Source: Oleomonas cavernae (GTDB lineage: Bacteria > Pseudomonadota > Alphaproteobacteria > Zavarziniales > Zavarziniaceae). Taken from it: a stretch of 64,000 nt of DNA. Shown one piece after another: positions 1-64,000 of the stretch. Where the stretch lies: contig NZ_QYUK01000011.1 of assembly GCF_003590945.1 (NCBI RefSeq), positions 3,318,909-3,382,908 on the forward strand. The letters run 5' to 3'. The number at the start of each line of letters is the position of its first letter. Positions within the stretch are counted from its first letter, which is position 1. Under the pieces are notes generated by a model. That model was given only the letters and a program-made list of their open reading frames with translations, ran no database searches and was not told where the DNA came from. A program made the position numbers and the translations under genes.

Positions 1-1253
1 CTGAACCTCAATGCCGAAAAGCTGGGGTGGAGCGGCCGCAGGACCTGGCCTGGAACCGCCTGGCCAGCTTCGATGCCTGTATCCAGTGCGGTCGCTGCGA
101 ACAGGCCTGCCCGGCCTTCGCCGCCGGCCAGCCGCTGAATCCCAAGCGCCTGATCCAGGACCTGGCGGCGGCGACCCAGCCCCAGGGCAGCAACGCCGCC
201 TATGCCGGCAGCCCCTATCCCAATGCCCCGATTGTCGCCGGCGTCGGCGGGCCGGACCTGCCGATCATCGGCACGGACGGGATGATCCACCCCGACACGC
301 TGTGGTCCTGCACCACCTGCCGGGCCTGTGTCGAGGAATGCCCGATGATGATCGAGCATGTCGACACCATCATCGACCTGCGCCGCTTCCAGACCCTGGA
401 ACGCGGCGCCATGCCGGGGAAGGCGGTGGAACCGCTGGCGGAACTGCGCCTGGCCGACGATCCCGGCGGCCGGCCCTTGAGCGCCCGAACCGATTTCGTC
501 GCCGGCCTGGACCTGCCCCTGATCGCCGACAAGGGCACGGCGGAGGTGCTGCTGTGGCTGGGCGAGGGCGCTTTCGACCTGCGCTACGGCCGCTCGCTGC
601 GCGCCCTGGTCAAGCTGCTGCACCTGGCCCACGTCGATTTCGCCGTGCTGGGCGCCAGTGAAAAGGATTGCGGCGACCTGGCCCGGCGACTGGGCGACGA
701 GGTGACCTTCCAGCGCCTGGCGCGGGAGAATATCGCCACCCTGAAATCCTATCGCTTCCAGCGCATCGTCACCGCCGACCCCCATGCCCTGCACGTCTTG
801 CGCAACGAATACCCGGCCTTCGGCGGGCAGTTCGAGGTGATGCACCACACCGCCCTGCTCGACCGCCTGGCCGCCGAGGGGCGCATTCCTTTAGGCGCCG
901 GCAGCGGCGAAAGTGTGACCTATCACGACCCCTGCTACCTCGGCCGCTACAACGGCGAGTTCGAGGCCCCGCGCCGCCTGCTCGACCGGCTGGGCCTCAC
1001 GCGCATCGAGATGGAGCGCCACGGCCGCCATTCCATGTGCTGCGGCGGGGGCGGCGGCGCCCCGGTCAGCGACATCCAGGGCACCACCCGCATTCCCGAC
1101 CTGCGCATGGCCCAGGCCCGCGAGACCGGGGCCGCCATCGTCGCCGTCGGCTGCCCCGGCTGCACCGCCATGCTGGAAGGCGTGGTCGGCGGCGGGGCCC
1201 AGGTGCGCGACCTGGCCGAGCTGATGCTGGCCAATGTCGAGGCGGCGGCATGA
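1..1253 (+). CDS. dgcB: Dimethylglycine demethylation protein DgcB, 5'-truncated and frameshifted
   Basis: Iron-sulfur partner of the DgcA dimethylglycine demethylase, thought to pass electrons to the ETF encoded next to it. The N-terminal membrane part lies outside the window. Two ferredoxin-type cysteine clusters are visible (CIQCGRCEQACP near base 80, CTTCRACVEECP near base 310). They are followed by a CCG domain with YHDPCYLGRYNGEFEAP near 920, HSMCCGGGG near 1030 and GCPGCTAML near 1150. Bases 1-26 read in frame 1 and the rest in frame 3. Adding one G to the run at 23-26 restores LG-VERP, as in DgcB proteins. The stop overlaps the etfA start (ATGA). The name rests on the motifs plus the etfA-etfB context. 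Confidence 0.85.
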   Translation, partial: EPQCRKAGVERPQDLAWNRLASFDACIQCGRCEQACPAFAAGQPLNPKRLIQDLAAATQPQGSNAAYAGSPYPNAPIVAGVGGPDLPIIGTDGMIHPDTLWSCTTCRACVEECPMMIEHVDTIIDLRRFQTLERGAMPGKAVEPLAELRLADDPGGRPLSARTDFVAGLDLPLIADKGTAEVLLWLGEGAFDLRYGRSLRALVKLLHLAHVDFAVLGASEKDCGDLARRLGDEVTFQRLARENIATLKSYRFQRIVTADPHALHVLRNEYPAFGGQFEVMHHTALLDRLAAEGRIPLGAGSGESVTYHDPCYLGRYNGEFEAPRRLLDRLGLTRIEMERHGRHSMCCGGGGGAPVSDIQGTTRIPDLRMAQARETGAAIVAVGCPGCTAMLEGVVGGGAQVRDLAELMLANVEAAA

Positions 1254-2439
1254 GCCGGCGGCGCATCGACCCACGGGCCGGCCTCGATGCCCGGCGGGTA
1301 TCGGGCGGCGCCAGGGCGCGTTTCACCATCGAGGCGGCGGCCCGCCCCGAAGGCGATCGGCCACGCCGCGACCCGCGGGCCGAACGCGCGGCGCAAACTA
1401 CGGCCACCGGCGCCCGCCTGCGCCTGGACCGCAGCCTGCCGCTGGCCGGCGGCCACGCACCAGTAGCGCAGGCCATCCAAGCCACCAACCAGCCCGCGCC
1501 CGAGCGGGTGATCATCGACGATCCCGCCTTCCTGGTCCTGGTGGTGGCCGATGCCGCCAATGACCGGCTGTTGCCCCACGACCGGCAAATCCTGGGGCAG
1601 CGCGTCAACTCGCCACCGGCGGCGGGGCGGTGGTGCTGGCCGGCGCCGTGGCAGCCGAGGAAGCCGGTGCCGCCGGCGCCGACCGCCTGATCGCCCTCGA
1701 GCGCGACTGGGATCCTGAAGGTCGCACGGCCGACCTGGCAGGCCTGATCGCGACCCTGGCGCCGCGCCATGTCCTGTTTCCCGAGACGCAGACCGGCGGC
1801 GATCTCGCCCGCCGTCTGGCCGCGGCGAGCGGCGAGCCCCTGTTCCCGGGTGCCGAGTCGATTTCGCCGCAGGCGGTGGGGCGTCCGGCCAAAGGCCACA
1901 GGGTCGAACAACGCTGCCGCCCGCCGCGCCTGATCACCATCGTGGCCGACGTGGTCGCGGCCCATGGCGGCAGGGTCCACGAGGCACGCCCCCTCGCGGC
2001 GGCGGCCGTGCCGGTTCGCCGCGCGATCCTCTCTGCCGACGTGATCCCCGCCGATCCCGCCCGGGTGCCCTTGAGCGAGGCGGATTTCGTGCTTTCCGCC
2101 GGCAACGGCGTCACCGATTTCGCCAGCTTCCACGCCCTGGCCCAGGCCCTGGGCGCGACGCCGGGGGCCAGCCGCATGGTCTGCGATGCCGGCCTGATGC
2201 CGCGCGCCGCCCAGGTCGGCGCCTCGGGCACCGTGCTGGGCGCCACCTGTTACTTCGCTTTAGGGATAGCCGGCGCCCCGCAGCACCTGCAGGGCATCGC
2301 GCGCGTCGAGCATGTGGTGGCGGTGAACACCGACCTGCACGCCGCCATGATCGAACGCGCCGGCCTGGCCGTCGTCGCCGATGCGCAAAAGGTGATGCCG
2401 GCCCTGATCGCGGCCCTCGAGGCGGAGGCGGCGCCATGA
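1250..2439 (+). CDS. etfA: Electron transfer flavoprotein alpha subunit (DgcA/B-associated), frameshifted
   Basis: FAD-binding ETF alpha subunit, probably the electron acceptor for dimethylglycine or sarcosine oxidation by DgcAB. The N-terminus (MSRRRIDPRAGLDARR) is the Arg-rich leader typical of ETF alpha proteins next to dgcB. The C-terminal FAD domain is recognisable from ILSAD, DFVLSAGNGV and the GASGTVLGATCYFALGIAG stretch. The frame breaks at the GGGG run near 1592-1595. One extra G joins HDRQILG to the frame-1 continuation AARQLATGGGAVVLAG, giving about 396 residues. It overlaps dgcB and etfB by four bases each (ATGA), so the three are translationally coupled. The break is probably a sequence error, not a pseudogene. 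Confidence 0.85.
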
Positions 2440-3188
2440 AGATCGCCGTCCTGCTCTCGCTGGGCCATCATCCCGTCTCGGGCCGGGCCTGTGCCGCCAG
2501 GGGCGATGCCCAGGCCATCGCCCTGGCCCACAGCCTGGGCGGCGAGGTCATGGGCCTGCATGCCGGCCCTGGCGATGCCGCGATCGGCGACTACCTGGGC
2601 CACGGCCTGACCCGCCTCACCGTGCTGGAACAGCCGGCCGGAGCCGACCCGGTGCCGGCGCTGGCCAAGGCCCTGGCCGAATTGCGCCCTGACCTGATCC
2701 TGGCCGGCCGGCAGGCCCAGGGTGGTGACGATACCGGCCTCGTGCCCTATCTGCTGGCCGAGCGGTTGACCCGGCCGATCGTTGCCGACGCGGCGGCGAT
2801 CACCCGTGTCGGCGGCAACGTGGTGGTGGAACAGGCCCTGCCGCGCGGGGCCCGGCGCCGGGTGACCCTGCCCCTGCCCGCCCTGGTCACCGTGCACCCC
2901 GCCGCGCCGCCGGCCCTGCCCTTCACCCACGGCGCCTTGCGCCGCGGCACCATCCTGCGCCGCCCGGGCGAAGCGCCCACAGCCATTGCCGAGCCCATCG
3001 AGGAACGCCCCTATCGCCGCCGCCCCCGCCTGATGGGCGGTGTCGCCGGCGGTTCCGCCGCCGATCGCCTGAAAGCGGCGACGGAAGTGACCGGCGGCGG
3101 CGGCAGGCTGCTGGTCGAGCCGGATCCCGCGGCGGCCGCCCGCGAGATCCTCGATTTCCTGAAACGAGTCGGCGTGCGCCGGGGTTGA
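2436..3188 (+). CDS. etfB: Electron transfer flavoprotein beta subunit
   Basis: Beta subunit (250 residues) of the ETF heterodimer with the preceding etfA; the family normally binds AMP and docks the alpha subunit. Visible features are the N-terminal MKIAVLLSLGHHPVSGRA strand, the central GRQAQGGDDTGLVPYLLAERL segment and the pattern PALVTVHPAAPPALPF. This divergent ETF-beta type accompanies dgcA/dgcB in choline-degrading proteobacteria. The start ATG overlaps the etfA stop. It is the last gene of the dgcB-etfA-etfB run, and a palindromic repeat follows before the convergent glyA. Confidence 0.82.
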   Translation: MKIAVLLSLGHHPVSGRACAARGDAQAIALAHSLGGEVMGLHAGPGDAAIGDYLGHGLTRLTVLEQPAGADPVPALAKALAELRPDLILAGRQAQGGDDTGLVPYLLAERLTRPIVADAAAITRVGGNVVVEQALPRGARRRVTLPLPALVTVHPAAPPALPFTHGALRRGTILRRPGEAPTAIAEPIEERPYRRRPRLMGGVAGGSAADRLKAATEVTGGGGRLLVEPDPAAAAREILDFLKRVGVRRG

Positions 3189-3203
3189 TTGTAACACCTT
3201 ACA

Positions 3204-3345
3204 CCCTCTCCGCCGCTTGCGGGGGAGAGGGAGGGGACCCATCGCGTCAGCGATGGGGAGGGTGAGGTGGTGGTTGGGTCAAAGCGCACCCTACGCCACC
3301 GACCCACCTCACCCAACCCTCTCCCCCCTGAAGGGCGGAGAGGGC
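3204..3345. repeat. Family A palindromic intergenic element, copy 1
   Basis: A 142-base element between the convergent etfB and glyA ends. Both ends carry small palindromes (CCCTCTCCGCCGCTTGCGGG and, at the right end, CCCTGAAGGGCGGAGAGGG). Inner arms GGGTGAGGTGG and CCACCTCACCC can pair, and a short hairpin ATCGCGTCAGCGAT sits inside. Full copies recur at 4759, 7025, 40845 and 63843; a half copy is at 20149 and a divergent copy at 32801. Confidence 0.9.
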
Positions 3346-3355
3346 TAAATTTGCC

Positions 3356-4650
3356 TCAATAGATCGGGAAACGCTCGCACAGGGCCAGCACCTTGGCGCG
3401 GACGGGATCGAGCGCGCTACCTTCGTGTTCGCCCTTGGCGACGGCGTCGAGCACGTCGCCGATCAGGTCGCCGACCTGGGCGAAGGCCGCCGCATCGAAG
3501 CCGCGGGTGGTGCAAGCCGGGGTGCCCAGGCGGATCCCTGAGGTGATCGCCGGCTTCTCGGGGTCGAAGGGAATGCCGTTCTTGTTGCAGGTGATATAGG
3601 CATCGTCCAGCGCCCGCTCCACCACCTTGCCTGTGAGGCCCAGGGGCCGCAGGTCGACCAGCACCACGTGGGTGTCGGTTCCGCCCGAGACGATGGCGGC
3701 GCCGCGCGCGGTGAGGCGATCGGCCAGGACGCGGGCGTTGTCGACCACGGCCTGGGCATAGGTCTTGAAGCCGGGGCGCAGGGCCTCGCCGAAGGCGACC
3801 GCCTTGGCAGCGATGACATGTTCCAGCGGGCCGCCTTGGATCCCCGGGAAGATCGCCGAATTCAGTTTCTTGGCCAGGGCCTCGTCATTGGTCAGGATCA
3901 GGCCGCCGCGGGGCCCACGCAGGGTCTTGTGGGTGGTCGAGGTGACCACATGGGCATGGGGCACCGGGCTGGGATGGGCGCCGCCCGCGACCAGGCCGGC
4001 GATATGGGCCATGTCGACCATTAGATAAGCGCCGACCGCATCCGCGATGGCTCGGAAACGGGCGAAATCGATCACGCGCGGATAGGCGGAGCCGCCGGCG
4101 ATGATCACCTTGGCCTGTGCTCGGCCGCGAGGCGTTCCACCGCGTTGTAGTCGATGCGCTGGTCGCTTTCGGTTACACCATACTGCACCGCCTTGAACCA
4201 GCGGCCCGAGACCGTTGGGGCAGCACCATGGGTCAGGTGGCCGCCATGGGCGAGGCTCATCCCCAGGATCGTGTCGCCCGGCTGGGCCAGCGCGAAGAGG
4301 ACCGCCATGTTGGCCTGGGCGCCGGAATGCGCCTGGACGTTGGCGAAGGCGGCGCCGAACAGGGCGCAGGCCCGGTCGATCGCCAATTGCTCGGTCACGT
4401 CGACATGCTCGCAACCGCCGTAATAGCGCCGGCCCGGATAGCCTTCGGCATATTTGTTGGTGAGGACCGAACCCAGCGCCTGGAGCACCGCCCGGCTGAC
4501 GATGTTTTCCGATGCGATCAGTTCCAGCCGGGTCTGCTGGCGGGTGAGTTCCGCTGCGACGGCCTGGGCGACAGCCGGGTCGGCCGCGGCGAGATCGGTG
4601 GCGAAGAAGGGATCGGCGGCAAAGGTGTGGGACGGGCTCGGCAGGGCCAT
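3356..4650 (-). CDS. glyA: Serine hydroxymethyltransferase, frameshifted
   Basis: PLP enzyme interconverting serine and glycine with tetrahydrofolate. Here it probably feeds glycine from choline/betaine breakdown into serine and C1 units. The N-terminal part shows [26 protein letters not shown] and [13 protein letters not shown]. The C-terminal part has [14 protein letters not shown] and the PLP-lysine motif [14 protein letters not shown], then [17 protein letters not shown]. The frame breaks at about 4110-4115, where CACAGGCCAAGG should read CACAGGCCCAAGG. Restoring one C gives [14 protein letters not shown] and 431 residues, the normal family length. The start is the ATG at 4650. The break is probably sequence error. 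Confidence 0.93.
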
Positions 4651-4758
4651 GGCGTCAAATCCCCGGACAAGGGTTGCGATGGCGGATCCTGCCCGGCTCA
4701 GGCTGCGGCTGCGCGCATGGATGCGTCGACAGCCTTGTACGTTTGCGAAGCATTTTAT

Positions 4759-4899
4759 CCCTCTCCGCCGCTTGCGGGGGAGAGGGAAGGGGCCCGTCGC
4801 GTCAGCGATGGGAAGGGTGAGGTGGCGGGCCGGGCAGAGCGAGCTTTATGCCGTCGCCCCACCTCACCCCACCCTCTCCTCCCTAAGGGCGGAGAGGGC
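4759..4899. repeat. Family A palindromic intergenic element, copy 2
   Basis: Full copy of the roughly 140-base element between the glyA start and the choV stop, with the same terminal palindromes and GGGTGAGGTGG/CCACCTCACCC inner arms. The remaining bases 4651-4758 contain the upstream region of glyA, with no regulatory motif I can name. Confidence 0.88.
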
Positions 4900-4906
4900 T
4901 TACTGC

Positions 4907-6121
4907 TCAGCCCGCCCGGGCGCGCCAGTCGTCGGAGGCGAGCGCGCGGAAGATGTCGTCTTCGCGGCAGATGCCGGTGACCCGGCCGCCTTCGGTGAGG
5001 ACCACCGGGTTGCCGCTGGCCTGGCGCAGTTCGATCAGGCGGCGCATCAGGAAGCCGGCGGGGGCCACCACCACGTCGCCCACGGCCGGCGTCGGGCCGG
5101 CCATGTCGGTGTAGTGGACGATGTTGCAGGGGCTGCCGGCCAGATCGGCCCCGGCGACCGCCCCGCCGGCGTCCAGCATGACGGAGAGCCGCCGGTCGGC
5201 GTCCAGGGTCACCGTGCCGCCGTCGCGCGGCATGGTGTCGAGCCCGGTCATCAGGGCCGTGCCTTTGAGGATATTCAGCGGGTTCATGTGCTGGACGAAT
5301 TCGCGGACATAGGCATCGACCGGGCGCAGCACGATGTCTTCCGGCGCCCCGGCCTGGATGATGCGGCCGCTTTCCAGGATCGCGATCTGGTTGCCCAGCT
5401 TCAGCGCCTCGTCCAAGTCATGGCTGACGAAGATGATGGTTTTCTTCAGCTTCTGCTGCAGATCGAGCAATTCATCCTGCAGCTTGGTGCGGATCAGCGG
5501 GTCCAGCGCCGAGAACGGCTCGTCCATCAGCAATATGTCGGCGTCGGTGGCAAAGGCGCGGGCGAGGCCCACGCGCTGCTGCATGCCGCCCGAGAGTTCG
5601 CTGGCGTATTTGTCGGCCCATTTGTCGAGGGCGACGAGTTTCAGCTTCTCGTCGACGATGGCATTGCGCTCGGCAATGCTCATGCCGCGCAGCTCGAGCC
5701 CCAGGCCGACATTCTCGCGCACGGTGCGCCAGGGCAGCAGGGCGAATTGCTGGAACACCATGGCGATGCGGGTGGTGCGCATCAGGCGCAGGGTGACCGG
5801 ATCGCAACTGGCGATGTCGACGGTCTTGCCCTGGTGCTCGACCAGGACCTTGCCGCGGGCCACCTTGTTGAGGCCGTTCACCGCCCGCAGCAGGGTCGAC
5901 TTGCCCGAGCCCGACAACCCCATGAGGACGCAGATCTCGCCCTTCTGGATCACCAGGTTGGCATCGGCGACGCCGACCACGACGTTGAGCTCGGCCAGGA
6001 TCTGCTCGCGCGATTGCCCGGCGTCGAGCCTGGCCTTGGCCTGGGCGACGGCGCCGCCCGCCTTGCCCGGATCGCTGCCGAACAGGATGTCGACATGCTG
6101 GAATTCGACCGCGGCCACCAT
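4907..6121 (-). CDS. choV: Choline ABC transporter ATP-binding protein
   Basis: ATPase of the choline importer (ProV/ChoV type, 404 residues). In order it shows Walker A GLSGSGKST, the Q-loop FQQFALLPWRTVREN, the signature ELSGGMQQRVGLARA, Walker B ADILLMDEPFSALDP and the H-loop FVSHDLDEAL. The C-terminal third resembles the paired CBS-like tail of ProV proteins, ending GGRVTGICREDDIFRAL. I chose the ATG at 6121 (MVAAVEFQHVDILFG), one base after the choW stop. The longer reading to 6196 lies inside choW and is not needed. Third gene of choX-choW-choV. Confidence 0.9.
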   Translation of the reverse strand: MVAAVEFQHVDILFGSDPGKAGGAVAQAKARLDAGQSREQILAELNVVVGVADANLVIQKGEICVLMGLSGSGKSTLLRAVNGLNKVARGKVLVEHQGKTVDIASCDPVTLRLMRTTRIAMVFQQFALLPWRTVRENVGLGLELRGMSIAERNAIVDEKLKLVALDKWADKYASELSGGMQQRVGLARAFATDADILLMDEPFSALDPLIRTKLQDELLDLQQKLKKTIIFVSHDLDEALKLGNQIAILESGRIIQAGAPEDIVLRPVDAYVREFVQHMNPLNILKGTALMTGLDTMPRDGGTVTLDADRRLSVMLDAGGAVAGADLAGSPCNIVHYTDMAGPTPAVGDVVVAPAGFLMRRLIELRQASGNPVVLTEGGRVTGICREDDIFRALASDDWRARAG

Positions 6122-6122
6122 C

Positions 6123-6983
6123 TCAGCGTCCCTTGCTCTTGGGTTCGGCCTGGCGGCAGACCCGGTCGAGGATGATCGCCAGCACCACGATGGCAAGGCC
6201 CGCCTCGAAGCCCATGGCGACCCGCACGGAATTGAGCGCCCGCACCACCGGGACCCCTAAGCCGCCCGCCCCCACCAGGGCGGCGATCACCACCATGGAC
6301 AGGCTCAGCATGATGCACTGGGTCAGGCCCGCCATGATGGTGGGCTTGGCATAGGGCAGTTCGATCTTCCACAGTAGCTGCGACCTGGACGCGCCAAACG
6401 CCTCGCCCGCCTCCATCAGCGAGCGCGGCACCGAGGAGACACCCAGGTAGGTGAGGCGGATCGGCGCCGGCAGGGCAAAGACGATGGTCGAGATCAGGCC
6501 GGGCACGGCTCCTAAGCCGAACAGCACCAGGGTCGGGATCAGGTAGACGAAGGTGGGCAGGGTCTGCATCAGGTCCAGGATGGGCCGCATGGCGTCATAG
6601 AACCAGGGGCGGTGCGCCGCGGCGATCCCCAACGGCACGCCGATCGCCATCGAGATCAGGGTGGCGAAGAGGACCAGCGAAAGCGTTTCCAGGGTCGCCT
6701 GCCAGTAGCCCTGGTTGAGGATGAAGAGCAGGGCGAGGCCGACGAACAGGCCCAGCTTCCACGAGCGGCGCAGCGCGAAGGCACCGCCCGCCAGCAGCAC
6801 GATCAGCAGCAGGGGCGGCACGCTGGTCATCAGGTAGGTGAAGCCGTCGACCACCGAGGAGACGATGGTCGAGAAACTGTCGAAGAAATCGAGGCTGTTG
6901 TCCTTGATGAAATTGACGACCGCCTCGATCCACTTGCCCACCGGGATCTTGTTGTCGATGAACCACTGTTCGAGATCACCCAT
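6123..6983 (-). CDS. choW: Choline ABC transporter permease
   Basis: Membrane subunit of the ProW/ChoW type (286 residues). It has an N-terminal helix pair (about 65-110) and five further hydrophobic segments. The binding-protein-dependent permease loop EAGEAFGASRSQLLWKIELPYAKPTIMAG is near residues 190-218. It lies between choX and choV on the same strand and is almost contiguous with choV. Two Leu-Gly pairs in this gene use the rare codon TTA (6258-6260 and 6513-6515). Confidence 0.9.
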   Translation of the reverse strand: MGDLEQWFIDNKIPVGKWIEAVVNFIKDNSLDFFDSFSTIVSSVVDGFTYLMTSVPPLLLIVLLAGGAFALRRSWKLGLFVGLALLFILNQGYWQATLETLSLVLFATLISMAIGVPLGIAAAHRPWFYDAMRPILDLMQTLPTFVYLIPTLVLFGLGAVPGLISTIVFALPAPIRLTYLGVSSVPRSLMEAGEAFGASRSQLLWKIELPYAKPTIMAGLTQCIMLSLSMVVIAALVGAGGLGVPVVRALNSVRVAMGFEAGLAIVVLAIILDRVCRQAEPKSKGR

Positions 6984-7024
6984 CGCCGCACGTCCCTGTC
7001 ATAAGTCGCAACGCCACCCGATTT

Positions 7025-7163
7025 CCCTCTCCGCCGCTTGCGGGGGAGAGGGTGGGGCCCATTGCGTCAGCAATGGGAGGGTGAGGTGGTGGGCGGGGCA
7101 GAGCGCGCCCTACGCCGTCGACCCACCTCACCCAACCCTCTCCCCCCAAAGGGCGGAGAGGGC
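7025..7163. repeat. Family A palindromic intergenic element, copy 3
   Basis: Full copy between choX and choW, inside the transport operon. Its right-hand palindrome is followed by six T on the plus strand, so it could act as a terminator there. On the minus strand, in the direction of choX-choW transcription, I see no T-run. It may act instead as an mRNA-stabilising hairpin between the strongly expressed binding protein and the permease. Confidence 0.88.
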
Positions 7164-7174
7164 TTTTTTCAAGG

Positions 7175-8116
7175 TCAGAGAGCCGCCTTGACGGCGTCCA
7201 GGCCGGGCTTGCCGTCGATCGTGGTCACGCCGTCGAGCCAGGGGCCGAGCGCCTCGGGATGGGCCTTCAGCCAGGCGGTTGCCGCCTTGTCCGGGTCGGT
7301 ACCGTCGAACAGGATGGCGCCCATGATCTCGTTTTCCATCGCCAGCGTGAACTTGAGGTTCGAGATCAGCTTGCCCGCGTTGGGGCATTCGGCGACATAG
7401 CCGGCGCGGGTGTTGGTATAGACCGTGGCGCCGCCATAGTTCGGGCCGAAGACGTCGTCGCCGCCTTCCAGGTACTTCATCTCGAACTTGGCGTTCATCG
7501 GGTGCGGCTCCCAGCCGAGGAAGACGATGCCGTCTTGTCTGCGGGTGGCCTTCTCGACCTCGGCCAGCATGCCCTGCTCGCTCGACTCGACGACCTTGAA
7601 GCCCTTGAGGCCGAACTTGTCGCCCTCGATCATGCTGAGGATCAGGCGGTTGCCGTCGTTGCCCGGCTCGATGCCATAGATCTTGCCGCCCAGCTTGTCC
7701 TTGAACTTGGCGATGTCGGCGAAGGACTTGAGGCCCGCGTCATAGAGATAGGTGGGCACCGCCAGGGTGTATTTGGCGCCTTCCAGGTTCACGCCCACCA
7801 CGTCGACTGTCTTGGCATCGACGTAGGGCCGCAGGTCGGCCTCCATGGTCGGCATCCAGTTGCCCAGGAAGACGTCGATGTCCTTGCCCTTCATCGAGGC
7901 ATAGGTGACGGGCACGGAGAGCACCTGGGTCTTGGTGTCATAGCCCAGGGCCTTCAGCACCACGCTGGTGGCCGCCGTGGTCGCGGTGATGTCGGTCCAG
8001 CCGACATCGGCGAAGCGCACGAGCTTGCACGAAGCCGGCTCGGCAGCCTGTGCCGTGGCCGCGCCCCAGGTCAGAAGGCCGAAGGCCGCCAGGCCGAGAA
8101 TGCGTTTGCGTTGCAT
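7175..8116 (-). CDS. choX: Choline-binding periplasmic protein
   Basis: Solute-binding protein (313 residues) delivering choline to ChoWV. A signal peptide occupies residues 1-24 with cleavage likely after AQA. Aromatic residues that form the choline cage in characterised ChoX proteins have counterparts here: FADVGWTDITATTA (Trp about 40), FLGNWMPTME, PTYLYDAG and VFLGWEPHPMN. It is the first gene of choXWV and divergent from betI. The shared 284-base intergenic region carries two BetI-type operators. Choline rather than betaine specificity is inferred from these motifs and from the betIBA neighbours. Confidence 0.9.
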   Translation of the reverse strand: MQRKRILGLAAFGLLTWGAATAQAAEPASCKLVRFADVGWTDITATTAATSVVLKALGYDTKTQVLSVPVTYASMKGKDIDVFLGNWMPTMEADLRPYVDAKTVDVVGVNLEGAKYTLAVPTYLYDAGLKSFADIAKFKDKLGGKIYGIEPGNDGNRLILSMIEGDKFGLKGFKVVESSEQGMLAEVEKATRRQDGIVFLGWEPHPMNAKFEMKYLEGGDDVFGPNYGGATVYTNTRAGYVAECPNAGKLISNLKFTLAMENEIMGAILFDGTDPDKAATAWLKAHPEALGPWLDGVTTIDGKPGLDAVKAAL

Positions 8117-8186
8117 CAGTCGATCTCCGCTCGTTTGAAGTCAGCCTACCCGTCGCCGGCGGCCGCTTGTGTCCCCACGACCGTCC

Positions 8187-8204
8187 ATTGAATGGGTATT
8201 CAAT
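8187..8204. promoter_or_regulatory. BetI-type operator, site 1 (choX side)
   Basis: Palindrome ATTGAATGGGTATTCAAT, i.e. ATTGAA-N6-TTCAAT, 70 bases upstream of choX. It resembles the ATTGAAC...TTCAAT operators of BetI, which is released by choline. A further half-site ATTGAA is at 8238-8243 in an AT-rich stretch. Confidence 0.75.
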
Positions 8205-8344
8205 GTTAAATACGCACGTTTGTCATCATGATTTTTTATTGAATATTTCCGCGCATTTGCTCGGTTTTTGAGCAGGCTGCGCGACAAATTGTCAGCCTGA
8301 TCCAGCCTCTAGATCGAGGCCGCGCGCCGGGCAAAAAACCGCCT

Positions 8345-8362
8345 ATTGAACGGCCTTTCAAT
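8345..8362. promoter_or_regulatory. BetI-type operator, site 2 (betI side)
   Basis: ATTGAACGGCCTTTCAAT has the same ATTGAA-N6-TTCAAT layout as site 1, 39 bases upstream of the betI start. The two sites suggest that BetI controls both choXWV and betIBA from one intergenic region. The betI ribosome site is GGGAGGAG at about 8389-8396. Confidence 0.78.
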
Positions 8363-8400
8363 CGGTGGAATGCTAAGCGCGAACATGTGGGAGGAGCACC

Positions 8401-10466
<2,066 letters not shown>

Positions 10467-10474
10467 GGCCTCGG

Positions 10475-12133
10475 ATGAGCGACAGTTTCGATTACATCAT
10501 CGTCGGCGCGGGCTCGGCCGGCTGCGTCCTGGCCGACCGGCTGAGCGCCGACGGCAAGAATTCCGTGCTGGTGCTGGAATATGGCGGCTCCGACCGTTCG
10601 GTCTTCATCCAGATGCCCAGCGCCCTGTCGATCCCGATGAACAGCCCCAAGTACAACTGGTTCTATGAGACCGAGCCGGAACCGCACCTGAACAACCGCC
10701 GCCTGCACACGCCGCGCGGCAAGGTCATCGGCGGTTCGTCCTCGATCAACGGCCTGGTCTATATCCGTGGCAACCCGCTGGATTTCGACCGCTGGGAGGA
10801 GGAAGGCGCGCGCGGCTGGGCCTACCGCAACGTCCTGCCCTATTTCAAGCGGGCGGAAGGGCGCGGCGAGGGCGGCGACGCCTACCGCGGCAGCGACGGC
10901 CCGCTCTCGACCAGCTACGGCCCCCTGAAGAACCCGCTCTATCACGCCTGGATCGAGGCCGGTCGCCAGGCCGGCTATCCCGCCACGGCGGACGTGAACG
11001 GTTACCAGCAGGAAGGCTTCGGCCGCATGGACATGACCGTGCGCCAGGGCCGCCGCTGGAGTGCCGCCAATGCCTATCTGAAACCGGCGATGAAGCGGCC
11101 GAACTTGACCGTGCGCACCCATGCCCTGGCCGAGCGCATCCTGTTCGAGGGCCGGCGGGCGGCGGGCATCCGCTATGCCCAGGGCAATGCCGTCCACGAG
11201 GTGAAGGCCCGGCGCGAGGTGATTTTGGCCGGCGGGCCGATCAATTCGCCCCAACTGCTCAAGCTGTCGGGCGTCGGCCCGGCGGCGGAATTGCAGGCCC
11301 TGGGCATTCAACCGCTGCATCACCTGGCCGGCGTGGGCGAGAACCTGCAGGATCACCTGGAATTCTATTTCCAGATGGCCAGCACGCAGCCGATCAGCCT
11401 CTACTCCAGCCAGAACCTGTTTGCCAAGGGCCTGATCGGCCTGCGCTGGCTGTTGCGCCACGACGGCCTGGGCGCCACCAACCATTTCGAATCCTGCGGT
11501 TTCATCCGCAGCCGGACAGGCATCAGGTACCCGGACATCCAGTATCATTTCCTGCCCCTGGCGGTCTCCTACGACGGCAGTTCGCTGGCGACCGAACACG
11601 GCTTCCAGGCCCATGTCGGCCCCATGCGCACCAAGTCGCGCGGGGCGGTGCGGCTGAAGTCGAATGACGCGCGCGACAAGCCCAGGGTATTCTTCAATTA
11701 CATGAGCCATGAAGACGACTGGACCGAGATGCGGGCCTGCGTGCGCCTGACCCGCGAGATCTTCCAGCAACCGGCCTTCGCCCCGTACCGCGGGCGCGAG
11801 ATCCAGCCGGGCGCCGATGTCACCACGGACGAGCAGATCGACGCCTTCATCAAGGCCAAGGTCGAAAGCGCCTACCACCCGTCCTGCACCTGCAAGATGG
11901 GCAGCCCCGACGACCCCATGGCCGTGGTCGACCCGCAGACCCGCGTCATCGGCCTCGAGGCCCTGCGCGTGGTCGACTCATCGATCATGCCCTCGGTCAC
12001 CACCGGCAACCTGAACGCCCCCACCATCATGATCGGCGAGAAGGCATCCGACATCATCTTAGGGAAGGATCCCCTGCCCGCCTCGAACGCGCCCTACTAC
12101 GTCGCATCGAACTGGGAAACGGCACAACGGTAG
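10475..12133 (+). CDS. betA: Choline dehydrogenase
   Basis: GMC-family flavoprotein (552 residues) oxidising choline to betaine aldehyde, the first step of betaine synthesis. FAD binding is shown by the N-terminal YIIVGAGSAGCVLADRL and by HTPRGKVIGGSSSINGLVYIRG. The catalytic region has ESAYHPSCTCKMG and VTTGNLNAPTIMIGEKASD, typical of BetA. The ATG at 10475 lies eight bases after the betB stop. Its completeness contrasts with the broken betB. A TTA-GGG Leu-Gly pair is at 12059. Confidence 0.95.
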   Translation: MSDSFDYIIVGAGSAGCVLADRLSADGKNSVLVLEYGGSDRSVFIQMPSALSIPMNSPKYNWFYETEPEPHLNNRRLHTPRGKVIGGSSSINGLVYIRGNPLDFDRWEEEGARGWAYRNVLPYFKRAEGRGEGGDAYRGSDGPLSTSYGPLKNPLYHAWIEAGRQAGYPATADVNGYQQEGFGRMDMTVRQGRRWSAANAYLKPAMKRPNLTVRTHALAERILFEGRRAAGIRYAQGNAVHEVKARREVILAGGPINSPQLLKLSGVGPAAELQALGIQPLHHLAGVGENLQDHLEFYFQMASTQPISLYSSQNLFAKGLIGLRWLLRHDGLGATNHFESCGFIRSRTGIRYPDIQYHFLPLAVSYDGSSLATEHGFQAHVGPMRTKSRGAVRLKSNDARDKPRVFFNYMSHEDDWTEMRACVRLTREIFQQPAFAPYRGREIQPGADVTTDEQIDAFIKAKVESAYHPSCTCKMGSPDDPMAVVDPQTRVIGLEALRVVDSSIMPSVTTGNLNAPTIMIGEKASDIILGKDPLPASNAPYYVASNWETAQR

Positions 12134-12150
12134 CCGGGCCGCTTATCCCG

Positions 12151-12248
12151 CACGTCATCCCGGCGAAGGCCGGGATCCATGCCGATGCCAGCGGGGTATC
12201 GATCCAGCCTGCCATACCAATGGATTCCGGCCTTCGCCGGAATGACGA
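12151..12248. repeat. Family B palindromic element (CGTCATCCCGGCGAAGGCCGG), copy 1
   Basis: Inverted repeat whose ends are CGTCATCCCGGCGAAGGCCG and its near-complement CCGGCCTTCGCCGGAATGACG. It lies between the convergent betA and hydrolase genes and may serve as a bidirectional terminator. Related copies are at 18082, 36325 and 38958 (half). Confidence 0.88.
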
Positions 12249-12255
12249 ATGATTC

Positions 12256-12843
12256 TCAAACCCGGCGCGATGCCTGCTGTTCCGCCAGAACAGGCACCCG
12301 TCGCGGGGTCAGGCGGCCCAGCAGGCGGCGCCCTTCGGGCCAGGGGCCGTAACCCGAGGCGACATTGATGTGGCCGGCGGGGCCGGCATCGACCAGGTCG
12401 GCGCCCCAGGCACCGGCCAGATCCCGGGCGCGGGCGAAGTTCATGTAGGGGTCGTTGCGGCTGGCCACGACGACCGCGGGAAACGGCAGGGGCTGGTCGG
12501 GGATGGGGGCGAACGCGCGCAGGAAATCGGGCGTGCGCGCGCTCGATTCCACATCGGCCGGCGCCACCAGCAGGGCACCGCCGATATCGAGGTCGGGCCG
12601 GGCCGCGGCGACCAGGGTGACCAGGACCGCACCCAGGGAGTGGCCGATCAGCACCGCGCCGGGATTGTCCTCGATCGCCGCTGCCGCGCGCTCGACCCAG
12701 GCCTCGCCCACGGGGCGATCCCAAAGGCCCAGGTCGATCCGCCGGGCGCGGGGAAGTTCGGCCTCCCACACCGATTGCCAATGATCCGGCCCCGAATTGC
12801 CCAGCCCGGGCAGGATCAGGAAGCTGTGGCTGCCGTCGCTCAT
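12256..12843 (-). CDS. RBBP9/YdeN-type alpha/beta hydrolase
   Basis: Small serine hydrolase (195 residues) of the RBBP9/YdeN family; its substrate is unknown. It shows the family N-terminus FLILPGLGNSGPDHWQSVWE and the nucleophile elbow LIGHSLGAVL (Ser about 69). The Asp of ASRNDPYMNFARA is the likely acid. The His of AGHINVASGYGPWPEG completes the triad, and that C-terminal motif is the family hallmark. It is transcribed away from the micro-ORF and regulator at 12977-13800, sharing an AT-rich intergenic region. No cofactor or signal peptide is seen. Confidence 0.85.
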   Translation of the reverse strand: MSDGSHSFLILPGLGNSGPDHWQSVWEAELPRARRIDLGLWDRPVGEAWVERAAAAIEDNPGAVLIGHSLGAVLVTLVAAARPDLDIGGALLVAPADVESSARTPDFLRAFAPIPDQPLPFPAVVVASRNDPYMNFARARDLAGAWGADLVDAGPAGHINVASGYGPWPEGRRLLGRLTPRRVPVLAEQQASRRV

Positions 12844-12976
12844 CTCACGCCTCGCGTCAATTTTACACGTAATTTTGTAATTTTTCTTTTTCTACATCAG
12901 AATATCATAATTGGTGAATGCGGGCGGCATTGCCAATGTCAAATTTGCACGCGTGACCAGAGTTCAGGAGCCAGAC
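12844..12976. promoter_or_regulatory. AT-rich divergent promoter region
   Basis: This 133-base region between the divergent hydrolase and the micro-ORF is far more AT-rich than its surroundings (TTTTACACGTAATTTTGTAA, then TTTTTCTTTTTC). It presumably holds promoters in both directions and a site for the XRE-cupin regulator encoded at 13156. I cannot assign exact -10 or -35 boxes. Confidence 0.5.
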
Positions 12977-13159
12977 GTGAACGCGCAGTCCCAGGTCATC
13001 AGCCTCGACGAATACCGTGCCCGGCGCGCGGCCAAGCCGGCGGCGGCCGCCGCCGCCCGCCCGGCCCTCGAGGGCCAGTCGATGCCGGTCTTCTTCTGCT
13101 GGGTCCCGGTCTGGTTCTTCGTGCCGCTGTCCCAGGGCACGGTGGCGCCATCGTGGTGA
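12977..13159 (+). CDS. Conserved-type micro-protein with ISLDEYRARR motif
   Basis: A 60-residue protein from a GTG start (VNAQSQVISLDEYRARRAAK). An Ala-rich charged linker follows, then a short aromatic/hydrophobic tail (MPVFFCWVPVWFFVPL) that could lie in or on a membrane. Function unknown. Its stop overlaps the start of the XRE-cupin regulator (GTGA at 13156-13159), indicating translational coupling. That coupling and the orderly codon use support a real gene, although it is short. The start could be a few codons upstream. Confidence 0.6.
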   Translation: MNAQSQVISLDEYRARRAAKPAAAAAARPALEGQSMPVFFCWVPVWFFVPLSQGTVAPSW

Positions 13160-13800
13160 CCGCCCCGGATTCCAGGGCTGCGATGGCCCCGTCGGACGGC
13201 GACCCCGACGACGACGGCCAGGCCCAGGACGATGCCGCGGCCCTGATCGCCACCGTCGCCCGCAACCTCAAGCGCCTGCGCACCCGCCAGGGCCTGTCGC
13301 TGGAGAGGCTGGCCGCGCGTTCGGGCGTCAGCCGGTCGATGCTGGGCCAGGTCGAGCTGGGCCGTTCGGCCCCGACCATCAACATCCTGTGGAAAATCGC
13401 CCGGGCCCTGGGCGTGCCCTTCTCGGGCCTGACCACGGCGGTGGGCGAAGGCGGCACCGTGGTACTGCGCGCCGAACGCGCCAAGTCGTTGAGCTCGCGC
13501 GACGGCCGCTTTGTCTCCCGCGCCCTGTTCCCGTTCATGGGCGAGCGCAAGACCGAATTCTACGAATTGCGTCTGGCTTTCCAGGGCCATGAACTGGCCG
13601 ATGCCCATGCCCCGGGCACGGTGGAGAATCTGGTGGTGAGCCGCGGCCGGATCGAGATCGCGGTGGCCGACAAGCTGTTCGAGCTGAACCCGGGCGATTC
13701 CATCCGCTTCGAGGCGGACGTGCCCCATGCCTATCGCAATGTCGGGCGCGAGGACGCGGTCATGTACCTGGTCATGACCTATGTCGACGCCCAGGACTGA
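13156..13800 (+). CDS. XRE-family regulator with C-terminal cupin domain
   Basis: Transcription factor of 214 residues. An N-terminal acidic tail is followed by a helix-turn-helix at about 30-85 (ARNLKRLRTRQGLSLERLAA, SGVSRSMLGQVELGRSAPTI). The cupin sensor is at about 120-210 (TVENLVVSRGRIEIAVADKLF, NPGDSIRFEADVPHAYRN). Such HTH-cupin proteins often sense small metabolites, but the ligand here is unknown. The GTG start overlaps the micro-ORF stop; another GTG lies one codon earlier. The cupin half is closely similar to the orphan cupin at 15167, suggesting duplication. Confidence 0.88.
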   Translation: MTAPDSRAAMAPSDGDPDDDGQAQDDAAALIATVARNLKRLRTRQGLSLERLAARSGVSRSMLGQVELGRSAPTINILWKIARALGVPFSGLTTAVGEGGTVVLRAERAKSLSSRDGRFVSRALFPFMGERKTEFYELRLAFQGHELADAHAPGTVENLVVSRGRIEIAVADKLFELNPGDSIRFEADVPHAYRNVGREDAVMYLVMTYVDAQD

Positions 13801-13815
13801 CAGCTGACAAAGCAG

Positions 13816-13840
13816 AAGGCCGGGCGCATGGCCCGGCCTT
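13816..13840. terminator. Bidirectional hairpin between convergent genes
   Basis: Perfect 10-bp stem AAGGCCGGGC/GCCCGGCCTT with a GCATG loop, located between the regulator stop (13800) and the Met-rich gene stop (13864). The T-tract is short in both directions, so strength is uncertain. Confidence 0.6.
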
Positions 13841-13863
13841 GATAGCGTTAGTGTGCCTGGCGA

Positions 13864-14199
13864 TCACGCCATCTTGCACATCATCATCATGCCGCCGCAC
13901 ATCATCATGCAGGGCATGCCCATCTTCATCATGGCCATCATCTGCTCGCAGCAGGTCTTCATCATGTCCATCGACATGCCTTCGGCCGGGGTCATGGTGC
14001 AGACCATGCCGGTCGGGGTCATCTCGCAGGTCATGGTGCACATCATGCCGCCCATCATCGGCATCATCATGTTGCCCATCATGCCGTTCATCATCGGCAT
14101 CATGCCGCCCATCATGGGCATGCCCATCATCGGCATCATGTTGTTCATCATGGGCATCGGCATCATCTGGGGCATCTGCATCATCGGGGCGGTCATCAT
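13864..14199 (-). CDS. Methionine- and cysteine-rich protein (52 Met, 8 Cys in 111 residues)
   Basis: An extraordinary composition: about 47 % methionine. Residues 1-55 are mostly MM-P/G/N repeats (MMPMMGMPMMGGMMPMMNGMM). Residues 55-111 are more complex, with eight cysteines (CTMTCEMTPTGMVCTMTP, MKTCCEQMMAMM, PCMMMCGGMMMMC). I see no signal peptide. Thioether and thiol ligands suggest Cu(I) binding or a methionine-based oxidant sink, but this is inference. AGGA lies upstream of the double ATG start. Third codon positions on this strand are nearly all G or C, which supports it over the antisense Ile-rich reading. The upstream region 14200-14412 holds a TGCACTGCA palindrome-like site and little else. 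Confidence 0.75.
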   Translation of the reverse strand: MMTAPMMQMPQMMPMPMMNNMMPMMGMPMMGGMMPMMNGMMGNMMMPMMGGMMCTMTCEMTPTGMVCTMTPAEGMSMDMMKTCCEQMMAMMKMGMPCMMMCGGMMMMCKMA

Positions 14200-14412
14200 G
14201 GGGAGTGTCCTTCAGGTCCGTGGGCCGACCGTGTCGTCGGCGTCCCCGTCCTGATACGCCCCGACTGGTGCACTGCAAAACGCAAGCCCGCGCGCGCCGT
14301 CGCTTTCCTCCAAGCTGACGGAAGACCTGATGGCGGGAGCGGATGGATCATCCGCGATCTTGGAGAAGCCGGCCACTATCCTGGATGATCGGCCGGCCCA
14401 CCTCCCCCGCCC

Positions 14413-14865
14413 TCAAGCGGCCAGGCGGCTGTTCAGGTAGCTGGCGATGAAGTTCTTCACCTTGGGCGTGATGCTCAGGCCCTGAAGCTCGACCGCGGTG
14501 ATCGCCTCGGCGGCGGCAGTGCCGCTCGCCTCGGCCTCGACGATCAGGGCGAGCGTCGCGGCCCGCTGGCCCATGCCGCAATGGACATAGACCGGGCCGG
14601 GCAAGCTCGACACCCGCTCGCGGAAGGCGCTGACCGTGGCCGCGGACAGATCCTCGACCGCGATCGGCAGGTGGACATAGTCGAGGCCCAGGCTGGTCAC
14701 CAACTGCCCCTCGTCCGAGGGGTCGAAGGCGCGCGTCACCTCGCCGGCCTGGCGCAGGTTGACCACCGCCTTGAAGCCCTGGGCGGCGAGTTGGGCGAGA
14801 TCCACGGCATCGGGCTGTTCGCCGGCGGCGAAGCGGCCGATCCCTGCGGGCGGACGAATGGTCAT
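14413..14865 (-). CDS. DUF442-type protein tyrosine phosphatase-like protein
   Basis: A 150-residue protein of the beta-lactamase-hydrolase-like/DUF442 (TIGR01244) phosphatase group. Motifs are GFKAVVNLRQAGE, YVHLPIAVEDLS and the phosphatase loop VHCGMGQRA, matching C-x5-R. Members are found alone or fused to sulfur-handling domains; the substrate here is not evident. I chose the ATG at 14865 (MTIRPPAGIGRFAAG) because GGGAG lies eight bases upstream. The longer reading to 15042 adds a poorly coding extension across a promoter-like region. It lies upstream of the Met-rich gene on the same strand. Confidence 0.75.
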   Translation of the reverse strand: MTIRPPAGIGRFAAGEQPDAVDLAQLAAQGFKAVVNLRQAGEVTRAFDPSDEGQLVTSLGLDYVHLPIAVEDLSAATVSAFRERVSSLPGPVYVHCGMGQRAATLALIVEAEASGTAAAEAITAVELQGLSITPKVKNFIASYLNSRLAA

Positions 14866-15166
14866 GTCGGTCACTCCCTGTTGGAATCGTGGTGGATGCG
14901 GGGTCGGCATACGCCGATGGGGCGACAGGAGAACGGCGAACAGGCGACAGTTTTGTTTCAACACGGAACCTTTGGCGGCGATGCCGTCGTTGGCTCGGTG
15001 AAGGCGAAACGATCCGGGACAGCGCTCACCGATATACACCACAAATTCATGTGAAACATTTTGAACAACATTTATCTTACACTATTTCTGAATTTCTATG
15101 GTATGGATTTGTGTATTGGCTCGGCAGGCTGGGCTGGGGCTCACCCGAGGTCGAGAGGGTTTGGCG
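14866..15166. promoter_or_regulatory. Divergent intergenic region with AT-rich core
   Basis: This 301-base gap lies between the divergent phosphatase and cupin genes. Bases 15038-15120 are strongly AT-rich (CATGTGAAACATTTTGAACA, CACTATTTCTGAATTTC) and contain the inverted motif ATGTGAAACAT. They probably hold the cupin promoter. No gene is seen. Confidence 0.45.
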
Positions 15167-15583
15167 ATGATGACAGTGATCGACAACAAAACCGCGGCCG
15201 GCCGGGCGGGCGCTGCCACCGGCGGCGAGGCCTTCGGCGGCCTGGTCAGCGCCCTGCTCAAGCGCTTGCAGGCCCGCTCGGGGCCGTCGGCCGAAAGCCT
15301 GGCCGCGCTCTATCCCGCCGGGGATGGGGCCGAGATTTACGAGATCAGGCTGGAGCGGCAGGGCCGCGAATGGGCCAGGGCACACGCCGCCGGCATAACC
15401 ACCCGCCTGGTGGTGGATCGCGGCAGCATCGAGGTGACCGCGGGCGGCGAACGCTACCGCCTGGACGAAGGCGATGCCTTCACCCTGGCCGGCGACGTGG
15501 CGCACAGCTATCGCAACACCGGCCGGGGCGAGGCCGTGGCCTACTACGTCCTGGCCTACGGCAATCCGCCCAACCGGGCCTGA
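15167..15583 (+). CDS. Orphan cupin protein related to the XRE-cupin sensor domain
   Basis: A 138-residue single-cupin protein. The region from about residue 55 (EIYEIRLERQGREWARAHA) to the end (GDVAHSYRNTGRGEAVAYYVLAYG) aligns by eye with the C-terminal sensor of the regulator at 13156. The shared pattern is YE-RL, LVV-RG-IE, GD, DV-H-YRN-GR-AV. There is no helix-turn-helix; residues 1-50 are Ala/Gly-rich. It may be a ligand-binding partner or a decayed regulator copy. The ATG at 15167 was chosen; upstream codons read poorly. Acyl-CoA dehydrogenase genes follow on the same strand after 115 bases. Confidence 0.75.
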   Translation: MMTVIDNKTAAGRAGAATGGEAFGGLVSALLKRLQARSGPSAESLAALYPAGDGAEIYEIRLERQGREWARAHAAGITTRLVVDRGSIEVTAGGERYRLDEGDAFTLAGDVAHSYRNTGRGEAVAYYVLAYGNPPNRA

Positions 15584-15698
15584 GCGCAGCAAAGGCGGAC
15601 GCGACGTCAAACGCGTTGGCCTTTGACATCGGCGAAAAACGCGCAAGATAACCCCCGGTACGGCCCGCAGAGGCCGCCACAAGGGGAGGCTTGCGTCC

Positions 15699-16829
15699 GT
15701 GGATTTCGATTTCTCCGACGACCAGAACACGCTGCGGGAAAGTGCCCGCCGCTTCCTGACCGACCGCTGCCCGCGTGACGCGGTGCGCCGCATCCTGGAA
15801 GGGGTGGCGCCCTTCGACCGCGAACTGTGGCGCGGCGTGGCCGACATGGGCTGGACCGGCATCACCATCCCCGAGGAACACGGCGGCCTGGGGCTGGGCC
15901 ATCTCGACCTGTGCGTGATCGCCGAGGAGATGGGCCGCGTGCTGGCGCCCGTGCCCTTCGCCTCCACCGTCTACCTCTTCGCCGAGGCCCTGATGCTGGC
16001 CGGCAGTGCCGCCCAGCGGGCAAAATTCCTGCCGCGCATCGCCGCCGGCGACCTGATCGGTTGCTTAGGGCTGGCGGAGGGCGCCCAGGCCCCCTCGCCG
16101 CGCAATATCGAAGCCCGGGTGGAAGGCGGCGCCCTGACCGGGACCAAGACCGCGGTGACCGACGGTGACATCGCCGATGCCGCCATCGTCGTCGCCCGCT
16201 CGGGTGCCGAGCGCGGGCCCCGCGGCCTGGGCCTCTACCTGGTCGACCTGACCGGCCCGGGCGTCACCCGCACGACGATCAAGACCATCGATCCCACCCG
16301 CAGCCACGCCCAGATCAGCTTTGACGGCGCCCCGGCCGAATTGCTGGGGGCGGCCGGCGACGGCTGGGCCCTGGTCGAGAAACTGTTCGACCGCGCCGCC
16401 GTGCTGTTCGCCTTCGAGCAGGTGGGCGGTGCCCAGGTCTGCCTCGAGATGGCCAAGGACTATGCCCTCAGCCGTTACGCCTTCGGCCGCCAGATCGGCT
16501 CGTTCCAGGCGATCAAGCACAAGCTGGCCGACATGTATGTCGCCGTGGAACTGGCCCGGTCCAACGCCTATTACGGCGCCTGGGCGCTGTCGACCGATGC
16601 CGCCGAACTGCCGGTGGCCGCCGCCGGTGCCCGCATCGCCGCGACCGACGCGCAGTGGCTGGCCTCCAAGGAGAACATCCAGGTCCATGGCGGCATGGGT
16701 TACACCTGGGAGACCGACTGCCACCTGCACTATCGCCGGGCCAAGCATCTGGGCCTCGCGCTGGGCTCCAACCGGCGCTGGAAAGATGCGCTGATCAGCC
16801 GGCTCGAAGCCGCCAACGCCGCCGCGTGA
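15699..16829 (+). CDS. Acyl-CoA dehydrogenase, small-type subunit
   Basis: FAD-dependent acyl-CoA dehydrogenase (376 residues) with GTG start after AAGGGGAGGC. It shows the N-terminal helical domain, PEEHGGLGLGHLDLCVIAEEMG, and the C-terminal domain YALSRYAFGRQIGSFQAIKHKLADMY and ENIQVHGGMGYTWE. The usual mid-domain substrate motif is degenerate (LGLAEGAQAPSP). The pair with the next gene (17-base gap) resembles the two-gene heteromeric dehydrogenases of steroid and terpenoid side-chain degradation; substrate unknown. TTA-GGG at 16065. Confidence 0.88.
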   Translation: MDFDFSDDQNTLRESARRFLTDRCPRDAVRRILEGVAPFDRELWRGVADMGWTGITIPEEHGGLGLGHLDLCVIAEEMGRVLAPVPFASTVYLFAEALMLAGSAAQRAKFLPRIAAGDLIGCLGLAEGAQAPSPRNIEARVEGGALTGTKTAVTDGDIADAAIVVARSGAERGPRGLGLYLVDLTGPGVTRTTIKTIDPTRSHAQISFDGAPAELLGAAGDGWALVEKLFDRAAVLFAFEQVGGAQVCLEMAKDYALSRYAFGRQIGSFQAIKHKLADMYVAVELARSNAYYGAWALSTDAAELPVAAAGARIAATDAQWLASKENIQVHGGMGYTWETDCHLHYRRAKHLGLALGSNRRWKDALISRLEAANAAA

Positions 16830-16846
16830 ACAGGGAGTATTGAGCC

Positions 16847-18073
16847 ATGAACTTCGACGATACCCCCCAGGAAGCCGCCTTCCGCGCCGCCGCCCGCACC
16901 TGGCTGGAGGCCAATGCCCCGGCGCCTGAAGAGGCCAAGCGCATGGGCCGCGAAAACCTCGACGAGGCCACCGCCCTGAAGGCCGCCCGGGCCTGGCAGA
17001 GCAGGAAGGCTGCCGGCGGCTGGGCCTGCCTGCACTGGCCCAAGGCCTATGGCGGGCGCGAGGCGACACCCATCGAGCGGGTGATCTGGGAGCAGGAGGA
17101 GAGCCGCTTCGCCGTGCCCCGCGGCTTCTTCGAAATCGGTCTGGGCATGTGCGGCCCGACCATGATGATGTACGCGACGGAAGCCCAGAAGCAGCACTAC
17201 CTGCCGCCGATGCTGCGCGGCGAGACCATCTGGTGCCAGCTGTTCTCCGAACCCTCCGCCGGGTCCGACGTCGCAGGCCTGCGCATGCGGGCCGTGCGCG
17301 ACGGCGACGACTGGGTGATCAACGGCCAGAAGATCTGGACCTCCGGCGCGCATTATTCCGACTTCGGCATCCTGGTGACGCGCTCCGATCCGACAGTCCC
17401 CAAGCACAAAGGCCTGACCTTCTTCTTCGTCGATATGAAGTCGCCCGGGATTACGATCAAGCCGATCAAGCAGATCTCGGGCACCTCCAACTTCAACGAA
17501 GTGTTCTTCGAGGACGTCCGCATCCCCGATGCCCAGCGCTTGGGCGACGTCGGCCAGGGCTGGACCGTTTCGCTGACCACCTTGATGAACGAGCGCCTGG
17601 CGGTGGGTGACGCGCCGGGTCCCGGCTTCGACGAGGCCTTTGCGCTGGCCCGCGAAGTGCTGCTGGAAGACGGCCCGGCGATCCGCAACCCGGAGGTGCG
17701 CCAGCGCCTGGCGGAATGGTACGTCCAGTCGCGCGGCCTCAAATACACCAAGTTCCGCGGCATGACGGCGCTCTCGCGTGGCGCGACACCGGGGCCGGAA
17801 GCCTCGATCACCAAGCTGGTCTCGGCCAATGTGCTGCAATCGGTGGCGAACTTCGGCATGGACCTGCAGGACATGGGCGGCGTGGTGCATGGCACCGGCC
17901 AGCCGGCGGCCGGCCTGTTCCAGCAGGCCCTGCTCTATTCGCCGGGCCTGCGCATCGCCGGCGGCACCGACGAGATCCTGCGCAACATCATCGCCGAACG
18001 GGTCCTGGGCCTGCCGCCCGACATCCGCGTCGACAAGGACATCGCCTTCAACGCCCTGCCCACCGGGCGGTGA
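16847..18073 (+). CDS. Acyl-CoA dehydrogenase, second subunit
   Basis: 408-residue acyl-CoA dehydrogenase. WPKAYGGREATPIERVIWEQE in the N-terminal domain is followed by the FAD/substrate motif LFSEPSAGSDVAGLRMRA, WVINGQKIWTSGAHYSD, and GGTDEILRNIIAERVLG with the likely catalytic Glu. It follows the 15699 gene closely and probably forms a heteromer or works in the same catabolic pathway. A family B repeat follows before the convergent TetR gene. Confidence 0.9.
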   Translation: MNFDDTPQEAAFRAAARTWLEANAPAPEEAKRMGRENLDEATALKAARAWQSRKAAGGWACLHWPKAYGGREATPIERVIWEQEESRFAVPRGFFEIGLGMCGPTMMMYATEAQKQHYLPPMLRGETIWCQLFSEPSAGSDVAGLRMRAVRDGDDWVINGQKIWTSGAHYSDFGILVTRSDPTVPKHKGLTFFFVDMKSPGITIKPIKQISGTSNFNEVFFEDVRIPDAQRLGDVGQGWTVSLTTLMNERLAVGDAPGPGFDEAFALAREVLLEDGPAIRNPEVRQRLAEWYVQSRGLKYTKFRGMTALSRGATPGPEASITKLVSANVLQSVANFGMDLQDMGGVVHGTGQPAAGLFQQALLYSPGLRIAGGTDEILRNIIAERVLGLPPDIRVDKDIAFNALPTGR

Positions 18074-18081
18074 CCCTCACT

Positions 18082-18162
18082 CGTCATCCCGGCGAAGGCC
18101 GGGATCCATTGCGACATCGCGCGCTGCCCAAGAATGGATCCCGGCCTCCGCCGGGATGACGA
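18082..18162. repeat. Family B palindromic element, copy 2
   Basis: Inverted repeat CGTCATCCCGGCGAAGGCCG ... GGCCTCCGCCGGGATGACG between convergent acyl-CoA dehydrogenase and TetR genes, matching the element at 12151 apart from its short centre. Confidence 0.88.
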
Positions 18163-18168
18163 TAGTGG

Positions 18169-18843
18169 TCAGATGCTGATCGCCCGGTCCACGAACCCGA
18201 TCACCGTATCGGCATAGGCCTCCGGCGTCACCCCTCGCCCGCGGTGCTTCCAGCGCTTCACGTACCAGTCCTGCAGCAGGGGCTTGATCAGCGCGGCCAT
18301 CATGGTGGCATCGCCCGGCCGGAACAGGCCCTGTTCCATGCCCGCCGCGATCGGCCCGGCCAGCATCGCCTCGGTGCGCAATTCCTCGCCCAGGGCGTGG
18401 TCGCGGGCGGTGCGGTTGAAGCTCTTGGCCTCCATGAAGGCGAAGAAGAACCAGGGCAGCATGGCTTCCGACAACAGCACGTGGTCGCGGATCACGGCAT
18501 GCAGTTGCGCGCGCGGATCCCCGCCGCCCTCGCCGATCGGCGCCAGCACCCGTTCGACGGCGTCGGCCACCCCGTCCAGGATCAGGCGCAGCAGCATCTC
18601 CTTGTCGGCGATGTAGTTGTAGAGCGCGCCCATGCTGAGGCCGCTGGCCTCGCTCAGGTCGCGCATGGTCATGGAATGGAAGCCCCGGCCGTTGGCCAGG
18701 TCCAGCGCCACGGTCAGCACGCGGGTGAGGTTGGGAATCGCCACATGGGGCTTCTTCACCCGGATGAAAGCCATGTGGCGCTCGTACAGCCGGGCGCAGA
18801 TCGCCTCGTCGGTCACGTCGTGCTGGGTCGCGAAATCGCTCAT
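18169..18843 (-). CDS. TetR-family regulator of adjacent acyl-CoA dehydrogenase
   Basis: A 224-residue TetR protein with an extended N-terminus. The helix-turn-helix is at about 40-85 (FHSMTMRDLSEASGLSMGALYNYIADKEMLLRLI). The C-terminal ligand domain has LLSEAMLPWFFFAFMEAKSFN. It is divergent from the acyl-CoA dehydrogenase at 18924 with 80 bases between. The palindrome AGCGAACGCTCGCT there is the likely operator. An acyl-CoA or fatty-acid inducer is inferred from context only. Confidence 0.88.
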   Translation of the reverse strand: MSDFATQHDVTDEAICARLYERHMAFIRVKKPHVAIPNLTRVLTVALDLANGRGFHSMTMRDLSEASGLSMGALYNYIADKEMLLRLILDGVADAVERVLAPIGEGGGDPRAQLHAVIRDHVLLSEAMLPWFFFAFMEAKSFNRTARDHALGEELRTEAMLAGPIAAGMEQGLFRPGDATMMAALIKPLLQDWYVKRWKHRGRGVTPEAYADTVIGFVDRAISI

Positions 18844-18888
18844 GCCTCCCAGAAAAACACTTGCCTTTCGGGCGCGCGAGATAAAAAT

Positions 18889-18902
18889 AGCGAACGCTCG
18901 CT
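18889..18902. promoter_or_regulatory. Candidate TetR operator
   Basis: AGCGAACGCTCGCT, an inverted repeat (AGCGA-N4-TCGCT) next to the AT-rich element ATAAAAAT, centred between the divergent TetR and acyl-CoA dehydrogenase genes. Confidence 0.55.
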
Positions 18903-18923
18903 CGCCTTTTTAGGATCTTCCCG

Positions 18924-20132
18924 ATGGACTTCACCCTCTCGCCCGAAATCGACGATTACCGCCGCCGCATCCGCGCCTTCGTCGACGCGAACATCATCCC
19001 CCTGGAGGCCGACCGGGCGAATTACGACGCCCATGAGAACATCGCCCATGCGCCGCTCCAGGCCATGCGCGCCAAGGCCAAGGCGGCCGGCCTGTGGGCC
19101 TTGCAGATGCCCAAGGCGCGTGGCGGCCAGGGCTTGAGCACGGTGGGCATGGCCGCGACCTACGAGGAGATGAACCGCTCGATCTTCGGCCCCGTCTGCT
19201 TCAATTCCTCCGCCCCGGACGACGGCAACATGTTCCTGCTGAACAAGGTGGGCACGCAAGCCCAGAAAGCCCGCTGGCTCCAGCCGATCATCGACGGCGA
19301 CGTGCGCTCGTCCTTCGTCATGACCGAGCCGCACCCCGGTTCCGGCTCCGACCCCGCCGGCATGATGCTGACCAAGGCCACGCGCCAGGGCGGCAAGTGG
19401 GTGATCCACGGCCGCAAGTGGTTCATCACCGGGGCCGAGGAGGCGAGCCATTTCATCCTGCTGGCGCGCACCAGCGACGACGAGCGCAAGGGCCTGACCG
19501 CCTTCCTCTACCACAAGGACCAGCCCGGCTGGCGCATCGAGCGGCGCATCGAGATCATGGGGCCGGAGGAGCACGGCGGCCATTGCGAGATCGTCTATGA
19601 CGGCCTCGAGATCGAGGACGAGAATGTCCTGATGGGGGTGGGCGACGGCCTGAAGGCGACCCAGATCCGGCTGGGCACCGCGCGCCTGACCCATTGCATG
19701 CGCTGGCTGGGCCTGGCCAAGCGGGCGATGGAGATCGCCGAGAGTTACACCAGCAGCCGCATCGCCTTCGGCAAGCGCCTGCGCGACCGTGAAAGCATCC
19801 AGACCATGCTGGGCGAAGTCGCCCTGCAGATCGAGATCGGCCGCCTGCTGACCATGAAGGCCGCCTGGAAGCTCGACCAGGGCGATTTCGCCCGCAAGGA
19901 GGTGAGCATGGCCAAGATCGTCGTCGCCGACGTGCTGCACCAGGCTGCCGACACCGCGCTCCAGCTCAACGGCGCCCGGGGTTACTCCAAGGACACCCCG
20001 CTCGAATGGATCTACCGCTACGCCCGCCAGGCCCGCCTGGTCGACGGCGCCTCGGAAGTCCACAAGATGGTCCTCTCCAACCACCTGTCGTCCGAAGGCA
20101 CGGATTTCTGGTCCTGGGGTGCGGGACACTGA
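18924..20132 (+). CDS. Acyl-CoA dehydrogenase (long-chain type)
   Basis: 402-residue FAD enzyme. Features are MDFTLSPEIDDYRRRIRAFV, KARGGQGLSTVGMAATYEEM, the substrate/FAD motif SFVMTEPHPGSGSDPAGM, KWVIHGRKWFITGAEEASHF, and SRIAFGKRLRDRESIQTMLGE. The C-terminal GYSKDTPLEWIYRYARQARLVDGASEVHKM is typical of dehydrogenases acting on longer or branched acyl-CoA. It is divergent from its probable TetR regulator. The exact substrate cannot be read from sequence. Confidence 0.9.
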   Translation: MDFTLSPEIDDYRRRIRAFVDANIIPLEADRANYDAHENIAHAPLQAMRAKAKAAGLWALQMPKARGGQGLSTVGMAATYEEMNRSIFGPVCFNSSAPDDGNMFLLNKVGTQAQKARWLQPIIDGDVRSSFVMTEPHPGSGSDPAGMMLTKATRQGGKWVIHGRKWFITGAEEASHFILLARTSDDERKGLTAFLYHKDQPGWRIERRIEIMGPEEHGGHCEIVYDGLEIEDENVLMGVGDGLKATQIRLGTARLTHCMRWLGLAKRAMEIAESYTSSRIAFGKRLRDRESIQTMLGEVALQIEIGRLLTMKAAWKLDQGDFARKEVSMAKIVVADVLHQAADTALQLNGARGYSKDTPLEWIYRYARQARLVDGASEVHKMVLSNHLSSEGTDFWSWGAGH

Positions 20133-20148
20133 CCTCATAGATTACAAG

Positions 20149-20196
20149 CTCTCTCCGCCCTTCAGGGGGAGAGGGTGGGGTGAGGTGGGTCGGTGG
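20149..20196. repeat. Family A half element
   Basis: One arm only of the family A repeat (CTCTCCGCCCTTCAGGGGGA followed by GAGGGTGGGGTGAGGTGGGT), between the convergent acyl-CoA dehydrogenase and TfoX-like genes. It still forms the small terminal hairpin. Confidence 0.75.
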
Positions 20197-20204
20197 CGTC
20201 GGGC

Positions 20205-20539
20205 TCACTTGCCATCGCGCCGGGCGGCCGCCACGGCGTCGCGGGCCCAGGACAGAAGTTCGTCCTCGTCATCCAGCATCTCGCCCGGCAGGGCGAAATA
20301 GGCCTCGACCGTCACCTCGCCCTTGCGGGTGCGATAGCTGAACGGCCGGCTGCCGGCAGCAACGAAGCGCGGCCTGTTCTGGCCGTCCGTCTTCAGATAC
20401 AGGGTCTCGCCCATGACCATGGCGAACTGAACGCCGTCGAGGACGAGCCCCGTGCCACCGAAGAACCGGCGCGCCGACACCGGCCCCAGGGGGCCAGCAG
20501 GTCGACCAGATGGGCGATGAATTGCCTGTCCGCGCTCAT
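20205..20539 (-). CDS. TfoX N-terminal domain protein, frameshifted
   Basis: Short protein of about 111 residues like the N-terminal domain of the competence regulator TfoX: LGPVSARRFFGGTGLVLDGVQ, FAMVMGETLYLKTD, GSRPFSYRTRKGEVTVEAYF. Such stand-alone domains are common and mostly uncharacterised. From the ATG at 20539 the protein reads MSADRQFIAHLVDLLAP and then leaves frame at the five-G run (plus strand 20490-20494). One more G restores the domain frame. The start overlaps the LysR stop (ATGA), so the two genes are coupled. Confidence 0.8.
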
Positions 20540-21435
20540 GGTCCCTCAATCCCCGCATGTTCCACCAGGAAATCGACGAACGCCCGCACGCGCAAGGACA
20601 GGTGCTCGTGGCTGACGAAGACCGCGTGGGCTTCCTCGGTGTCGCCGGGGTTGAAGGCTTCCAGGATCGGCACCAGGCGGCCTGCGTCGAGGTCGGCCTG
20701 GATGTGGTAGTTGGCCAGGCGCGCCACGCCCACGCCGGCCAGGGCCATCAGGCGGACCTCCTCGCCCGAGCCGGCGAGGAAATTGCCGGTGAAGCTGCGC
20801 TCGCGCACCACCCCGTCGATGCTGAAGGCGCGGTGATCGGCGAGGCGGCGGAAGTTGAAGTGCAGGTAGTTGTGGCGGGCCAGATCGTCAGGGTGCCGCG
20901 GCTCGCCATGGGCGGCCAGATAGGCGGGGGCGGCGACCACGGTCATGGCGGAACGGCCCAGCGCGCGGGCACGCAGGCGGGAATCGCGCAAGGGGCCGAA
21001 GCGTACCGCGACATCCGCCCGCTCCTCCATCAGGTCGACCACATTGTCCGACAGGGTGACGTCGACCACCACCTTGGGGTAACGGGCCAGGAACAGCGGC
21101 AGCACCGGGATCAGGCAGTGGACGCCGTAGGGCACGGCGGCATTGACCCGCAGGCGGCCGCGCGGTTCGGCATTGGCCTGGCCTAAGCTGCGCTCGACCT
21201 CGTCGATGTCGGCCAGGATGGCGCTGGCCCGGCCCAGATAGGCCTGGCCCTCGGCCGTCAGGGCCAGGGCGCGGGTGGTCCGCTGCAGCAGGCGCACGCC
21301 CAGGCGCGCCTCGATCCGCGCCACGGTCCGGCTGACGGCCGAGGGGGTGAGGCGCAACGCCTTGGCGGCAGCGGCGAAGCTGCCCTTCTCCGCCACCTGG
21401 ACGAAGACCTCCATTTCACCCGCGCGGTTGTCCAT
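20536..21435 (-). CDS. LysR-family transcriptional regulator
   Basis: 299-residue LysR regulator. The helix-turn-helix is at 1-60 (MEVFVQVAEKGSFAAAAKALRLTPSAVSRTVARIEARLG), followed by a periplasmic-binding-like effector domain (VRFGPLRDSRLRARALGRS, FTGNFLAGSGEEVRLMALAGVG). It is of the CrgA-like/DsdC-like subclass. The ATG at 21435 (MDNRAGEMEVF) is preferred over the upstream reading because the latter crosses the divergent operator. It faces the MFS exporter gene and probably controls it. Confidence 0.9.
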   Translation of the reverse strand: MDNRAGEMEVFVQVAEKGSFAAAAKALRLTPSAVSRTVARIEARLGVRLLQRTTRALALTAEGQAYLGRASAILADIDEVERSLGQANAEPRGRLRVNAAVPYGVHCLIPVLPLFLARYPKVVVDVTLSDNVVDLMEERADVAVRFGPLRDSRLRARALGRSAMTVVAAPAYLAAHGEPRHPDDLARHNYLHFNFRRLADHRAFSIDGVVRERSFTGNFLAGSGEEVRLMALAGVGVARLANYHIQADLDAGRLVPILEAFNPGDTEEAHAVFVSHEHLSLRVRAFVDFLVEHAGIEGP

Positions 21436-21440
21436 GGCCG

Positions 21441-21467
21441 ATACTCGTGAGTCAAAGTCATGAGTAT
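21441..21467. promoter_or_regulatory. LysR-type operator
   Basis: ATACTCGTGA-N7-TCATGAGTAT: the two 10-base arms match at 9 of 10 positions. It sits five bases from the LysR start and about 80 bases before the MFS start, as expected for an autoregulated divergent LysR pair. Confidence 0.7.
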
Positions 21468-21545
21468 CTTGATATTTCAAAATCTAATCATCAATGCCGC
21501 GAATGCGCATCTTGGGGTCCTGACCTGTCGTCGAGGAACGATCCG

Positions 21546-22721
21546 ATGCCTCTCGCCTTGTACGCGCTTGCCGCCGGTGCCTTCGGCATCGGTACCACCG
21601 AATTCGTCATCATGGGGCTGCTGCTGGAAGTCGGCCGCGACCTCGACGTCTCCATCGCCGCCGCCGGCCTGCTGGTCTCGGGCTATGCCCTGGGCGTCGC
21701 GGTAGGGGCGCCGCTGCTGACCGCCACCACCGGGCGGCTGCCGCGCAAGACCCTGCTGCTGGGCCTGATGGCCTTGTTCACGATCGGCAATCTGGCCTGT
21801 GCCCTGGCGCCCGACTATTGGAGCCTGATGGCCGCCCGGGTGGTCACCTCCTTTGCCCACGGCACCTTCTTCGGCGTCGGCTCGGTCGTGGCGACCGCTT
21901 TGGTGCCGAAAAACAAGGCGGCCTCGGCCATCGCCCTGATGTTCACCGGCCTGACCCTGGCCAATGTCCTGGGCGTGCCCTTCGGCGCCTGGCTGGGCCT
22001 GCATTACGGCTGGCGCGCGACCTTCTGGGTGGTGACCGCGATCGGCCTGGCGGCGATGGCGGCCGTCGCCCTGCTGGTGCCGCGCCTTGCCCCCAGCGGC
22101 AGCGGCCGGCTGATGGACGAACTCAAGGTGCTGGGCCGCCCCCAGGTCCTGCTGGGCCTCGGCATCACCACCCTGGGCTTCGGCGGCGTGTTCGCGGCCT
22201 TCACCTATATCGCCCCGGTGCTGACGCAGATCAGCGGCTTTTCGGCCGACGCGGTGGCGCCGATCCTGCTGCTGTTCGGCGCCGGCCTGGTGGTCGGCAA
22301 CATCGTCGGCGGCAAGCTGGCCGACCGCGCCCTGATGCCCACCCTGCTGGGCAGCCTCGTGGCCCTGGCCGCGGTGCTGATCCTGATCGTGCCGGCATCT
22401 CACAACCAGGTCGCCATGATCGTCACCGTCGGCCTGCTGGGGGCCGCCGCCTTTGCCACGGTGCCGCCCTTGCAGATGCGCATCCTGGCCAAGGCGGAAG
22501 GGGCGCCCAATCTGGCCTCGGCCCTCAACATCGGCGCCTTCAATCTGGGCAATGCCCTGGGTGCCTGGGCCGGCGGCCTGACCATCGACCACGGCCCGGG
22601 GCTCACCGCCCTGCCCTGGGTCGCCGCCCTGATCACCTTGGGCGGCCTAGCCCTGGCCCTGGTCAGCCGGCGCCTGGACCGGGTGGCCATCCCGATCCGC
22701 CCCGCCGCGCAGGAGGTGTGA
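21546..22721 (+). CDS. MFS transporter, AraJ/sugar-efflux type
   Basis: 391-residue, 12-helix major facilitator of the DHA1 AraJ-like type. The N-terminus is ALAAGAFGIGTTEFVIMGLL (the GTTEFVIMG motif typical of the group). Motif A-like TATTGRLPRKTLLLGLM follows, then MAARVVTSFAHGTFFGVGSVVA and, C-terminally, SALNIGAFNLGNALGAWAGG. Probably a drug or sugar exporter; substrate unknown. I chose the ATG at 21546 (MPLALYALAAGAFG). It is divergent from the LysR regulator. Confidence 0.88.
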   Translation: MPLALYALAAGAFGIGTTEFVIMGLLLEVGRDLDVSIAAAGLLVSGYALGVAVGAPLLTATTGRLPRKTLLLGLMALFTIGNLACALAPDYWSLMAARVVTSFAHGTFFGVGSVVATALVPKNKAASAIALMFTGLTLANVLGVPFGAWLGLHYGWRATFWVVTAIGLAAMAAVALLVPRLAPSGSGRLMDELKVLGRPQVLLGLGITTLGFGGVFAAFTYIAPVLTQISGFSADAVAPILLLFGAGLVVGNIVGGKLADRALMPTLLGSLVALAAVLILIVPASHNQVAMIVTVGLLGAAAFATVPPLQMRILAKAEGAPNLASALNIGAFNLGNALGAWAGGLTIDHGPGLTALPWVAALITLGGLALALVSRRLDRVAIPIRPAAQEV

Positions 22722-22735
22722 TAGAAGGGGCGGCC

Positions 22736-23071
22736 ATGTCCGACCCGCGCCTCAAGTCCCGCCTCGTCGTCCAGGCCCTGATCCGCCGGGCCGAGGTGGC
22801 GGGGCTGGTCGCCATGGTCATGCGCTCGGGCGATGCCGATGCCGGGGCGATCGCCTTGGTGCTCGACCGCTTCGGCGCCGGCAGCCGCCTGTTCGCCCAG
22901 GCCCGCGACGGTGACGGGCGCCTGGTCTGGGCCCCGGCCGACGGCGGCAAGCCGCTCGATGCGCCCGACCTGGCGGACCGGCTGGAGCGCAGCACGCGCC
23001 GCGACCCCGACCTGTGGATCCTCTCGATCGAGGACCCCAAGGCCCTATTCGATCCCAACGGCCAGGGCTGA
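22736..23071 (+). CDS. DUF1491 family protein
   Basis: Small alphaproteobacterial protein (111 residues) of unknown function. The conserved N-terminus RLKSRLVVQALIRRAEVAGLVAMVMRSGDADAGAIALVLDR and RLFAQARDGDGRLVWAP match the family pattern by eye. It follows the MFS gene by 14 bases. Its last 27 bases overlap the 3' end of the convergent GH17 gene. Confidence 0.8.
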   Translation: MSDPRLKSRLVVQALIRRAEVAGLVAMVMRSGDADAGAIALVLDRFGAGSRLFAQARDGDGRLVWAPADGGKPLDAPDLADRLERSTRRDPDLWILSIEDPKALFDPNGQG

Positions 23072-24784
23072 GCGGCGCAGGCGCCAGCGGAAGCGCACCG
23101 CGGCGAAGAACGGCAGGCTCATCAGCACCATGCAGGCGCCCCAGGCCCAGGCCTCGATATTGGCCGGCGTCTCCAGGATCAGCAGGGCCACGGCCATGGC
23201 GATGAAGCCCAACCCCACCACCAGCGAGAACCAGCCACGCCCCTTGGGCGGTATGTCGTCGATCCGGCCGAAGACATGGCCGAAGGCCAGGCGGTCCAGG
23301 AAACGGTCGCGCCCGGTTGCCGCGGCGACGCCGGAGATGATCAGGGGTGCCACCGCGGCCAGGGCCAGATAGACCGTGGGGAAATCGCGGTAGCGGCCGT
23401 CGACCGGCAGGATCGGCCACAGCATCGAGACGGTGGCGGGCGCCAGGACCTGCGACGCCAGCGTGCTGACCGGCACCACCATCAGGAACGACAGCGCGAA
23501 CGACAGGCCCAGCCCCAGGCTCAGCACCAGGTCGCCGCCGATGGCCGGGCCGCTGCCCGCCGCCGGGCGGGTATCGCCGGTCAGGATGCGGAAGGCGGTG
23601 ACACTCAAGGCCAGGCCCAACCCCAGGGCGACCACCGCCTTGAGCCCGGCCCAGACCTGCGGCGCCCACATATAGGCGTAGAAATAGGCCTCGTAGACGG
23701 CACGGCTGCCGCCATAGGTCGCCACCGCCAGGAGCAGGCCGGTCAAGATGGCGCGGCCCAGCCCGAGCCGTGCCGCCCGGGCGCGCTGATGGACCACGAA
23801 GACGATGCTGAGCAGGGCGGCCAGGGCAGCACCCCAGGGCCAGCGCGGTTCCTCGACGATCGGCTTGTTGAAATTGAACTTGTGATGCCAGTTGCTGTCG
23901 AACAGGCCCCAGTTGGCGCCGACGGTGCCTTCCATCTCGCTCTTCCAGCGCTGGTCGAAGGCCTCGATGACATTGTAGCGGATGCCTTCGGACGTCGCCT
24001 TGTGCAGGAAGTTGGTGAGGAAGGTGGCCAGTTCCAGCCGCCCGGGCACCGCGGCCTCGCGGCTGCGGCCGTGGGTGGGCCAGCCGATTTCCCCGATCAC
24101 CACCGGCTTGCCCGGGAAGGCGGCGCGGACCTGGGCCAGGATATTCTCGACATGGGCATTGCCCACCTCGACGGGCAGCGGGAAATCCTCCCAATAGGGC
24201 AGGATATGGATGGTGATGAAGTCCACTTCCGCCGCCAGTTGGGGGTTCTGCAGCCAGAATTCCCAGACATCGGCATAGGTGACCGGCTGCTTGATCGCGG
24301 CGCGGACGGTGCGGATGTGCTCGATCAGTCTGTCCACGGGCAGGTCCCGGCGCAGCAATACCTCGTTGCCGACGATCACCCGGTCGATCGTGTCGGGAAA
24401 GCGGTTGGCGAGGTCGATCAGGCTGGCGACCTCGGCCTGGTTGACCCGCAGCACCTGGCCCAGCCAGGCCCCGGCGAAGACCTTGAGGCCGCGCGCCTGG
24501 GCCAGGCCAGGCACGATTTCCATGCCTTCCCGGGCGGTGTAGAGGCGCACCCCGCGGACCTTGCCGACCAGGGCATCGAGCGCCAGGGCGATTTCGTGGT
24601 CGCTGGGATAATTGCCGGTCAACGGGCTTTGCGTGCCGCGGAACGGCGCGAAGGAAACGCTTTCGATCACGCCGTCGAAGGGCTGGGCCAGGGTGACGGG
24701 GCGATTCGGCAACCACCAGGCCAGGAATGTGAGCCCGATCGCAACGCAAAGGGTGACGGCATGGGCGGGGGTTATGGCACGCAT
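23045..24784 (-). CDS. GH17-domain membrane protein (beta-glucan related)
   Basis: 579 residues. One N-terminal membrane helix is followed by a glycoside hydrolase family 17 domain (about 30-300): GVIESVSFAPFRGTQSP, the acid/base Glu in VIVGNEVLLRRD and the nucleophile Glu in VVIGEIGWPTHGRS. From about residue 310 come nine or so hydrophobic helices. Such GH17-membrane fusions act in beta-1,3 or beta-1,6 glucan synthesis or transfer in proteobacteria; no GT2 domain is present here. I chose the ATG at 24784; a TTG start at 24805 is possible. Divergent from the acyl-CoA ligase at 25006, 221 bases away. Confidence 0.82.
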   Translation of the reverse strand: MRAITPAHAVTLCVAIGLTFLAWWLPNRPVTLAQPFDGVIESVSFAPFRGTQSPLTGNYPSDHEIALALDALVGKVRGVRLYTAREGMEIVPGLAQARGLKVFAGAWLGQVLRVNQAEVASLIDLANRFPDTIDRVIVGNEVLLRRDLPVDRLIEHIRTVRAAIKQPVTYADVWEFWLQNPQLAAEVDFITIHILPYWEDFPLPVEVGNAHVENILAQVRAAFPGKPVVIGEIGWPTHGRSREAAVPGRLELATFLTNFLHKATSEGIRYNVIEAFDQRWKSEMEGTVGANWGLFDSNWHHKFNFNKPIVEEPRWPWGAALAALLSIVFVVHQRARAARLGLGRAILTGLLLAVATYGGSRAVYEAYFYAYMWAPQVWAGLKAVVALGLGLALSVTAFRILTGDTRPAAGSGPAIGGDLVLSLGLGLSFALSFLMVVPVSTLASQVLAPATVSMLWPILPVDGRYRDFPTVYLALAAVAPLIISGVAAATGRDRFLDRLAFGHVFGRIDDIPPKGRGWFSLVVGLGFIAMAVALLILETPANIEAWAWGACMVLMSLPFFAAVRFRWRLRRSALAVGIE

Positions 24785-25005
24785 CAGGCTCTCGCTGGGA
24801 AACAACCGCCGCCGCCCTACGCCGCGTCAGCAACGCAAAGGCGCTGGGACCGCAACGGGCGATGGCCCTTGCTCTTACACCAAACCGGCCGGGTGGGGAA
24901 CGTGCTCGGAATTCGCGACTTGAGGCGCGTCGGCCGCCCCCCTAGACTGCGCCCAAAGAACAAGGTGGCGCCAACGAGCGCCGCCGCTCCGGGGAGACGA
25001 CACGT

Positions 25006-26589
25006 ATGGCTTATCATCCAGACATCCGTGCGCTTGGCGACGTGCCGCGCATCCATGGCCGCGAGCGCAGCGACAAGGTCGCCCTGATCGAAGGCGACAG
25101 GTCGATCAGCTATGCCGAGCTGGACCGGCTCAGCAGCGCCTGCGCTGCCGCCCTCGTCGCCGCCGGGGTGAAGCCCCAGCGCCGGGTCGGCTTCCTCGAC
25201 AAGAATTCGGCCGATTATTTCGCGCTGCTGTTCGGCACCGCCAAGGCCGGTGCCGTGCTGGTGCCGGTGAACTGGCGCCTGGCCGCGCCCGAGATCACCT
25301 TCATCCTGGACGATGCCCAGGCCGAAATCCTGTTCGTCGGGCCGGACTTCGTGCAGGCGGTGCGCTACTTCCACCAGGACTTCAAGACGGTCAAGCAGAT
25401 CGTCGTGATGGGCGGGGGCGACGGCGACTGGCCGGGCTTTGCCCAGTGGCTGGGCGACGTCGATGCCGCCGTCGACCCCAGGCTGGACGGTGCTGCCCGC
25501 GACACGGTCATCCAGATGTACACCTCGGGCACCACCGGGAACCCCAAGGGCGTCATGCTGATGCACGACAACTTCCTGGGGAATATCCAGCAGCGCGAGG
25601 CCGCGGCCGAGGAATGGGCCCTGTGGACGGACAAGGACGTGGCCCAGATCGCCATGCCGCTGTTCCACATCGGCGGCACCGGCTCGGCCTTCCTGGGCAT
25701 CTACAGCGGCGCCAAGCTGATCATCACCCGCGATTTCGAGCCGGGCCTGGTGCTGCGCCAGATCGAACAGCACCGCATCACCAAGGTGTTCTACGTGCCG
25801 GCCGTGCTGCTCTTCCTGCTGCAACACCCGGCCAGCCAGACGACCGATTTCTCGTCGTTCAAATACATCCTCTACGGCGCCTCGCCGATCCCGCTCGACC
25901 TGCTGCGCAAGGCGATGGCCGTGTTCAAATGCGGCTTCGTCCAGGTCTACGGCATGACCGAAACCACGGGCATGTGTACCTACCTGCCGGCCGAGGACCA
26001 CGATCCCGACGGCAACGAGCGGATGCGCAGCGCCGGCAAGCCGCTGCCCGGGATCGAGGTGAAGATCGTCGACGAGCATGGCAACAGCCTGCCGCCCCGT
26101 GTGGTGGGCGAGATCTGCACCCGCTCGGTCGGCATCATGGCGGGCTACTGGAACCGGCCCGACGCCACCGCCAAGACGATCGACGGCGAGGGCTGGCTGA
26201 AGACCGGCGACGCCGGCTATCTGGACGAGGACGGTTACGTCTACATCTACGACCGGGTGAAGGACATGATCGTCTCGGGCGGCGAGAACATCTATCCGGC
26301 GGAAATCGAAAGCGCCCTGTTCGGCCACCCGGCGGTCGCCGACGTGGCGGTGATCGGCGTGCCGGACGACAGGTGGGGCGAGGCGGTGAAGGCCGTGGTG
26401 GTGCGCAAGCCCGAGGTCGAGGCCTCGGCCGACGACATCATCGCCTTCGCCCGCACCCGCATCGCCGGCTACAAGGTGCCGCGCTCGGTCGACTTCGTCG
26501 ATTACCTGCCACGCAACCCGACCGGAAAACTGTTGAAACGGGAATTGCGCGAACCATATTGGGCGGGCAGGGAACGCCGCGTGAACTAG
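25006..26589 (+). CDS. Long-chain fatty-acid/acyl-CoA ligase, copy 1
   Basis: AMP-forming acyl-CoA synthetase (527 residues). Motifs are the P-loop YTSGTTGNPKGVM, YGMTETTGMCTYLP, KTGDAGYLDEDGYVYIYDR, VSGGENIYPAEIESAL and the C-terminal catalytic Lys in NPTGKLLKRELR. It activates a carboxylic acid to its CoA thioester, probably feeding the acyl-CoA dehydrogenases upstream. It is followed by a paralogue on the same strand. The 220-base divergent region upstream contains no clear operator. Confidence 0.9.
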   Translation: MAYHPDIRALGDVPRIHGRERSDKVALIEGDRSISYAELDRLSSACAAALVAAGVKPQRRVGFLDKNSADYFALLFGTAKAGAVLVPVNWRLAAPEITFILDDAQAEILFVGPDFVQAVRYFHQDFKTVKQIVVMGGGDGDWPGFAQWLGDVDAAVDPRLDGAARDTVIQMYTSGTTGNPKGVMLMHDNFLGNIQQREAAAEEWALWTDKDVAQIAMPLFHIGGTGSAFLGIYSGAKLIITRDFEPGLVLRQIEQHRITKVFYVPAVLLFLLQHPASQTTDFSSFKYILYGASPIPLDLLRKAMAVFKCGFVQVYGMTETTGMCTYLPAEDHDPDGNERMRSAGKPLPGIEVKIVDEHGNSLPPRVVGEICTRSVGIMAGYWNRPDATAKTIDGEGWLKTGDAGYLDEDGYVYIYDRVKDMIVSGGENIYPAEIESALFGHPAVADVAVIGVPDDRWGEAVKAVVVRKPEVEASADDIIAFARTRIAGYKVPRSVDFVDYLPRNPTGKLLKRELREPYWAGRERRVN

Positions 26590-26646
26590 GCGGCACTCGC
26601 GACATTGGAGGCTCGAACCACCCAATTGCGAGAGGATGACGGGGGC

Positions 26647-28251
26647 ATGACTGGGGGAAGCGGCAAGGGTTCGACGGCGATCACCGATGGGTTGATCCGT
26701 TCCGTCGGGGATATTCCACGCCATCACGCGCAGGTGCGGCCCGAGGCGACCGCCCTGGTCTTCGAGGGGCGGGCGTCGTCTTATGCCCGCTGGAACGACC
26801 GGGCGTCGCAGGTGGCCAACGCCTTGATCGGCGACGGCTGCGGACCGGCGGCGAGGGTCGCGCTGTTCGCCAAGAACTCGGACTGGTACTACGAGATCTA
26901 TGGCGGCACGGCCAAGTCCAACACCGTGCTGGTGGGCGTGAACTGGCGCCTGGCCGCCCCTGAGGTGGCCCAGGTGATCCGCGATTCCGATGCCGGGATC
27001 CTGTTCGTGGCGCCCGAATTCGCCCCCGTGATCGACCAGATCAAGGACGAGTTGGGCGCGGTGCGCCGGATCATCACCCTGGGCCCGGCCCGGGGCGATT
27101 GGCTCGGTTACGAAGACTGGCTGGCCGCCGCCTCGAGCCGTGACCCGATGGTTCCCGTCTCGCCCCAGGATGTCGCCATCCAGCTCTATACCTCGGGCAC
27201 CACCGGCCTGCCCAAGGGCGTGATGCTGACCAACGAGAATATCCTCGAGGCGCTGAAGGCGGTCGAGGCGGGGGTTTACGGCGTGTTGGACGCCGGTAAC
27301 GAGCGCATCTTGATGTGCATGCCCAACTTCCACATCGCCGGCTCGAACTGGGGCATGTTCGGCTTTGCCATCGGCGCCGCCGTCCATGTGCTGAAGGAAG
27401 TGGACCCGGTCCGCATCCTGGAGACCATCGAGCGCGAGAAGATCACCCGGGCCTTGTTCGTGCCCGCCGTGATCATGCTGCTGGTCCAGCACCCTCTGGC
27501 CAAGACCACCGATTTCTCGTCCCTGAAGACCGTGGTCTACGGCGCCTCGCCGGCCCCGTTCGACCTGCTGCGCCAGGCGATGGCGACCTTCGGCTGCGGC
27601 CTGGCCCAGGCTTACGGCCTGACCGAGACCTGCGGCACGGTGGTCAGCCTGCCCGAGGCCGATCACGAGCCGGGCGGCAACAAGCGCATGCACAGTTGCG
27701 GCAAGCCCCTGCCCGGCACGACGATCCGCATCGTCGATGGCGAAGGCGCCGACCTGCCGCCGCATACGGTGGGCGAGATCCTGATCCGCTCCAAGCTGAA
27801 CATGGCCGGCTATTGGAAGCGGCCCGAGGATACCGCCAAGTCCTTCGTCGGCGACTGGTTCCGCTCGGGCGATGCCGGCTATCTGGACGAGGATGGTTAC
27901 CTCTACATCCACGACCGGGTGAAGGACATGATCGTCTCGGGCGGCGAGAACATCTACCCGGCCGAAATCGAAAGTGCCCTGTTCGGCCACCCTGCCATCG
28001 CCGACGTGGCGGTGATCGGCGTGCCCGACGACAAATGGGGCGAGGCGGTGAAGGCCGTGGTGGTGCTCAAGCCCGGCCAGGCGGTCGAAGCGGCCGAGCT
28101 GATCGCCTTCGCCAAGGCCCGCATCGCCGGCTACAAGGTGCCCAAGAGCGTCGATTTCGCCCCGGTCCTGCCGCGCAACCCGTCGGGCAAGCTGCTGAAG
28201 CGCGAATTGCGCCGGCCCTATTGGGAAGGCCGCGACCGCCAGGTGAATTGA
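26647..28251 (+). CDS. Long-chain fatty-acid/acyl-CoA ligase, copy 2
   Basis: 534-residue AMP-forming ligase paralogous to the preceding gene: LYTSGTTGLPKGVM, YGLTETCGTVVSLPEADHEPGGNKRMHSCGKPLPG, RSGDAGYLDEDGYLYIHDR, VSGGENIYPAEIES, NPSGKLLKREL. Long stretches of near-identical DNA to copy 1 (for example around 26257 and 27919) indicate tandem duplication with conservation or gene conversion. The ATG at 26647 was chosen; an upstream reading starts at 26605. Substrate differences cannot be judged. Confidence 0.9.
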   Translation: MTGGSGKGSTAITDGLIRSVGDIPRHHAQVRPEATALVFEGRASSYARWNDRASQVANALIGDGCGPAARVALFAKNSDWYYEIYGGTAKSNTVLVGVNWRLAAPEVAQVIRDSDAGILFVAPEFAPVIDQIKDELGAVRRIITLGPARGDWLGYEDWLAAASSRDPMVPVSPQDVAIQLYTSGTTGLPKGVMLTNENILEALKAVEAGVYGVLDAGNERILMCMPNFHIAGSNWGMFGFAIGAAVHVLKEVDPVRILETIEREKITRALFVPAVIMLLVQHPLAKTTDFSSLKTVVYGASPAPFDLLRQAMATFGCGLAQAYGLTETCGTVVSLPEADHEPGGNKRMHSCGKPLPGTTIRIVDGEGADLPPHTVGEILIRSKLNMAGYWKRPEDTAKSFVGDWFRSGDAGYLDEDGYLYIHDRVKDMIVSGGENIYPAEIESALFGHPAIADVAVIGVPDDKWGEAVKAVVVLKPGQAVEAAELIAFAKARIAGYKVPKSVDFAPVLPRNPSGKLLKRELRRPYWEGRDRQVN

Positions 28252-28281
28252 GGGAGGGTTTCGGCCGGTTCGCCTGGCATC

Positions 28282-28409
28282 GGCGCCGTGCGTCCTTCGA
28301 GACGCCATGCTTCGCGTGGCTCCTCAGGATGAGGTAAGTCTTTCTGCCATAATGATTTTTCCTCATCCTGAGGAGGCCCGAAGGGCCGTCTCGAAGGACG
28401 CACGGCGCC
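28282..28409. repeat. Family C long inverted repeat
   Basis: A 128-base element with perfectly matching 23-base ends (GGCGCCGTGCGTCCTTCGAG and complement). Nested arms CCTCAGGATGAGG and CCTCATCCTGAGG surround an AT-rich loop. This is the CTTCGAGACG/CCTCAGGATGAGG type widespread between genes of alphaproteobacteria. It lies between the ligase and the TetR gene. A diverged relative is at 45290. Confidence 0.88.
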
Positions 28410-28480
28410 GCCGCAAGGCGCAACTTTTGAAACAGTCGGCGGCGCGGGCGTCTTGACGGCGCGGCGCCGGGACGGCTACT

Positions 28481-28498
28481 TGAGCGAACGTTCACTCA
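28481..28498. promoter_or_regulatory. TetR operator, site 1
   Basis: TGAGCGAACGTTCACTCA, i.e. TGAGYGA-N4-TCACTCA, 13 bases upstream of the TetR gene at 28512. This implies autoregulation. The same palindrome recurs at 29136 and 29604, with a half-site ending at 29223. Confidence 0.8.
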
Positions 28499-28511
28499 AG
28501 GAGATGGCGCC

Positions 28512-29075
28512 ATGTCGTCCGAAACCCGGCAGCGCATCGTGGCCGCATCCCTGAAACTGTTCGCCCAGAAGGGCATCGCGGCCACCACGACGCGCGACAT
28601 CGCGACCGAGGCCGGCATCGCCGAAGGGACGATCTATCGCCATTTCCCCTCCAAGGAGGCAATGGCCGACGAGATCTTCCTGGAAAACTACCTGCCCTTT
28701 GCCCGCGTGCTCGATTCCATCCAGCGGCGCAACACCACCACGCTCGCCAAGATCGTCGCCATGGTGAACCACTTCTATGGCGCCTTCGACCGCGACCGGG
28801 ACGCCTTCACCTATCTCCTCGTCTCGCCCCACCGCGTAACTGAACGGGTACCGCATGGCACCGCCACGCCGGTCTCCGTCCTGCGCGACGTGCTGAGCGA
28901 GGGGATCGCCGCCGGCACCCTGCGCCCGCTGGACGTCCAGCTCGGCACCCATCTGGTGCTGGGCCTGATCACCCAGCCGGCCAATGCCCATGTCTATCAC
29001 GAGATCGAGGGCTCCCTGCTCGATCTGGCGCCCACCGTCATCGACGCGATCTGGCGCGTCGTCTGCGCCGACTGA
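28512..29075 (+). CDS. TetR-family regulator of the DUF2145 locus
   Basis: 187-residue TetR protein. The helix-turn-helix is at about 8-55 (LKLFAQKGIAATTTRDIATEAGIAEGTIYRHFPSKEAM) and the C-terminal domain carries VMAMVNHFYGAF-like helices. The start ATG follows GGAG by eight bases. Its palindromic operator lies directly upstream, and the same palindrome precedes the next two genes. These sites define a local regulon of three transcription units. The ligand is unknown. Confidence 0.88.
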   Translation: MSSETRQRIVAASLKLFAQKGIAATTTRDIATEAGIAEGTIYRHFPSKEAMADEIFLENYLPFARVLDSIQRRNTTTLAKIVAMVNHFYGAFDRDRDAFTYLLVSPHRVTERVPHGTATPVSVLRDVLSEGIAAGTLRPLDVQLGTHLVLGLITQPANAHVYHEIEGSLLDLAPTVIDAIWRVVCAD

Positions 29076-29134
29076 CGGGGCCTTTCGGGAATCGTCCGCA
29101 CGGGGCGAAAGCACCGCTTGACAGGGTGAACGTT

Positions 29135-29154
29135 GTGAGTGATTATTCACTCAC
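29135..29154. promoter_or_regulatory. TetR operator, site 2
   Basis: GTGAGTGATTATTCACTCAC: a near-perfect palindrome (TGAGTGA-N4-TCACTCA) about 80 bases upstream of the secreted small protein at 29236. A half-site, ATTCACTCA, is at 29215-29223, just before the ribosome site. Confidence 0.8.
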
Positions 29155-29235
29155 AGATCGGCACGGGCCGGCTGGAAGGTGAGTAGAACCCAATCCGCCC
29201 ACCTTGAGAGCAAACATTCACTCATGGAGGTTTCT

Positions 29236-29565
29236 ATGTCTTTGTCGTTTAAGCATCGCCTGGCGATCGGCCTCACCGCGCTCATGCTGCCCCTGGCCGG
29301 TACGGCCCATGCCGAGGGCCTGGTGAAAGCCTCGGAGCAGTCGCTTCAGGCCGTGGGCGCGGTGATCACCGCCGGTACCGCCGTGGTCGGCTACAGCGTG
29401 GCCATTCCCCTGATCGCCGTGGGCGAACTCGGCCAGGCCGTCGGCGGTGTCGGCACCGAGATCGCCGATGGCGCGGCGGCCATCACCCCGCTGCCGCAGC
29501 CCCTGCCGGTCTCCGACCAGTCCGTGACGGCGGGGCCGCGTCCTGATGTGGCCTTGGCCCGCTGA
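29236..29565 (+). CDS. Small secreted protein paired with DUF2145
   Basis: 109 residues. A signal peptide covers 1-25 (MSLSFKHRLAIGLTALMLPL, cleavage after AHA). A Gly/Val/Ala-rich hydrophobic stretch follows (AVGAVITAGTAVVGYSVAIP) and the end is polar (PLPVSDQSVTAGPRPDVAL). I recall similar small proteins directly before DUF2145 genes in other proteobacteria, but cannot check. The ATG at 29236 has GGAGG five bases upstream; the upstream reading has none. Function unknown, perhaps envelope-associated. Confidence 0.7.
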   Translation: MSLSFKHRLAIGLTALMLPLAGTAHAEGLVKASEQSLQAVGAVITAGTAVVGYSVAIPLIAVGELGQAVGGVGTEIADGAAAITPLPQPLPVSDQSVTAGPRPDVALAR

Positions 29566-29570
29566 TCCGC

Positions 29571-29605
29571 CGCCATCGGGCCGGTTTTTTTCCGGCCCGA
29601 TGGCG
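29571..29605 (+). terminator. 14-bp perfect hairpin with all-T loop
   Basis: CGCCATCGGGCCGG and CCGGCCCGATGGCG flank a loop of seven T. It follows the small secreted protein's stop and abuts the third TetR operator. The T-tract is in the loop rather than after the stem, so classical termination is uncertain. Confidence 0.55.
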
Positions 29606-29621
29606 AGTGATTATTCACTCA
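29604..29621. promoter_or_regulatory. TetR operator, site 3
   Basis: CGAGTGATTATTCACTCA, differing from site 2 only in its first base and lying 16 bases before the DUF2145 gene, close to its ribosome site CCGGAG. Confidence 0.78.
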
Positions 29622-29636
29622 ATTCCGGAGATTCCC

Positions 29637-30482
29637 ATGACCAACCGCCGCCGTGCCGCCGCCCTGGCACTCGCCCTCGCCGCCGCCCCCATGGCGGCCG
29701 CGACCATGCCGGCCCAGGCTTCCAGCCTGGCCGGGGGCACCGCCCCGACCTTCTCGATCGATGAAACCGCAAGCTTCGCCAAGTCGGTGGAGAAAATCCT
29801 GGCGGCGCGGGGCGCCCGCGTCGCCCTGGTGGCGCGCCTGGGCCGCGATCCCGACGAACTGCCGGCAGGCATCGACTACACCCATGTCGGCCTGTGGGTG
29901 TACAGCGAGATCACGACGGCGGACGGGCGAAAGCTCCCCGGCTATGCCGTGTTCAACCTCTACCGCTCGAACGAGGATCCGGACCATTCCAGCCTGGTCC
30001 AGGACTTCCCGCTCGACTTCTTCGCCGAGATCTTCGTGCAGCGCGCGGGGGTGATCATCCCGACCCCGGAAATGCAGGCGCGCCTGGCCCGGGTGATCGC
30101 CTCGCCCAGCTATGCCCGGCTGCACGATCCGCATTACTCCCTGCTCGCCAATCCGCTGCGCGACGACTACCAGAACTGCACCAGTTTCGTGCTGGACGTC
30201 ACCATGGCCGCGATCTACGGCACCGACGACCGGCGCCAGATCCGCGCCAATGTCGAAGCCTATTTCGAGCCGACCGTGGTCGACCTCGATCCCCTGCGCC
30301 GCCTGTTCGGCCCGCTCTTCGTCGAGGGTGCCCACACCGACGACCAGGACTGGAACATCAATACCGCGACCTTCGGTTCCCTGGCCCGATTCTACGAGAC
30401 CTACGGCCTGGCGCAGGAGGTTTTCGAGGTAACGCCCATCGGCATCATCGGCCGCCCGGCGAGCGCGCCAGCGCTAGATTGA
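29637..30482 (+). CDS. DUF2145-like periplasmic protein, possible permuted NlpC/P60-type hydrolase
   Basis: 281 residues with signal peptide 1-31 (ending MPAQA). The order His (IDYTHVGLWVYSE), then Cys (YQNCTSFVLDVTMAAIYG), then ARFYETYGLAQEVFEVTP resembles DUF2145 and YiiX-like permuted cysteine hydrolases. That would suggest acting on cell-envelope amide or ester bonds; this activity is inference. It has its own TetR operator and follows the small secreted protein, so the two are probably induced together. Start ATG with CCGGAG nine bases upstream. Confidence 0.68.
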   Translation: MTNRRRAAALALALAAAPMAAATMPAQASSLAGGTAPTFSIDETASFAKSVEKILAARGARVALVARLGRDPDELPAGIDYTHVGLWVYSEITTADGRKLPGYAVFNLYRSNEDPDHSSLVQDFPLDFFAEIFVQRAGVIIPTPEMQARLARVIASPSYARLHDPHYSLLANPLRDDYQNCTSFVLDVTMAAIYGTDDRRQIRANVEAYFEPTVVDLDPLRRLFGPLFVEGAHTDDQDWNINTATFGSLARFYETYGLAQEVFEVTPIGIIGRPASAPALD

Positions 30483-30513
30483 CAAGTCGTCAGTCGCAAG
30501 CCCTAATCCGCTC

Positions 30514-31137
30514 ATGGTTTCGATTGCAGAAGATCAGGCTTCCGGCGCCCGCGGTGCCCGCAGGCGTCAGGAAAGCCGGCGGCGCCTGCTGGCGGCCGCG
30601 CGCAAATTGTTCGTCGAGCGGGGTTACCACGCGACCCGGCCCCAGGATATCGCCCGCGAGGCGGATGTCGGCAACGGCACGTTCTACCTGCACTTCGCCG
30701 ACAAGCGCGAGATCTTCCTGGCCTTTGCCGAGGAGGCCTGCGCCGAGATCGAGGCTGCGATCATCGGCCCGCTGCATGCGCCCGAACCGTGGGACCAGCG
30801 CATCCTGAACACGCTGAAGGCGACACTGGCTTTCGAGGAATCGGAGCGCAAGGTGATCGCCGCGGCGCTGATGGACCTGTCGATCATCGACCCTGGTTCG
30901 GGCGAGCCGACGGTGCGGCCGCGCGACCGCCTGGCCCAGCTCACCGCCGAATCACTGACCCAGGGCATGGAGCGGGGCGAGATTCGCGCCGACCTCAATG
31001 CCGATCTGATCGCCCATGCCCTGCTGGGCATGGTCGAACAGGCGGCCTATCACGCCGAACGCAGCAATCTCGACAGCGAGCTGGTGCTGAAGACCCTGGC
31101 CGGCTTCGTCATCGCCGGCCTGGCCAAGGCGCCTTAA
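30514..31137 (+). CDS. TetR-family regulator
   Basis: 207-residue TetR protein with an Arg-rich N-terminal tail. The helix-turn-helix is at about 25-70 (ARKLFVERGYHATRPQDIAREADVGNGTFYLHFADKREIFL). The C-terminal helices include ALLGMVEQAAYHAERSNLD. It starts 31 bases after the DUF2145 gene and may be co-transcribed with it. It lacks the TGAGTGA palindrome immediately upstream. Its stop overlaps the convergent lysE stop by two bases. Target unknown. Confidence 0.88.
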   Translation: MVSIAEDQASGARGARRRQESRRRLLAAARKLFVERGYHATRPQDIAREADVGNGTFYLHFADKREIFLAFAEEACAEIEAAIIGPLHAPEPWDQRILNTLKATLAFEESERKVIAAALMDLSIIDPGSGEPTVRPRDRLAQLTAESLTQGMERGEIRADLNADLIAHALLGMVEQAAYHAERSNLDSELVLKTLAGFVIAGLAKAP

Positions 31138-31757
31138 GCCCCGATCGCCTGGGCCAGCAGGCTAGCCGCGATCAGCCACATGATGGCGGCGATGGCGAAA
31201 TCCAGCACGCGCCAGGCGATGGGCCTGGCAAACAGCGGCTGGAGCAGGCGCGAGCCATAGCCCAGGCCGTAGAACCACACCGCCGAGGCGACGGCGGCGC
31301 CCAGGCCGAAGGCCAGGCGCGCCTCGCCGGCAAAGCGCCCCGACAGCCCGCCCAGCAGCACCACCGTGTCGAGATAGACATGGGGGTTGAGGAAAGTCAG
31401 GCCCAGGCAGGTGACGATCGCCGCCGCCAGGCCGCCGGCCTTGGCCTCGCTCGCCTGCATCTGCGACGGATGCAGGGCCCGGCGAAAGGCGAGCAGGCCG
31501 TAGACGCTCAGGAACAGCGCACCGCCCACGGTGATGTAGCGCAAGGTGTCGGGCATGGCCTGGATGACGCTGCCCAGGCCCGCGACGCCGGCTGCGATCA
31601 GCAGGGCGTCCGACAGGAAGCAGATGGTCGAGACGGCGAAGACGTGCCGGCGCAGCAGGCCCTGGCGCAGCACGAAGGCATTCTGCGCCCCGATCGCGAT
31701 GATCAGGCTGGCGCCCAGCAGGAAGCCCTGCAGGCCCGGCAGGAACAAGCTGTCCAT
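31134..31757 (-). CDS. LysE/ArgO-family amino acid exporter
   Basis: 207-residue, six-helix exporter: GFLLGASLIIAIGAQNAFVLRQGL is the LysE/ArgO signature, followed by CFLSDALLIAAGVAGLG and FLNPHVYLDTVVLLG. It probably exports arginine or lysine. The ATG at 31757 overlaps the corrected stop of the upstream eamA gene (TGATG), so the two exporters form a coupled pair. Confidence 0.9.
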   Translation of the reverse strand: MDSLFLPGLQGFLLGASLIIAIGAQNAFVLRQGLLRRHVFAVSTICFLSDALLIAAGVAGLGSVIQAMPDTLRYITVGGALFLSVYGLLAFRRALHPSQMQASEAKAGGLAAAIVTCLGLTFLNPHVYLDTVVLLGGLSGRFAGEARLAFGLGAAVASAVWFYGLGYGSRLLQPLFARPIAWRVLDFAIAAIMWLIAASLLAQAIGA

Positions 31758-32691
31758 CACGACGCTGTCGCGCGGGGGCCAAGGCGATGGCGCCGCTGGC
31801 CAGGGCGACGCCGGCCGTGCCTAGGACCACGCCGGCGACCTCGGCCGGGCTGGGCACCTCGCCCAGCACCGGGATCGCCAGCAGCAGCGAGGCGGCCGGG
31901 ACCAGCGCGGTCAGGGCCGCGGTCTTGGAGGCGCCGATCAGGCGGATCGCCGCCGAGAAGGCGAGCAGCGAGATGATCGAGGTCACGATGCCCTGCCAGC
32001 CGACCTGCATGGCGATGCTGGGCCAGGACAGGCCGGCGATGCCCGGCGTCAGGAACAGGGCATAGACCGGCAGGTAGAGCACGGCGGAAACCACGGCGAC
32101 GATGGCGGTCGAATGCAGCGGATCGAGGCCGTAGCGCCGCGCCAGCACGGTATAGCCGGCCCACATCGCGGCCGCGGTCACGAACATGACATCGCCGATG
32201 ATCACCTGGCCGTCGAGGCTGGCGCCGGCCTGCGTCATCAGCACCGCCGCCGCGCCCAGGATCAGGGCGTAGCCGGCCAGGCGCAGGCGGGTGAAACGCT
32301 CGCCCAGGAAAACCTTGGCCAGCAGGGCGGTGGCCAGCGGCACGCTGCAGCAGATCAGCACCCCGCCATGGGCGGCCGGCGCAAAGGCAAAACCGCCCGC
32401 CCCGATCAGCACGTAAGGCACCCCGGCCCCGCCCGCCAGCAGCAGCACGCCGTGGAGGCCCAGCCGGTCGAGCGCCAGGCCCTTGCGCAGCAGCACTGGC
32501 AGCAGGATCAGGCCGGCGGTGGCAAAGCGCAGGGCGACCAGGTCGGTCACCGCCATGGCCCCGCGCATGTCGGCCCGGGTCAGCACGGTCCAGCCCGCCC
32601 AGATGGCGACGCCCAGCAGCGCGAACAGATAGCCGCGCACCGGCACAGCCACGTTCGCCTGGAGAGGGGCCGCAGGATTGGCAAGCGACAT
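31757..32691 (-). CDS. EamA/DMT-family transporter, frameshifted at its end
   Basis: Ten-helix drug/metabolite transporter (about 311 residues) with two EamA repeats: LLGVAIWAGWTVLTRADMRG in the first and VMFVTAAAMWAGYTVLARRYGLDPL in the second. As given, the frame runs without stop through lysE. Adding one G to the five-G run on the plus strand (31774-31778) ends the protein with PRATAS at a TGA overlapping the lysE ATG. The seeming EamA-LysE fusion is therefore an artefact. The start ATG at 32691 gives MSLANPAAPLQ. Confidence 0.85.
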
Positions 32692-32800
32692 GACACCGGA
32701 CCGGAGGGGGACTACGCCGCCGGATCCTGACCGAGCTTGCCCTGCCCGCAAATTGTGCAGATCGGGGGCGAGCCATGCCGGACAGGCATGACGCGCAAAG

Positions 32801-32917
32801 CCCTCTCCTCCGCGGAAGGAGAGGGTTGGGTGAGGAGGTCGAGGGGACAAAAACCGACATCCCGAGACGGCCCGACCCACCTCCCCCAGCCCCTCCCCCG
32901 CAAGCGGGCGGAGGGGA
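32801..32917. repeat. Family A element, divergent copy
   Basis: Between the divergent eamA and DUF3592 genes: CCCTCTCCTCCGCGGAAGGA, GGGTTGGGTGAGG, CCCACCTCCCCCAGCCCC and CCCCGCAAGCGGGCGGAGGGG keep the layout of family A but with more changes. The remaining bases 32692-32991 show no gene; GGGGAGAG before 32992 is the ribosome site of the next gene. Confidence 0.7.
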
Positions 32918-32991
32918 GCAAAAAGGAGCTGTTCTTGCCCCGTCCCCGCCCGCGGGCGAGGATGGCGGGGCGAATCAAGGGGAGAGTTCAG

Positions 32992-33446
32992 ATGGCGTCA
33001 TGGCTGGCGATGGCCATTGCCTTGGTGCTGGTGGCCGTCGGGCTCGGTCTGGCGGGCTTTGCCGCGTCCTTGTACCTGCGTTACCGCGCCATGACCGCCT
33101 GGCCGATGGTGCCGGGCCAGGTTGCCATTACCGGCCTGGATGCCGAACGCCGCCTCCATCGCCATGCCGCCCGGCTGGTGCATATTCCCACCGTCGCCTA
33201 CCGCTACAGCGTGGCGGGCGAGGACCAGATCGGCAGCCGCCTGTCCAACATACCCACCCTGTTCGAGCACGAGGACGAGGCCAAGGCCTTCCTGGCCCGC
33301 TTCCCCGAGGGCACCGCGCTGAAGGTCCGCTACAACCCGGCCGCCCCCAGGACTCGGTCATCGAGCCGCGCCCGCCGCAGGTCGCGGCCCTCGTCGCTGG
33401 CGCCGTGGCGGCGCTGGGCGCGGCCGCCTGGGTGCTGCTGGCATAA
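32992..33446 (+). CDS. DUF3592 membrane protein, frameshifted
   Basis: About 151 residues with a helix at each end (LAMAIALVLVAVGLGLAGFA; VAALVAGAVAALGAAAWVLLA) and a central beta-rich extracytoplasmic part (WPMVPGQVAITGLDAERRLH, YRYSVAGEDQIGSRLSN, GTALKVRYNPAAP), as in DUF3592 proteins. The frame breaks in the five-C run at 33344-33348. One added C yields QDSVIEPRPPQVAALVAG and a stop at 33446. Function unknown. Confidence 0.78.
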
Positions 33447-33492
33447 CCGCAGCGCCCGTGCGAAAAGAGGGGCGATAACGCGGGGAGCGCCG

Positions 33493-34679
33493 GTGACGGG
33501 TGTGTCGGAGCGTCGGATCATCCTGGTGGTCGGCGCCATCCAGTTTGTGAACATCGTCGATTTCATGATGGTGATGCCGCTGGGCCCCGACTATGCCGTG
33601 GGCTTAGGGATCGATCCTGCGCACCTGGGCTATGTTGCCGCCGCCTATACGGTGGCGGCCTGCCTTGCCGGCCTCCTTGGCGCCTTCGTCCTCGACCGCT
33701 TTCCCCGCCGGCTGGCCCTGACCGTGGCCCTGGGCGGCCTGGGCCTGGGCACCATGGCGGGCAGCATCGCCGTCGACCTGGGCAGCCTGATCGGCGCGCG
33801 GGTGATCGCCGGGGCCTTCGGCGGGCCGGCGACGGCGCTCGCCATGTCGGTGCTGGCCGATCACATTCCCGAGGCACGGCGCGGCCGGGCCATGGGCGCC
33901 GTCATGGGCGCCTTTGCCCTGGCCGCCGTGCTGGGCGTGCCGGCGGGCCTGGAGATGGCGCGCCTGGGTGGCTGGCGCCTGCCCTTCCTGGTCGTCGGCT
34001 GCGCCGCCCTGGTCACCGCGGCCTTCGCCTGGGTGGCCCTGCCCCGGGGCGGGCGGCCGGCGGCGGCGCGGTCCTGGCGTGGTTTGCTGCGGCGGCGCGA
34101 ACACCTCCTGGCCTTTGCCGCGGTCGGCTTTGCCAACCTGCAAAGCTTCATGATCATCCCCTCGATCACCGCCTTCCTGATCTTCAACCTAGGCTATCCG
34201 CGCGACGGGTTGAGCGTGCTGTACCTGCTGGGCGGCAGTCTCAGTTTGGTCGGCATGCGCCTGACCGGGCGCCTGGTCGACCGGCTGGGCACCACCAATG
34301 TCAATGTCGTGGCGACCGCGGCCTTGTCGGCGCTGCTGGTCACCTGCTTCGTCGTGGTGCCCCTGCCGCTGCCGGTGATCGTGCTGTTCCCCCTGTTCAT
34401 GCTGATCATGTCGGCGCGCAATGTCGCGACCCAGACCCTGATGACCAAGGTGCCGCCGCCCGCCGAACGGGCGGGCTTCATGTCGCTGCTCTCGGCCACC
34501 CAGCACCTGGCCGCCTCGGCCGGGGCGGGCCTGTCCAGCGCCATGCTCTCGACCGGGGCCGGCGGCGCCCTGCTGGGGGTTCCCGGCTGGCCTGGGCGGC
34601 GATAGCCTGCGCCGCCGTGGTGCCCTTGTTCCAGGGTGCCATCGAAGGCCGCCTGCGCCGGCGGACGGCAGCGGCATGA
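33493..34679 (+). CDS. MFS transporter, frameshifted near its end
   Basis: Twelve-helix major facilitator (about 395 residues), GTG start after GGGGAG: ILVVGAIQFVNIVDFMMVMPLGPDYA, DRFPRRLALTVALGGLG (motif A-like), RAMGAVMGAFALAAVLGVPAG, and RAGFMSLLSATQHLAASAGAG. The frame breaks at the five-G run 34575-34579. One more G continues the last helix (SRLAWAAIACAAVVPLFQGAIEG) to a TGA that overlaps the next gene by ATGA. Substrate unknown. TTA-GGG at 33604. Confidence 0.85.
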
Positions 34680-35302
34680 GCCCCGCCGCCCACGAGGAGG
34701 TGCTGGCGCGCCTGGGCCGCAAATGCCGCTACATGCGCCATGCCCTGAAGACCGCGGGGATCCCGGCGCCCCGGGTGCGTGAGCCGGGCTTTGCCGCGCT
34801 GGTCCATATCATCGTCGAGCAGCAGGTCTCGGTCGCCTCCGGTGCTGCCATCTGGGCCCGGCTGGAGCAGGGCCTGGGCGGCGCGGTGACGCCCGCCGCG
34901 GTGCTGGTCCATGACGAGGCGGGCCTGACCCGCTTCGGCTTGAGCCGGCCCAAGGCCCGCTATATCCACGGCCTGGCCCGCTCGGTCGCCCGGGGCGAGG
35001 TCGACCTGGGCGCGATCGCGCTGATGGACGATGCGACGGCCATCGCCGCGCTGACCGCGCTCAAGGGCATCGGCCGCTGGACGGCGGAGATCTACCTGAT
35101 GTTCGCCCTGGGCCGGCCCGACCTGTGGCCGGCCTTCGACGTCGCCCTGGCGGAAGGCGCGGCGCGGTTGATGGGCCTGGAATCGCGACCCGATTTCAAG
35201 GCGCTGGACGAGATCGGCAAGCGCTGGGCGCCGCACCGCTCCACCGCCGCGCTGGTGCTGTGGCGCTATTACAGCCACAGCCTCAGCGCGGCCAAGGCTT
35301 GA
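34676..35302 (+). CDS. AlkA-type DNA-3-methyladenine glycosylase
   Basis: 208-residue HhH-GPD base-excision glycosylase removing alkylated purines. The helix-hairpin-helix is LKGIGRWTAEIYLMFALGRPDLWPAFD, with the final Asp as the catalytic residue. The N-terminus has GFAALVHIIVEQQVSVASGAAIW, typical of the family. No extra AlkA N-terminal domain or Ada domain is present. Its start overlaps the corrected MFS stop. Confidence 0.9.
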   Translation: MSPAAHEEVLARLGRKCRYMRHALKTAGIPAPRVREPGFAALVHIIVEQQVSVASGAAIWARLEQGLGGAVTPAAVLVHDEAGLTRFGLSRPKARYIHGLARSVARGEVDLGAIALMDDATAIAALTALKGIGRWTAEIYLMFALGRPDLWPAFDVALAEGAARLMGLESRPDFKALDEIGKRWAPHRSTAALVLWRYYSHSLSAAKA

Positions 35303-35360
35303 CCTGGGGCACGGCATCCTTTAGGTCGCGCGGTCGGCCAGGGTTGGAGATAGTCGAGCG

Positions 35361-36308
35361 ATGCGTCGTTGGTGGTTGAAGACCAAGCTGCGGCTCTACC
35401 GCGCCCTGTTGCGCGTGCAGTGGCTGGTGGAAGCGGCCGCCATCTACCTGATCATGGCCCTGTGCGGCCTGCTGGGGCCTGACCGCGCCTCGGCCGCTGG
35501 CGGCTGGGTCGCGCGCAAGCTGGGGCCTCATCTGGCCGTCTCGACCATGGCGCGAGGCCAGATCGAGGCTGCCTATCCCGGCATCACGCAGGCCGAGCGC
35601 GAACGCATTCTGCTGGGCGTGTGGGACAATCTGGGCCGCTATTTCACCGAATACGCCCACCTGCGCACCCTGTGGCCCGGCACCGGCGACGACCCGCCGC
35701 CGCCCGGCGCCCGCATCGAGGTCGATCCCGGCGTGGTCGAACGCTTCCTGGCGATCCGCGACGACGGCAAGCCGGCGATCATCTTCACCGGCCACATCGG
35801 CAACTGGGAGATCCTGGCGGTGGGCGCCGCGCGCCATGAACTGCCGCTGGCGGTGATGTTCCGCAGCCCCAACAACCCGATCGCCGAGAAGCTGCTGCTG
35901 GGGATCAGGGGCGATGCCATGGGCCAGCTCGTCCCGACCGGCTTCCAGGCCGCCGTGGTGGCGGCGCGGGTGCTGGACGAGGGCGGGCACTTAGGCATGC
36001 TGGTCGACCAGCATTTCAGCCGCGGCGTGAAGGTGCCCTTCTTCGGCCGCGAGGTGAAGACCGCCACCACCCTGGCCAAGCTGGCCCGGCGCTTCAAATG
36101 CGACGTCTACGGGGCCTGGGCCGAGCGCCTGGACGGCTGCCGCTTCCGCATCCACATGACGGAGGCCCTGGATTTCAGCGCCGAATACGCGTGCGCCGAC
36201 GTGAAGGCGGCCGAGACCGCGATCACCGCCCGCATCACCGCGACGGTCGAGACCTGGGCCCGCGCCCGCCCCGACCAATGGAACTGGCTGCATCGCCGCT
36301 GGCGGTAG
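35361..36308 (+). CDS. LpxL/HtrB-type lipid A acyltransferase
   Basis: 315-residue membrane-bound acyltransferase of the lysophospholipid/lipid A late acyltransferase family. It has an N-terminal membrane anchor (VEAAAIYLIMALCGLL), the catalytic motif FTGHIGNWEILAVGAA (His and Glu of H-x4-E), FRSPNNPIAEKLLL, and LGMLVDQHFSRGVKVPFFGRE. It probably adds a secondary acyl chain to lipid A at the inner membrane. TTA-GGC at 35991. Confidence 0.88.
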   Translation: MRRWWLKTKLRLYRALLRVQWLVEAAAIYLIMALCGLLGPDRASAAGGWVARKLGPHLAVSTMARGQIEAAYPGITQAERERILLGVWDNLGRYFTEYAHLRTLWPGTGDDPPPPGARIEVDPGVVERFLAIRDDGKPAIIFTGHIGNWEILAVGAARHELPLAVMFRSPNNPIAEKLLLGIRGDAMGQLVPTGFQAAVVAARVLDEGGHLGMLVDQHFSRGVKVPFFGREVKTATTLAKLARRFKCDVYGAWAERLDGCRFRIHMTEALDFSAEYACADVKAAETAITARITATVETWARARPDQWNWLHRRWR

Positions 36309-36324
36309 GGCATTCATTTCCGCC

Positions 36325-36440
36325 GTCATCCCCGCGCAGGCGGGGATCCACTGTCGTCGAGCGCTGGGGCGGTCGTCGCGGCGAGCCAAGTCGATCCCGC
36401 CTGCCATTCCCGTGGATCCCCGCCTACGCGGGGATGACGA
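36325..36440. repeat. Family B palindromic element, copy 3
   Basis: GTCATCCCCGCGCAGGCGGG ... CCCCGCCTACGCGGGGATGA between the convergent acyltransferase and argE genes. The right arm is followed by five T on the plus strand, so it may terminate transcription of the acyltransferase gene. Confidence 0.88.
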
Positions 36441-36450
36441 TTTTTGGCTG

Positions 36451-37620
36451 TTATGCCACGCACACCCGGTCGGCCAGGCGGCGCAGGAAGGTCGTGCAGG
36501 CTTCCAGTTGCTCGATGCTCACGAACTCGTTGGGGCGGTGGGCCTGGAGGATGTCGCCGGGGCCGCAGACGACGGTCGGGATGCCGTGAACCTGGAAGAT
36601 GCCGGCTTCCGTCGCATAGGAGACGGCTTGCGTCTCGTTGCTGCCGGCCAGGGCCTTGGCCAGGGTCTCGGCCAAGGAGCCGGGATCGGGCTTCAGCGCC
36701 GGGGTAACCGAGCGCGGCACGGTGGTGATGGCGGCGATGCCGGGCGCCTTCTCCTCCAGCGCCGGCAGCACCCGCCTGGTCACATGATCCTCGAAGCGGC
36801 GGATCGGCGCCTCGGCATCGGTGCCGGGCAGCGAGCGGTATTCCCAGGCGAAGCGGCAATGGCGCGGGATGATGTTCACCGCCGTGCCGCCCTCGATCGT
36901 GCCGACCGACAAGGTGGTATAGGGCGGGGTGAAGCGCCCGGTGGCATCGCCCTGGGCCTTCAGGTCCTCGCCCATCTGGCCTAAGAAATTGATCAGCTCG
37001 GCCGCGACCATCACCGCGTTCACGCCGATCTGGGTCTGGCTGGAATGGGCCTCGAGCCCGGTCACCGTGGTGACGTAGGAGCGGATGCCCTTGTGGGTGT
37101 CGACCACGCCCATCATGGTCGGCTCGCCCACCAGGCACAGGCGGGGCTTGGGGTGATGCTCGATGATATGGGCGATCAGGCTGTGAACGCCCAGGCACCC
37201 CACTTCCTCGTCATAGGAGAAGGCGAGGTGGACGGGTTCCTTCAGGCCGCGTTCCAGCAACTCCGGCACCAGGGCCAGCGAGCAGGCGACGAAACCCTTC
37301 ATATCGCATGAACCGCGGCCATAGAGGCGGTTGTGGCGCTCGGTCAGGGTCCAGGGATCGGTTTCCCAATCCTGGTCGTCGACCGGGACCACGTCGGTGT
37401 GGCCCGACAGCACGATGCCGCCTGCCTCGCGCGGGCCCAGCGTCGCATAGAGATTGGCCTTGGCGCCGCCGTGGTCGAACACCAGCTCGCTCTTAACACC
37501 GTGGCCGTCGAGGTAGCCGCGGACGAAATCGATCAGGTCGAGGTTGGAATTGCGGCTGGTCGTATCGAAGGCCACGAGCTTGCGCAGCATCTGGGTCGCA
37601 TCGATCTTTTCACCAGCCAT
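36451..37620 (-). CDS. argE: Acetylornithine deacetylase
   Basis: M20 metallopeptidase (389 residues) releasing ornithine from N-acetylornithine in arginine synthesis. Metal and catalytic motifs are VLSGHTDVVPVDDQDW, RGSCDMKGFVACSLAL, FSYDEEVGCLGVHSLI and GEPTMMGVV. The C-terminus has PTVVCGPGDILQAHRPNEFVS. I chose the ATG at 37620 for its spacing from GGAG; another ATG lies one codon upstream. ArgE is preferred over DapE because of the GPGDILQAHRPNE motif. It follows folE on the same strand beyond a terminator. Confidence 0.9.
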   Translation of the reverse strand: MAGEKIDATQMLRKLVAFDTTSRNSNLDLIDFVRGYLDGHGVKSELVFDHGGAKANLYATLGPREAGGIVLSGHTDVVPVDDQDWETDPWTLTERHNRLYGRGSCDMKGFVACSLALVPELLERGLKEPVHLAFSYDEEVGCLGVHSLIAHIIEHHPKPRLCLVGEPTMMGVVDTHKGIRSYVTTVTGLEAHSSQTQIGVNAVMVAAELINFLGQMGEDLKAQGDATGRFTPPYTTLSVGTIEGGTAVNIIPRHCRFAWEYRSLPGTDAEAPIRRFEDHVTRRVLPALEEKAPGIAAITTVPRSVTPALKPDPGSLAETLAKALAGSNETQAVSYATEAGIFQVHGIPTVVCGPGDILQAHRPNEFVSIEQLEACTTFLRRLADRVCVA

Positions 37621-37630
37621 CATGCTCTCC

Positions 37631-37666
37631 AAAAACCAACCGCCCGCCCCCGACCGGGGCGGGCGG
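37631..37666 (-). terminator. Rho-independent terminator after folE
   Basis: On the minus strand an 11-bp stem (CCGCCCGCCCC/GGGGCGGGCGG) is followed by TTGGTTTTTGG. It lies between the folE stop and the argE start and closely precedes the argE ribosome site. Confidence 0.75.
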
Positions 37667-37683
37667 CTGTACCATAGCAGAAA

Positions 37684-38370
37684 TCACACGCCGAAGCTGG
37701 ACGACGGGTTGCCCACGATCGTCAGGAATTCCCGGCGGGTCAGCGGGTCGTGGCGGAAGGCGCCCAGCATGCGCGAGGTGACCAGGGCGACGCCCGGCTT
37801 GTGCACGCCGCGCGTGGTCATGCACTGGTGCGCCGCCTCGATGATCACGGCGACGCCGCGCGGCTGCAGCACTTCCTCGATCGAATTGGCGATCTGCGCG
37901 GTCAGCTTCTCCTGCACCTGGAAGCGCTTGGCATAGGCATCGACGACACGGGCCAGCTTGGAGATGCCCACCACCCGGGTCGACGGCAGGTAGCCGACAT
38001 GGGCCTTGCCGATGATCGGCACCATGTGATGTTCGCAGTAGCTCTCCAGCCTTATGTCCTTGAGCACGATCATCTCGTCGTAGCCGTCGACCTCCTCGAA
38101 GGTGCGGTTCAGCATTTCGACGGGATCGGCATCATAGCCGGCGAAGAATTCCTCGTAGGAGCGCACGACGCGGCCGGGCGTGTCGGCCAGGCCCTCGCGA
38201 TCGGGATCGTCGCCCGCCCACAGCAGGAGGGTGCGCACGGCGGCCTCGGCCTCCTCGCGCGTCGGCTTGTCGGTGCGGGCGCTGCCCAGGACCAGGTTGC
38301 CGCTTTCGCGGCCGCGGGCGGGGCGGGCGGGCTTGCCGGCCAGCTTCATGGTGGTGGGGGTGACAGGCAT
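37684..38370 (-). CDS. folE: GTP cyclohydrolase I
   Basis: First enzyme of folate/pterin synthesis (228 residues). Motifs are [17 protein letters not shown], the zinc-binding [44 protein letters not shown], and [21 protein letters not shown]. The ATG at 38370 ([15 protein letters not shown]) leaves about 35 low-complexity residues before the conserved core. The longer reading is weaker. Codons ATA and AGG adjoin at about 38049-38054, unusual here. Confidence 0.94.
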
Positions 38371-38390
38371 GTTCCACTTCCCTTTCGTTC

Positions 38391-38406
38391 GGGGGGATAT
38401 CCCCCC
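38391..38406. other. 16-base perfect palindrome
   Basis: GGGGGGATATCCCCCC between apaG and folE, followed by a GGGGCATGGCCCC hairpin near the apaG stop (about 38444-38457). Possibly a terminator for apaG, but there is no T-tract. Confidence 0.4.
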
Positions 38407-38463
38407 GTGTTTCCGGGCCCCAATCACTTGCCGGCCGGTTGATGGGGGCATGGCCCCTTAAGG

Positions 38464-38856
38464 TCAGTTCAGGCGCACCGGCTGGTGCGGGCTGTCGAGC
38501 GAGAACGGCGGGATTTCCACATCGAAGGATTCGCCCGCCTGGGTCTCCATCCGGTAGGTGCCGAGCATGATGCCGGACGGTGTCGGCAGCGGCGTGCCGG
38601 AGGTGTATTCGAAGCGCTCGCCCGGGCGCAGCACCGGCTGCTCGCCGACGACGCCGGGCCCGCGCACTTCCTGCACCCGGCCGAAACCGTCGGTAATGCG
38701 CCAATAGCGATCGCGCAATTGCACCGTCTCGCCGCCCTGGTTCTCGATCCGCACCCGGTAGGCCCAGACATAGTAATTCTCGTCCGGCGAGGACTGGTCC
38801 TCGAGGAAGGTCGGCTTGACCGTGACGCGGATGGCGCGGGTGATCTTGTCGTACAT
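38464..38856 (-). CDS. apaG: Co2+/Mg2+ efflux protein ApaG
   Basis: 130-residue ApaG domain protein with a fibronectin-III-like fold: [61 protein letters not shown], and [10 protein letters not shown]. Its length and motif order match the family. Its role (divalent metal resistance, Ap4A metabolism) is known only loosely. The start ATG follows a stretch with few features. It lies upstream of folE on the same strand. Confidence 0.93.
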
Positions 38857-38957
38857 GCCCTCATCATATCGTAAGCATCACGGGGATTGTCCAGCCCGAC
38901 GCCGGAAACACAGTATTTACCGGGTTGCATGGGGGAAAGCGGGGCCTATTTCTGCCC

Positions 38958-38985
38958 TCATTCCGGCGAAAGCCGGGATCCACTG
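38958..38985. repeat. Family B half element
   Basis: A single arm, CTCATTCCGGCGAAAGCCGGGATCC..., in the 153-base region upstream of apaG and downstream of lepA. It forms only the small CCGGC-GAAA-GCCGG hairpin. Confidence 0.75.
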
Positions 38986-39009
38986 ACGTGGGCTACGGCT
39001 GGACCGACC

Positions 39010-40811
39010 TCAATTGTCATCCATCTTCAGTGCCGCGATGAACGCTTCCTGCGGGATCTCGACGTTGCCGACCGAGCGCATGCGCTTCTTGCCGGCCTTC
39101 TGCTTGTCGAGCAGCTTGCGCTTGCGGGACACGTCGCCGCCATAGCACTTGGCCAGCACGTCCTTGCGCATCGCCTTCACCGTCTCGCGGGCAATCACCT
39201 TGCCGCCGATCGCCGCCTGGATGGCGATCTGGAACAGTTGCCGGGGGATCAGGTCCTTCAGGCGTTCGCACAATTGGCGGCCGCGCGCCTCGGCCCTTGT
39301 GCGGTGGACGATCATGGCCAGCGCGTCGACCGGCTCCTGGTTGACCAGGATCGACATCTTCACCAGGTCGTCCTCGGCGTAACCGTCCAGGTGATAGTCG
39401 AACGAGGCATAGCCGCGCGAGACCGACTTCAGCCGGTCGTAGAAGTCGAACACCACCTCGTTCAGGGGCAGGCGGTAGACCGCCATCGCCCTTGTGCCGG
39501 CATAGGTCAGTTCCACCTGCTGGCCGCGCCGGTCCTGGCACAGTTTCAGGATATCGCCGAGGTAGGTGTCGGGGACGAAGATCGTCGCCTTGATCCAGGG
39601 CTCCTCGATGCGGGCGATCTTCACCGGGTCGGGCATGTCGGCGGGATTGTGCATTTCCAGCATCGTCCCGTCGGTCATGTGCATGTGATAGACCACGCTG
39701 GGCGCGGTAGTGATCAGGTCGAGGTTGAATTCCCGCTCCAGCCGCTCCTGCACGATTTCCAGGTGCAGCAACCCCAGGAAGCCACAGCGGAAGCCCAGGC
39801 CCAGCGCGGCCGAGCTTTCCATCTCGAACTGGAAACTCGAATCGTTCAGGCGCAGCTTGGCCAGGCTGTCACGCAGGTTGTCGAACTCCGCCGCATCCGA
39901 CGGAAACAGGCCGCAGAACACCACCGGCACCGAGGGCTTGAAGCCGGCCAGGGGCTCGGCGGTCGGCCGCCGCTCGTCGGTCAGCGTATCGCCGACCTTG
40001 GTATCGGCCACTTCCTTGATCGCGGCGGTGATGAAGCCCATCTCGCCGGGGCCGAGACGATCGACCGTCACCTTCTTGGGGTGAAGATACCGACACGCTC
40101 CACCAGGTGGACCTTGTTGGCGGCCATCATCTTGACCTTCTGGCCGCGGCGGATCTCGCCGTCGACCACCCGCACCAGGATTACGACGCCCAGGTAGGCG
40201 TCGTACCAGCTATCGACCAGCAGGGCCTTCAAGGGCGCATCGGCATCGCCCTGAGGGGCCGGCAGCCGCGTGACGATCGCCTCCAGCACGTCGTCGATGC
40301 CGATGCCGGACTTGGCCGAGACCAGCAGGGCCTCGGAGGCGTCGATGCCGATCACATCCTCGATCTGGGCGCGGATCCGCTCGGGCTCCGCCGCCGGCAG
40401 GTCGATCTTGTTGAGGATCGGGACGATTTCCAGGTTGGCGTCCATGGCCTGGTAGACATTGGCCAGGGTCTGCGCCTCCACCCCTTGAGAGGCGTCGACC
40501 ACCAGCAGGGCGCCCTCGCAGGCAGCCAGCGAGCGCGAAACCTCGTAAGCGAAGTCGACGTGACCGGGCGTGTCCATCAGGTTCAGGACATAGGTCTCGC
40601 CATCCTTGGCGTTGTAGGTCAGGCGCACGGTCTGGGCCTTGATGGTGATGCCGCGCTCGCGCTCGATATCCATCGAATCGAGCACCTGCTCCACCATTTC
40701 GCGGTCGGCGAGGCCCCCGCACTTCTGGATCAGGCGGTCGGCAAGGGTCGACTTGCCGTGGTCGATATGGGCCACGATCGAGAAGTTGCGGATATGCTTC
40801 AGGTCGGTCAT
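39010..40811 (-). CDS. lepA: Elongation factor 4 (LepA), frameshifted
   Basis: Translational GTPase that back-translocates ribosomes. The N-terminal G domain has [19 protein letters not shown], the switch [28 protein letters not shown] and PILNKIDLP. The C-terminal half carries [43 protein letters not shown] and the LepA-specific end [23 protein letters not shown]. The frame breaks near 40078-40081. ACCCCAAGAAGG needs one more C to give [17 protein letters not shown]. The repaired length is 600 residues, equal to the family norm, so error is likelier than a pseudogene. Confidence 0.95.
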
Positions 40812-40844
40812 CGACGGGGTCTCGTTTCACTCAACTGGCAAAAA

Positions 40845-40983
40845 CCCTCTCCGCCCTTCAGGGGGGAGAGGGTTGGGTGAGGTGGGTCGACGGCGTAGAG
40901 CGCGCCCTGCCCCGCGACCACCTCACCCTCCCGTCGCTCTGCGCCGGGTCCCCTCCCTCTCCGACGCCAAGCGGCGGAGAGGG
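40845..40983. repeat. Family A palindromic intergenic element, copy 4
   Basis: Full copy in reverse orientation between pheT and lepA, with ends CCCTCTCCGCCCTTCAGGGG and the CCGACGCCAAGCGGCGGAGAGGG side. It occupies almost the whole 179-base gap. Confidence 0.88.
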
Positions 40984-40990
40984 TCATCAA

Positions 40991-44467
<3,477 letters not shown>

Positions 44468-44517
44468 GATCAACCCCACAAACGCGCCACTCGTCCCCGG
44501 CCGGGGCGGGCGCGATG

Positions 44518-44541
44518 GCCCCGGGTAGCAAAACCCGGGGC
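44518..44541 (-). other. Hairpin between rplT and pheS
   Basis: Nine-base stem GCCCCGGGT/ACCCGGGGC in the rplT-pheS gap, with a second GC-rich hairpin (CCCCGGCCGGGG) closer to pheS. No T-tract follows on the minus strand. It could be an attenuator-like or mRNA-processing structure in the ribosomal protein/synthetase operon. Confidence 0.4.
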
Positions 44542-44567
44542 TAACGCAATCTGGCGTGGGGGAAGCC

Positions 44568-44933
44568 TTATGCCTCTACAGGCAGTGCCGCCCGCGCCTG
44601 GTCGACCAGCGCCTTGAAGGCGCCGGGCTCGCGGATGGCGATGTCGGAGAGGACCTTGCGGTCAACCTCGACGCCCGCCTTCGCGAGACCGTCGATAAAT
44701 CGGCTGTAGGTCAGGCCATGCTCGCGGACAGCGGCGTTGATGCGCTGGATCCACAGGGCACGGAAGTTGCGCTTGCGCGCGCGCCGATCGCGGTACTGAT
44801 ACTGAAGGCCCTTTTCGACCTTCTCGATCGCCACGCGGAACGAGGTATTGCCGCGACCGCGGTACCCCTTGGCAAGTTCCAGGACTTTCTTGTGACGGGC
44901 ATGGCCGGTGACGCCCCGCTTGACTCGCGACAT
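44568..44933 (-). CDS. rplT: 50S ribosomal protein L20
   Basis: 121-residue L20, an early 23S rRNA-binding assembly protein: [71 protein letters not shown]. Length and basic N-terminus are typical. It lies 14 bases after rpmI and upstream of pheS. In other bacteria L20 represses its own operon. Confidence 0.98.
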
Positions 44934-44947
44934 GTGTCAGCCCTCCC

Positions 44948-45148
44948 TTACGCGTTCGGCAGGAAGTACTTCTTCACGTTGTCGCCATCCGTCTTGAACA
45001 GGATGGTCGAGCCGCGAAGATTGCGAATCTGCTTGTTGGTGCGCTTGATCATGCCATGGCGCTTGCCGGCATGGAGAGCCTTCACCTTACCGGTACCCGT
45101 GAGCGAGAAGCGTTTTTTCGCCCCGCTCTTGGTCTTCATCTTGGGCAT
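44948..45148 (-). CDS. rpmI: 50S ribosomal protein L35
   Basis: 66-residue L35: [33 protein letters not shown] and [15 protein letters not shown]. The ATG at 45148 is preferred because GGAGGT lies four bases upstream. The longer reading to 45166 lies before that ribosome site. First gene of rpmI-rplT-pheS-pheT here; infC is not directly upstream. Confidence 0.97.
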
Positions 45149-45289
45149 TTCGACCTCCTTGATCATTCAAGATCGTCAATGCGCGGCCTAGGCAGCCCTT
45201 TTCGCCCGGTCGCACGATGGAAGCGGGCCTTATAGCCGACCCGCCGATTGACCGCAAGCACAGGCTGGACAACCCTTTGGAAGGGACCC

Positions 45290-45395
45290 ATGCGCGGATG
45301 GGCAGGCCCATCGGCCTTGCGTCCGCAGGCAAGCTCAGGATGAGGCAAGTCTTTGTGGCAAAAAGACTTTCCTCATGGTGAGCCTGTCGAACCAC
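45290..45395. repeat. Family C-like inverted repeat
   Basis: Diverged relative of the element at 28282: CAAGCTCAGGATGAGGCAAG and CCTCATGGTGAGCCTGTCGA flank an AAGTCTTTGTGGCAAAAAGACTT hairpin. It lies between rpmI and the pirin gene, in the direction expected for the end of a transcript from infC or pirin. The rest of 45167-45419 shows no gene. Confidence 0.7.
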
Positions 45396-45419
45396 GCAAA
45401 TCCATCGACCCGGGCCTGG

Positions 45420-46283
45420 TCAGAACTTGCCGGCCTGGAAGTCGCGGGCGGCCTGCATGACCTCTTCGCGCGTGTTCATCACGAAGGGGCCGCCCCAGGC
45501 CACCGGCTCGCCCAGGGGCCGGCCGGCGATCAGCAGCAGGCCGGCCTCGACCGTGCCGGTGTTCTCGACGCGGACCGCGCCGCCGTCGTCGAGGATCGCG
45601 ACATTGACCGCGGCGACATCCGTGCCCTCGACCGCGACCTGGCCGTCATAGACGACCAGCAGCGCGTTGAGGTCGGGCGGGACCATTTCCTCGAGCCGGG
45701 CGCCGGGGGCCAGGCGGATATCGAAAAACCTGGCCGCGGTGGCCCCGGAATCGATCGGGCCGACGGTGCCGTGGTCGGTCGAGCCGGCGATCACCTTCAG
45801 GCTGACACCCGCCTCGCGCGCCTCGACCGGGATCTCGGCGGTGGGCAGCTCGCGATAGGCGGCCGGAGTCATCTTGTCCCGCGCGGCCAGGTTCACCCAG
45901 AGCTGGAAACCGCGCATCAGGCCGGCTTCCTGTTCCGGCATTTCGGAATGGACGATGCCGCTGCCGGCCGTCATCCACTGCACGTCGCCGGCATCGATGA
46001 CACCCGAATGATCCTTGTTGTCGCCATGGCGGATGCGCCCGGCCAGCATATAGGTGACGGTCTCGAAGCCGCGGTGAGGATGGCTGGGGAAGCCGCCGAT
46101 ATAGTCGCTCGACTGGTCGTTGTCGAAATGGTCGAGCATCAGAAATGGGTCGGCCAGTTCGATGGTCTCGTGGCCCAGCAGGCGGGTCAGGCGCACGCCG
46201 GCGCCGTCCGAGGTCGCCTGGCCGCGGATGACGCGCACCACGGCGCGCGGGCCGGTCTTCGAGGTGGTGTGGGCGAGCGACAT
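45420..46283 (-). CDS. Pirin family protein
   Basis: 287-residue bicupin. The N-terminal cupin has the metal ligands in GGFPSHPHRGFETVTYMLAGR, and DVQWMTAGSGIVHSEMPE, the pirin signature. The C-terminal cupin has DIRLAPGARLEEMVPPDLNALLVVYDG and NTREEVMQAARDFQAGKF. Some pirins are quercetin dioxygenases, others regulate enzymes by contact; function here is open. The start ATG at 46283 follows GGAG by eight bases. It interrupts the usual infC-rpmI spacing. Confidence 0.92.
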   Translation of the reverse strand: MSLAHTTSKTGPRAVVRVIRGQATSDGAGVRLTRLLGHETIELADPFLMLDHFDNDQSSDYIGGFPSHPHRGFETVTYMLAGRIRHGDNKDHSGVIDAGDVQWMTAGSGIVHSEMPEQEAGLMRGFQLWVNLAARDKMTPAAYRELPTAEIPVEAREAGVSLKVIAGSTDHGTVGPIDSGATAARFFDIRLAPGARLEEMVPPDLNALLVVYDGQVAVEGTDVAAVNVAILDDGGAVRVENTGTVEAGLLLIAGRPLGEPVAWGGPFVMNTREEVMQAARDFQAGKF

Positions 46284-46590
46284 GATCGGGTCTCCAACAG
46301 TGGGCGGCGCAACTGCCGCATCATTGGAAAACCATATGGCCCCGGTTACGGGGTTAACAATCCCGCGCCGGATAAAGAAACAGATCACGAAACGTGAATA
46401 ATAAACAATGGACGCCAGCCGGCCGGCGGCGGAGCCGGGTCGCCTTCCTCGATCCCTTCGAGGCGGCCAACCGGGCGGCGATCGACGCCGCCCTGGGCTG
46501 ACCGCCGGTTCTTGTCCTGCATCAATGCCGCAGGGCAGAATGGCGGCGATCCTGACCGGGTCCTTGGGATGCCGCTTCGAAAGGATAGTC
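46284..46590. other. Intergenic region, no gene supported
   Basis: This 307-base region holds the divergent promoters of pirin and cytochrome b561. It contains an AT-rich stretch at about 46376-46408. A 35-codon reading frame from GTG 46394 to TGA 46501 was seen but is not supported well enough to call. Confidence 0.4.
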
Positions 46591-47124
46591 ATGCGTAACG
46601 AGCACCAGCCGACGGGTTACAGCGCCGCCCAGATCCTGCTCCATTGGCTGATCGCGCTGCTGGTCCTGTTCCAGGTCTCTTTCGGGGAGGATATCGCCCC
46701 GGCCTACCGTGCGATGCGGCGGGACGAGACGGCGGGCGCCGACGACCTCTTCAATGCCGACCTGCACATCTATACGGGCCTTGCCATCCTGGCCCTGGCC
46801 TGCCTGCGGCTCGCCATCCGGCTCATCCGTGGGGCGCCTCCCGCCCCGGAGAGCGAAGGCATTCTCCTGCGCTGGGTCGCCGCGGCGGTTCACCTGGTCC
46901 TCTATGCCGTGATCTTCCTCATGCCGGTCACCGGCATCCTGGCCTGGTATCTGGGCGTGGGGCCTGCTGGCGAGATTCACGAGTTGGGCAAGGCCGTGAT
47001 CATCATCGCCCTCGCCCTTCATGTGGCAGGCGCCCTGTGGCAGCATTTCATCGCCAAGTCCGATGCCCTGGTGCGCATGCTGCGGCCGGGCACGCGGGGA
47101 GCCGGGCACACGGGAGCCGGTTGA
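46591..47124 (+). CDS. Cytochrome b561 family protein
   Basis: 177-residue four-helix membrane dihaem cytochrome. Histidines suited to haem ligation occur in YSAAQILLHWLIALLVLFQ, FNADLHIYTGLAILALACLRLAIRL, AAVHLVLYAVIFLMPVTGILAWY and ALALHVAGALWQHF. Family members carry electrons from quinol to periplasmic acceptors such as superoxide or YceI partners; no partner gene is adjacent. The ATG at 46591 follows AAGGA. Confidence 0.9.
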   Translation: MRNEHQPTGYSAAQILLHWLIALLVLFQVSFGEDIAPAYRAMRRDETAGADDLFNADLHIYTGLAILALACLRLAIRLIRGAPPAPESEGILLRWVAAAVHLVLYAVIFLMPVTGILAWYLGVGPAGEIHELGKAVIIIALALHVAGALWQHFIAKSDALVRMLRPGTRGAGHTGAG

Positions 47125-47223
47125 GGCTGTCCGGCACGGCCGCGGCCCTCCCCGACATGGGCCCCTGCCTGAAGGACGGCGGATTGTGCGCCGCCGGCCC
47201 CCGGCAGAGAGGGAGATACAGGC

Positions 47224-47763
47224 CTACTTGGGCGCCATCACCATGGTCATCTGACGCCCTTCCATCTTGGGCATCTGCTCGATCTTGGCGATTTCCTCGG
47301 TCTCGTCGCGCACGCGCAGCAGGACCTTCATGCCGAGGTCCTGGTGGGCGAGCTCGCGGCCGCGGAAGCGCAGGGTGACCTTCACCTTGTCGCCTTCTTC
47401 GAAGAACTTCCGGATCGCGCGCATTTTGACGTCGTAGTCGTGCTGGTCGATACCGGGGCGCATCTTGATCTCCTTGATCTCGATGACCTTCTGGTTCTTG
47501 CGCGCCTCGGCCGCCTTTTTCTGCGCCTCGTACTTGTACTTGCCGTAGTCGAGCAGCTTGGCCACCGGCGGATCGGCATTGGGCGAAATCTCGACGAGGT
47601 CGACGCCGGCCATCTCGGCGAGGTGCAGGGCCTCGGCGAAGGTCACGACGCCGCGATTCTCGCCGGTCTCGTCGATCAGGCGGACACGCGGCACGGTAAT
47701 CTGGTCATTGATGCGCGGGCCGCCCTTGTCGGGCACTGCTTGGGGATAGGGTGGGCGAGCTAT
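47224..47763 (-). CDS. infC: Translation initiation factor IF-3, probable AUA start
   Basis: IF-3 binds the 30S subunit and checks start-codon pairing. Motifs are [71 protein letters not shown] and LRFRGREMAHQ-like [18 protein letters not shown]. The first canonical start (GTG at 47736) gives 170 residues. The frame continues upstream as I-A-R-P-P-Y-P-Q-A to an ATA codon at 47763-47761, with GGAG seven bases before it, giving 179 residues, the usual size. IF-3 genes are known for non-canonical starts used in autoregulation. I prefer the ATA start, with moderate certainty. Confidence 0.93.
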
Positions 47764-47933
47764 GTAAGGTCTCCGTCTAGCTCCGCGGGGACCTTTACTG
47801 CCGTCTGGGCTTCAAAGCCCTGCCGCACCACAGCCTCCGCGTCTGATTGAATCGGCGCCAAGGCACAAAGGCCCCGTCACGGATTGAATTTGGACCAGCC
47901 GGCGCCTCAAATCAAGTCCCGGCCGCGCAGGGC
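47764..47933. promoter_or_regulatory. infC leader and glycan-cluster 3' region
   Basis: A 170-base gap. The minus-strand infC ribosome site GGAG is at 47771-47774. A GGGCTTTGAAGCCC hairpin lies at about 47807-47820 in the leader. No coding signal is seen. Confidence 0.5.
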
Positions 47934-48989
47934 TCACTTGTGCTTGCGCTTAGGGTGCAGCGGCGTCTCGAAGAAAAATTCCATATAGCGGTCGCAAATG
48001 ACGTCCCGGGAGAATTCCTGCGCCAGCTTTGCCGTACCCGCCGCCGCCAGCCGCGCGCCCAGGCCCGGCTCGGCCTTCAGCCGGTTGAGCGCCGCCGCGA
48101 TCACCGGGGCATCGCCGATCGGCGCCATCAGGCCGTCGGCATCATCGCTGATCAGCCAGGACGGCCCCTCGCTCGCGGTCGAGACCACCGGCTTGCCCAG
48201 GGCCCAGGCCTCCAGCACCACATTGCCCAGGGGTTCGTGGCTGGACGGGATGCAGAAGGCGTCGCAGGCCATCAGGTAAGGGTCGGGCTTGGCCGCCCAG
48301 CCGGGCATGCGGATGCGCTCGCCCAGCCCCAGGCGCTGGGCCTGGGCGACCAGGTTGGCCTGCTCCTCCCCCTCGCCCAGCAGCCACAGATAGGCGCCCT
48401 CGACCTTCGCCACCGCCTCGATCAGCGTGTCGAAGCCCTTGCGGTCGACGAAGCGGCCCATGCCCAGGACGACGAAGGCATCTTCCGGCGTGTCGAGGGC
48501 CGCGCGGCTGATCGGCCGGCAGGGCTGCGTGGTGGTGAAGTTCGAGATCACCCTGGCCCGCTCGGCCGGCCAGCCCAGGCTGGCGCAGTGCCGGGCGATG
48601 TCGGGCGTATTGCAGACCAGCCAGTCGCAATCCTCGAAATAGTCGAGCTTGATCGGGTAGTCGCCCAGCCGCGCCGCGGTCAGCAGGTTGGGATTGTCGG
48701 GGATCCAGCGGCTGGCCTGGGACATCCAGGACATCATGGCCCGGGGCTGGAATTCGCGGATCAGCTTGGCGATGCGCCGGTTGATGAAGAAGCGCGCGAG
48801 GTGCGAGCGGCTGAAGTGCATCTCGCGGATCTGCGCCACCGACGAGATCTCGTCGCGCCACTCCCGGTCGGGCCAGATGATCGCCATCTGCTCCACGCCC
48901 CGCTCGGCCAGGCCATTGACCAGGTTGACGAAGAAGCGTTCGGCGCCGCCCTTGATGCCCAGATGGATGTGGATCAGTCGCTTGGTCAT
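47934..48989 (-). CDS. Glycosyltransferase family 4 protein
   Basis: 351-residue GT-B enzyme: N-terminal LIHIHLGIKGGAERFFVNLVNGLAERG and C-terminal nucleotide-sugar site VVLGMGRFVDRKGFDTLIEAVA, LLGEGEEQANLVAQAQRLG, PGWAAKPDPYLMACDAFCIPSSHEPLGNVVLEAWALGKPVVS (E-x7-E motif). It probably adds a hexose to LPS or capsule. The C-terminus is basic (HPKRKHK). It follows the GT2 gene at 49001 by 11 bases. Confidence 0.9.
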   Translation of the reverse strand: MTKRLIHIHLGIKGGAERFFVNLVNGLAERGVEQMAIIWPDREWRDEISSVAQIREMHFSRSHLARFFINRRIAKLIREFQPRAMMSWMSQASRWIPDNPNLLTAARLGDYPIKLDYFEDCDWLVCNTPDIARHCASLGWPAERARVISNFTTTQPCRPISRAALDTPEDAFVVLGMGRFVDRKGFDTLIEAVAKVEGAYLWLLGEGEEQANLVAQAQRLGLGERIRMPGWAAKPDPYLMACDAFCIPSSHEPLGNVVLEAWALGKPVVSTASEGPSWLISDDADGLMAPIGDAPVIAAALNRLKAEPGLGARLAAAGTAKLAQEFSRDVICDRYMEFFFETPLHPKRKHK

Positions 48990-49000
48990 GGCTCTCGCGG

Positions 49001-49984
49001 TCAGTTGCCGTCGATGGTGTTGTAGTAGTCGGGCTTGAAGCTGGTGGTCAGGCCGCGCAGGTTGCCGATGCCTTTGAGGCTGCGCTGGGCCGACTGGAAC
49101 AGCATGCGTCGGCCGGCCTTGCGGTTGAACAGCCAGACGATGGCGGCGGGGATCGCCGTGATGACCCCTTCCACGGCGCGGCGGGCACCCTTGGGGCCAA
49201 AGCGTAAGGTCGCCTTGAAGGCCCCGCGCCGCAACTTGCTGGCAAAGGCAAGGCTCGCCGCCTGCATCTCCACCCGGCGCAACAGGCGCCAGGGCGAAAT
49301 GCGGGTCTCGGGAATTTCCTCGTCGACGATCGCCTCGGCCACCCAGATGATCCGGGCGCCCTGCTTGTGCGCCCGGGCGAAGAAGTCGATGTCCTCGTAG
49401 CCGAAGGTCAGTGCTTCCTCGAAGCGCAGGCCCAGGCCACCGGCCGCGACCAGCCGGGTCGACAGCAGCGTGTTGTTGGTCGGCGCCTCGTTCAGGACAT
49501 GACCGGTGGGTGCTGCCAGGGGCTTCAGCGATTTCCACCAGTCGGGCAGCGGCGCATGGAAAATGCGATGGACCGGGCCATTGGCGACATCCGCGCGATG
49601 GGCCACGACCGCCGCGACCAGATGGGCCAGCCAGCCCGGCCGCGCCGCCTCGTCGTCGTCGATCAGGGCCATCCAGCCATAGCCGTTGGCGAGACTCACC
49701 TCGATCGTCTTGTTGCGGGCGAAGGGAATGCCGCGGCGCGGTTCCTGATAGTAGCGCACGGGGATGGGGGCCTGGCCGGCAATCGCCTCGACCACAGCCC
49801 GGGAGCGGGGCTCGGCGTCGTTCTCGATGACGCAGACCTCGAACGACCAGCCCTGCGGCAGTTCCTGGGTGACCAGCGACTCGAGGCAACGGCGCAGCAT
49901 TTGCGGCCGCTGGGCGGTGCAGACGCAGATCCCGACGACCCCACCGGCCACTGACGGCCCCGATGAGGCAACGACACTATTCAT
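49001..49984 (-). CDS. Glycosyltransferase family 2 protein
   Basis: 327-residue GT-A enzyme: GICVCTAQRPQMLRRCLESL, ENDAEPRSRAVVEAIA, PFARNKTIEVSLANGYGWMALIDDDEAARPGWL (the DDD metal-binding site), GYEDIDFFARAHKQG. The C-terminus carries a hydrophobic helix (GVITAIPAAIVWLFN). It is the first gene of a two-gene unit with the GT4 downstream, divergent from the FkbM gene at 50114. TTA-CGC at 49205 is the one TTA codon I found that is not followed by GG. Confidence 0.9.
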   Translation of the reverse strand: MNSVVASSGPSVAGGVVGICVCTAQRPQMLRRCLESLVTQELPQGWSFEVCVIENDAEPRSRAVVEAIAGQAPIPVRYYQEPRRGIPFARNKTIEVSLANGYGWMALIDDDEAARPGWLAHLVAAVVAHRADVANGPVHRIFHAPLPDWWKSLKPLAAPTGHVLNEAPTNNTLLSTRLVAAGGLGLRFEEALTFGYEDIDFFARAHKQGARIIWVAEAIVDEEIPETRISPWRLLRRVEMQAASLAFASKLRRGAFKATLRFGPKGARRAVEGVITAIPAAIVWLFNRKAGRRMLFQSAQRSLKGIGNLRGLTTSFKPDYYNTIDGN

Positions 49985-50113
49985 GCAACGGCGCCCCTTC
50001 GCGCGGCCAATCGCCGGGGATGGAGCCTATCGGGGGGGCATCTGTCAATCGAACTTGCATGAGGACGGTGCCACGCTGGACAGCGGCAGGCCCCATGCTA
50101 GTGTGCGGCCACC

Positions 50114-50824
50114 ATGCTCGACCGCCTGAAAACCTCGCTCGCCGTCGCCTACCGCATGCGCGCCAAGCCGCGCGTCATCACGATCGACGGCATCAAGATC
50201 TCCGCCGACCGGGCCTTCGTGACCAAGGATATCGCCAAGGCGCTGTACCGCGAAAAGCACGAGCATGCCGAACGCAAGCTGGTGACCAAGGCCCTGAAGC
50301 CGGGCGACCGGGTGCTGGAAATCGGTGCCGGCGTCGGCCTGGTCAGCCTGTTCTGCGCCCGCATCTGCGGCCCCGACGCGGTGCTCAGCTACGAGGCCAA
50401 CCCGGCGCTGGAGCGCGTCATCCGGCACAATTTCGCCCTGAACGGCATGGTGCCGCGCCTGCGCATCGCCGCCGCCGCGCTCGAGAAGGGCGAAACCACC
50501 TTCTATTTCAACGACAACATCTATTCATCGAGCCTGATCGACCGCGACTTCGGCGGCGCCCAGACCGTGCAATGCGACGCGATCGGCGACGTGGTCACCG
50601 ACTTCATGCCCAACACCATTATCATGGATGTCGAGGGGGCGGAGACCACCCTGCTGCCGGCGATCGACCTTGCCCGCATCGAGAAGATCGTGGTCGAACT
50701 GCACCCCTGGATCGTCGGCCAGGACAAGATCGACACCCTGATCGCCCAGGTGAAGGCCAGCGGCTTCGAGCTGTGCGAGACGATCAGCGCCGCCTATCTG
50801 TTCGTGCGTGCGGCGCCCACCTGA
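50114..50824 (+). CDS. FkbM family methyltransferase
   Basis: 236-residue SAM-dependent methyltransferase: motif I GDRVLEIGAGVGLVSLFCARICG, SYEANPALERVIRHNFALNG, and IIMDVEGAETTLLPAIDL. FkbM proteins methylate hydroxyls of sugars or polyketides; here sugar O-methylation in the glycan cluster is likely. A second, distinct FkbM gene lies at 52658. Confidence 0.9.
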   Translation: MLDRLKTSLAVAYRMRAKPRVITIDGIKISADRAFVTKDIAKALYREKHEHAERKLVTKALKPGDRVLEIGAGVGLVSLFCARICGPDAVLSYEANPALERVIRHNFALNGMVPRLRIAAAALEKGETTFYFNDNIYSSSLIDRDFGGAQTVQCDAIGDVVTDFMPNTIIMDVEGAETTLLPAIDLARIEKIVVELHPWIVGQDKIDTLIAQVKASGFELCETISAAYLFVRAAPT

Positions 50825-50881
50825 TTTTCCGCCCTTCTCACCACAATCCCCGGGTTCTTCCCATTGTCCGAGAGCAGCACC

Positions 50882-51604
50882 ATGGCCTCATTCAAGAGCA
50901 CGATCGAGAAACGCCTGCTCAATCCCATCGCCCGAAGCCTTGGATACGAAAGGCGCCGTGGCACCGGGCAGTCGGGCGCGGGATTTACCTTGTTCGACTA
51001 CCGGGCAGCCGATGGCACGTTCGACTATCAGAAGTACCGGGCGGTTCAGATCGAGGGCAACAAGCGCAAACTCGCCAACACCTGGGTCATAGAGTCCAAT
51101 ATCGAATTCCTGTCCAATTACATCAAAGGCCGGCTCGGTGAGGTCAACTTCGGTCTGTGCCACGGAACCCGGCGCGGCAACGAGCAGGTGTGGTTCCGGA
51201 AATATCTGGGCTGCGAGGTCATCGGGACCGAAATCTCCGATACGGCGACCAGTTTCCCACACACGATCCAGTGGGACTTTCACGAGACCAAGCCCGAATG
51301 GCTCGATCGGGTCGACTTCATCTACAGCAATTCGTTCGACCACAGCTACGATCCGGAGATGTGCCTGAACCGATGGATGTCCTGCGTCCGCCCCGGCGGC
51401 CTGTGCATCCTCGAGCACAGTTCAGCCCACAGCCCCACCGGGGCCACCGAACTTGATCCCTTCGGCGCCGACATCGTCCTGATGCCCTATCTCATCGCAA
51501 ATTGGGGCAAGGGACGTTACAGCGTGCGGGAGATCCTCGATGCCCCCACCAAGGGCGACAACGTCAGCTACCTGAGGTTCCTCGTCATCACCCGTACCGA
51601 ATGA
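50882..51604 (+). CDS. Class I SAM methyltransferase-like protein
   Basis: 240 residues. A weak motif I region is LGEVNFGLCHGTRRGNEQVWF. It is followed by GCEVIGTEISDTATSFPHTIQWDFHE and WLDRVDFIYSNSFDHSYDPEMCLNRWMSCVRPGGLCILEHSSAHS, the order expected of methyltransferases in surface-polysaccharide clusters. The usual GxGxG is replaced by GTRRG, so activity is uncertain. The ATG at 50882 was chosen over a TTG at 50864. GC content begins to fall here. Confidence 0.65.
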   Translation: MASFKSTIEKRLLNPIARSLGYERRRGTGQSGAGFTLFDYRAADGTFDYQKYRAVQIEGNKRKLANTWVIESNIEFLSNYIKGRLGEVNFGLCHGTRRGNEQVWFRKYLGCEVIGTEISDTATSFPHTIQWDFHETKPEWLDRVDFIYSNSFDHSYDPEMCLNRWMSCVRPGGLCILEHSSAHSPTGATELDPFGADIVLMPYLIANWGKGRYSVREILDAPTKGDNVSYLRFLVITRTE

Positions 51605-51611
51605 GCCAAGC

Positions 51612-52556
51612 TTACTCGGCATCGACATCCTGAGTGAAAATCAGGGCGAAGAACGCGGCATCCTCGACACGTTTGGCAACGAGGTTGGCCCGGTTTCGGG
51701 CCATGTTTTCCACCACCGGCAGGGAGCGGTCGTAGGGGACCAGCGTCACATGCCCATCGTGGAACTCAGCGCGTTTCGGCTTGCCCTTGGACTCCCAATG
51801 AATTTCTCGCGTAACCCAGTTGCCCAGCGCGTAGAGCTCGACCTCTGAAATACCCTTGGCCGACAAAAGGTTGGCTATGGCCCGCAGGCCATAGCGGCGA
51901 TAGCCATGTAGGCGCCCCTCGAAAAAGGACAGCGTTGCCGGGACAAGGTGAACATGGCGGAGCCGGCGAGCGCGCGCGGTACGGAACCGCGCGAACACCT
52001 GACAATCGTATTGGATGTGCTCCAATACCGATTGCGAAAACACGATGTCGGCATCGTCGACATCGATCCAGTCCTTGCCCAACTCGGCGGTGGCGAAGTG
52101 GACATTGGCGGCGGCAAAATTCGGCCACTCCGGATGCGGTGCGATATCATAGCCGTTGTAATGCCGATAGCCGAAGGCGCGATGCAGATGCTGCGCGTAT
52201 ACGCCGGAGCCGCATCCAAGGTCGATCACAGATTTGTCGGGGCCGAACTCTTTTTTGGCGACCTCCAGAATAAAGTCGAAACTCAAGATGCGAGATGGGC
52301 TGCCGCTACTTGCGCGCTCGCCGAAGATGCGCACGAGCCGTTCGGCATCCAACGTCGGCCGGTAAAATTGACAGGAAATTCCTGTCGATCTTATCGAGCC
52401 GATGAAGCGCTCAAACAAATAGCTGAGGCGATAAACGCCTTCTTCCAATTGATTGAGTGGGCGATCGCCCGAAATAAAGTGAAATGAACTTTTTCGTATT
52501 GATGCCAAGGCGCTGCCCCCGCAGACGAGGCGCAACCTAGCAGGAAAAAAATTCAA
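51612..52556 (-). CDS. SAM-dependent methyltransferase
   Basis: About 314 residues: motif I KSVIDLGCGSGVYAQHLHRAFG, GYDIAPHPEW, DADIVFSQSVLEHIQYDCQVF, and HLVPATLSFFEGRLHGYRRYG, typical of class I methyltransferases in glycan clusters. No ATG lies near the N-terminus: the reading starts at TTG 52556, and TTG within ALASIR is another option, so the start is uncertain. Base composition (near 55 % GC by eye, with AGG and AAA codons) differs from flanking genes, suggesting acquisition. Confidence 0.8.
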   Translation of the reverse strand: MNFFPARLRLVCGGSALASIRKSSFHFISGDRPLNQLEEGVYRLSYLFERFIGSIRSTGISCQFYRPTLDAERLVRIFGERASSGSPSRILSFDFILEVAKKEFGPDKSVIDLGCGSGVYAQHLHRAFGYRHYNGYDIAPHPEWPNFAAANVHFATAELGKDWIDVDDADIVFSQSVLEHIQYDCQVFARFRTARARRLRHVHLVPATLSFFEGRLHGYRRYGLRAIANLLSAKGISEVELYALGNWVTREIHWESKGKPKRAEFHDGHVTLVPYDRSLPVVENMARNRANLVAKRVEDAAFFALIFTQDVDAE

Positions 52557-52657
52557 CCGATAGGCGCGATCTATGGCTTGGCCGATGACGGCTGCGACAT
52601 CGAACGGCGGCCAGGGGCCTCCGGCAATACAGTCCCCGGTCGGTCCCTGAGCGGAGA

Positions 52658-53443
52658 CTATTGTGCTGCGAGATTTCGATTCCGCCCGAAGAGCACCATG
52701 CGGCCGCCGGGAAGGACGGTCACGTCGAAGCCGGCATCGGCAAGAATTTGCCGAGACGCTGCCACGGTATCGGCCCCCTGGCGTTCCGGGCCGCAGTCGA
52801 TGGCGATGTACCGCGTTTGCTTCAGTGTTTCGCGCGCACCAGAAAGCACCTCAGGCTCAGCGCCTTCGGCATCAGCCTTGATCAGGAATATCTCACCGAG
52901 GTTGCGGGCTTTCGTGAAATCGTCGAGGGGGATCGCATCGACCTGATAGGAGGTGTCGACGTCGCTGGTCGGCTCGATCAGCGAGCTGTCGGCGGTGGCG
53001 GTGACGGAAAAGAACGTCAGCGTCTCCGGACAGTTCCACAGGGCCTTGCCAACCACTTCCACCCCCAGCGGCTCGACGTTTTTTCTGAGCGCTTTCTGAT
53101 TTTGAGGGTCCGGCTCGAAGGCAATGACCTTCGCCCCGTGGTCACGGGCGAAGATGCTGAACTCGCCGATGTTGGCGCCGACATCGAGGACGAGTTTGCC
53201 CGGAAACGCCTTGGCCAAGTCGAGCAGGCCATACTGATTGACCAGGTCGGTCAGGCGGAAATTCAGGCCGAGCCGGTACAGCTTCCAGCGAGCGAGGTTG
53301 GAGAGGTAGATCGTGCGCCCCTGAGACCGCAGGCGAATGAGGCCGCCGCCTTCGGCGTGAATCGACATGGGGGTTCGGCCGTCGCTGCGCCGGAGATTAT
53401 GACGCAATACACTAAGCTTCGTGCGCAGGTAGGAAGACAGCAT
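52658..53443 (-). CDS. FkbM family methyltransferase, second type
   Basis: 261 residues from the ATG at 53443 (MLSSYLRTKLSVLRHNLRRS): KLVLDVGANIGEFSIFARDHGAKVIAFEPDPQNQKAL, ALWNCPETLTFFSVTATADSS, VDAIPLDDFTKARNLGEIFLIKADAEGAEPEVLSGA. This is the common FkbM pattern with DVGANIG and KADAEGAE. The longer reading to 53671 runs into the next gene's territory and codes poorly. It shares the lower GC of the preceding gene. Confidence 0.88.
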   Translation of the reverse strand: MLSSYLRTKLSVLRHNLRRSDGRTPMSIHAEGGGLIRLRSQGRTIYLSNLARWKLYRLGLNFRLTDLVNQYGLLDLAKAFPGKLVLDVGANIGEFSIFARDHGAKVIAFEPDPQNQKALRKNVEPLGVEVVGKALWNCPETLTFFSVTATADSSLIEPTSDVDTSYQVDAIPLDDFTKARNLGEIFLIKADAEGAEPEVLSGARETLKQTRYIAIDCGPERQGADTVAASRQILADAGFDVTVLPGGRMVLFGRNRNLAAQ

Positions 53444-53546
53444 GATCTCTCGGAACCCCAGTTTTCGGCAGCCAATGAGGCAGGCATGCCCGGCTGATCC
53501 GGTCGCCTGCCTCGTAGTCGCCCGGCGATGGACTATTGCGAAATCG

Positions 53547-54614
53547 TCAGCAACCTTCAATTGAAAGCCCATTCCTGCCGAACACGAAATCGCCATACCG
53601 ACCGGCGATCGCCGGCAACAGGTGCCGCGCGGCGCAATCGGCATGGCCGTTACGGGCGAGACTCTCGGCAAAGGCGCGGTCGCTGATCAGCCGGGCGATG
53701 GAATCGGCCAGGGCGGCGGGCTCGCCCGGCGGCACCAGCAGGCCGGTGTCGCCGTCGCGGAGCACCGAGGCTGGCCCCTCGCAGTTGCTGGCGATGACCG
53801 GCAGCCCTGCCGCCTGGGCCTCGAGGATGCCGATCCCGAAGGTCTCGAAGCGCGACGGCATGACGTAGAGGTCCATGGCGCCAAGGAACGCCGCCTGGTC
53901 GCTGACCCAGCCATGGAAGGTGACCTGGGTGTCCAGGGCAAGCTGGGCGACCTGGCGCCTGAGCGCCGCTTCTTCCTCGCCGGTGCCGCCGATATGCAGG
54001 CCGACCGTCAGGCCGCGCCGCGCCAGCAGGCCGACGGCGGCGATCAGGATGTCGACGCCCTTGGCCTTGACCAGCAGGCGCAGGGTGCCGATCGCCGGCG
54101 GCTGCGCCCACGGCCGGGTGGTGAAGGGCGGAATCGCGTCGACCGGCAGCACGTTGGGGATCACCGCCAGCCGGCTCTCCGCGTAACCTTTGGCAACCAG
54201 GCCGACGGCCTGTTCCTGGTTGACTGTGATGAGGCGATCGGCGCCCAGGAAACGGTCGAGCTTGCCGCCGTGAACCACGCCCACCACCGGGATAGACCCC
54301 ACGCGCCTCTTCAGTGCGTCGATATAGCGGCCGTTGTGGGCCAGGATCACCGCCGGCGCCAGCCGCCGCGCGCTCGCCCCGGCCCGCCGCCCGGCCGCCC
54401 AGGCATTGAGCGAGCCGCCGGCGCCCAGGCCCGGCACGGTCACGGTCTCGATCCCGGCAGCCGCCAGGCGTTCGAGGAAGGAGGCCTTGGCATCGACCAT
54501 GGCAATCGGCACGGCGCCGGCCCGGCGCATGATCTCGATGCTGGTGAAGAAGGCCTCGGTCACCCCGCCGCCGACCGCGTAGGGCGTGACGATCAGGCAG
54601 CGCGGTGCGCTCAC
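53547..54614 (-). CDS. Glycosyltransferase family 4 protein
   Basis: 355-residue GT-B enzyme: VTPYAVGGGVTEAFFTSIEIM, VGVVHGGKLDRFLGADRLITVNQEQ, LVKAKGVDILIAAVGLLARRG, GGTGEEEAALRRQVAQLALD, VMPSRFETFGIGILEAQAAGLPVIAS (E-x7-E). It is probably a sugar transferase for LPS core or O-chain. Its start overlaps the stop of the GT2 gene upstream (ATGA), so the two are translationally coupled. Confidence 0.9.
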   Translation of the reverse strand: MSAPRCLIVTPYAVGGGVTEAFFTSIEIMRRAGAVPIAMVDAKASFLERLAAAGIETVTVPGLGAGGSLNAWAAGRRAGASARRLAPAVILAHNGRYIDALKRRVGSIPVVGVVHGGKLDRFLGADRLITVNQEQAVGLVAKGYAESRLAVIPNVLPVDAIPPFTTRPWAQPPAIGTLRLLVKAKGVDILIAAVGLLARRGLTVGLHIGGTGEEEAALRRQVAQLALDTQVTFHGWVSDQAAFLGAMDLYVMPSRFETFGIGILEAQAAGLPVIASNCEGPASVLRDGDTGLLVPPGEPAALADSIARLISDRAFAESLARNGHADCAARHLLPAIAGRYGDFVFGRNGLSIEGC

Positions 54615-55396
54615 GGCTTGTCCCTGCGACGCAGCAGGTTGGCCTCGTAGAGTTTGGCCAGGCGCATGAAGCGGAAGTAGGCGAAAGTGGTCGAGACAAT
54701 GATGCCGTAGGCGCCCATCAGGAAGTAACGCCGGCCGACATAGGCCTTGGCGAAGGCGAGCGGAAATTCGACAGCCAAGCGCAGCGCCGGCACGCGGCGG
54801 CCCTTGGCCAGCATGTCGGCCACCTGTTTGTCGGTATAGGCGTTGGATTTCTCGATCAGGTGCGAGAGCGAGCGGATCGACTGGTGCAGCAGGCCGCCTT
54901 TCAGCCGCCCGGCCGAGACCCCCTCGCCCAGCACCACCCGGTCGTGCACGGGACTGTCCGAATAGCGCGAGCGGCTGCGATCATAGAGACGCACGGGATC
55001 ATATTCGAAGGCGCCCGGCGTCGGCCGCGTCTGGTGCGGGTAGAGTTGCAGGATCGGCAGGTGATAGCCGCCCTGGGCCGGCGCGCCGCCGGCGAACAGG
55101 CCGCGGATCTCGGCCGCCAGTTCCGGCGTCACCCGCTCGTCGGCGTCGAGGTTGATCACCCAGTCATGGCCGCACTGGGCCTCGGCGAAGCGCTTCTGCG
55201 GGCCGTAACCGGCAAAGTCATGATGGACGGTGCGGGCGCCCAGCCGGGTCGCCAGGGCCACGGTGCCGTCCGTGCTGCCGCTGTCGACCACCACGATATC
55301 GTCGACCAGCGGCAACAGGCTCTCGATCGCCGGGCCGAGGCGATCTTCCTCGTTCAAGGTGATGATGAAGGCCGACAGCGGCAACTTGTCCGTCAT
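54611..55396 (-). CDS. Glycosyltransferase family 2, WaaE/KdtX type
   Basis: 261 residues: LSAFIITLNEEDRLGPAIESLLPLVDDIVVVDSGSTDGT, HHDFAGYGPQKRFAEAQCGHDWVINLDADERVTPEL, and HDRVVLGEGVSAGRLKGGLLHQSI, characteristic of the WaaE-like beta-glucosyl/heptosyl LPS core transferases. A C-terminal hydrophobic segment (YFLMGAYGIIVSTTFAYF) anchors it to the membrane. I chose the ATG at 55396 (MTDKLPLSAFI). It follows thrS by 26 bases on the same strand. Confidence 0.88.
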   Translation of the reverse strand: MTDKLPLSAFIITLNEEDRLGPAIESLLPLVDDIVVVDSGSTDGTVALATRLGARTVHHDFAGYGPQKRFAEAQCGHDWVINLDADERVTPELAAEIRGLFAGGAPAQGGYHLPILQLYPHQTRPTPGAFEYDPVRLYDRSRSRYSDSPVHDRVVLGEGVSAGRLKGGLLHQSIRSLSHLIEKSNAYTDKQVADMLAKGRRVPALRLAVEFPLAFAKAYVGRRYFLMGAYGIIVSTTFAYFRFMRLAKLYEANLLRRRDKP

Positions 55397-55422
55397 GGGT
55401 GGCGGCCTCCATTCCCTGGTCG

Positions 55423-57342
55423 TCAACCCGGCGGGGTCGCTTCCGCCACCAGTTGCTCGATGGCGGCATCGAGCGCCAGCACCGCCTGCTCGCCGCCGTG
55501 GAGCTTGCGCAGGGCCACTTGGGCGTTCTCGGCCTCGCGCTTGCCCAGCACCAGCATATAGGGCGCCTTGGTCAGCGAATGCTCGCGCACCTTCAGGTTG
55601 ATCTTCTCGTTGCGCGTGTCGACCTCGACCCGCAGGCCCCGCGCCCTCAGCGCCGCCGCGACCTGCGCGGCGTAACCGTCGGCGTCCGAGGTGATGGTGG
55701 CGACCACCGCCTGGGTAGGCGCCAGCCACAGCGGCAGGTGGCCGGCATAGTGCTCGATCAGGATGCCGATGAAGCGCTCCAGGCTGCCCAGGATCGCCCG
55801 GTGCAGCATGACCGGGCGCTGCTTGGATCCATCGGCGGCGATATAGGAGGCGTCGAGCCGCTGCGGCAGCAGGCTGTCCAACTGGTGCGTGCCGCACTGC
55901 CAGGTCCGGCCGATCGCGTCTTTGAGGTGGAATTCGATCTTGGGGCCGTAGAAGGCGCCCTCACCGGGTGCGATTTCGTAGGTCATGCCCGCTGCCTCGA
56001 TGGCGGCGCCCAGATCGGCCTCGTTCTTGTCCCATTCCGCGTCCGTGCCGATGCGCTTGTCCGGGCGCGTCGCCAGGATCACCTTGAACTCGCTGAAGCC
56101 CAAATCGGCATAGACGCTTTCGAGCAGGCGGCAGAACCGCTTGGTTTCCGCCACCACCTGGTCGGCGGTGCAGAAGATGTGAGCGTCGTCCTGCACGAAC
56201 TGGCGCACGCGCATGATGCCGTGCAAGGCGCCCGAAGGCTCGTTGCGGTGGCAGCAGCCGAATTCGGCCATGCGCATGGGCAGGTCGCGATACGAGACCA
56301 GGCCCTGGTTGAAGATCTGCACGTGGCCGGGACAGTTCATCGGCTTGACGCCGAACATGCGCCGGCCCTCGTCCACCGGCACCTTCAGCATGTTGTCGCC
56401 ATACATCTCCCAGTGGCCCGAGGCGATGTAGAGCGAACTGTCCACCAGTTGCGGGGTGCGGACCTCGACGTAATCATCCGCCTCGATCTTGCGCCGGATG
56501 TAGTTCTCCAGCGCCCGGTAAAGCGTCCAGCCCTTGGGGTGCCAGAAGATCGAGCCCGCCGCCTCTTCCTGGAGGTGGAACAGGTCCATCTCGCGGCCCA
56601 GCTTGCGGTGGTCGCGGCGCTCGGCCTCTTCCAGGCGCGTCAGGTACTCTTTCAGTTCCTTCTCGTCGCGCCAGGCGGTGCCGTAGATGCGCTGGAGCAT
56701 GGCGTTGCGGTGATCGCCGCGCCAATAGGCGCCGGCCACCTTGGTCAGCTTGAAGCCATGGCCCAGCTTAGCCGTCGAGGGCAGGTGCGGGCCCAGGCAC
56801 AAGTCGATGAAGTCGCCCTGCCGGTACAGGCTGATCTCTTCGCTCTGGGCCAGGTCGCGGATGATCTCGGCCTTGTAGATCTCGCCCTTGTCCAGGAAGA
56901 AGGCGGCGGCCTTGTCACGGTCCCAGACTTCGCGGGCAATCGCCTCGTCGCGGTCGACGATCTCGTGCATCCGCTTCTCGATCACCTCGAGATCGGCCGG
57001 CGTGAACGGCTGCTCCCTAGCGAAGTCGTAGTAGAAGCCGTTCTCGACCGATGGGCCGATGGTGACCTGGGTGCCGGGGAACAGTTCCTGCACCGCTTCC
57101 GCCATGACATGGGCGCAGTCGTGGCGCAGCAGGTCCAGGGCTTCCGGCGACTTGCGGGTGATGATCTCGATCTTCGCGTCCCGCTCGATCACGGCGGCCA
57201 GGTCCACCAGCTTGCCGTCGATGCGCATGGCCAGGGCCGCCTTGGCCAGGCCGGGTCCGATGTCGGTGGCGAGCGTAGTGCCACTGACCGGCCCCGGATA
57301 GGAGCGCACGCTGCCGTCGGGCAGGGTCAGTGAAACCGACAT
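55423..57342 (-). CDS. thrS: Threonyl-tRNA synthetase
   Basis: 639 residues, the usual length. The N-terminal TGS domain ([22 protein letters not shown]) is followed by an editing/SAD domain with [24 protein letters not shown]. The catalytic core has the zinc Cys in [16 protein letters not shown], motif 2 [22 protein letters not shown] and motif 3 [23 protein letters not shown]; an anticodon-binding domain follows. In many genomes thrS precedes infC; here they are 8 kb apart. Rare codons (GCT AGG at about 57015, GCT AAG near 56769) occur. Confidence 0.97.
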
Positions 57343-57461
57343 GATGAAGCTCTCCGATCAAGAAACATTGGGCGGCGAACTTCACGGCTGGCGCGCCAAC
57401 TGTCAAGCACCCGCCCCGCGCGGCAGGGCTGCCCGCGCCGTCCTTGGGCGGGTGTGGCGGC

Positions 57462-58757
57462 CTATGCCTCGGCTTTTGCCACGCCGACGGGGCTGGCGCC
57501 CCGCCTCGGGGTACCCAGCAGGACGGTCGTCGCCGCATTCGCCTGGACGTTCACGACCGTGAGCGCCGGATCCAGGATGGGGTCGACCGCGACCAGCAGG
57601 ATGATCGCCACTTCCACCGGCAGGCCCAGCGGCACCAGGACCAGCGAGATCATCGACAGGGCGGCGGCCCCCGGCGCGCCCGAAGCGGCAATGCCCGCCA
57701 GGACGCAGGCGACCAGCACATAGGCCATCTGGCCCGCGTCCAGGTCGACCCCATAGAGATTGGCCAGGAACACCGTGGCGATGGCAAAATGAAAGACCGA
57801 GCCCGGCGGGTTGAGCGTGATGCCAAGGGGCATGACGAGGTCGACCACATTGCGTTCGACCTTCAGCCCGTCCTTGAGGCCGCGCAGGGCAGCCGGCACG
57901 GCGGCAAAGCTGCTGGACGTGCCGAAAGCCACGAAAATGGTCTCGCGCAGCGTCGAGATCGGCTTCCAGATGCTGCCGCCCATGCGCACCCAGATGACCA
58001 CGAACGAAAATGCGACCAGGGCCAGGCAGCCGGCATAGGTGAGCAGGACAAGCTTGGTCATGGCGACCAGGATGGGCATCCCGATCGCCGAGATCTGGCT
58101 GTAGGCCAGGCAGAAAAGGCCGAGCGGCAAGACATACATCAGCCAGGCGATGATCTTGATGAAGGTCTCGTACAGGCTTTCGAACACCACGATCGCCCGC
58201 TCGGACTTCTCCTTGCCGATGGAGCCCAGCGCCACGCCGAAGAGCACGGCAAAGAACAGGATCGCCAGCATGTTGCCGGTGCTGAGCGCCACGAAGATGT
58301 TCTCAGGCACAATGCCCACGGCGATCAGCACGATATCGGCCGGATTGCTTGCCCCGGCCGCCGTATGGGAGCCGGTTTCGGCGCGGAAGATGACCTCGCC
58401 GATGATGGTGCGCGCCTGTTGCTGAAGCTCGGCGCCCGGCTCGCCCCATTCGCCGAGCAGGAGGCCCAGGCTACCGGCGATGACCATGCCCAGCAGCACC
58501 ATCACGATCAGGCGGCCGATGTAGCGCCGCGCCGACCCGTCGGAGAACAGCTTGGCGAGGCTGGTCACCACCGCGGTGAACAGCAGCGGGATGACGCACA
58601 TCTGCAGCAGCCGCAGATAGACCTGTCCCGCCGGCTCGATCAGGGGTGTCCCGCCCTTGTCGATCCAGCCGTAGAGGCAGCCGAGCAGCATGCCGGCGAA
58701 GACGCTCACGGGATGGAGCAGGACGGCGCCCAGGATTTTCTGCGTCTTCTCAATCAT
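57462..58757 (-). CDS. DAACS-family dicarboxylate/amino acid symporter
   Basis: 431-residue cation symporter of the GltP/DctA family: VFAGMLLGCLYGWIDKG, RLLQMCVIPLLFTAVVTSLAKL, the serine-rich hairpin FVAFGTSSSFAAVPAALRG and VNVQANAATTVLLG. The substrate motif usually written NMDGT reads ITLNPPGSVFHF, so the ligand may be unusual. Its start overlaps the end of an upstream periplasmic binding protein gene by eight bases, an uncommon partnership for this transporter type. Confidence 0.88.
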   Translation of the reverse strand: MIEKTQKILGAVLLHPVSVFAGMLLGCLYGWIDKGGTPLIEPAGQVYLRLLQMCVIPLLFTAVVTSLAKLFSDGSARRYIGRLIVMVLLGMVIAGSLGLLLGEWGEPGAELQQQARTIIGEVIFRAETGSHTAAGASNPADIVLIAVGIVPENIFVALSTGNMLAILFFAVLFGVALGSIGKEKSERAIVVFESLYETFIKIIAWLMYVLPLGLFCLAYSQISAIGMPILVAMTKLVLLTYAGCLALVAFSFVVIWVRMGGSIWKPISTLRETIFVAFGTSSSFAAVPAALRGLKDGLKVERNVVDLVMPLGITLNPPGSVFHFAIATVFLANLYGVDLDAGQMAYVLVACVLAGIAASGAPGAAALSMISLVLVPLGLPVEVAIILLVAVDPILDPALTVVNVQANAATTVLLGTPRRGASPVGVAKAEA

Positions 58758-59628
58758 TGGTCAGCACCCGGTCGGTTGAATAGAGGTAGGTGTTGAGAAT
58801 TGACGCAAGGAAGCCGTTGCCCTCCACTTTCTGGAGATAGAGGTCGATCCAGGCCTTCAGGTCCGGATCGTTGCGGTTCATGGCGATGGCGATCGTGTCG
58901 GGATGGCCGGCCAGGTGGAACGGCCGCAGTTCGAGCGAGCCGGCCGGATCGGCGAGGCGCCAGTTGCCGATCTCGATCTCGTCATACATGAGCGCCACCA
59001 GTTGCCCGGCCTTGACCGCCGCCAGCATGGCGTCCCAGGTCTCGAACTCGACCGTCCTGGCCTTGGGGAAATCCTCCTTCAGGAAGCCGACATAGGATGT
59101 CCCGCCGATCACGCCGATGCTGGAAGCCTGGTCGTTGAGCATGGCGGGGATCGCCGTGGCATCCGCGCGCCCGCCCCCGTTCTTGGCGATGAGCTTGCCG
59201 AGCTCGAGGCGGTTGATCAGCAGGAATTGCCGCACGCTGACATAGCTTCGGCTGAAATTGACCCGTCTCGCCCGGTCCAGCGTATCGCTGAGCAGGCTGA
59301 CCGCGATATCGGCGCGCCCCGCCTCGACCTCGTCGACGACACCGTCGAAGGTGGTGGCGGAGCGGTTGAAGACGAGCTGAACGCCCAGCTTGCTGGCGAT
59401 GTCCTCGGCCAGGCCGGGATCGATGCCGACGAGCCTGCCGCCCTGGTCCTTATAGAAGAACGGCGGCACGTCCTCGGCAAACATGGCGACGGTCAGCACG
59501 CCCTTCTGCCGGATACGCTCGATGGCGGCAGAAGAATCCTGTGCCTTCGCGAGACCCGCGAAGGCGAGAGCGGTCACCAGCAGAAAAATCGGGGAAAGGA
59601 GAAGTTTGGCGGGAGCAAAAAAGGTCAT
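58750..59628 (-). CDS. Family 3 solute-binding protein coupled to the symporter
   Basis: 292 residues with signal peptide 1-30 (LLLSPIFLLVTALAFAGLAKA). The SBP_bac_3 domain shows IRQKGVLTVAMFAEDVPPFFYKDQGGRLVGIDPGLAEDIASKLG, GVVDEVEAGRADIAVSLLSDTLDRARRVNFSRSY and SIGVIGGTSYVGFLKEDFPKA. It probably binds an amino acid or dicarboxylate. No ABC permease or ATPase is nearby; the next gene is the DAACS symporter. The ATG at 59628 was chosen (MTFFAPAK). A cell-surface sensing role is an alternative. Confidence 0.85.
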   Translation of the reverse strand: MTFFAPAKLLLSPIFLLVTALAFAGLAKAQDSSAAIERIRQKGVLTVAMFAEDVPPFFYKDQGGRLVGIDPGLAEDIASKLGVQLVFNRSATTFDGVVDEVEAGRADIAVSLLSDTLDRARRVNFSRSYVSVRQFLLINRLELGKLIAKNGGGRADATAIPAMLNDQASSIGVIGGTSYVGFLKEDFPKARTVEFETWDAMLAAVKAGQLVALMYDEIEIGNWRLADPAGSLELRPFHLAGHPDTIAIAMNRNDPDLKAWIDLYLQKVEGNGFLASILNTYLYSTDRVLTND

Positions 59629-59998
59629 GGCCGTGCCTCGGAATCGCTGCAACTCAAGCGCGGCGTCCAGGCTTGCTCTCGCCCTGTGGCAATTTCAGAC
59701 CGTCAGAACAATCTGGCGTCAGAGCGGTCTCCCTAACCGCGCCGTCGCTTCAATTCCTCAGACGAGAGCAACTCGCGTTTAACACGAAAGGCGCCGCATG
59801 TCCGCAAGGATTCGCGGGCGGCGGTGAATCCGCCCCTGCCACCCCCTACGGCCGCGCCGCGATGTCGCGAGGGCCGGTCGCGCGGTTGCCTCGCCTGTCC
59901 ATTGGGCGTAACAAGTCTGCCCACCGACGCCGCTTGGTTGCGATGAATCAAGCGCATACGCCCTGGATCCCGCATATTGGCGCGGGAAGGATTTGCGC
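59629..59998. other. Intergenic region, no gene supported
   Basis: This 370-base divergent region lies between the binding protein and cyaY. Several short readings on both strands lack family motifs or consistent codon use. It presumably holds both promoters. A GCGGGAAGGA ribosome-site-like stretch precedes cyaY. Confidence 0.4.
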
Positions 59999-60320
59999 AT
60001 GGCCCTTGACGACAGCCTGTTTCAGACCCTGGTTGCCCAATGCCTGGGCCGCTGGCTCGACCGTTTGGAAGACAGCGACGGCTTCGACGACATCGACCTG
60101 ACCGACGGCGTGCTCCAGGCGGAAACCGAGGCCGGGCAGACCTTCATCCTGAACCGCCATGTGCCCTTGAAGCAGGTCTGGCTGTCCTCGCCCGTGTCCG
60201 GCGCCCACCACTATGCCTGGGACGAGGGTTCGGGCGATTGGCGCTCCACCCGCGGCGGCGAACCGCTGGAGACCCGGCTGATCGCCGACCTCGCCAGCCT
60301 CGGCATCGAGGTCGACCCCC

Positions 60321-60328
<8 letters not shown>
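59999..60328 (+). CDS. cyaY: Iron donor protein CyaY (frataxin)
   Basis: 109-residue bacterial frataxin. It has the acidic N-terminal helix ([23 protein letters not shown]), the beta-sheet motif [29 protein letters not shown], and [22 protein letters not shown]. It modulates Fe-S cluster assembly by binding iron and the IscS-IscU complex. The ATG at 59999 follows GGAAGGA. Its last eight bases overlap the following ABC exporter gene. Confidence 0.92.
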
Positions 60329-62147
<1,819 letters not shown>

Positions 62148-62209
62148 TCACGCCCTGGCCGCCACCCGCAACAATGCTATAACCGCCTGACAAAAAATCG
62201 GGGGAGAGC

Positions 62210-63280
62210 ATGGGTAAGTGGGGTAAGCGCCTGATCGCGATGGGCGCCGTGGTCTTCGTCGCCTGCGCCGGCTTTGCGCTGTGGGTGTTCAGCCAGGCGG
62301 GCCAGTTCCGCACGATCACGGCGGCCGGCAATGTCCAGTGCCAGGCGGTGACCGGCGTCGTCGGGGCCGAGGACATCGTCATCGACGGCCCGGGCAAGCG
62401 CGCCTTCGTCTCGGTCGACGACCGGCGGGCAGCCATGGCCGGGCGGCCGGTGCGCGGCCGCATCGCCCTCCTGGACCTGACCCAGGACAGGCTGGTCCCC
62501 GTCGACATCACCGGCGACCAGCCAGTGGATTTCCACCCCCACGGCATCAGCCTGTGGCGCGACCCGGCCTCGGGCGAGGTCACCTTGTTCGTGATCAACC
62601 ATTTCGAGTTCGGCGGCAGCCGGATCGAGCTGTTCACCGTCGGCGCCGACGGCAAGCTGGCCCACCAGGGCGGCGTGGTCAGCGCCGAGTTGAACTCGCC
62701 CAACGACCTGGTCGCGGTCGGGCCGGCACGCTTCTACGCCGCCAACGATCACGGCTCGACCACGCCGCTCGGCATCACGCTGGAGAATTACCTGCAACTG
62801 CCCCGCGCCAATATCGTCTATTTCGACGGCAGCGGTTTCCGCAAGGTGGCCGAGGGGCTGAAATACGCCAACGGCATCAATGTCTCGCCCGACGGCAAGC
62901 AGCTCTATGTCGCCGAGACCACCGGCTTTGCCGCCACCGCCTATGCCCGCGACATCGACGGCGGCAGCCTGACCTTCCTCAGCCGCACGCCGCTCGCCAA
63001 TGGCGCCGACAATATCGACACCGCCCCCGACGGCAGCCTGTGGATCGCCGGCCATCCCCACCTGCTCGACTTCGTCGCCCATGCCGAGGATGCGGGCAAG
63101 CCCTCGCCCTCGGAGGTCGTCCGCCTGGTGCCCCAGGGCAACGGCTTCACGGTCGAGACCGTGCTGACCGACCCGGGCGAGCTGCTCTCCGGCAGTTCGG
63201 TCGCGACCGACGCCGGCGGCGGCCGTTTCCTGGTGGGCAGCGTGTTCGAGGAGAAGCTGCTGGATTGCCGCCGGCGCTGA
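62210..63280 (+). CDS. Paraoxonase/arylesterase-like beta-propeller
   Basis: 356-residue membrane-anchored (helix 8-30) six-bladed propeller of the PON/SMP-30-like type. Likely calcium ligands are GAEDIVIDGPGKRAFVSVDDRRA (Glu), LNSPNDLVAVGPARFYAANDHGST (two Asn), LKYANGINVSPDGKQLYVAETTG and NGADNIDTAPDGSLWIAGHPH. The catalytic-site His is probably in FHPHGISLW. Lactonase or arylesterase activity is the family expectation. It starts after GGGGGAGAGC. Confidence 0.85.
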   Translation: MGKWGKRLIAMGAVVFVACAGFALWVFSQAGQFRTITAAGNVQCQAVTGVVGAEDIVIDGPGKRAFVSVDDRRAAMAGRPVRGRIALLDLTQDRLVPVDITGDQPVDFHPHGISLWRDPASGEVTLFVINHFEFGGSRIELFTVGADGKLAHQGGVVSAELNSPNDLVAVGPARFYAANDHGSTTPLGITLENYLQLPRANIVYFDGSGFRKVAEGLKYANGINVSPDGKQLYVAETTGFAATAYARDIDGGSLTFLSRTPLANGADNIDTAPDGSLWIAGHPHLLDFVAHAEDAGKPSPSEVVRLVPQGNGFTVETVLTDPGELLSGSSVATDAGGGRFLVGSVFEEKLLDCRRR

Positions 63281-63346
63281 CGAGGCCGGTCACATGACGG
63301 CCATCACACAACGGCGGCTTAGGGCTTGCCCGGGCGGGCGCGGCGG

Positions 63347-63832
63347 ATGATCGTCATGCCCGCGGATTTGGGAAACCTCATGGATCAGCTTGAACAGGAA
63401 CCGCGCGACGCGGAAGCGGGCAAGGCGATCGTCGCCAAGGTGCTGGCCCTGCCGGGCTTCGCCTCGGCCCACGGCTTCGAGATTCTGTCGGTGGAGCCGG
63501 GCGCGGTTACCCTGGCGGTCAACGGCCGGGCCGACCTGATGCAGTTCCACTACAATTTCCACGGCGGCGCGATCGCCGCCCTGGCCGACCAGGCGGCCGC
63601 GGCGGCGGCCAACACGGTGCTGCCCGAAGGCCAGGTGGCCGCCACCGTCGAGTTGAAGATGAACCACCTGCGCGCCGCCACCGGCTATCGCCTCTATGCC
63701 TTCGCCCGGGTGCGCCATGTGGGCGGCAATACCGTGGCCGTCGAGATCCGCATCGAATGCGAAGGCACCGGCGGCCGCGGCCCGGTCGCCGCCGGCCTCG
63801 CCAGCCTGCGCCCGGTGCCCTTCATCGGGTAG
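63347..63832 (+). CDS. PaaI-like hotdog thioesterase
   Basis: About 161 residues with a hotdog fold: GFEILSVEPGAVTLAVNGRADLMQFHYNFHGGAIAALADQAAAAAANTVLPEGQ is the PaaI-type central helix region with the HGG motif. KMNHLRAATGYRLYAFARVRHVGGNTVAVEI follows. It hydrolyses acyl- or aryl-CoA thioesters in general. Candidate starts are ATG at 63347, 63356 and 63380; none has a strong ribosome site. Confidence 0.82.
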   Translation: MIVMPADLGNLMDQLEQEPRDAEAGKAIVAKVLALPGFASAHGFEILSVEPGAVTLAVNGRADLMQFHYNFHGGAIAALADQAAAAAANTVLPEGQVAATVELKMNHLRAATGYRLYAFARVRHVGGNTVAVEIRIECEGTGGRGPVAAGLASLRPVPFIG

Positions 63833-63842
63833 TCATCCTTTG

Positions 63843-63983
63843 CCCTCTCCGCCGCTTGCGGGGGAGAGGGAGGGGACCCGTCGCGTCAGCGATGGGGAGG
63901 GTGAGGTGGTGGATCGGGACAGATCACGCCTTATGCCATCGACCCACCTCACCCAACCCTCTCCCCCTGAGGGCGGAGAGGGC
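63843..63983. repeat. Family A palindromic intergenic element, copy 5
   Basis: Full copy directly after the thioesterase, very close to copy 1 at 3204 (CCCTCTCCGCCGCTTGCGGG, then CGTCGCGTCAGCGATGGG). The right palindrome is followed by five T, so it can serve as the gene's terminator. Confidence 0.88.
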
Positions 63984-64000
63984 TTTTTCCCATCACCCCT

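Follow-up and report, generated by a model that had tools for sequence, protein, structure and literature searches.

The methionine-rich protein encoded at 13864..14199 on the minus strand of the window, a 64,000-nucleotide stretch of the Oleomonas cavernae genome, represents a real, conserved and undescribed protein family that lies within a three-gene module. The other two members of the module are a SutR-like XRE-cupin transcription regulator and a small open reading frame (ORF) that overlaps the regulator start. We propose that the Met-rich protein may be a sulfur reserve or a soft-metal binder, switched by sulfur supply. Its gene is defined by the ORF and its homologues. The protein has 111 residues, with 52 Met (46.8%) and 8 Cys, and a mass of 12.4 kDa, about 15% of which is sulfur. 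Among the 348 ORFs of at least 60 residues in the window, the runner-up in Met fraction, at 13.5%, is the antisense shadow of this same ORF, and the gene is present in one copy in its own genome.

A recount in the ORF agrees with the initial annotation as to this composition and as to its description of an MM-repeat N-terminal half and a Cys-patterned C-terminal half. Residues 1–53 (14041..14199, minus strand) form an MM/MP repeat that lacks Cys and varies in length among homologues. Residues 54–111 (13867..14040, minus strand) form a conserved Cys/Met domain, present here in a single copy, that contains all 8 Cys. In a second Met-rich copy from Sorangium (L146, 4851-5399, minus strand) the motif MMPQMMG recurs in tandem, which suggests repeat expansion as the way in which the N-terminal half lengthens. 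The AlphaFold2 model of the Cys/Met domain is weak (mean pLDDT 55), with elements in the order β-β-α-β-β (hairpin–helix–hairpin), and from it the alternating Met and Cys residues would be predicted to face the interior of a small fold. In line with the initial annotation, no signal peptide is obvious when the sequence is inspected by eye, and the protein is probably cytosolic.

Homologues are found in Zavarzinia aquatilis and other Alphaproteobacteria, in Myxococcota, in Pseudoxanthomonas and in many Pseudomonas. Scanning GTDB genomes for the C-terminal domain yielded 79 loci, 70 of which are mostly from Pseudomonas, and the others are from Phyllobacterium, Pseudoxanthomonas, Sorangium, Archangium, Labilithrix and further Alphaproteobacteria. 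A profile built from 34 domains added members in two other alphaproteobacterial genomes as well as the second Sorangium copy, and when 198 genomes were sampled from the family to which Pseudomonas belongs, 27 of them contained members. The domain is duplicated in Pseudoxanthomonas and in most of the Pseudomonas copies. Within the genus the distribution is patchy, at two of six genomes: the gene is absent from two complete genomes (G001 and G002), and the orthologue in G004, the same locus as that of Z. aquatilis HR-AS (L095), is 82% identical over aligned columns and retains 8/8 Cys. A tblastn search of plasmids gave no match to the protein. The weak matches from the first class-wide profile search were mostly chance stretches within long ORFs of other proteins (L017, L021 and L026) and were discarded.

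The family has no match among Pfam, NCBIfam, PHROGs or PDB families; GATase_3, GuaA and CobB (Pfam/NCBIfam) came up only as sub-threshold matches on composition and were likewise set aside. The initial annotation had suggested a profile-database search with the C-terminal domain, and this search returned no known family, yet homologues with a conserved Cys/Met pattern exist. The family is also nowhere described in the literature searched, which lay mostly outside subscription journals.

All 79 homologues share the sulfur-rich composition, with Met contents of 36–47%, the window protein having the top value. The domain consensus is MCxMTCEMTxDGMxCxMxPxxGMxMxMxKxCCxxMxxMMxxGMPMMMxCGGMxMMC. In the alignment of 34 domains, the Cys at columns 14, 23, 58 and 66 are retained in 33, the remaining Cys being variable, and Met occupies 721 of the 918 cells in Met-majority columns. 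Pro, Gly and Lys residues are also conserved. The dN/dS ratio is about 0.19 in Pseudomonas (median of 149 pairs), 0.016 for a Phyllobacterium pair and 0.44 for the Zavarzinia pair, which offers few synonymous sites. These sequence comparisons show purifying selection on the C-terminal Cys/Met domain.

Signals consistent with expression precede the gene. A plausible ribosome site lies in CTGAAGGACACTCCCC-ATG, upstream of the ORF, and a conserved element, GGAGGAAA (14304..14311, minus strand), stands 112 bp ahead of the start codon. GGAGNAAA is present in 8/8 single-domain loci compared, from Alphaproteobacteria and Myxococcota, in an alignment that uses a start revised by eye for L031. It is positioned ~100–113 bp before the likely start and 32–34 bp before a TTGC-like −35 element, with the −10 element at 16–17 bp. 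In the window, reading the alignment by eye gives the promoter-like pair TTGCAG - 16 bp - TATCAG (14251..14278, minus strand), whose spacing is conserved and whose match to consensus is weak; a generic promoter scan missed it. The Pseudomonas loci have another conserved promoter, with TAGAAT. We rejected GGAGNAAA as an operator for the regulator, as it is found only at the Met-rich promoter, bar one antisense copy (L061) and one distant copy (L031). No operator common to the promoters of the regulator and of the Met-rich gene turned up. An Rfam search of six loci gave no riboswitch and two weak matches below gathering scores. Because orthologues occur in two phyla, dN/dS is low and the promoter-like elements are conserved upstream, the ORF is more than a chance reading frame, and the earlier view of it as a real gene holds. 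Between the convergent genes lies a G+C-rich 10-bp hairpin (13816..13840), a possible shared terminator with a weak T-tract.

The convergent partner of the Met-rich gene is the regulator (13156..13800, plus strand; GTG start at 13156, alternative ATG at 13183). When all neighbours were compared by BLAST, the XRE-cupin regulator was the sole gene in common. Our set comprises 83 loci, namely the window, the 79 from GTDB and three found later, of which L056 and L075 are cut by a contig end, leaving 81 to be counted. The regulator adjoins the Met-rich gene in 78 of these 81 loci (the exceptions are L070, L074 and L102), across Alphaproteobacteria, Gammaproteobacteria and Myxococcota. The initial annotation had identified this XRE-cupin neighbour correctly and had underrated its importance. 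The genes are convergent in 76 loci and divergent in Pseudoxanthomonas, and L085 is counted for presence of the regulator only. The median gap between the two genes is 93 bp in the first 73 convergent loci, and a few loci have one gene or an insertion in between, such as an OsmC-like gene in Z. aquatilis. The three late loci provide an independent check of the linkage because they were found via the Met-rich profile alone. A non-functional, low-complexity ORF produced by repeat expansion would account for the low-complexity N-terminal half and for the patchy distribution within the genus. It is already contradicted by the conservation of the domain across two phyla at dN/dS well below 1, by the conserved promoter-like element and by the regulator linkage, and we give this explanation practically no credence.

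The regulator consists of HTH_3 and Cupin_2 domains, both above the Pfam cut-offs. Its top PDB match is 1Y9Q from Vibrio cholerae, over the whole length (E=3e-24), and it shares 34% identity with Escherichia coli SutR over 176 residues. In the tree, SutR and 1Y9Q form a sister pair with moderate support (97/58) beside the regulator clade, with PuuR far outside, on branches that are long. D-methionine has been reported in the cupin pocket of 1Y9Q (PMC7901475), and SutR has been described as a regulator of sulfur utilization (cited in PMC8464067 and PMC11332829).

The third gene of the module, overlooked in the initial annotation, is a small ORF of 60 residues, VNAQSQVISLDEYRARRAAKPAAAAAARPALEGQSMPVFFCWVPVWFFVPLSQGTVAPSW (12977..13159, plus strand), whose stop overlaps the regulator start (GTGA). 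The corresponding overlap in Pseudomonas is ATGA, and this stop/start arrangement suggests translational coupling of the small ORF and the regulator. The small ORF carries hI(D/S)LxxYRxxR and WVPVW motifs; hIDLxxYRxxR and the aromatic WVPVW tail are common to the small ORFs outside Pseudomonas, and those of Pseudomonas combine the first motif with LWxMYA. It is present upstream of 77 of the 78 regulators paired with a Met-rich gene and, among 15 related regulators that lack such a gene, of no more than one (a weak match), a contrast that is somewhat optimistic because the motif search was built from the positive loci. The small ORF is unique within its own genome. G002, from the same genus, retains the regulator at 78% identity, with neither the small ORF nor the Met-rich gene beside it.

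This near-obligatory pairing, and the joint absence in G002, would fit a model in which the Met-rich protein modulates the regulator or signals how much sulfur is available, with either its Met-heavy translation or the protein itself feeding back on the regulator and small ORF. The Met-rich gene is convergent, however, and so is no leader placed upstream of its target, and a leader-peptide or attenuator reading of the gene was rejected because its neighbour is convergent. Moreover, related regulators function without a Met-rich gene, and a translation sensor needs no conserved, folded-looking domain. We consider such feedback improbable.

The remaining neighbours named in the initial annotation were borne out, as was its suggestion of a small uncharacterised module, which the conserved linkage supports. 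Upstream of the Met-rich gene is a protein with a BLH_phosphatase (DUF442) domain (14413..14868, minus strand), whose closest NCBIfam model, below cut-off, is part of the sulfur transferase/dioxygenase Blh. Beyond it is an orphan cupin (15098..15583, plus strand) paralogous to the cupin domain of the regulator (46% over 87 residues). It resembles a copy of the regulator minus most of the HTH, with an apparent remnant in LKRLQARSGPSAESLAA, and the Met-rich gene thus lies between two regulator-derived genes. Elsewhere in the window (8401-10466, plus strand), a single frame joins a BetI-like TetR domain to a BetB-like aldehyde dehydrogenase; the BetB frame is broken near 10,035–10,050 and resumes in another frame, consistent with a frameshift, an assembly error or a broken gene.

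The wider gene surroundings point to sulfur acquisition and methionine metabolism. Where a related regulator has no Met-rich gene at its side, the genes next to it include MetN, SsuD-like monooxygenases, a taurine/sulfonate-type ABC ATPase and a sulfatase. Among the Met-rich loci, L096 contains MetNIQ together with cystathionine beta-synthase and gamma-synthase, L148 contains SsuA, mercaptopyruvate sulfurtransferase and an FMN monooxygenase, and L147 has a cystine-type binding protein. SfnB is assigned above cut-off to two genes in Z. aquatilis and to one in Pseudomonas (L082). Firmly assigned MetQ, MetI, SsuA or SsuD genes lie within 6 kb in 14 of the 70 Pseudomonas loci (34 with looser matching), against the ~3% of random 12-kb stretches expected from ~17 such genes per ~7 Mb (mean of six genomes); these loci are not phylogenetically independent, and shared ancestry inflates the counts, although the arrangements differ between loci. 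An ABC binding protein of the L083 type, considered as SsuA-like, has no NCBIfam match and was left out of the conservative count. The Sorangium, Archangium and Labilithrix loci have no recognised sulfur gene close by. Two further associations within Pseudomonas are a gene for a small molybdenum-pterin binding (Mop) protein, at most 6 kb from the Met-rich gene in 12 loci (L053, L047, L042 and nine others), and a TonB-dependent receptor gene downstream of the regulator in one group (L052, L054, L058, L072, L088, L093, L098, L099, L101 and L104), whose closest named model is PqqU, far below cut-off.

The initial annotation had suggested, as one of two roles, storage of Cu(I) or other soft metals, and it had noted the lack of a copper gene nearby. 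The latter agrees with our result, as no copper-protein motif occurs within the window. Storage itself is not established: the partner gene is a SutR-like XRE-cupin, and the informative surroundings concern sulfur. The metal-based reading is nonetheless the main and a serious rival to a reserve or sink, and the two are not exclusive. The protein would then be a cytosolic, metallothionein-like binder of Cu(I), Ag(I) or Hg(II), with a thiolate/thioether cluster in the Cys domain and the MM repeats as low-affinity sites, and the sulfur-type regulator would permit its synthesis when enough sulfur is available. The eight Cys and 52 Met, the strong constraint and the duplication of the domain favor such binding, and Cu(I) is bound by Met/Cys-rich segments of known proteins (PMC11840665). 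A motif search of 80 loci, however, recognised neither multicopper oxidases nor HMA or MerR-type copper genes, and picked up only two P-type ATPases, of unassigned type. The regulator lies outside the metal-sensor families, the Cys spacing varies between domain copies, and no Pfam, NCBIfam or PDB metal-binding family matches. As 33 of the 34 domains retain the same four Cys, we regard soft-metal binding as possible, if rather doubtful.

A second earlier suggestion, that the protein is a methionine antioxidant sink, fares less well. In this reading the protein would take up hypochlorite or other oxidants and be restored by methionine sulfoxide reductases. The idea would suit the Met-rich composition, and Msr genes do occur near 3 of the ~83 loci (MsrB at L147, and MsrA-like motifs at L085 and L094). 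Such genes are missing from almost all other loci, however, the partner is no oxidative-stress regulator, and no ECF-sigma context was noticed. We therefore hold an antioxidant role to be very improbable.

A Met/Cys reserve or sink in a module controlled by sulfur status is the explanation we prefer, held with somewhat less than even confidence. The small ORF, the translationally coupled SutR-like regulator and the convergent Met-rich gene as output would form a sulfur-nutrition module, in which the cupin domain may sense methionine or a related sulfur metabolite. The XRE-cupins studied in Pseudomonas aeruginosa act as local repressors that silence adjacent genes until they bind a ligand (PMC7901475). 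Should methionine or a similar compound be what the present regulator binds, the Met-rich gene would open when sulfur amino acids are plentiful, the regulator keeping it off until then. Cells short of sulfur avoid proteins rich in Met and Cys (PMC8557817), and a protein with 47% Met therefore makes most sense under sulfur sufficiency. Given opening at sulfur plenty together with this sulfur-sparing rule, a reserve or sink is the simplest role. The protein, in which a small domain with a predicted Met/Cys interior carries an MM-repeat tail that can expand, would be made in the cytosol as sulfur amino acids become abundant and degraded once sulfur runs short.

Several observations count against this explanation. 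The constraint on the domain, with its four nearly invariant Cys and its Pro, Gly and Lys, exceeds what a pure store needs. In addition, SsuD and SfnB normally serve cells starved of sulfur, in which a Met-rich protein would be costly. The failure to find an operator common to the two promoters, the lack of recognised sulfur genes near the Sorangium, Archangium and Labilithrix loci, and the shared ancestry of the Pseudomonas loci weigh on the same side. More speculatively, the protein could be a genetically encoded reserve of sulfur amino acids, the first in bacteria, its synthesis licensed by a methionine-sensing XRE-cupin with a coupled aromatic small protein, in a three-gene unit transferable among Pseudomonadota and Myxococcota; we think this stronger version rather unlikely.

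The Met-rich family itself resembles nothing known, whereas the class of its regulator and its candidate roles, store and metal binder, are already known elsewhere. The local repressors ErfA, PsdR and PauR of Pseudomonas (PMC7901475), as well as E. coli SutR, share the HTH_3 and Cupin_2 architecture and the arrangement of a single gene controlling its neighbours, and the regulator described here aligns over its full length with SutR and with 1Y9Q. Published XRE-cupin targets are mostly enzymes and transporters, whereas a gene for a Met-rich protein is what stands regularly beside the present regulator, to which a small ORF is coupled.

Like the Met-rich protein, the metallothioneins of bacteria (SmtA/BmtA) and the Csp copper storage proteins are small, sulfur-rich and probably cytosolic. 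The Met-rich protein differs from them in that it matches no profile (Pfam, NCBIfam or a PDB profile search), contains more than six times as much Met as Cys, and has no metal-sensor regulator. Extreme Met content is also found in MrpX, a hypochlorite sink. MrpX is a periplasmic methionine-rich peptide under ECF sigma control that is accompanied by Msr enzymes, whereas the Met-rich protein has no visible signal peptide, contains Cys and is paired with a SutR-like regulator; neither an export signal nor an Msr/ECF-sigma context of the MrpX type was found for it.

The sulfur-rich seed storage proteins of plants, the 2S albumins and delta-zeins, resemble the proposed Met/Cys reserve in answering to sulfur supply, a likeness of role with no suggestion of homology. 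Unlike the Met-rich protein, these plant proteins are secretory and disulfide-bonded. We know of no bacterial counterpart to them, and the literature searched contained none. For carbon, nitrogen, phosphate and iron, cells have storage polymers or proteins of their own; to our knowledge, a protein store of methionine and cysteine has not been established for bacteria. The compact three-gene unit, found in many Pseudomonas species that are easy to handle in the laboratory, is undescribed in the databases and literature searched. Because the family is so rich in Met in every member and is tied to a SutR-like regulator, the idea of a protein store can be tested by simple knock-outs, and if the protein instead binds soft metals, it would represent a metallothionein of a new type, dominated by Met and controlled by sulfur.

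Follow-up and report, generated by a model that had tools for sequence, protein, structure and literature searches.

The gene pair and its surroundings

Within a 64-kb stretch of the Oleomonas cavernae genome (hereafter, the window), a gene for a solute-binding protein (SBP) of the SBP_bac_3 family is followed by a gene for a carrier of the SDF (DAACS) family, which has the SLC1 fold (Table 1). A preliminary description of this DNA had stated that the SBP gene overlaps the start of the symporter gene by eight bases, and we found exactly this overlap. It suggests that translation of the two genes may be coupled. A promoter scan found no sigma-70-like site, and a terminator scan found two terminator-like sites, which is the level expected by chance. 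The next gene on this strand, 119 bases past the carrier gene, is that for threonyl-tRNA synthetase (thrS; positions 55423-57342).

On the upstream side, two genes are divergent from the pair: one of the frataxin family and one for an ABC transporter of the exporter type. The preliminary description had placed no ABC components nearby. This holds for importers, as none of the six neighboring window genes that we scanned encodes an importer-type ABC permease or ATPase, but it overlooked the exporter. Pfam scans of the pair found no TRAP or TTT membrane components (DctM/DctQ or TctA/TctB) and no SBP of the DctP, TAXI, or TctC types, nor the combination of a TAXI SBP with an ESS-family carrier. 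The leading families were SDF only in the carrier and SBP_bac_3 in the SBP, along with weak matches below the cut-offs.

Table 1. Features of the gene pair and its neighborhood, in window coordinates
Feature	Position	Strand	Details
SBP gene, SBP_bac_3 family, 292 aa	58750-59628	-	ATG at 59628, stop at 58750
Carrier gene, SDF/DAACS (SLC1 fold), 431 aa	57462-58757	-	ATG at 58757, stop at 57462
8-base overlap, end of SBP gene and start of carrier gene	58750-58757	-	ATGATTGA; SBP ends in N-D-stop, carrier begins with M-I-E
SBP Arg119, presumed contact of the alpha-carboxylate	59272-59274	-	Invariant in 24/24 linked SBPs
SBP Asp216, presumed contact of the alpha-amino group	58981-58983	-	Invariant in 24/24 linked SBPs
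Carrier NPPGS in place of NMDGT (residues 316-320, TM7)	57798-57812	-	Alignment
Carrier TM8, DPILDPALTVVNVQAN (residues 392-407)	57537-57584	-	Alignment; D390 and D394 (GltPh numbers) retained, L399 in place of R397, N407 in place of D405
Exporter-type gene, fused ABC_membrane and ABC_tran	60321-62147	+	Domain scan of neighbors

The pair recurs in other genomes

Besides the window, we analyzed 39 loci with carriers of the same subfamily (20 loci from L065 to L084; 10 loci from L093-L099, L101, L102, and L148; 8 loci from L187-L192, L194, and L195; and L193). Duplicates from the same contig (L091, L092, L100, and L103) were dropped, and L104 was counted as L193. An SBP_bac_3 gene adjoins the carrier gene or is one gene away in 36 of these 39 loci, but in none of 65 loci with conventional SDF carriers (Fisher p = 8e-25), which are the weaker matches of the same scan rather than a random draw, span at least 14 kb in 41 cases and at least 8 kb in 55, and were searched for SBP_bac_3 only, so that other families of SBPs would be missed. 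Because our SBP profile detects ordinary SBPs (it finds 7 of the 8 other SBP_bac_3 loci in the O. cavernae genome), the absence of hits in the 65 controls is meaningful for SBP_bac_3. Also, there are just nine SBP_bac_3 matches in the 5.6 Mb of this genome, far too few for the pairing in 36 of the 39 loci to be credited to chance. The preliminary description had named uniqueness of the pair to this genome as grounds for giving up its reading, and the pair is not unique. The hosts include Proteobacteria, Spirochaetota, and Fibrobacterota.

The SBP is absent from L066 and L195, both of which begin at the end of a contig, and from L193, which has no SBP in the 8 kb upstream; the genome with L193 has a second copy that is paired (L192). 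Among the 36 loci with both genes, the SBP gene is directly before the SDF gene in 22, a cyclase gene separates them in 10, the SDF gene comes first in three (L071, L084, and L101), and the two genes are divergent in one (L074).

These counts come from several searches. A class-wide search with the carrier matched 28 of 385 genomes (E ≤ 1e-40), and tblastn placed the SBP within 1.5 kb of the carrier in six other genomes. In a phylum-wide profile search, carriers from seven genomes besides O. cavernae scored 305-410 bits; below a gap in the scores were a second gene from one of the seven (250 bits) and conventional carriers (222 bits or less). Wider stretches around the phylum-wide loci included the SBP in 19 of 20 cases. 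A scan of named genomes with six closer carriers yielded 80 loci; the SBP was found in 14 of 15 loci with carriers above 350 bits (subfamily profile) versus none of the 65 at 280 bits or below, and the count was repeated with a broader SBP profile. A search of the phylum to which L101 belongs matched 13 of 296 genomes (E ≤ 1e-60), four with subfamily carriers and nine with conventional ones, and a search of the family of Microvirga matched 3 of 149; the loci added from these two groups were all paired. As a single query against genome contigs, the window's carrier was too distant to find any relatives, and a search of plasmids with the carrier gave only matches below 60%, which are named as ordinary DAACS proteins.

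Some loci have additional members of either family. Four loci (L065, L067, L068, and L095) have a second SDF gene, and L084 has two SBP genes in tandem (L084:7427-9241) after its single SDF gene. A divergent SBP_bac_3-like protein is encoded directly before the SDF gene in L065 (L065:3437-4354; 29 bits, above the cut-off) and in L071 (L071:4739-5560; 21 bits, below the cut-off), so some clusters seem to hold two kinds of SBP. We found no fusions of SBP to SDF among the loci examined. Two GC-rich loci, L067 and L068, have open frames of over 700 amino acids that were considered as fusions and rejected, as they overlap a separate SBP frame in another phase; according to Pfam, the long frame in L067 contains SDF only.

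The paired carriers lack the acidic sodium ligands

The window's carrier matches SDF (PF00375) with 271.5 bits (the cut-off is 27.9) across positions 4-384 of the 387 in the profile, and the NCBIfam models for GltP, DctA, and SstT give it 76-152 bits versus cut-offs of 308-638 bits. Its AlphaFold2 model (pLDDT 84.5) has the SLC1 elevator fold, and the top matches from Foldseek are an ancestral uncoupled aspartate transporter and GltPh/GltTk (E = 4.3e-17, or about 1e-17; TM = 0.75 against 9bh0). Among 69 carriers placed in a FastTree tree, one branch with a support of 100 separates the 44 subfamily rows from the 25 conventional rows, with a few long rows in the tree. The carrier of L192, whose score is between those of the two groups (310 bits), is placed by the tree within the subfamily. 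The nearest row to the window's carrier is L066 (41% identity), which has the motif NPAGS.

In GltPh and GltTk, as described in the available sections of PMC5110648, D405 coordinates Na1, D312 and N310 coordinate Na3, and R397 (R401 in GltTk) contacts the side-chain carboxylate of aspartate. The segment GITLNPPGSVFHF of the window's carrier aligns with GATINMDGTALYQG of a solved aspartate transporter. The acidic ligands of sodium are missing: P318 is at the position of D312 and N407 is at the position of D405. Elsewhere in TM8, D390 and D394 (GltPh numbers) are retained, and R397 is replaced by L399. Because R397 is the contact for the side-chain carboxylate and is a leucine here, the ligand of the window's carrier is likelier to have a neutral than an acidic side chain.

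The preliminary description had flagged the change from NMDGT to NPPGS, which is real and belongs to the branch as a whole. We compared 38 carriers of the subfamily with 104 conventional carriers (both sets deduplicated), leaving out the column for the hydroxyl of Na3 in TM3, whose placement is uncertain. D312 is present in none of the 38 subfamily carriers (versus 83/104 conventional carriers) and neither is D405 (versus 72/104); position 405 is asparagine in 24/38 versus 25/104. N310 (5/38 versus 100/104) and N401 (4/38 versus 98/104) are rare as well, and the usual residue at the position of M311 is arginine (31/38). The residues on the substrate side are better retained: D390 in 34, D394 in 24, and R397 in 26 of the 38.

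We considered whether these carriers might be coupled to protons instead. The signature of proton-coupled DAACS carriers is reported to be M311L, D405N, a hydrophobic residue at T92, and S279E (PMC12668577, available sections). The subfamily does not have this signature (M311L in 1/38 and S279E in 0/38, with D405N in 24/38), so we rejected this idea. The same source describes experimental evidence for uncoupled transport of aspartate by an SLC1 protein, so there is no physical obstacle to proteins of this fold taking up a substrate uncoupled from ions (PMC12668577). Equally, the absence of both acidic ligands could mean that transport itself was lost.

The binding protein probably belongs with the carrier

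The window's SBP matches SBP_bac_3 with 80.3 bits (the cut-off is 26.4). By eye, its N-terminus has a hydrophobic, signal-like stretch, and no lipobox cysteine was seen. The AlphaFold2 model (pLDDT 87.0) is a two-domain amino-acid-binding protein, and the best matches from Foldseek are amino-acid-binding SBPs (E = 2.8e-21); the nearest structures are an L-tryptophan-bound SBP, AncCDT-1, and arginine-binding proteins. Arg119 and Asp216 are invariant among the linked SBPs (Table 1). Based on mapping from LAO/HisJ, we presume that they contact the alpha-carboxylate and the alpha-amino group of an amino acid.

SBP_bac_3 proteins classically serve ABC importers, so the two genes might share an operon and otherwise be independent: the carrier would work alone, and the SBP would deliver to an ABC importer encoded far away. 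The O. cavernae genome does encode other SBP_bac_3 proteins, and the best NCBIfam names for the window's SBP are those of SBPs from ABC transporters, although all of these are far below their cut-offs. This explanation is already disfavored because the pair recurs in different phyla (36 of 39 loci). Furthermore, the linked SBPs form a distinct subfamily: a profile of them gives 250-380 bits to the linked SBPs and at most 64 bits to the other SBPs of the O. cavernae genome, and in a tree whose branches are long and whose root is weak, the window's SBP is placed among the linked SBPs (85/99 support). To judge from these comparisons, the window's SBP does not look like the ABC-linked SBPs of the same genome, and we consider it quite improbable that the two genes are independent.

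The two families also vary together. The distance matrices of SBP and SDF are correlated across 37 pairs with r = 0.80, which includes a contribution from the shared history of the species; none of 5,000 permutations was as high, and none was above 0.27. Overall, it is strongly supported that the SBP and the carrier are one functional unit, with a joint function.

Another concern is that the pair might be decaying and functionless in O. cavernae. The distribution of the pair is patchy, and the three congeneric genomes that we searched have no match at E ≤ 1e-40. On the other hand, both frames are intact, the start-stop overlap is retained, and the predicted folds and the ligand residues of the SBP are intact as well, which makes decay very improbable.

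Adenylate cyclases and racemases in the clusters of relatives

The clusters of relatives often include an adenylate cyclase with a dCache domain: it was found in 17 of the 39 loci and in none of the 65 controls (Fisher p = 4e-9). This gene, which encodes dCache and class III cyclase domains, is between the SBP and SDF genes in ten loci and is elsewhere in the cluster in seven. The catalytic residues (the metal-binding Asp pair, a Lys-Thr pair, and an Asn-Arg pair) are present in 16 of the 17 proteins, and the sequence from L187 is cut off. We take these pairs to have their usual roles, and the Lys-Thr pair is presumably typical of adenylate cyclases. L065 encodes an adenylate cyclase of the AAA-TPR type (L065:8485-11838), divergent from the SBP-SDF pair, which we did not count with the dCache cyclases.

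In one Spirochaetaceae metagenome-assembled genome, the carrier domain and the cyclase are joined. A protein of 1,236 amino acids (L101:9166-12873, which is the same as L196:2775-6482) has SDF, dCache, and cyclase domains, and the gene order is SDF, SBP, the SDF-dCache-cyclase fusion, and then a racemase gene. The SDF half of the fusion is degenerate (60 bits and 24% identity to the neighboring SDF protein). Because SLC1 proteins are trimers, a mixed trimer of the SDF protein and the SDF-cyclase fusion is an obvious, if speculative, idea.

A gene from the family of aspartate/glutamate racemases (PF01177) is present in 12 of the 39 loci (L067, L069, L070, L072, L073, L075, L095, L096, L098, L099, L101, and L188) and in none of the 65 controls (p = 2e-6). 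In L072, it is split across two frames. Of four racemases that we scanned, three are above the cut-off of NCBIfam's "amino acid racemase". In L073, a BhcC-like gene (3-hydroxy-D-aspartate aldolase family, below the cut-off) adjoins the cyclase gene.

The window's pair has neither a cyclase nor a racemase gene adjoining it, so for evidence on the operon we depend on relatives, which are at 26-42% identity. The cyclase profile had no match in the 64 kb of the window, so the sensor enzyme is not encoded with the window's pair. The O. cavernae genome contains seven class III cyclases, all of them apart from the pair. We considered these as the missing partner: five matched the profile, none of the five has the dCache half, and the best match covers positions 439-731 of the profile only, although one of them might still act in trans.

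Uptake, sensing, or both

We favor, with modest confidence, the view that the pair is an amino-acid carrier with the SLC1 fold that is served by an SBP, that lacks the classical sodium sites, and that doubles as a sensor where the cyclase is present. We chose this combination because ion-uncoupled uptake and signaling by SDF carriers both have precedents. Given the family of the SBP and its conserved Arg and Asp, the presumably periplasmic SBP would bind an amino acid. As the linkage of the genes suggests, the loaded SBP would dock on the SDF carrier. The carrier, with an elevator fold that lacks the acidic ligands for sodium, would then take over the amino acid and bring it into the cell; affinity and direction would come from the SBP's capture of the ligand and from metabolism of the product, instead of from the usual coupling to sodium. 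Finally, in lineages with the cyclase gene, the state of the SBP and carrier might set the activity of the dCache adenylate cyclase, so that the supply of the amino acid controls the production of cyclic AMP. The window's pair has the genes for the first three steps only.

Alternatively, transport might be lost entirely, and the SDF-like protein might be just a receptor for the loaded SBP, which would signal via the cyclase in its cluster or, in O. cavernae, via a cyclase or another partner in trans. The dCache cyclases in 17 of 39 loci, the natural fusion (with a degenerate SDF half, and encoded beside separate genes for SDF and SBP), the absence of the sodium-binding acids from 38 of 38 carriers, and the seven class III cyclases elsewhere in the O. 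cavernae genome are all consistent with a pure sensor. There are also SDF co-sensors, such as DctA with DcuS (PMC4280142) and DctA-DctB-DctS (PMC6978683), as described in the available text of these papers. But there is no cyclase nearby in 22 of the 39 loci or in the window, and none of the five cyclases of O. cavernae that match the profile has a dCache part. Also, the hairpins of the transport domain and D390, D394, and R397 are largely retained, and a mere receptor would not need them. The racemase genes fit with uptake, because amino-acid enzymes encoded nearby were suggested to maintain the gradient for uncoupled transporters (PMC12668577, available sections). We think that a pure sensor is unlikely.

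The preliminary description had proposed a binding-protein-dependent secondary carrier outside of the TRAP and TTT families. The recurring pair and the absence of TRAP and TTT components agree with this proposal, but whether the pair transports anything is less clear: because of the dCache cyclases in 17 of 39 relatives and the fusion to SDF, sensing is a serious alternative or addition. In a more specific and rather doubtful version of our view, these systems would be SBP-fed transceptors with the SLC1 fold: the loaded SBP would dock on a carrier without sodium sites, the dCache cyclase would read out the state of the carrier and, in one lineage, this would occur via a hetero-oligomer with the fused SDF-cyclase protein.

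Relationship to known systems

One of the two nearest analogies is TAXI-GltS (BP0403-GltS) from Bordetella pertussis. There too, the SBP gene overlaps the gene for an elevator-type secondary carrier, TRAP, TTT, and ABC membrane components are absent, and an SBP-dependent carrier outside of TRAP and TTT was proposed (PMC12344293). TAXI-GltS differs in that the SBP is of the TAXI type (a tri-domain dimer), the carrier is from the ESS/GltS family and its motif is not degenerate, SBP-carrier fusions exist, and no cyclase is reported in the available sections of that paper (PMC12344293). TRAP and TTT systems also have a periplasmic SBP that delivers to an ion-driven carrier, but neither part is related in sequence to the window's pair. 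The conventional DAACS carriers GltP, DctA, and SstT share the fold and full-length homology with the window's carrier, which differs from them in having lost NMDGT and D405.

Bacillus subtilis DctB is a DctP-type SBP. As the preliminary description had noted, DAACS carriers do by and large operate with no binding protein, but B. subtilis DctA, which works with DctB and DctS, is an exception in signaling (PMC6978683). This tripartite system, the other near analogy, is similar to the clusters with cyclases in that it combines an SDF carrier, a co-receptor or binding protein, and a membrane-bound sensor enzyme; it differs in that the output is a histidine kinase, the ligands are C4-dicarboxylates, and DctA is a functional conventional carrier (PMC6978683, available sections). 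In DctA/DcuS, an SDF carrier is likewise a co-sensor (PMC4280142). The Ext-Int uncoupled aspartate transporters have the SLC1 fold without the full sodium or proton signature, and their neighbors are often amino-acid enzymes; however, they form a clade of Bacillota with intact binding sites, and the available sections mention neither an SBP nor a cyclase (PMC12668577).

SBP-dependent secondary carriers (TRAP, TTT, and the proposed TAXI-GltS) and SDF co-sensors are already known. Our searches of one open-licence library found no SBP_bac_3-SDF unit and no link between SDF and a cyclase; the combination of an SBP_bac_3 protein, a branch of SDF without sodium sites, and an adenylate cyclase may be new. 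The recurring pair, often with an adenylate cyclase, suggests an unrecognized system for uptake or sensing.

Jaques et al. (2025) asked why SBPs are not found with more secondary carriers and if the elevator mechanism is what permits this; further classes of SBP-carrier systems would allow this idea to be tested (PMC12344293, available sections). Because SLC1 is the best-understood elevator, an SBP-served SLC1 protein would test it directly. The loss of both acidic ligands across the paired branch raises the question of whether ion coupling can be replaced by an SBP. The cyclase connects a second messenger with the fold of the glutamate transporters. If these proteins are transceptors, then TRAP, TTT, and TAXI-GltS would not be the only elevator carriers to have recruited SBPs, and this would be, to our knowledge, the first link between the glutamate-transporter fold and the production of cyclic AMP.

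The SBP-cyclase-SDF cluster is retained in some very small genomes: four genomes of 0.8-1.2 Mb from one family (L076, L078, L079, and L080). A cluster is also present in Caedibacter (L098 and L099). Its presence in small genomes hints that the cluster matters for host-associated life.
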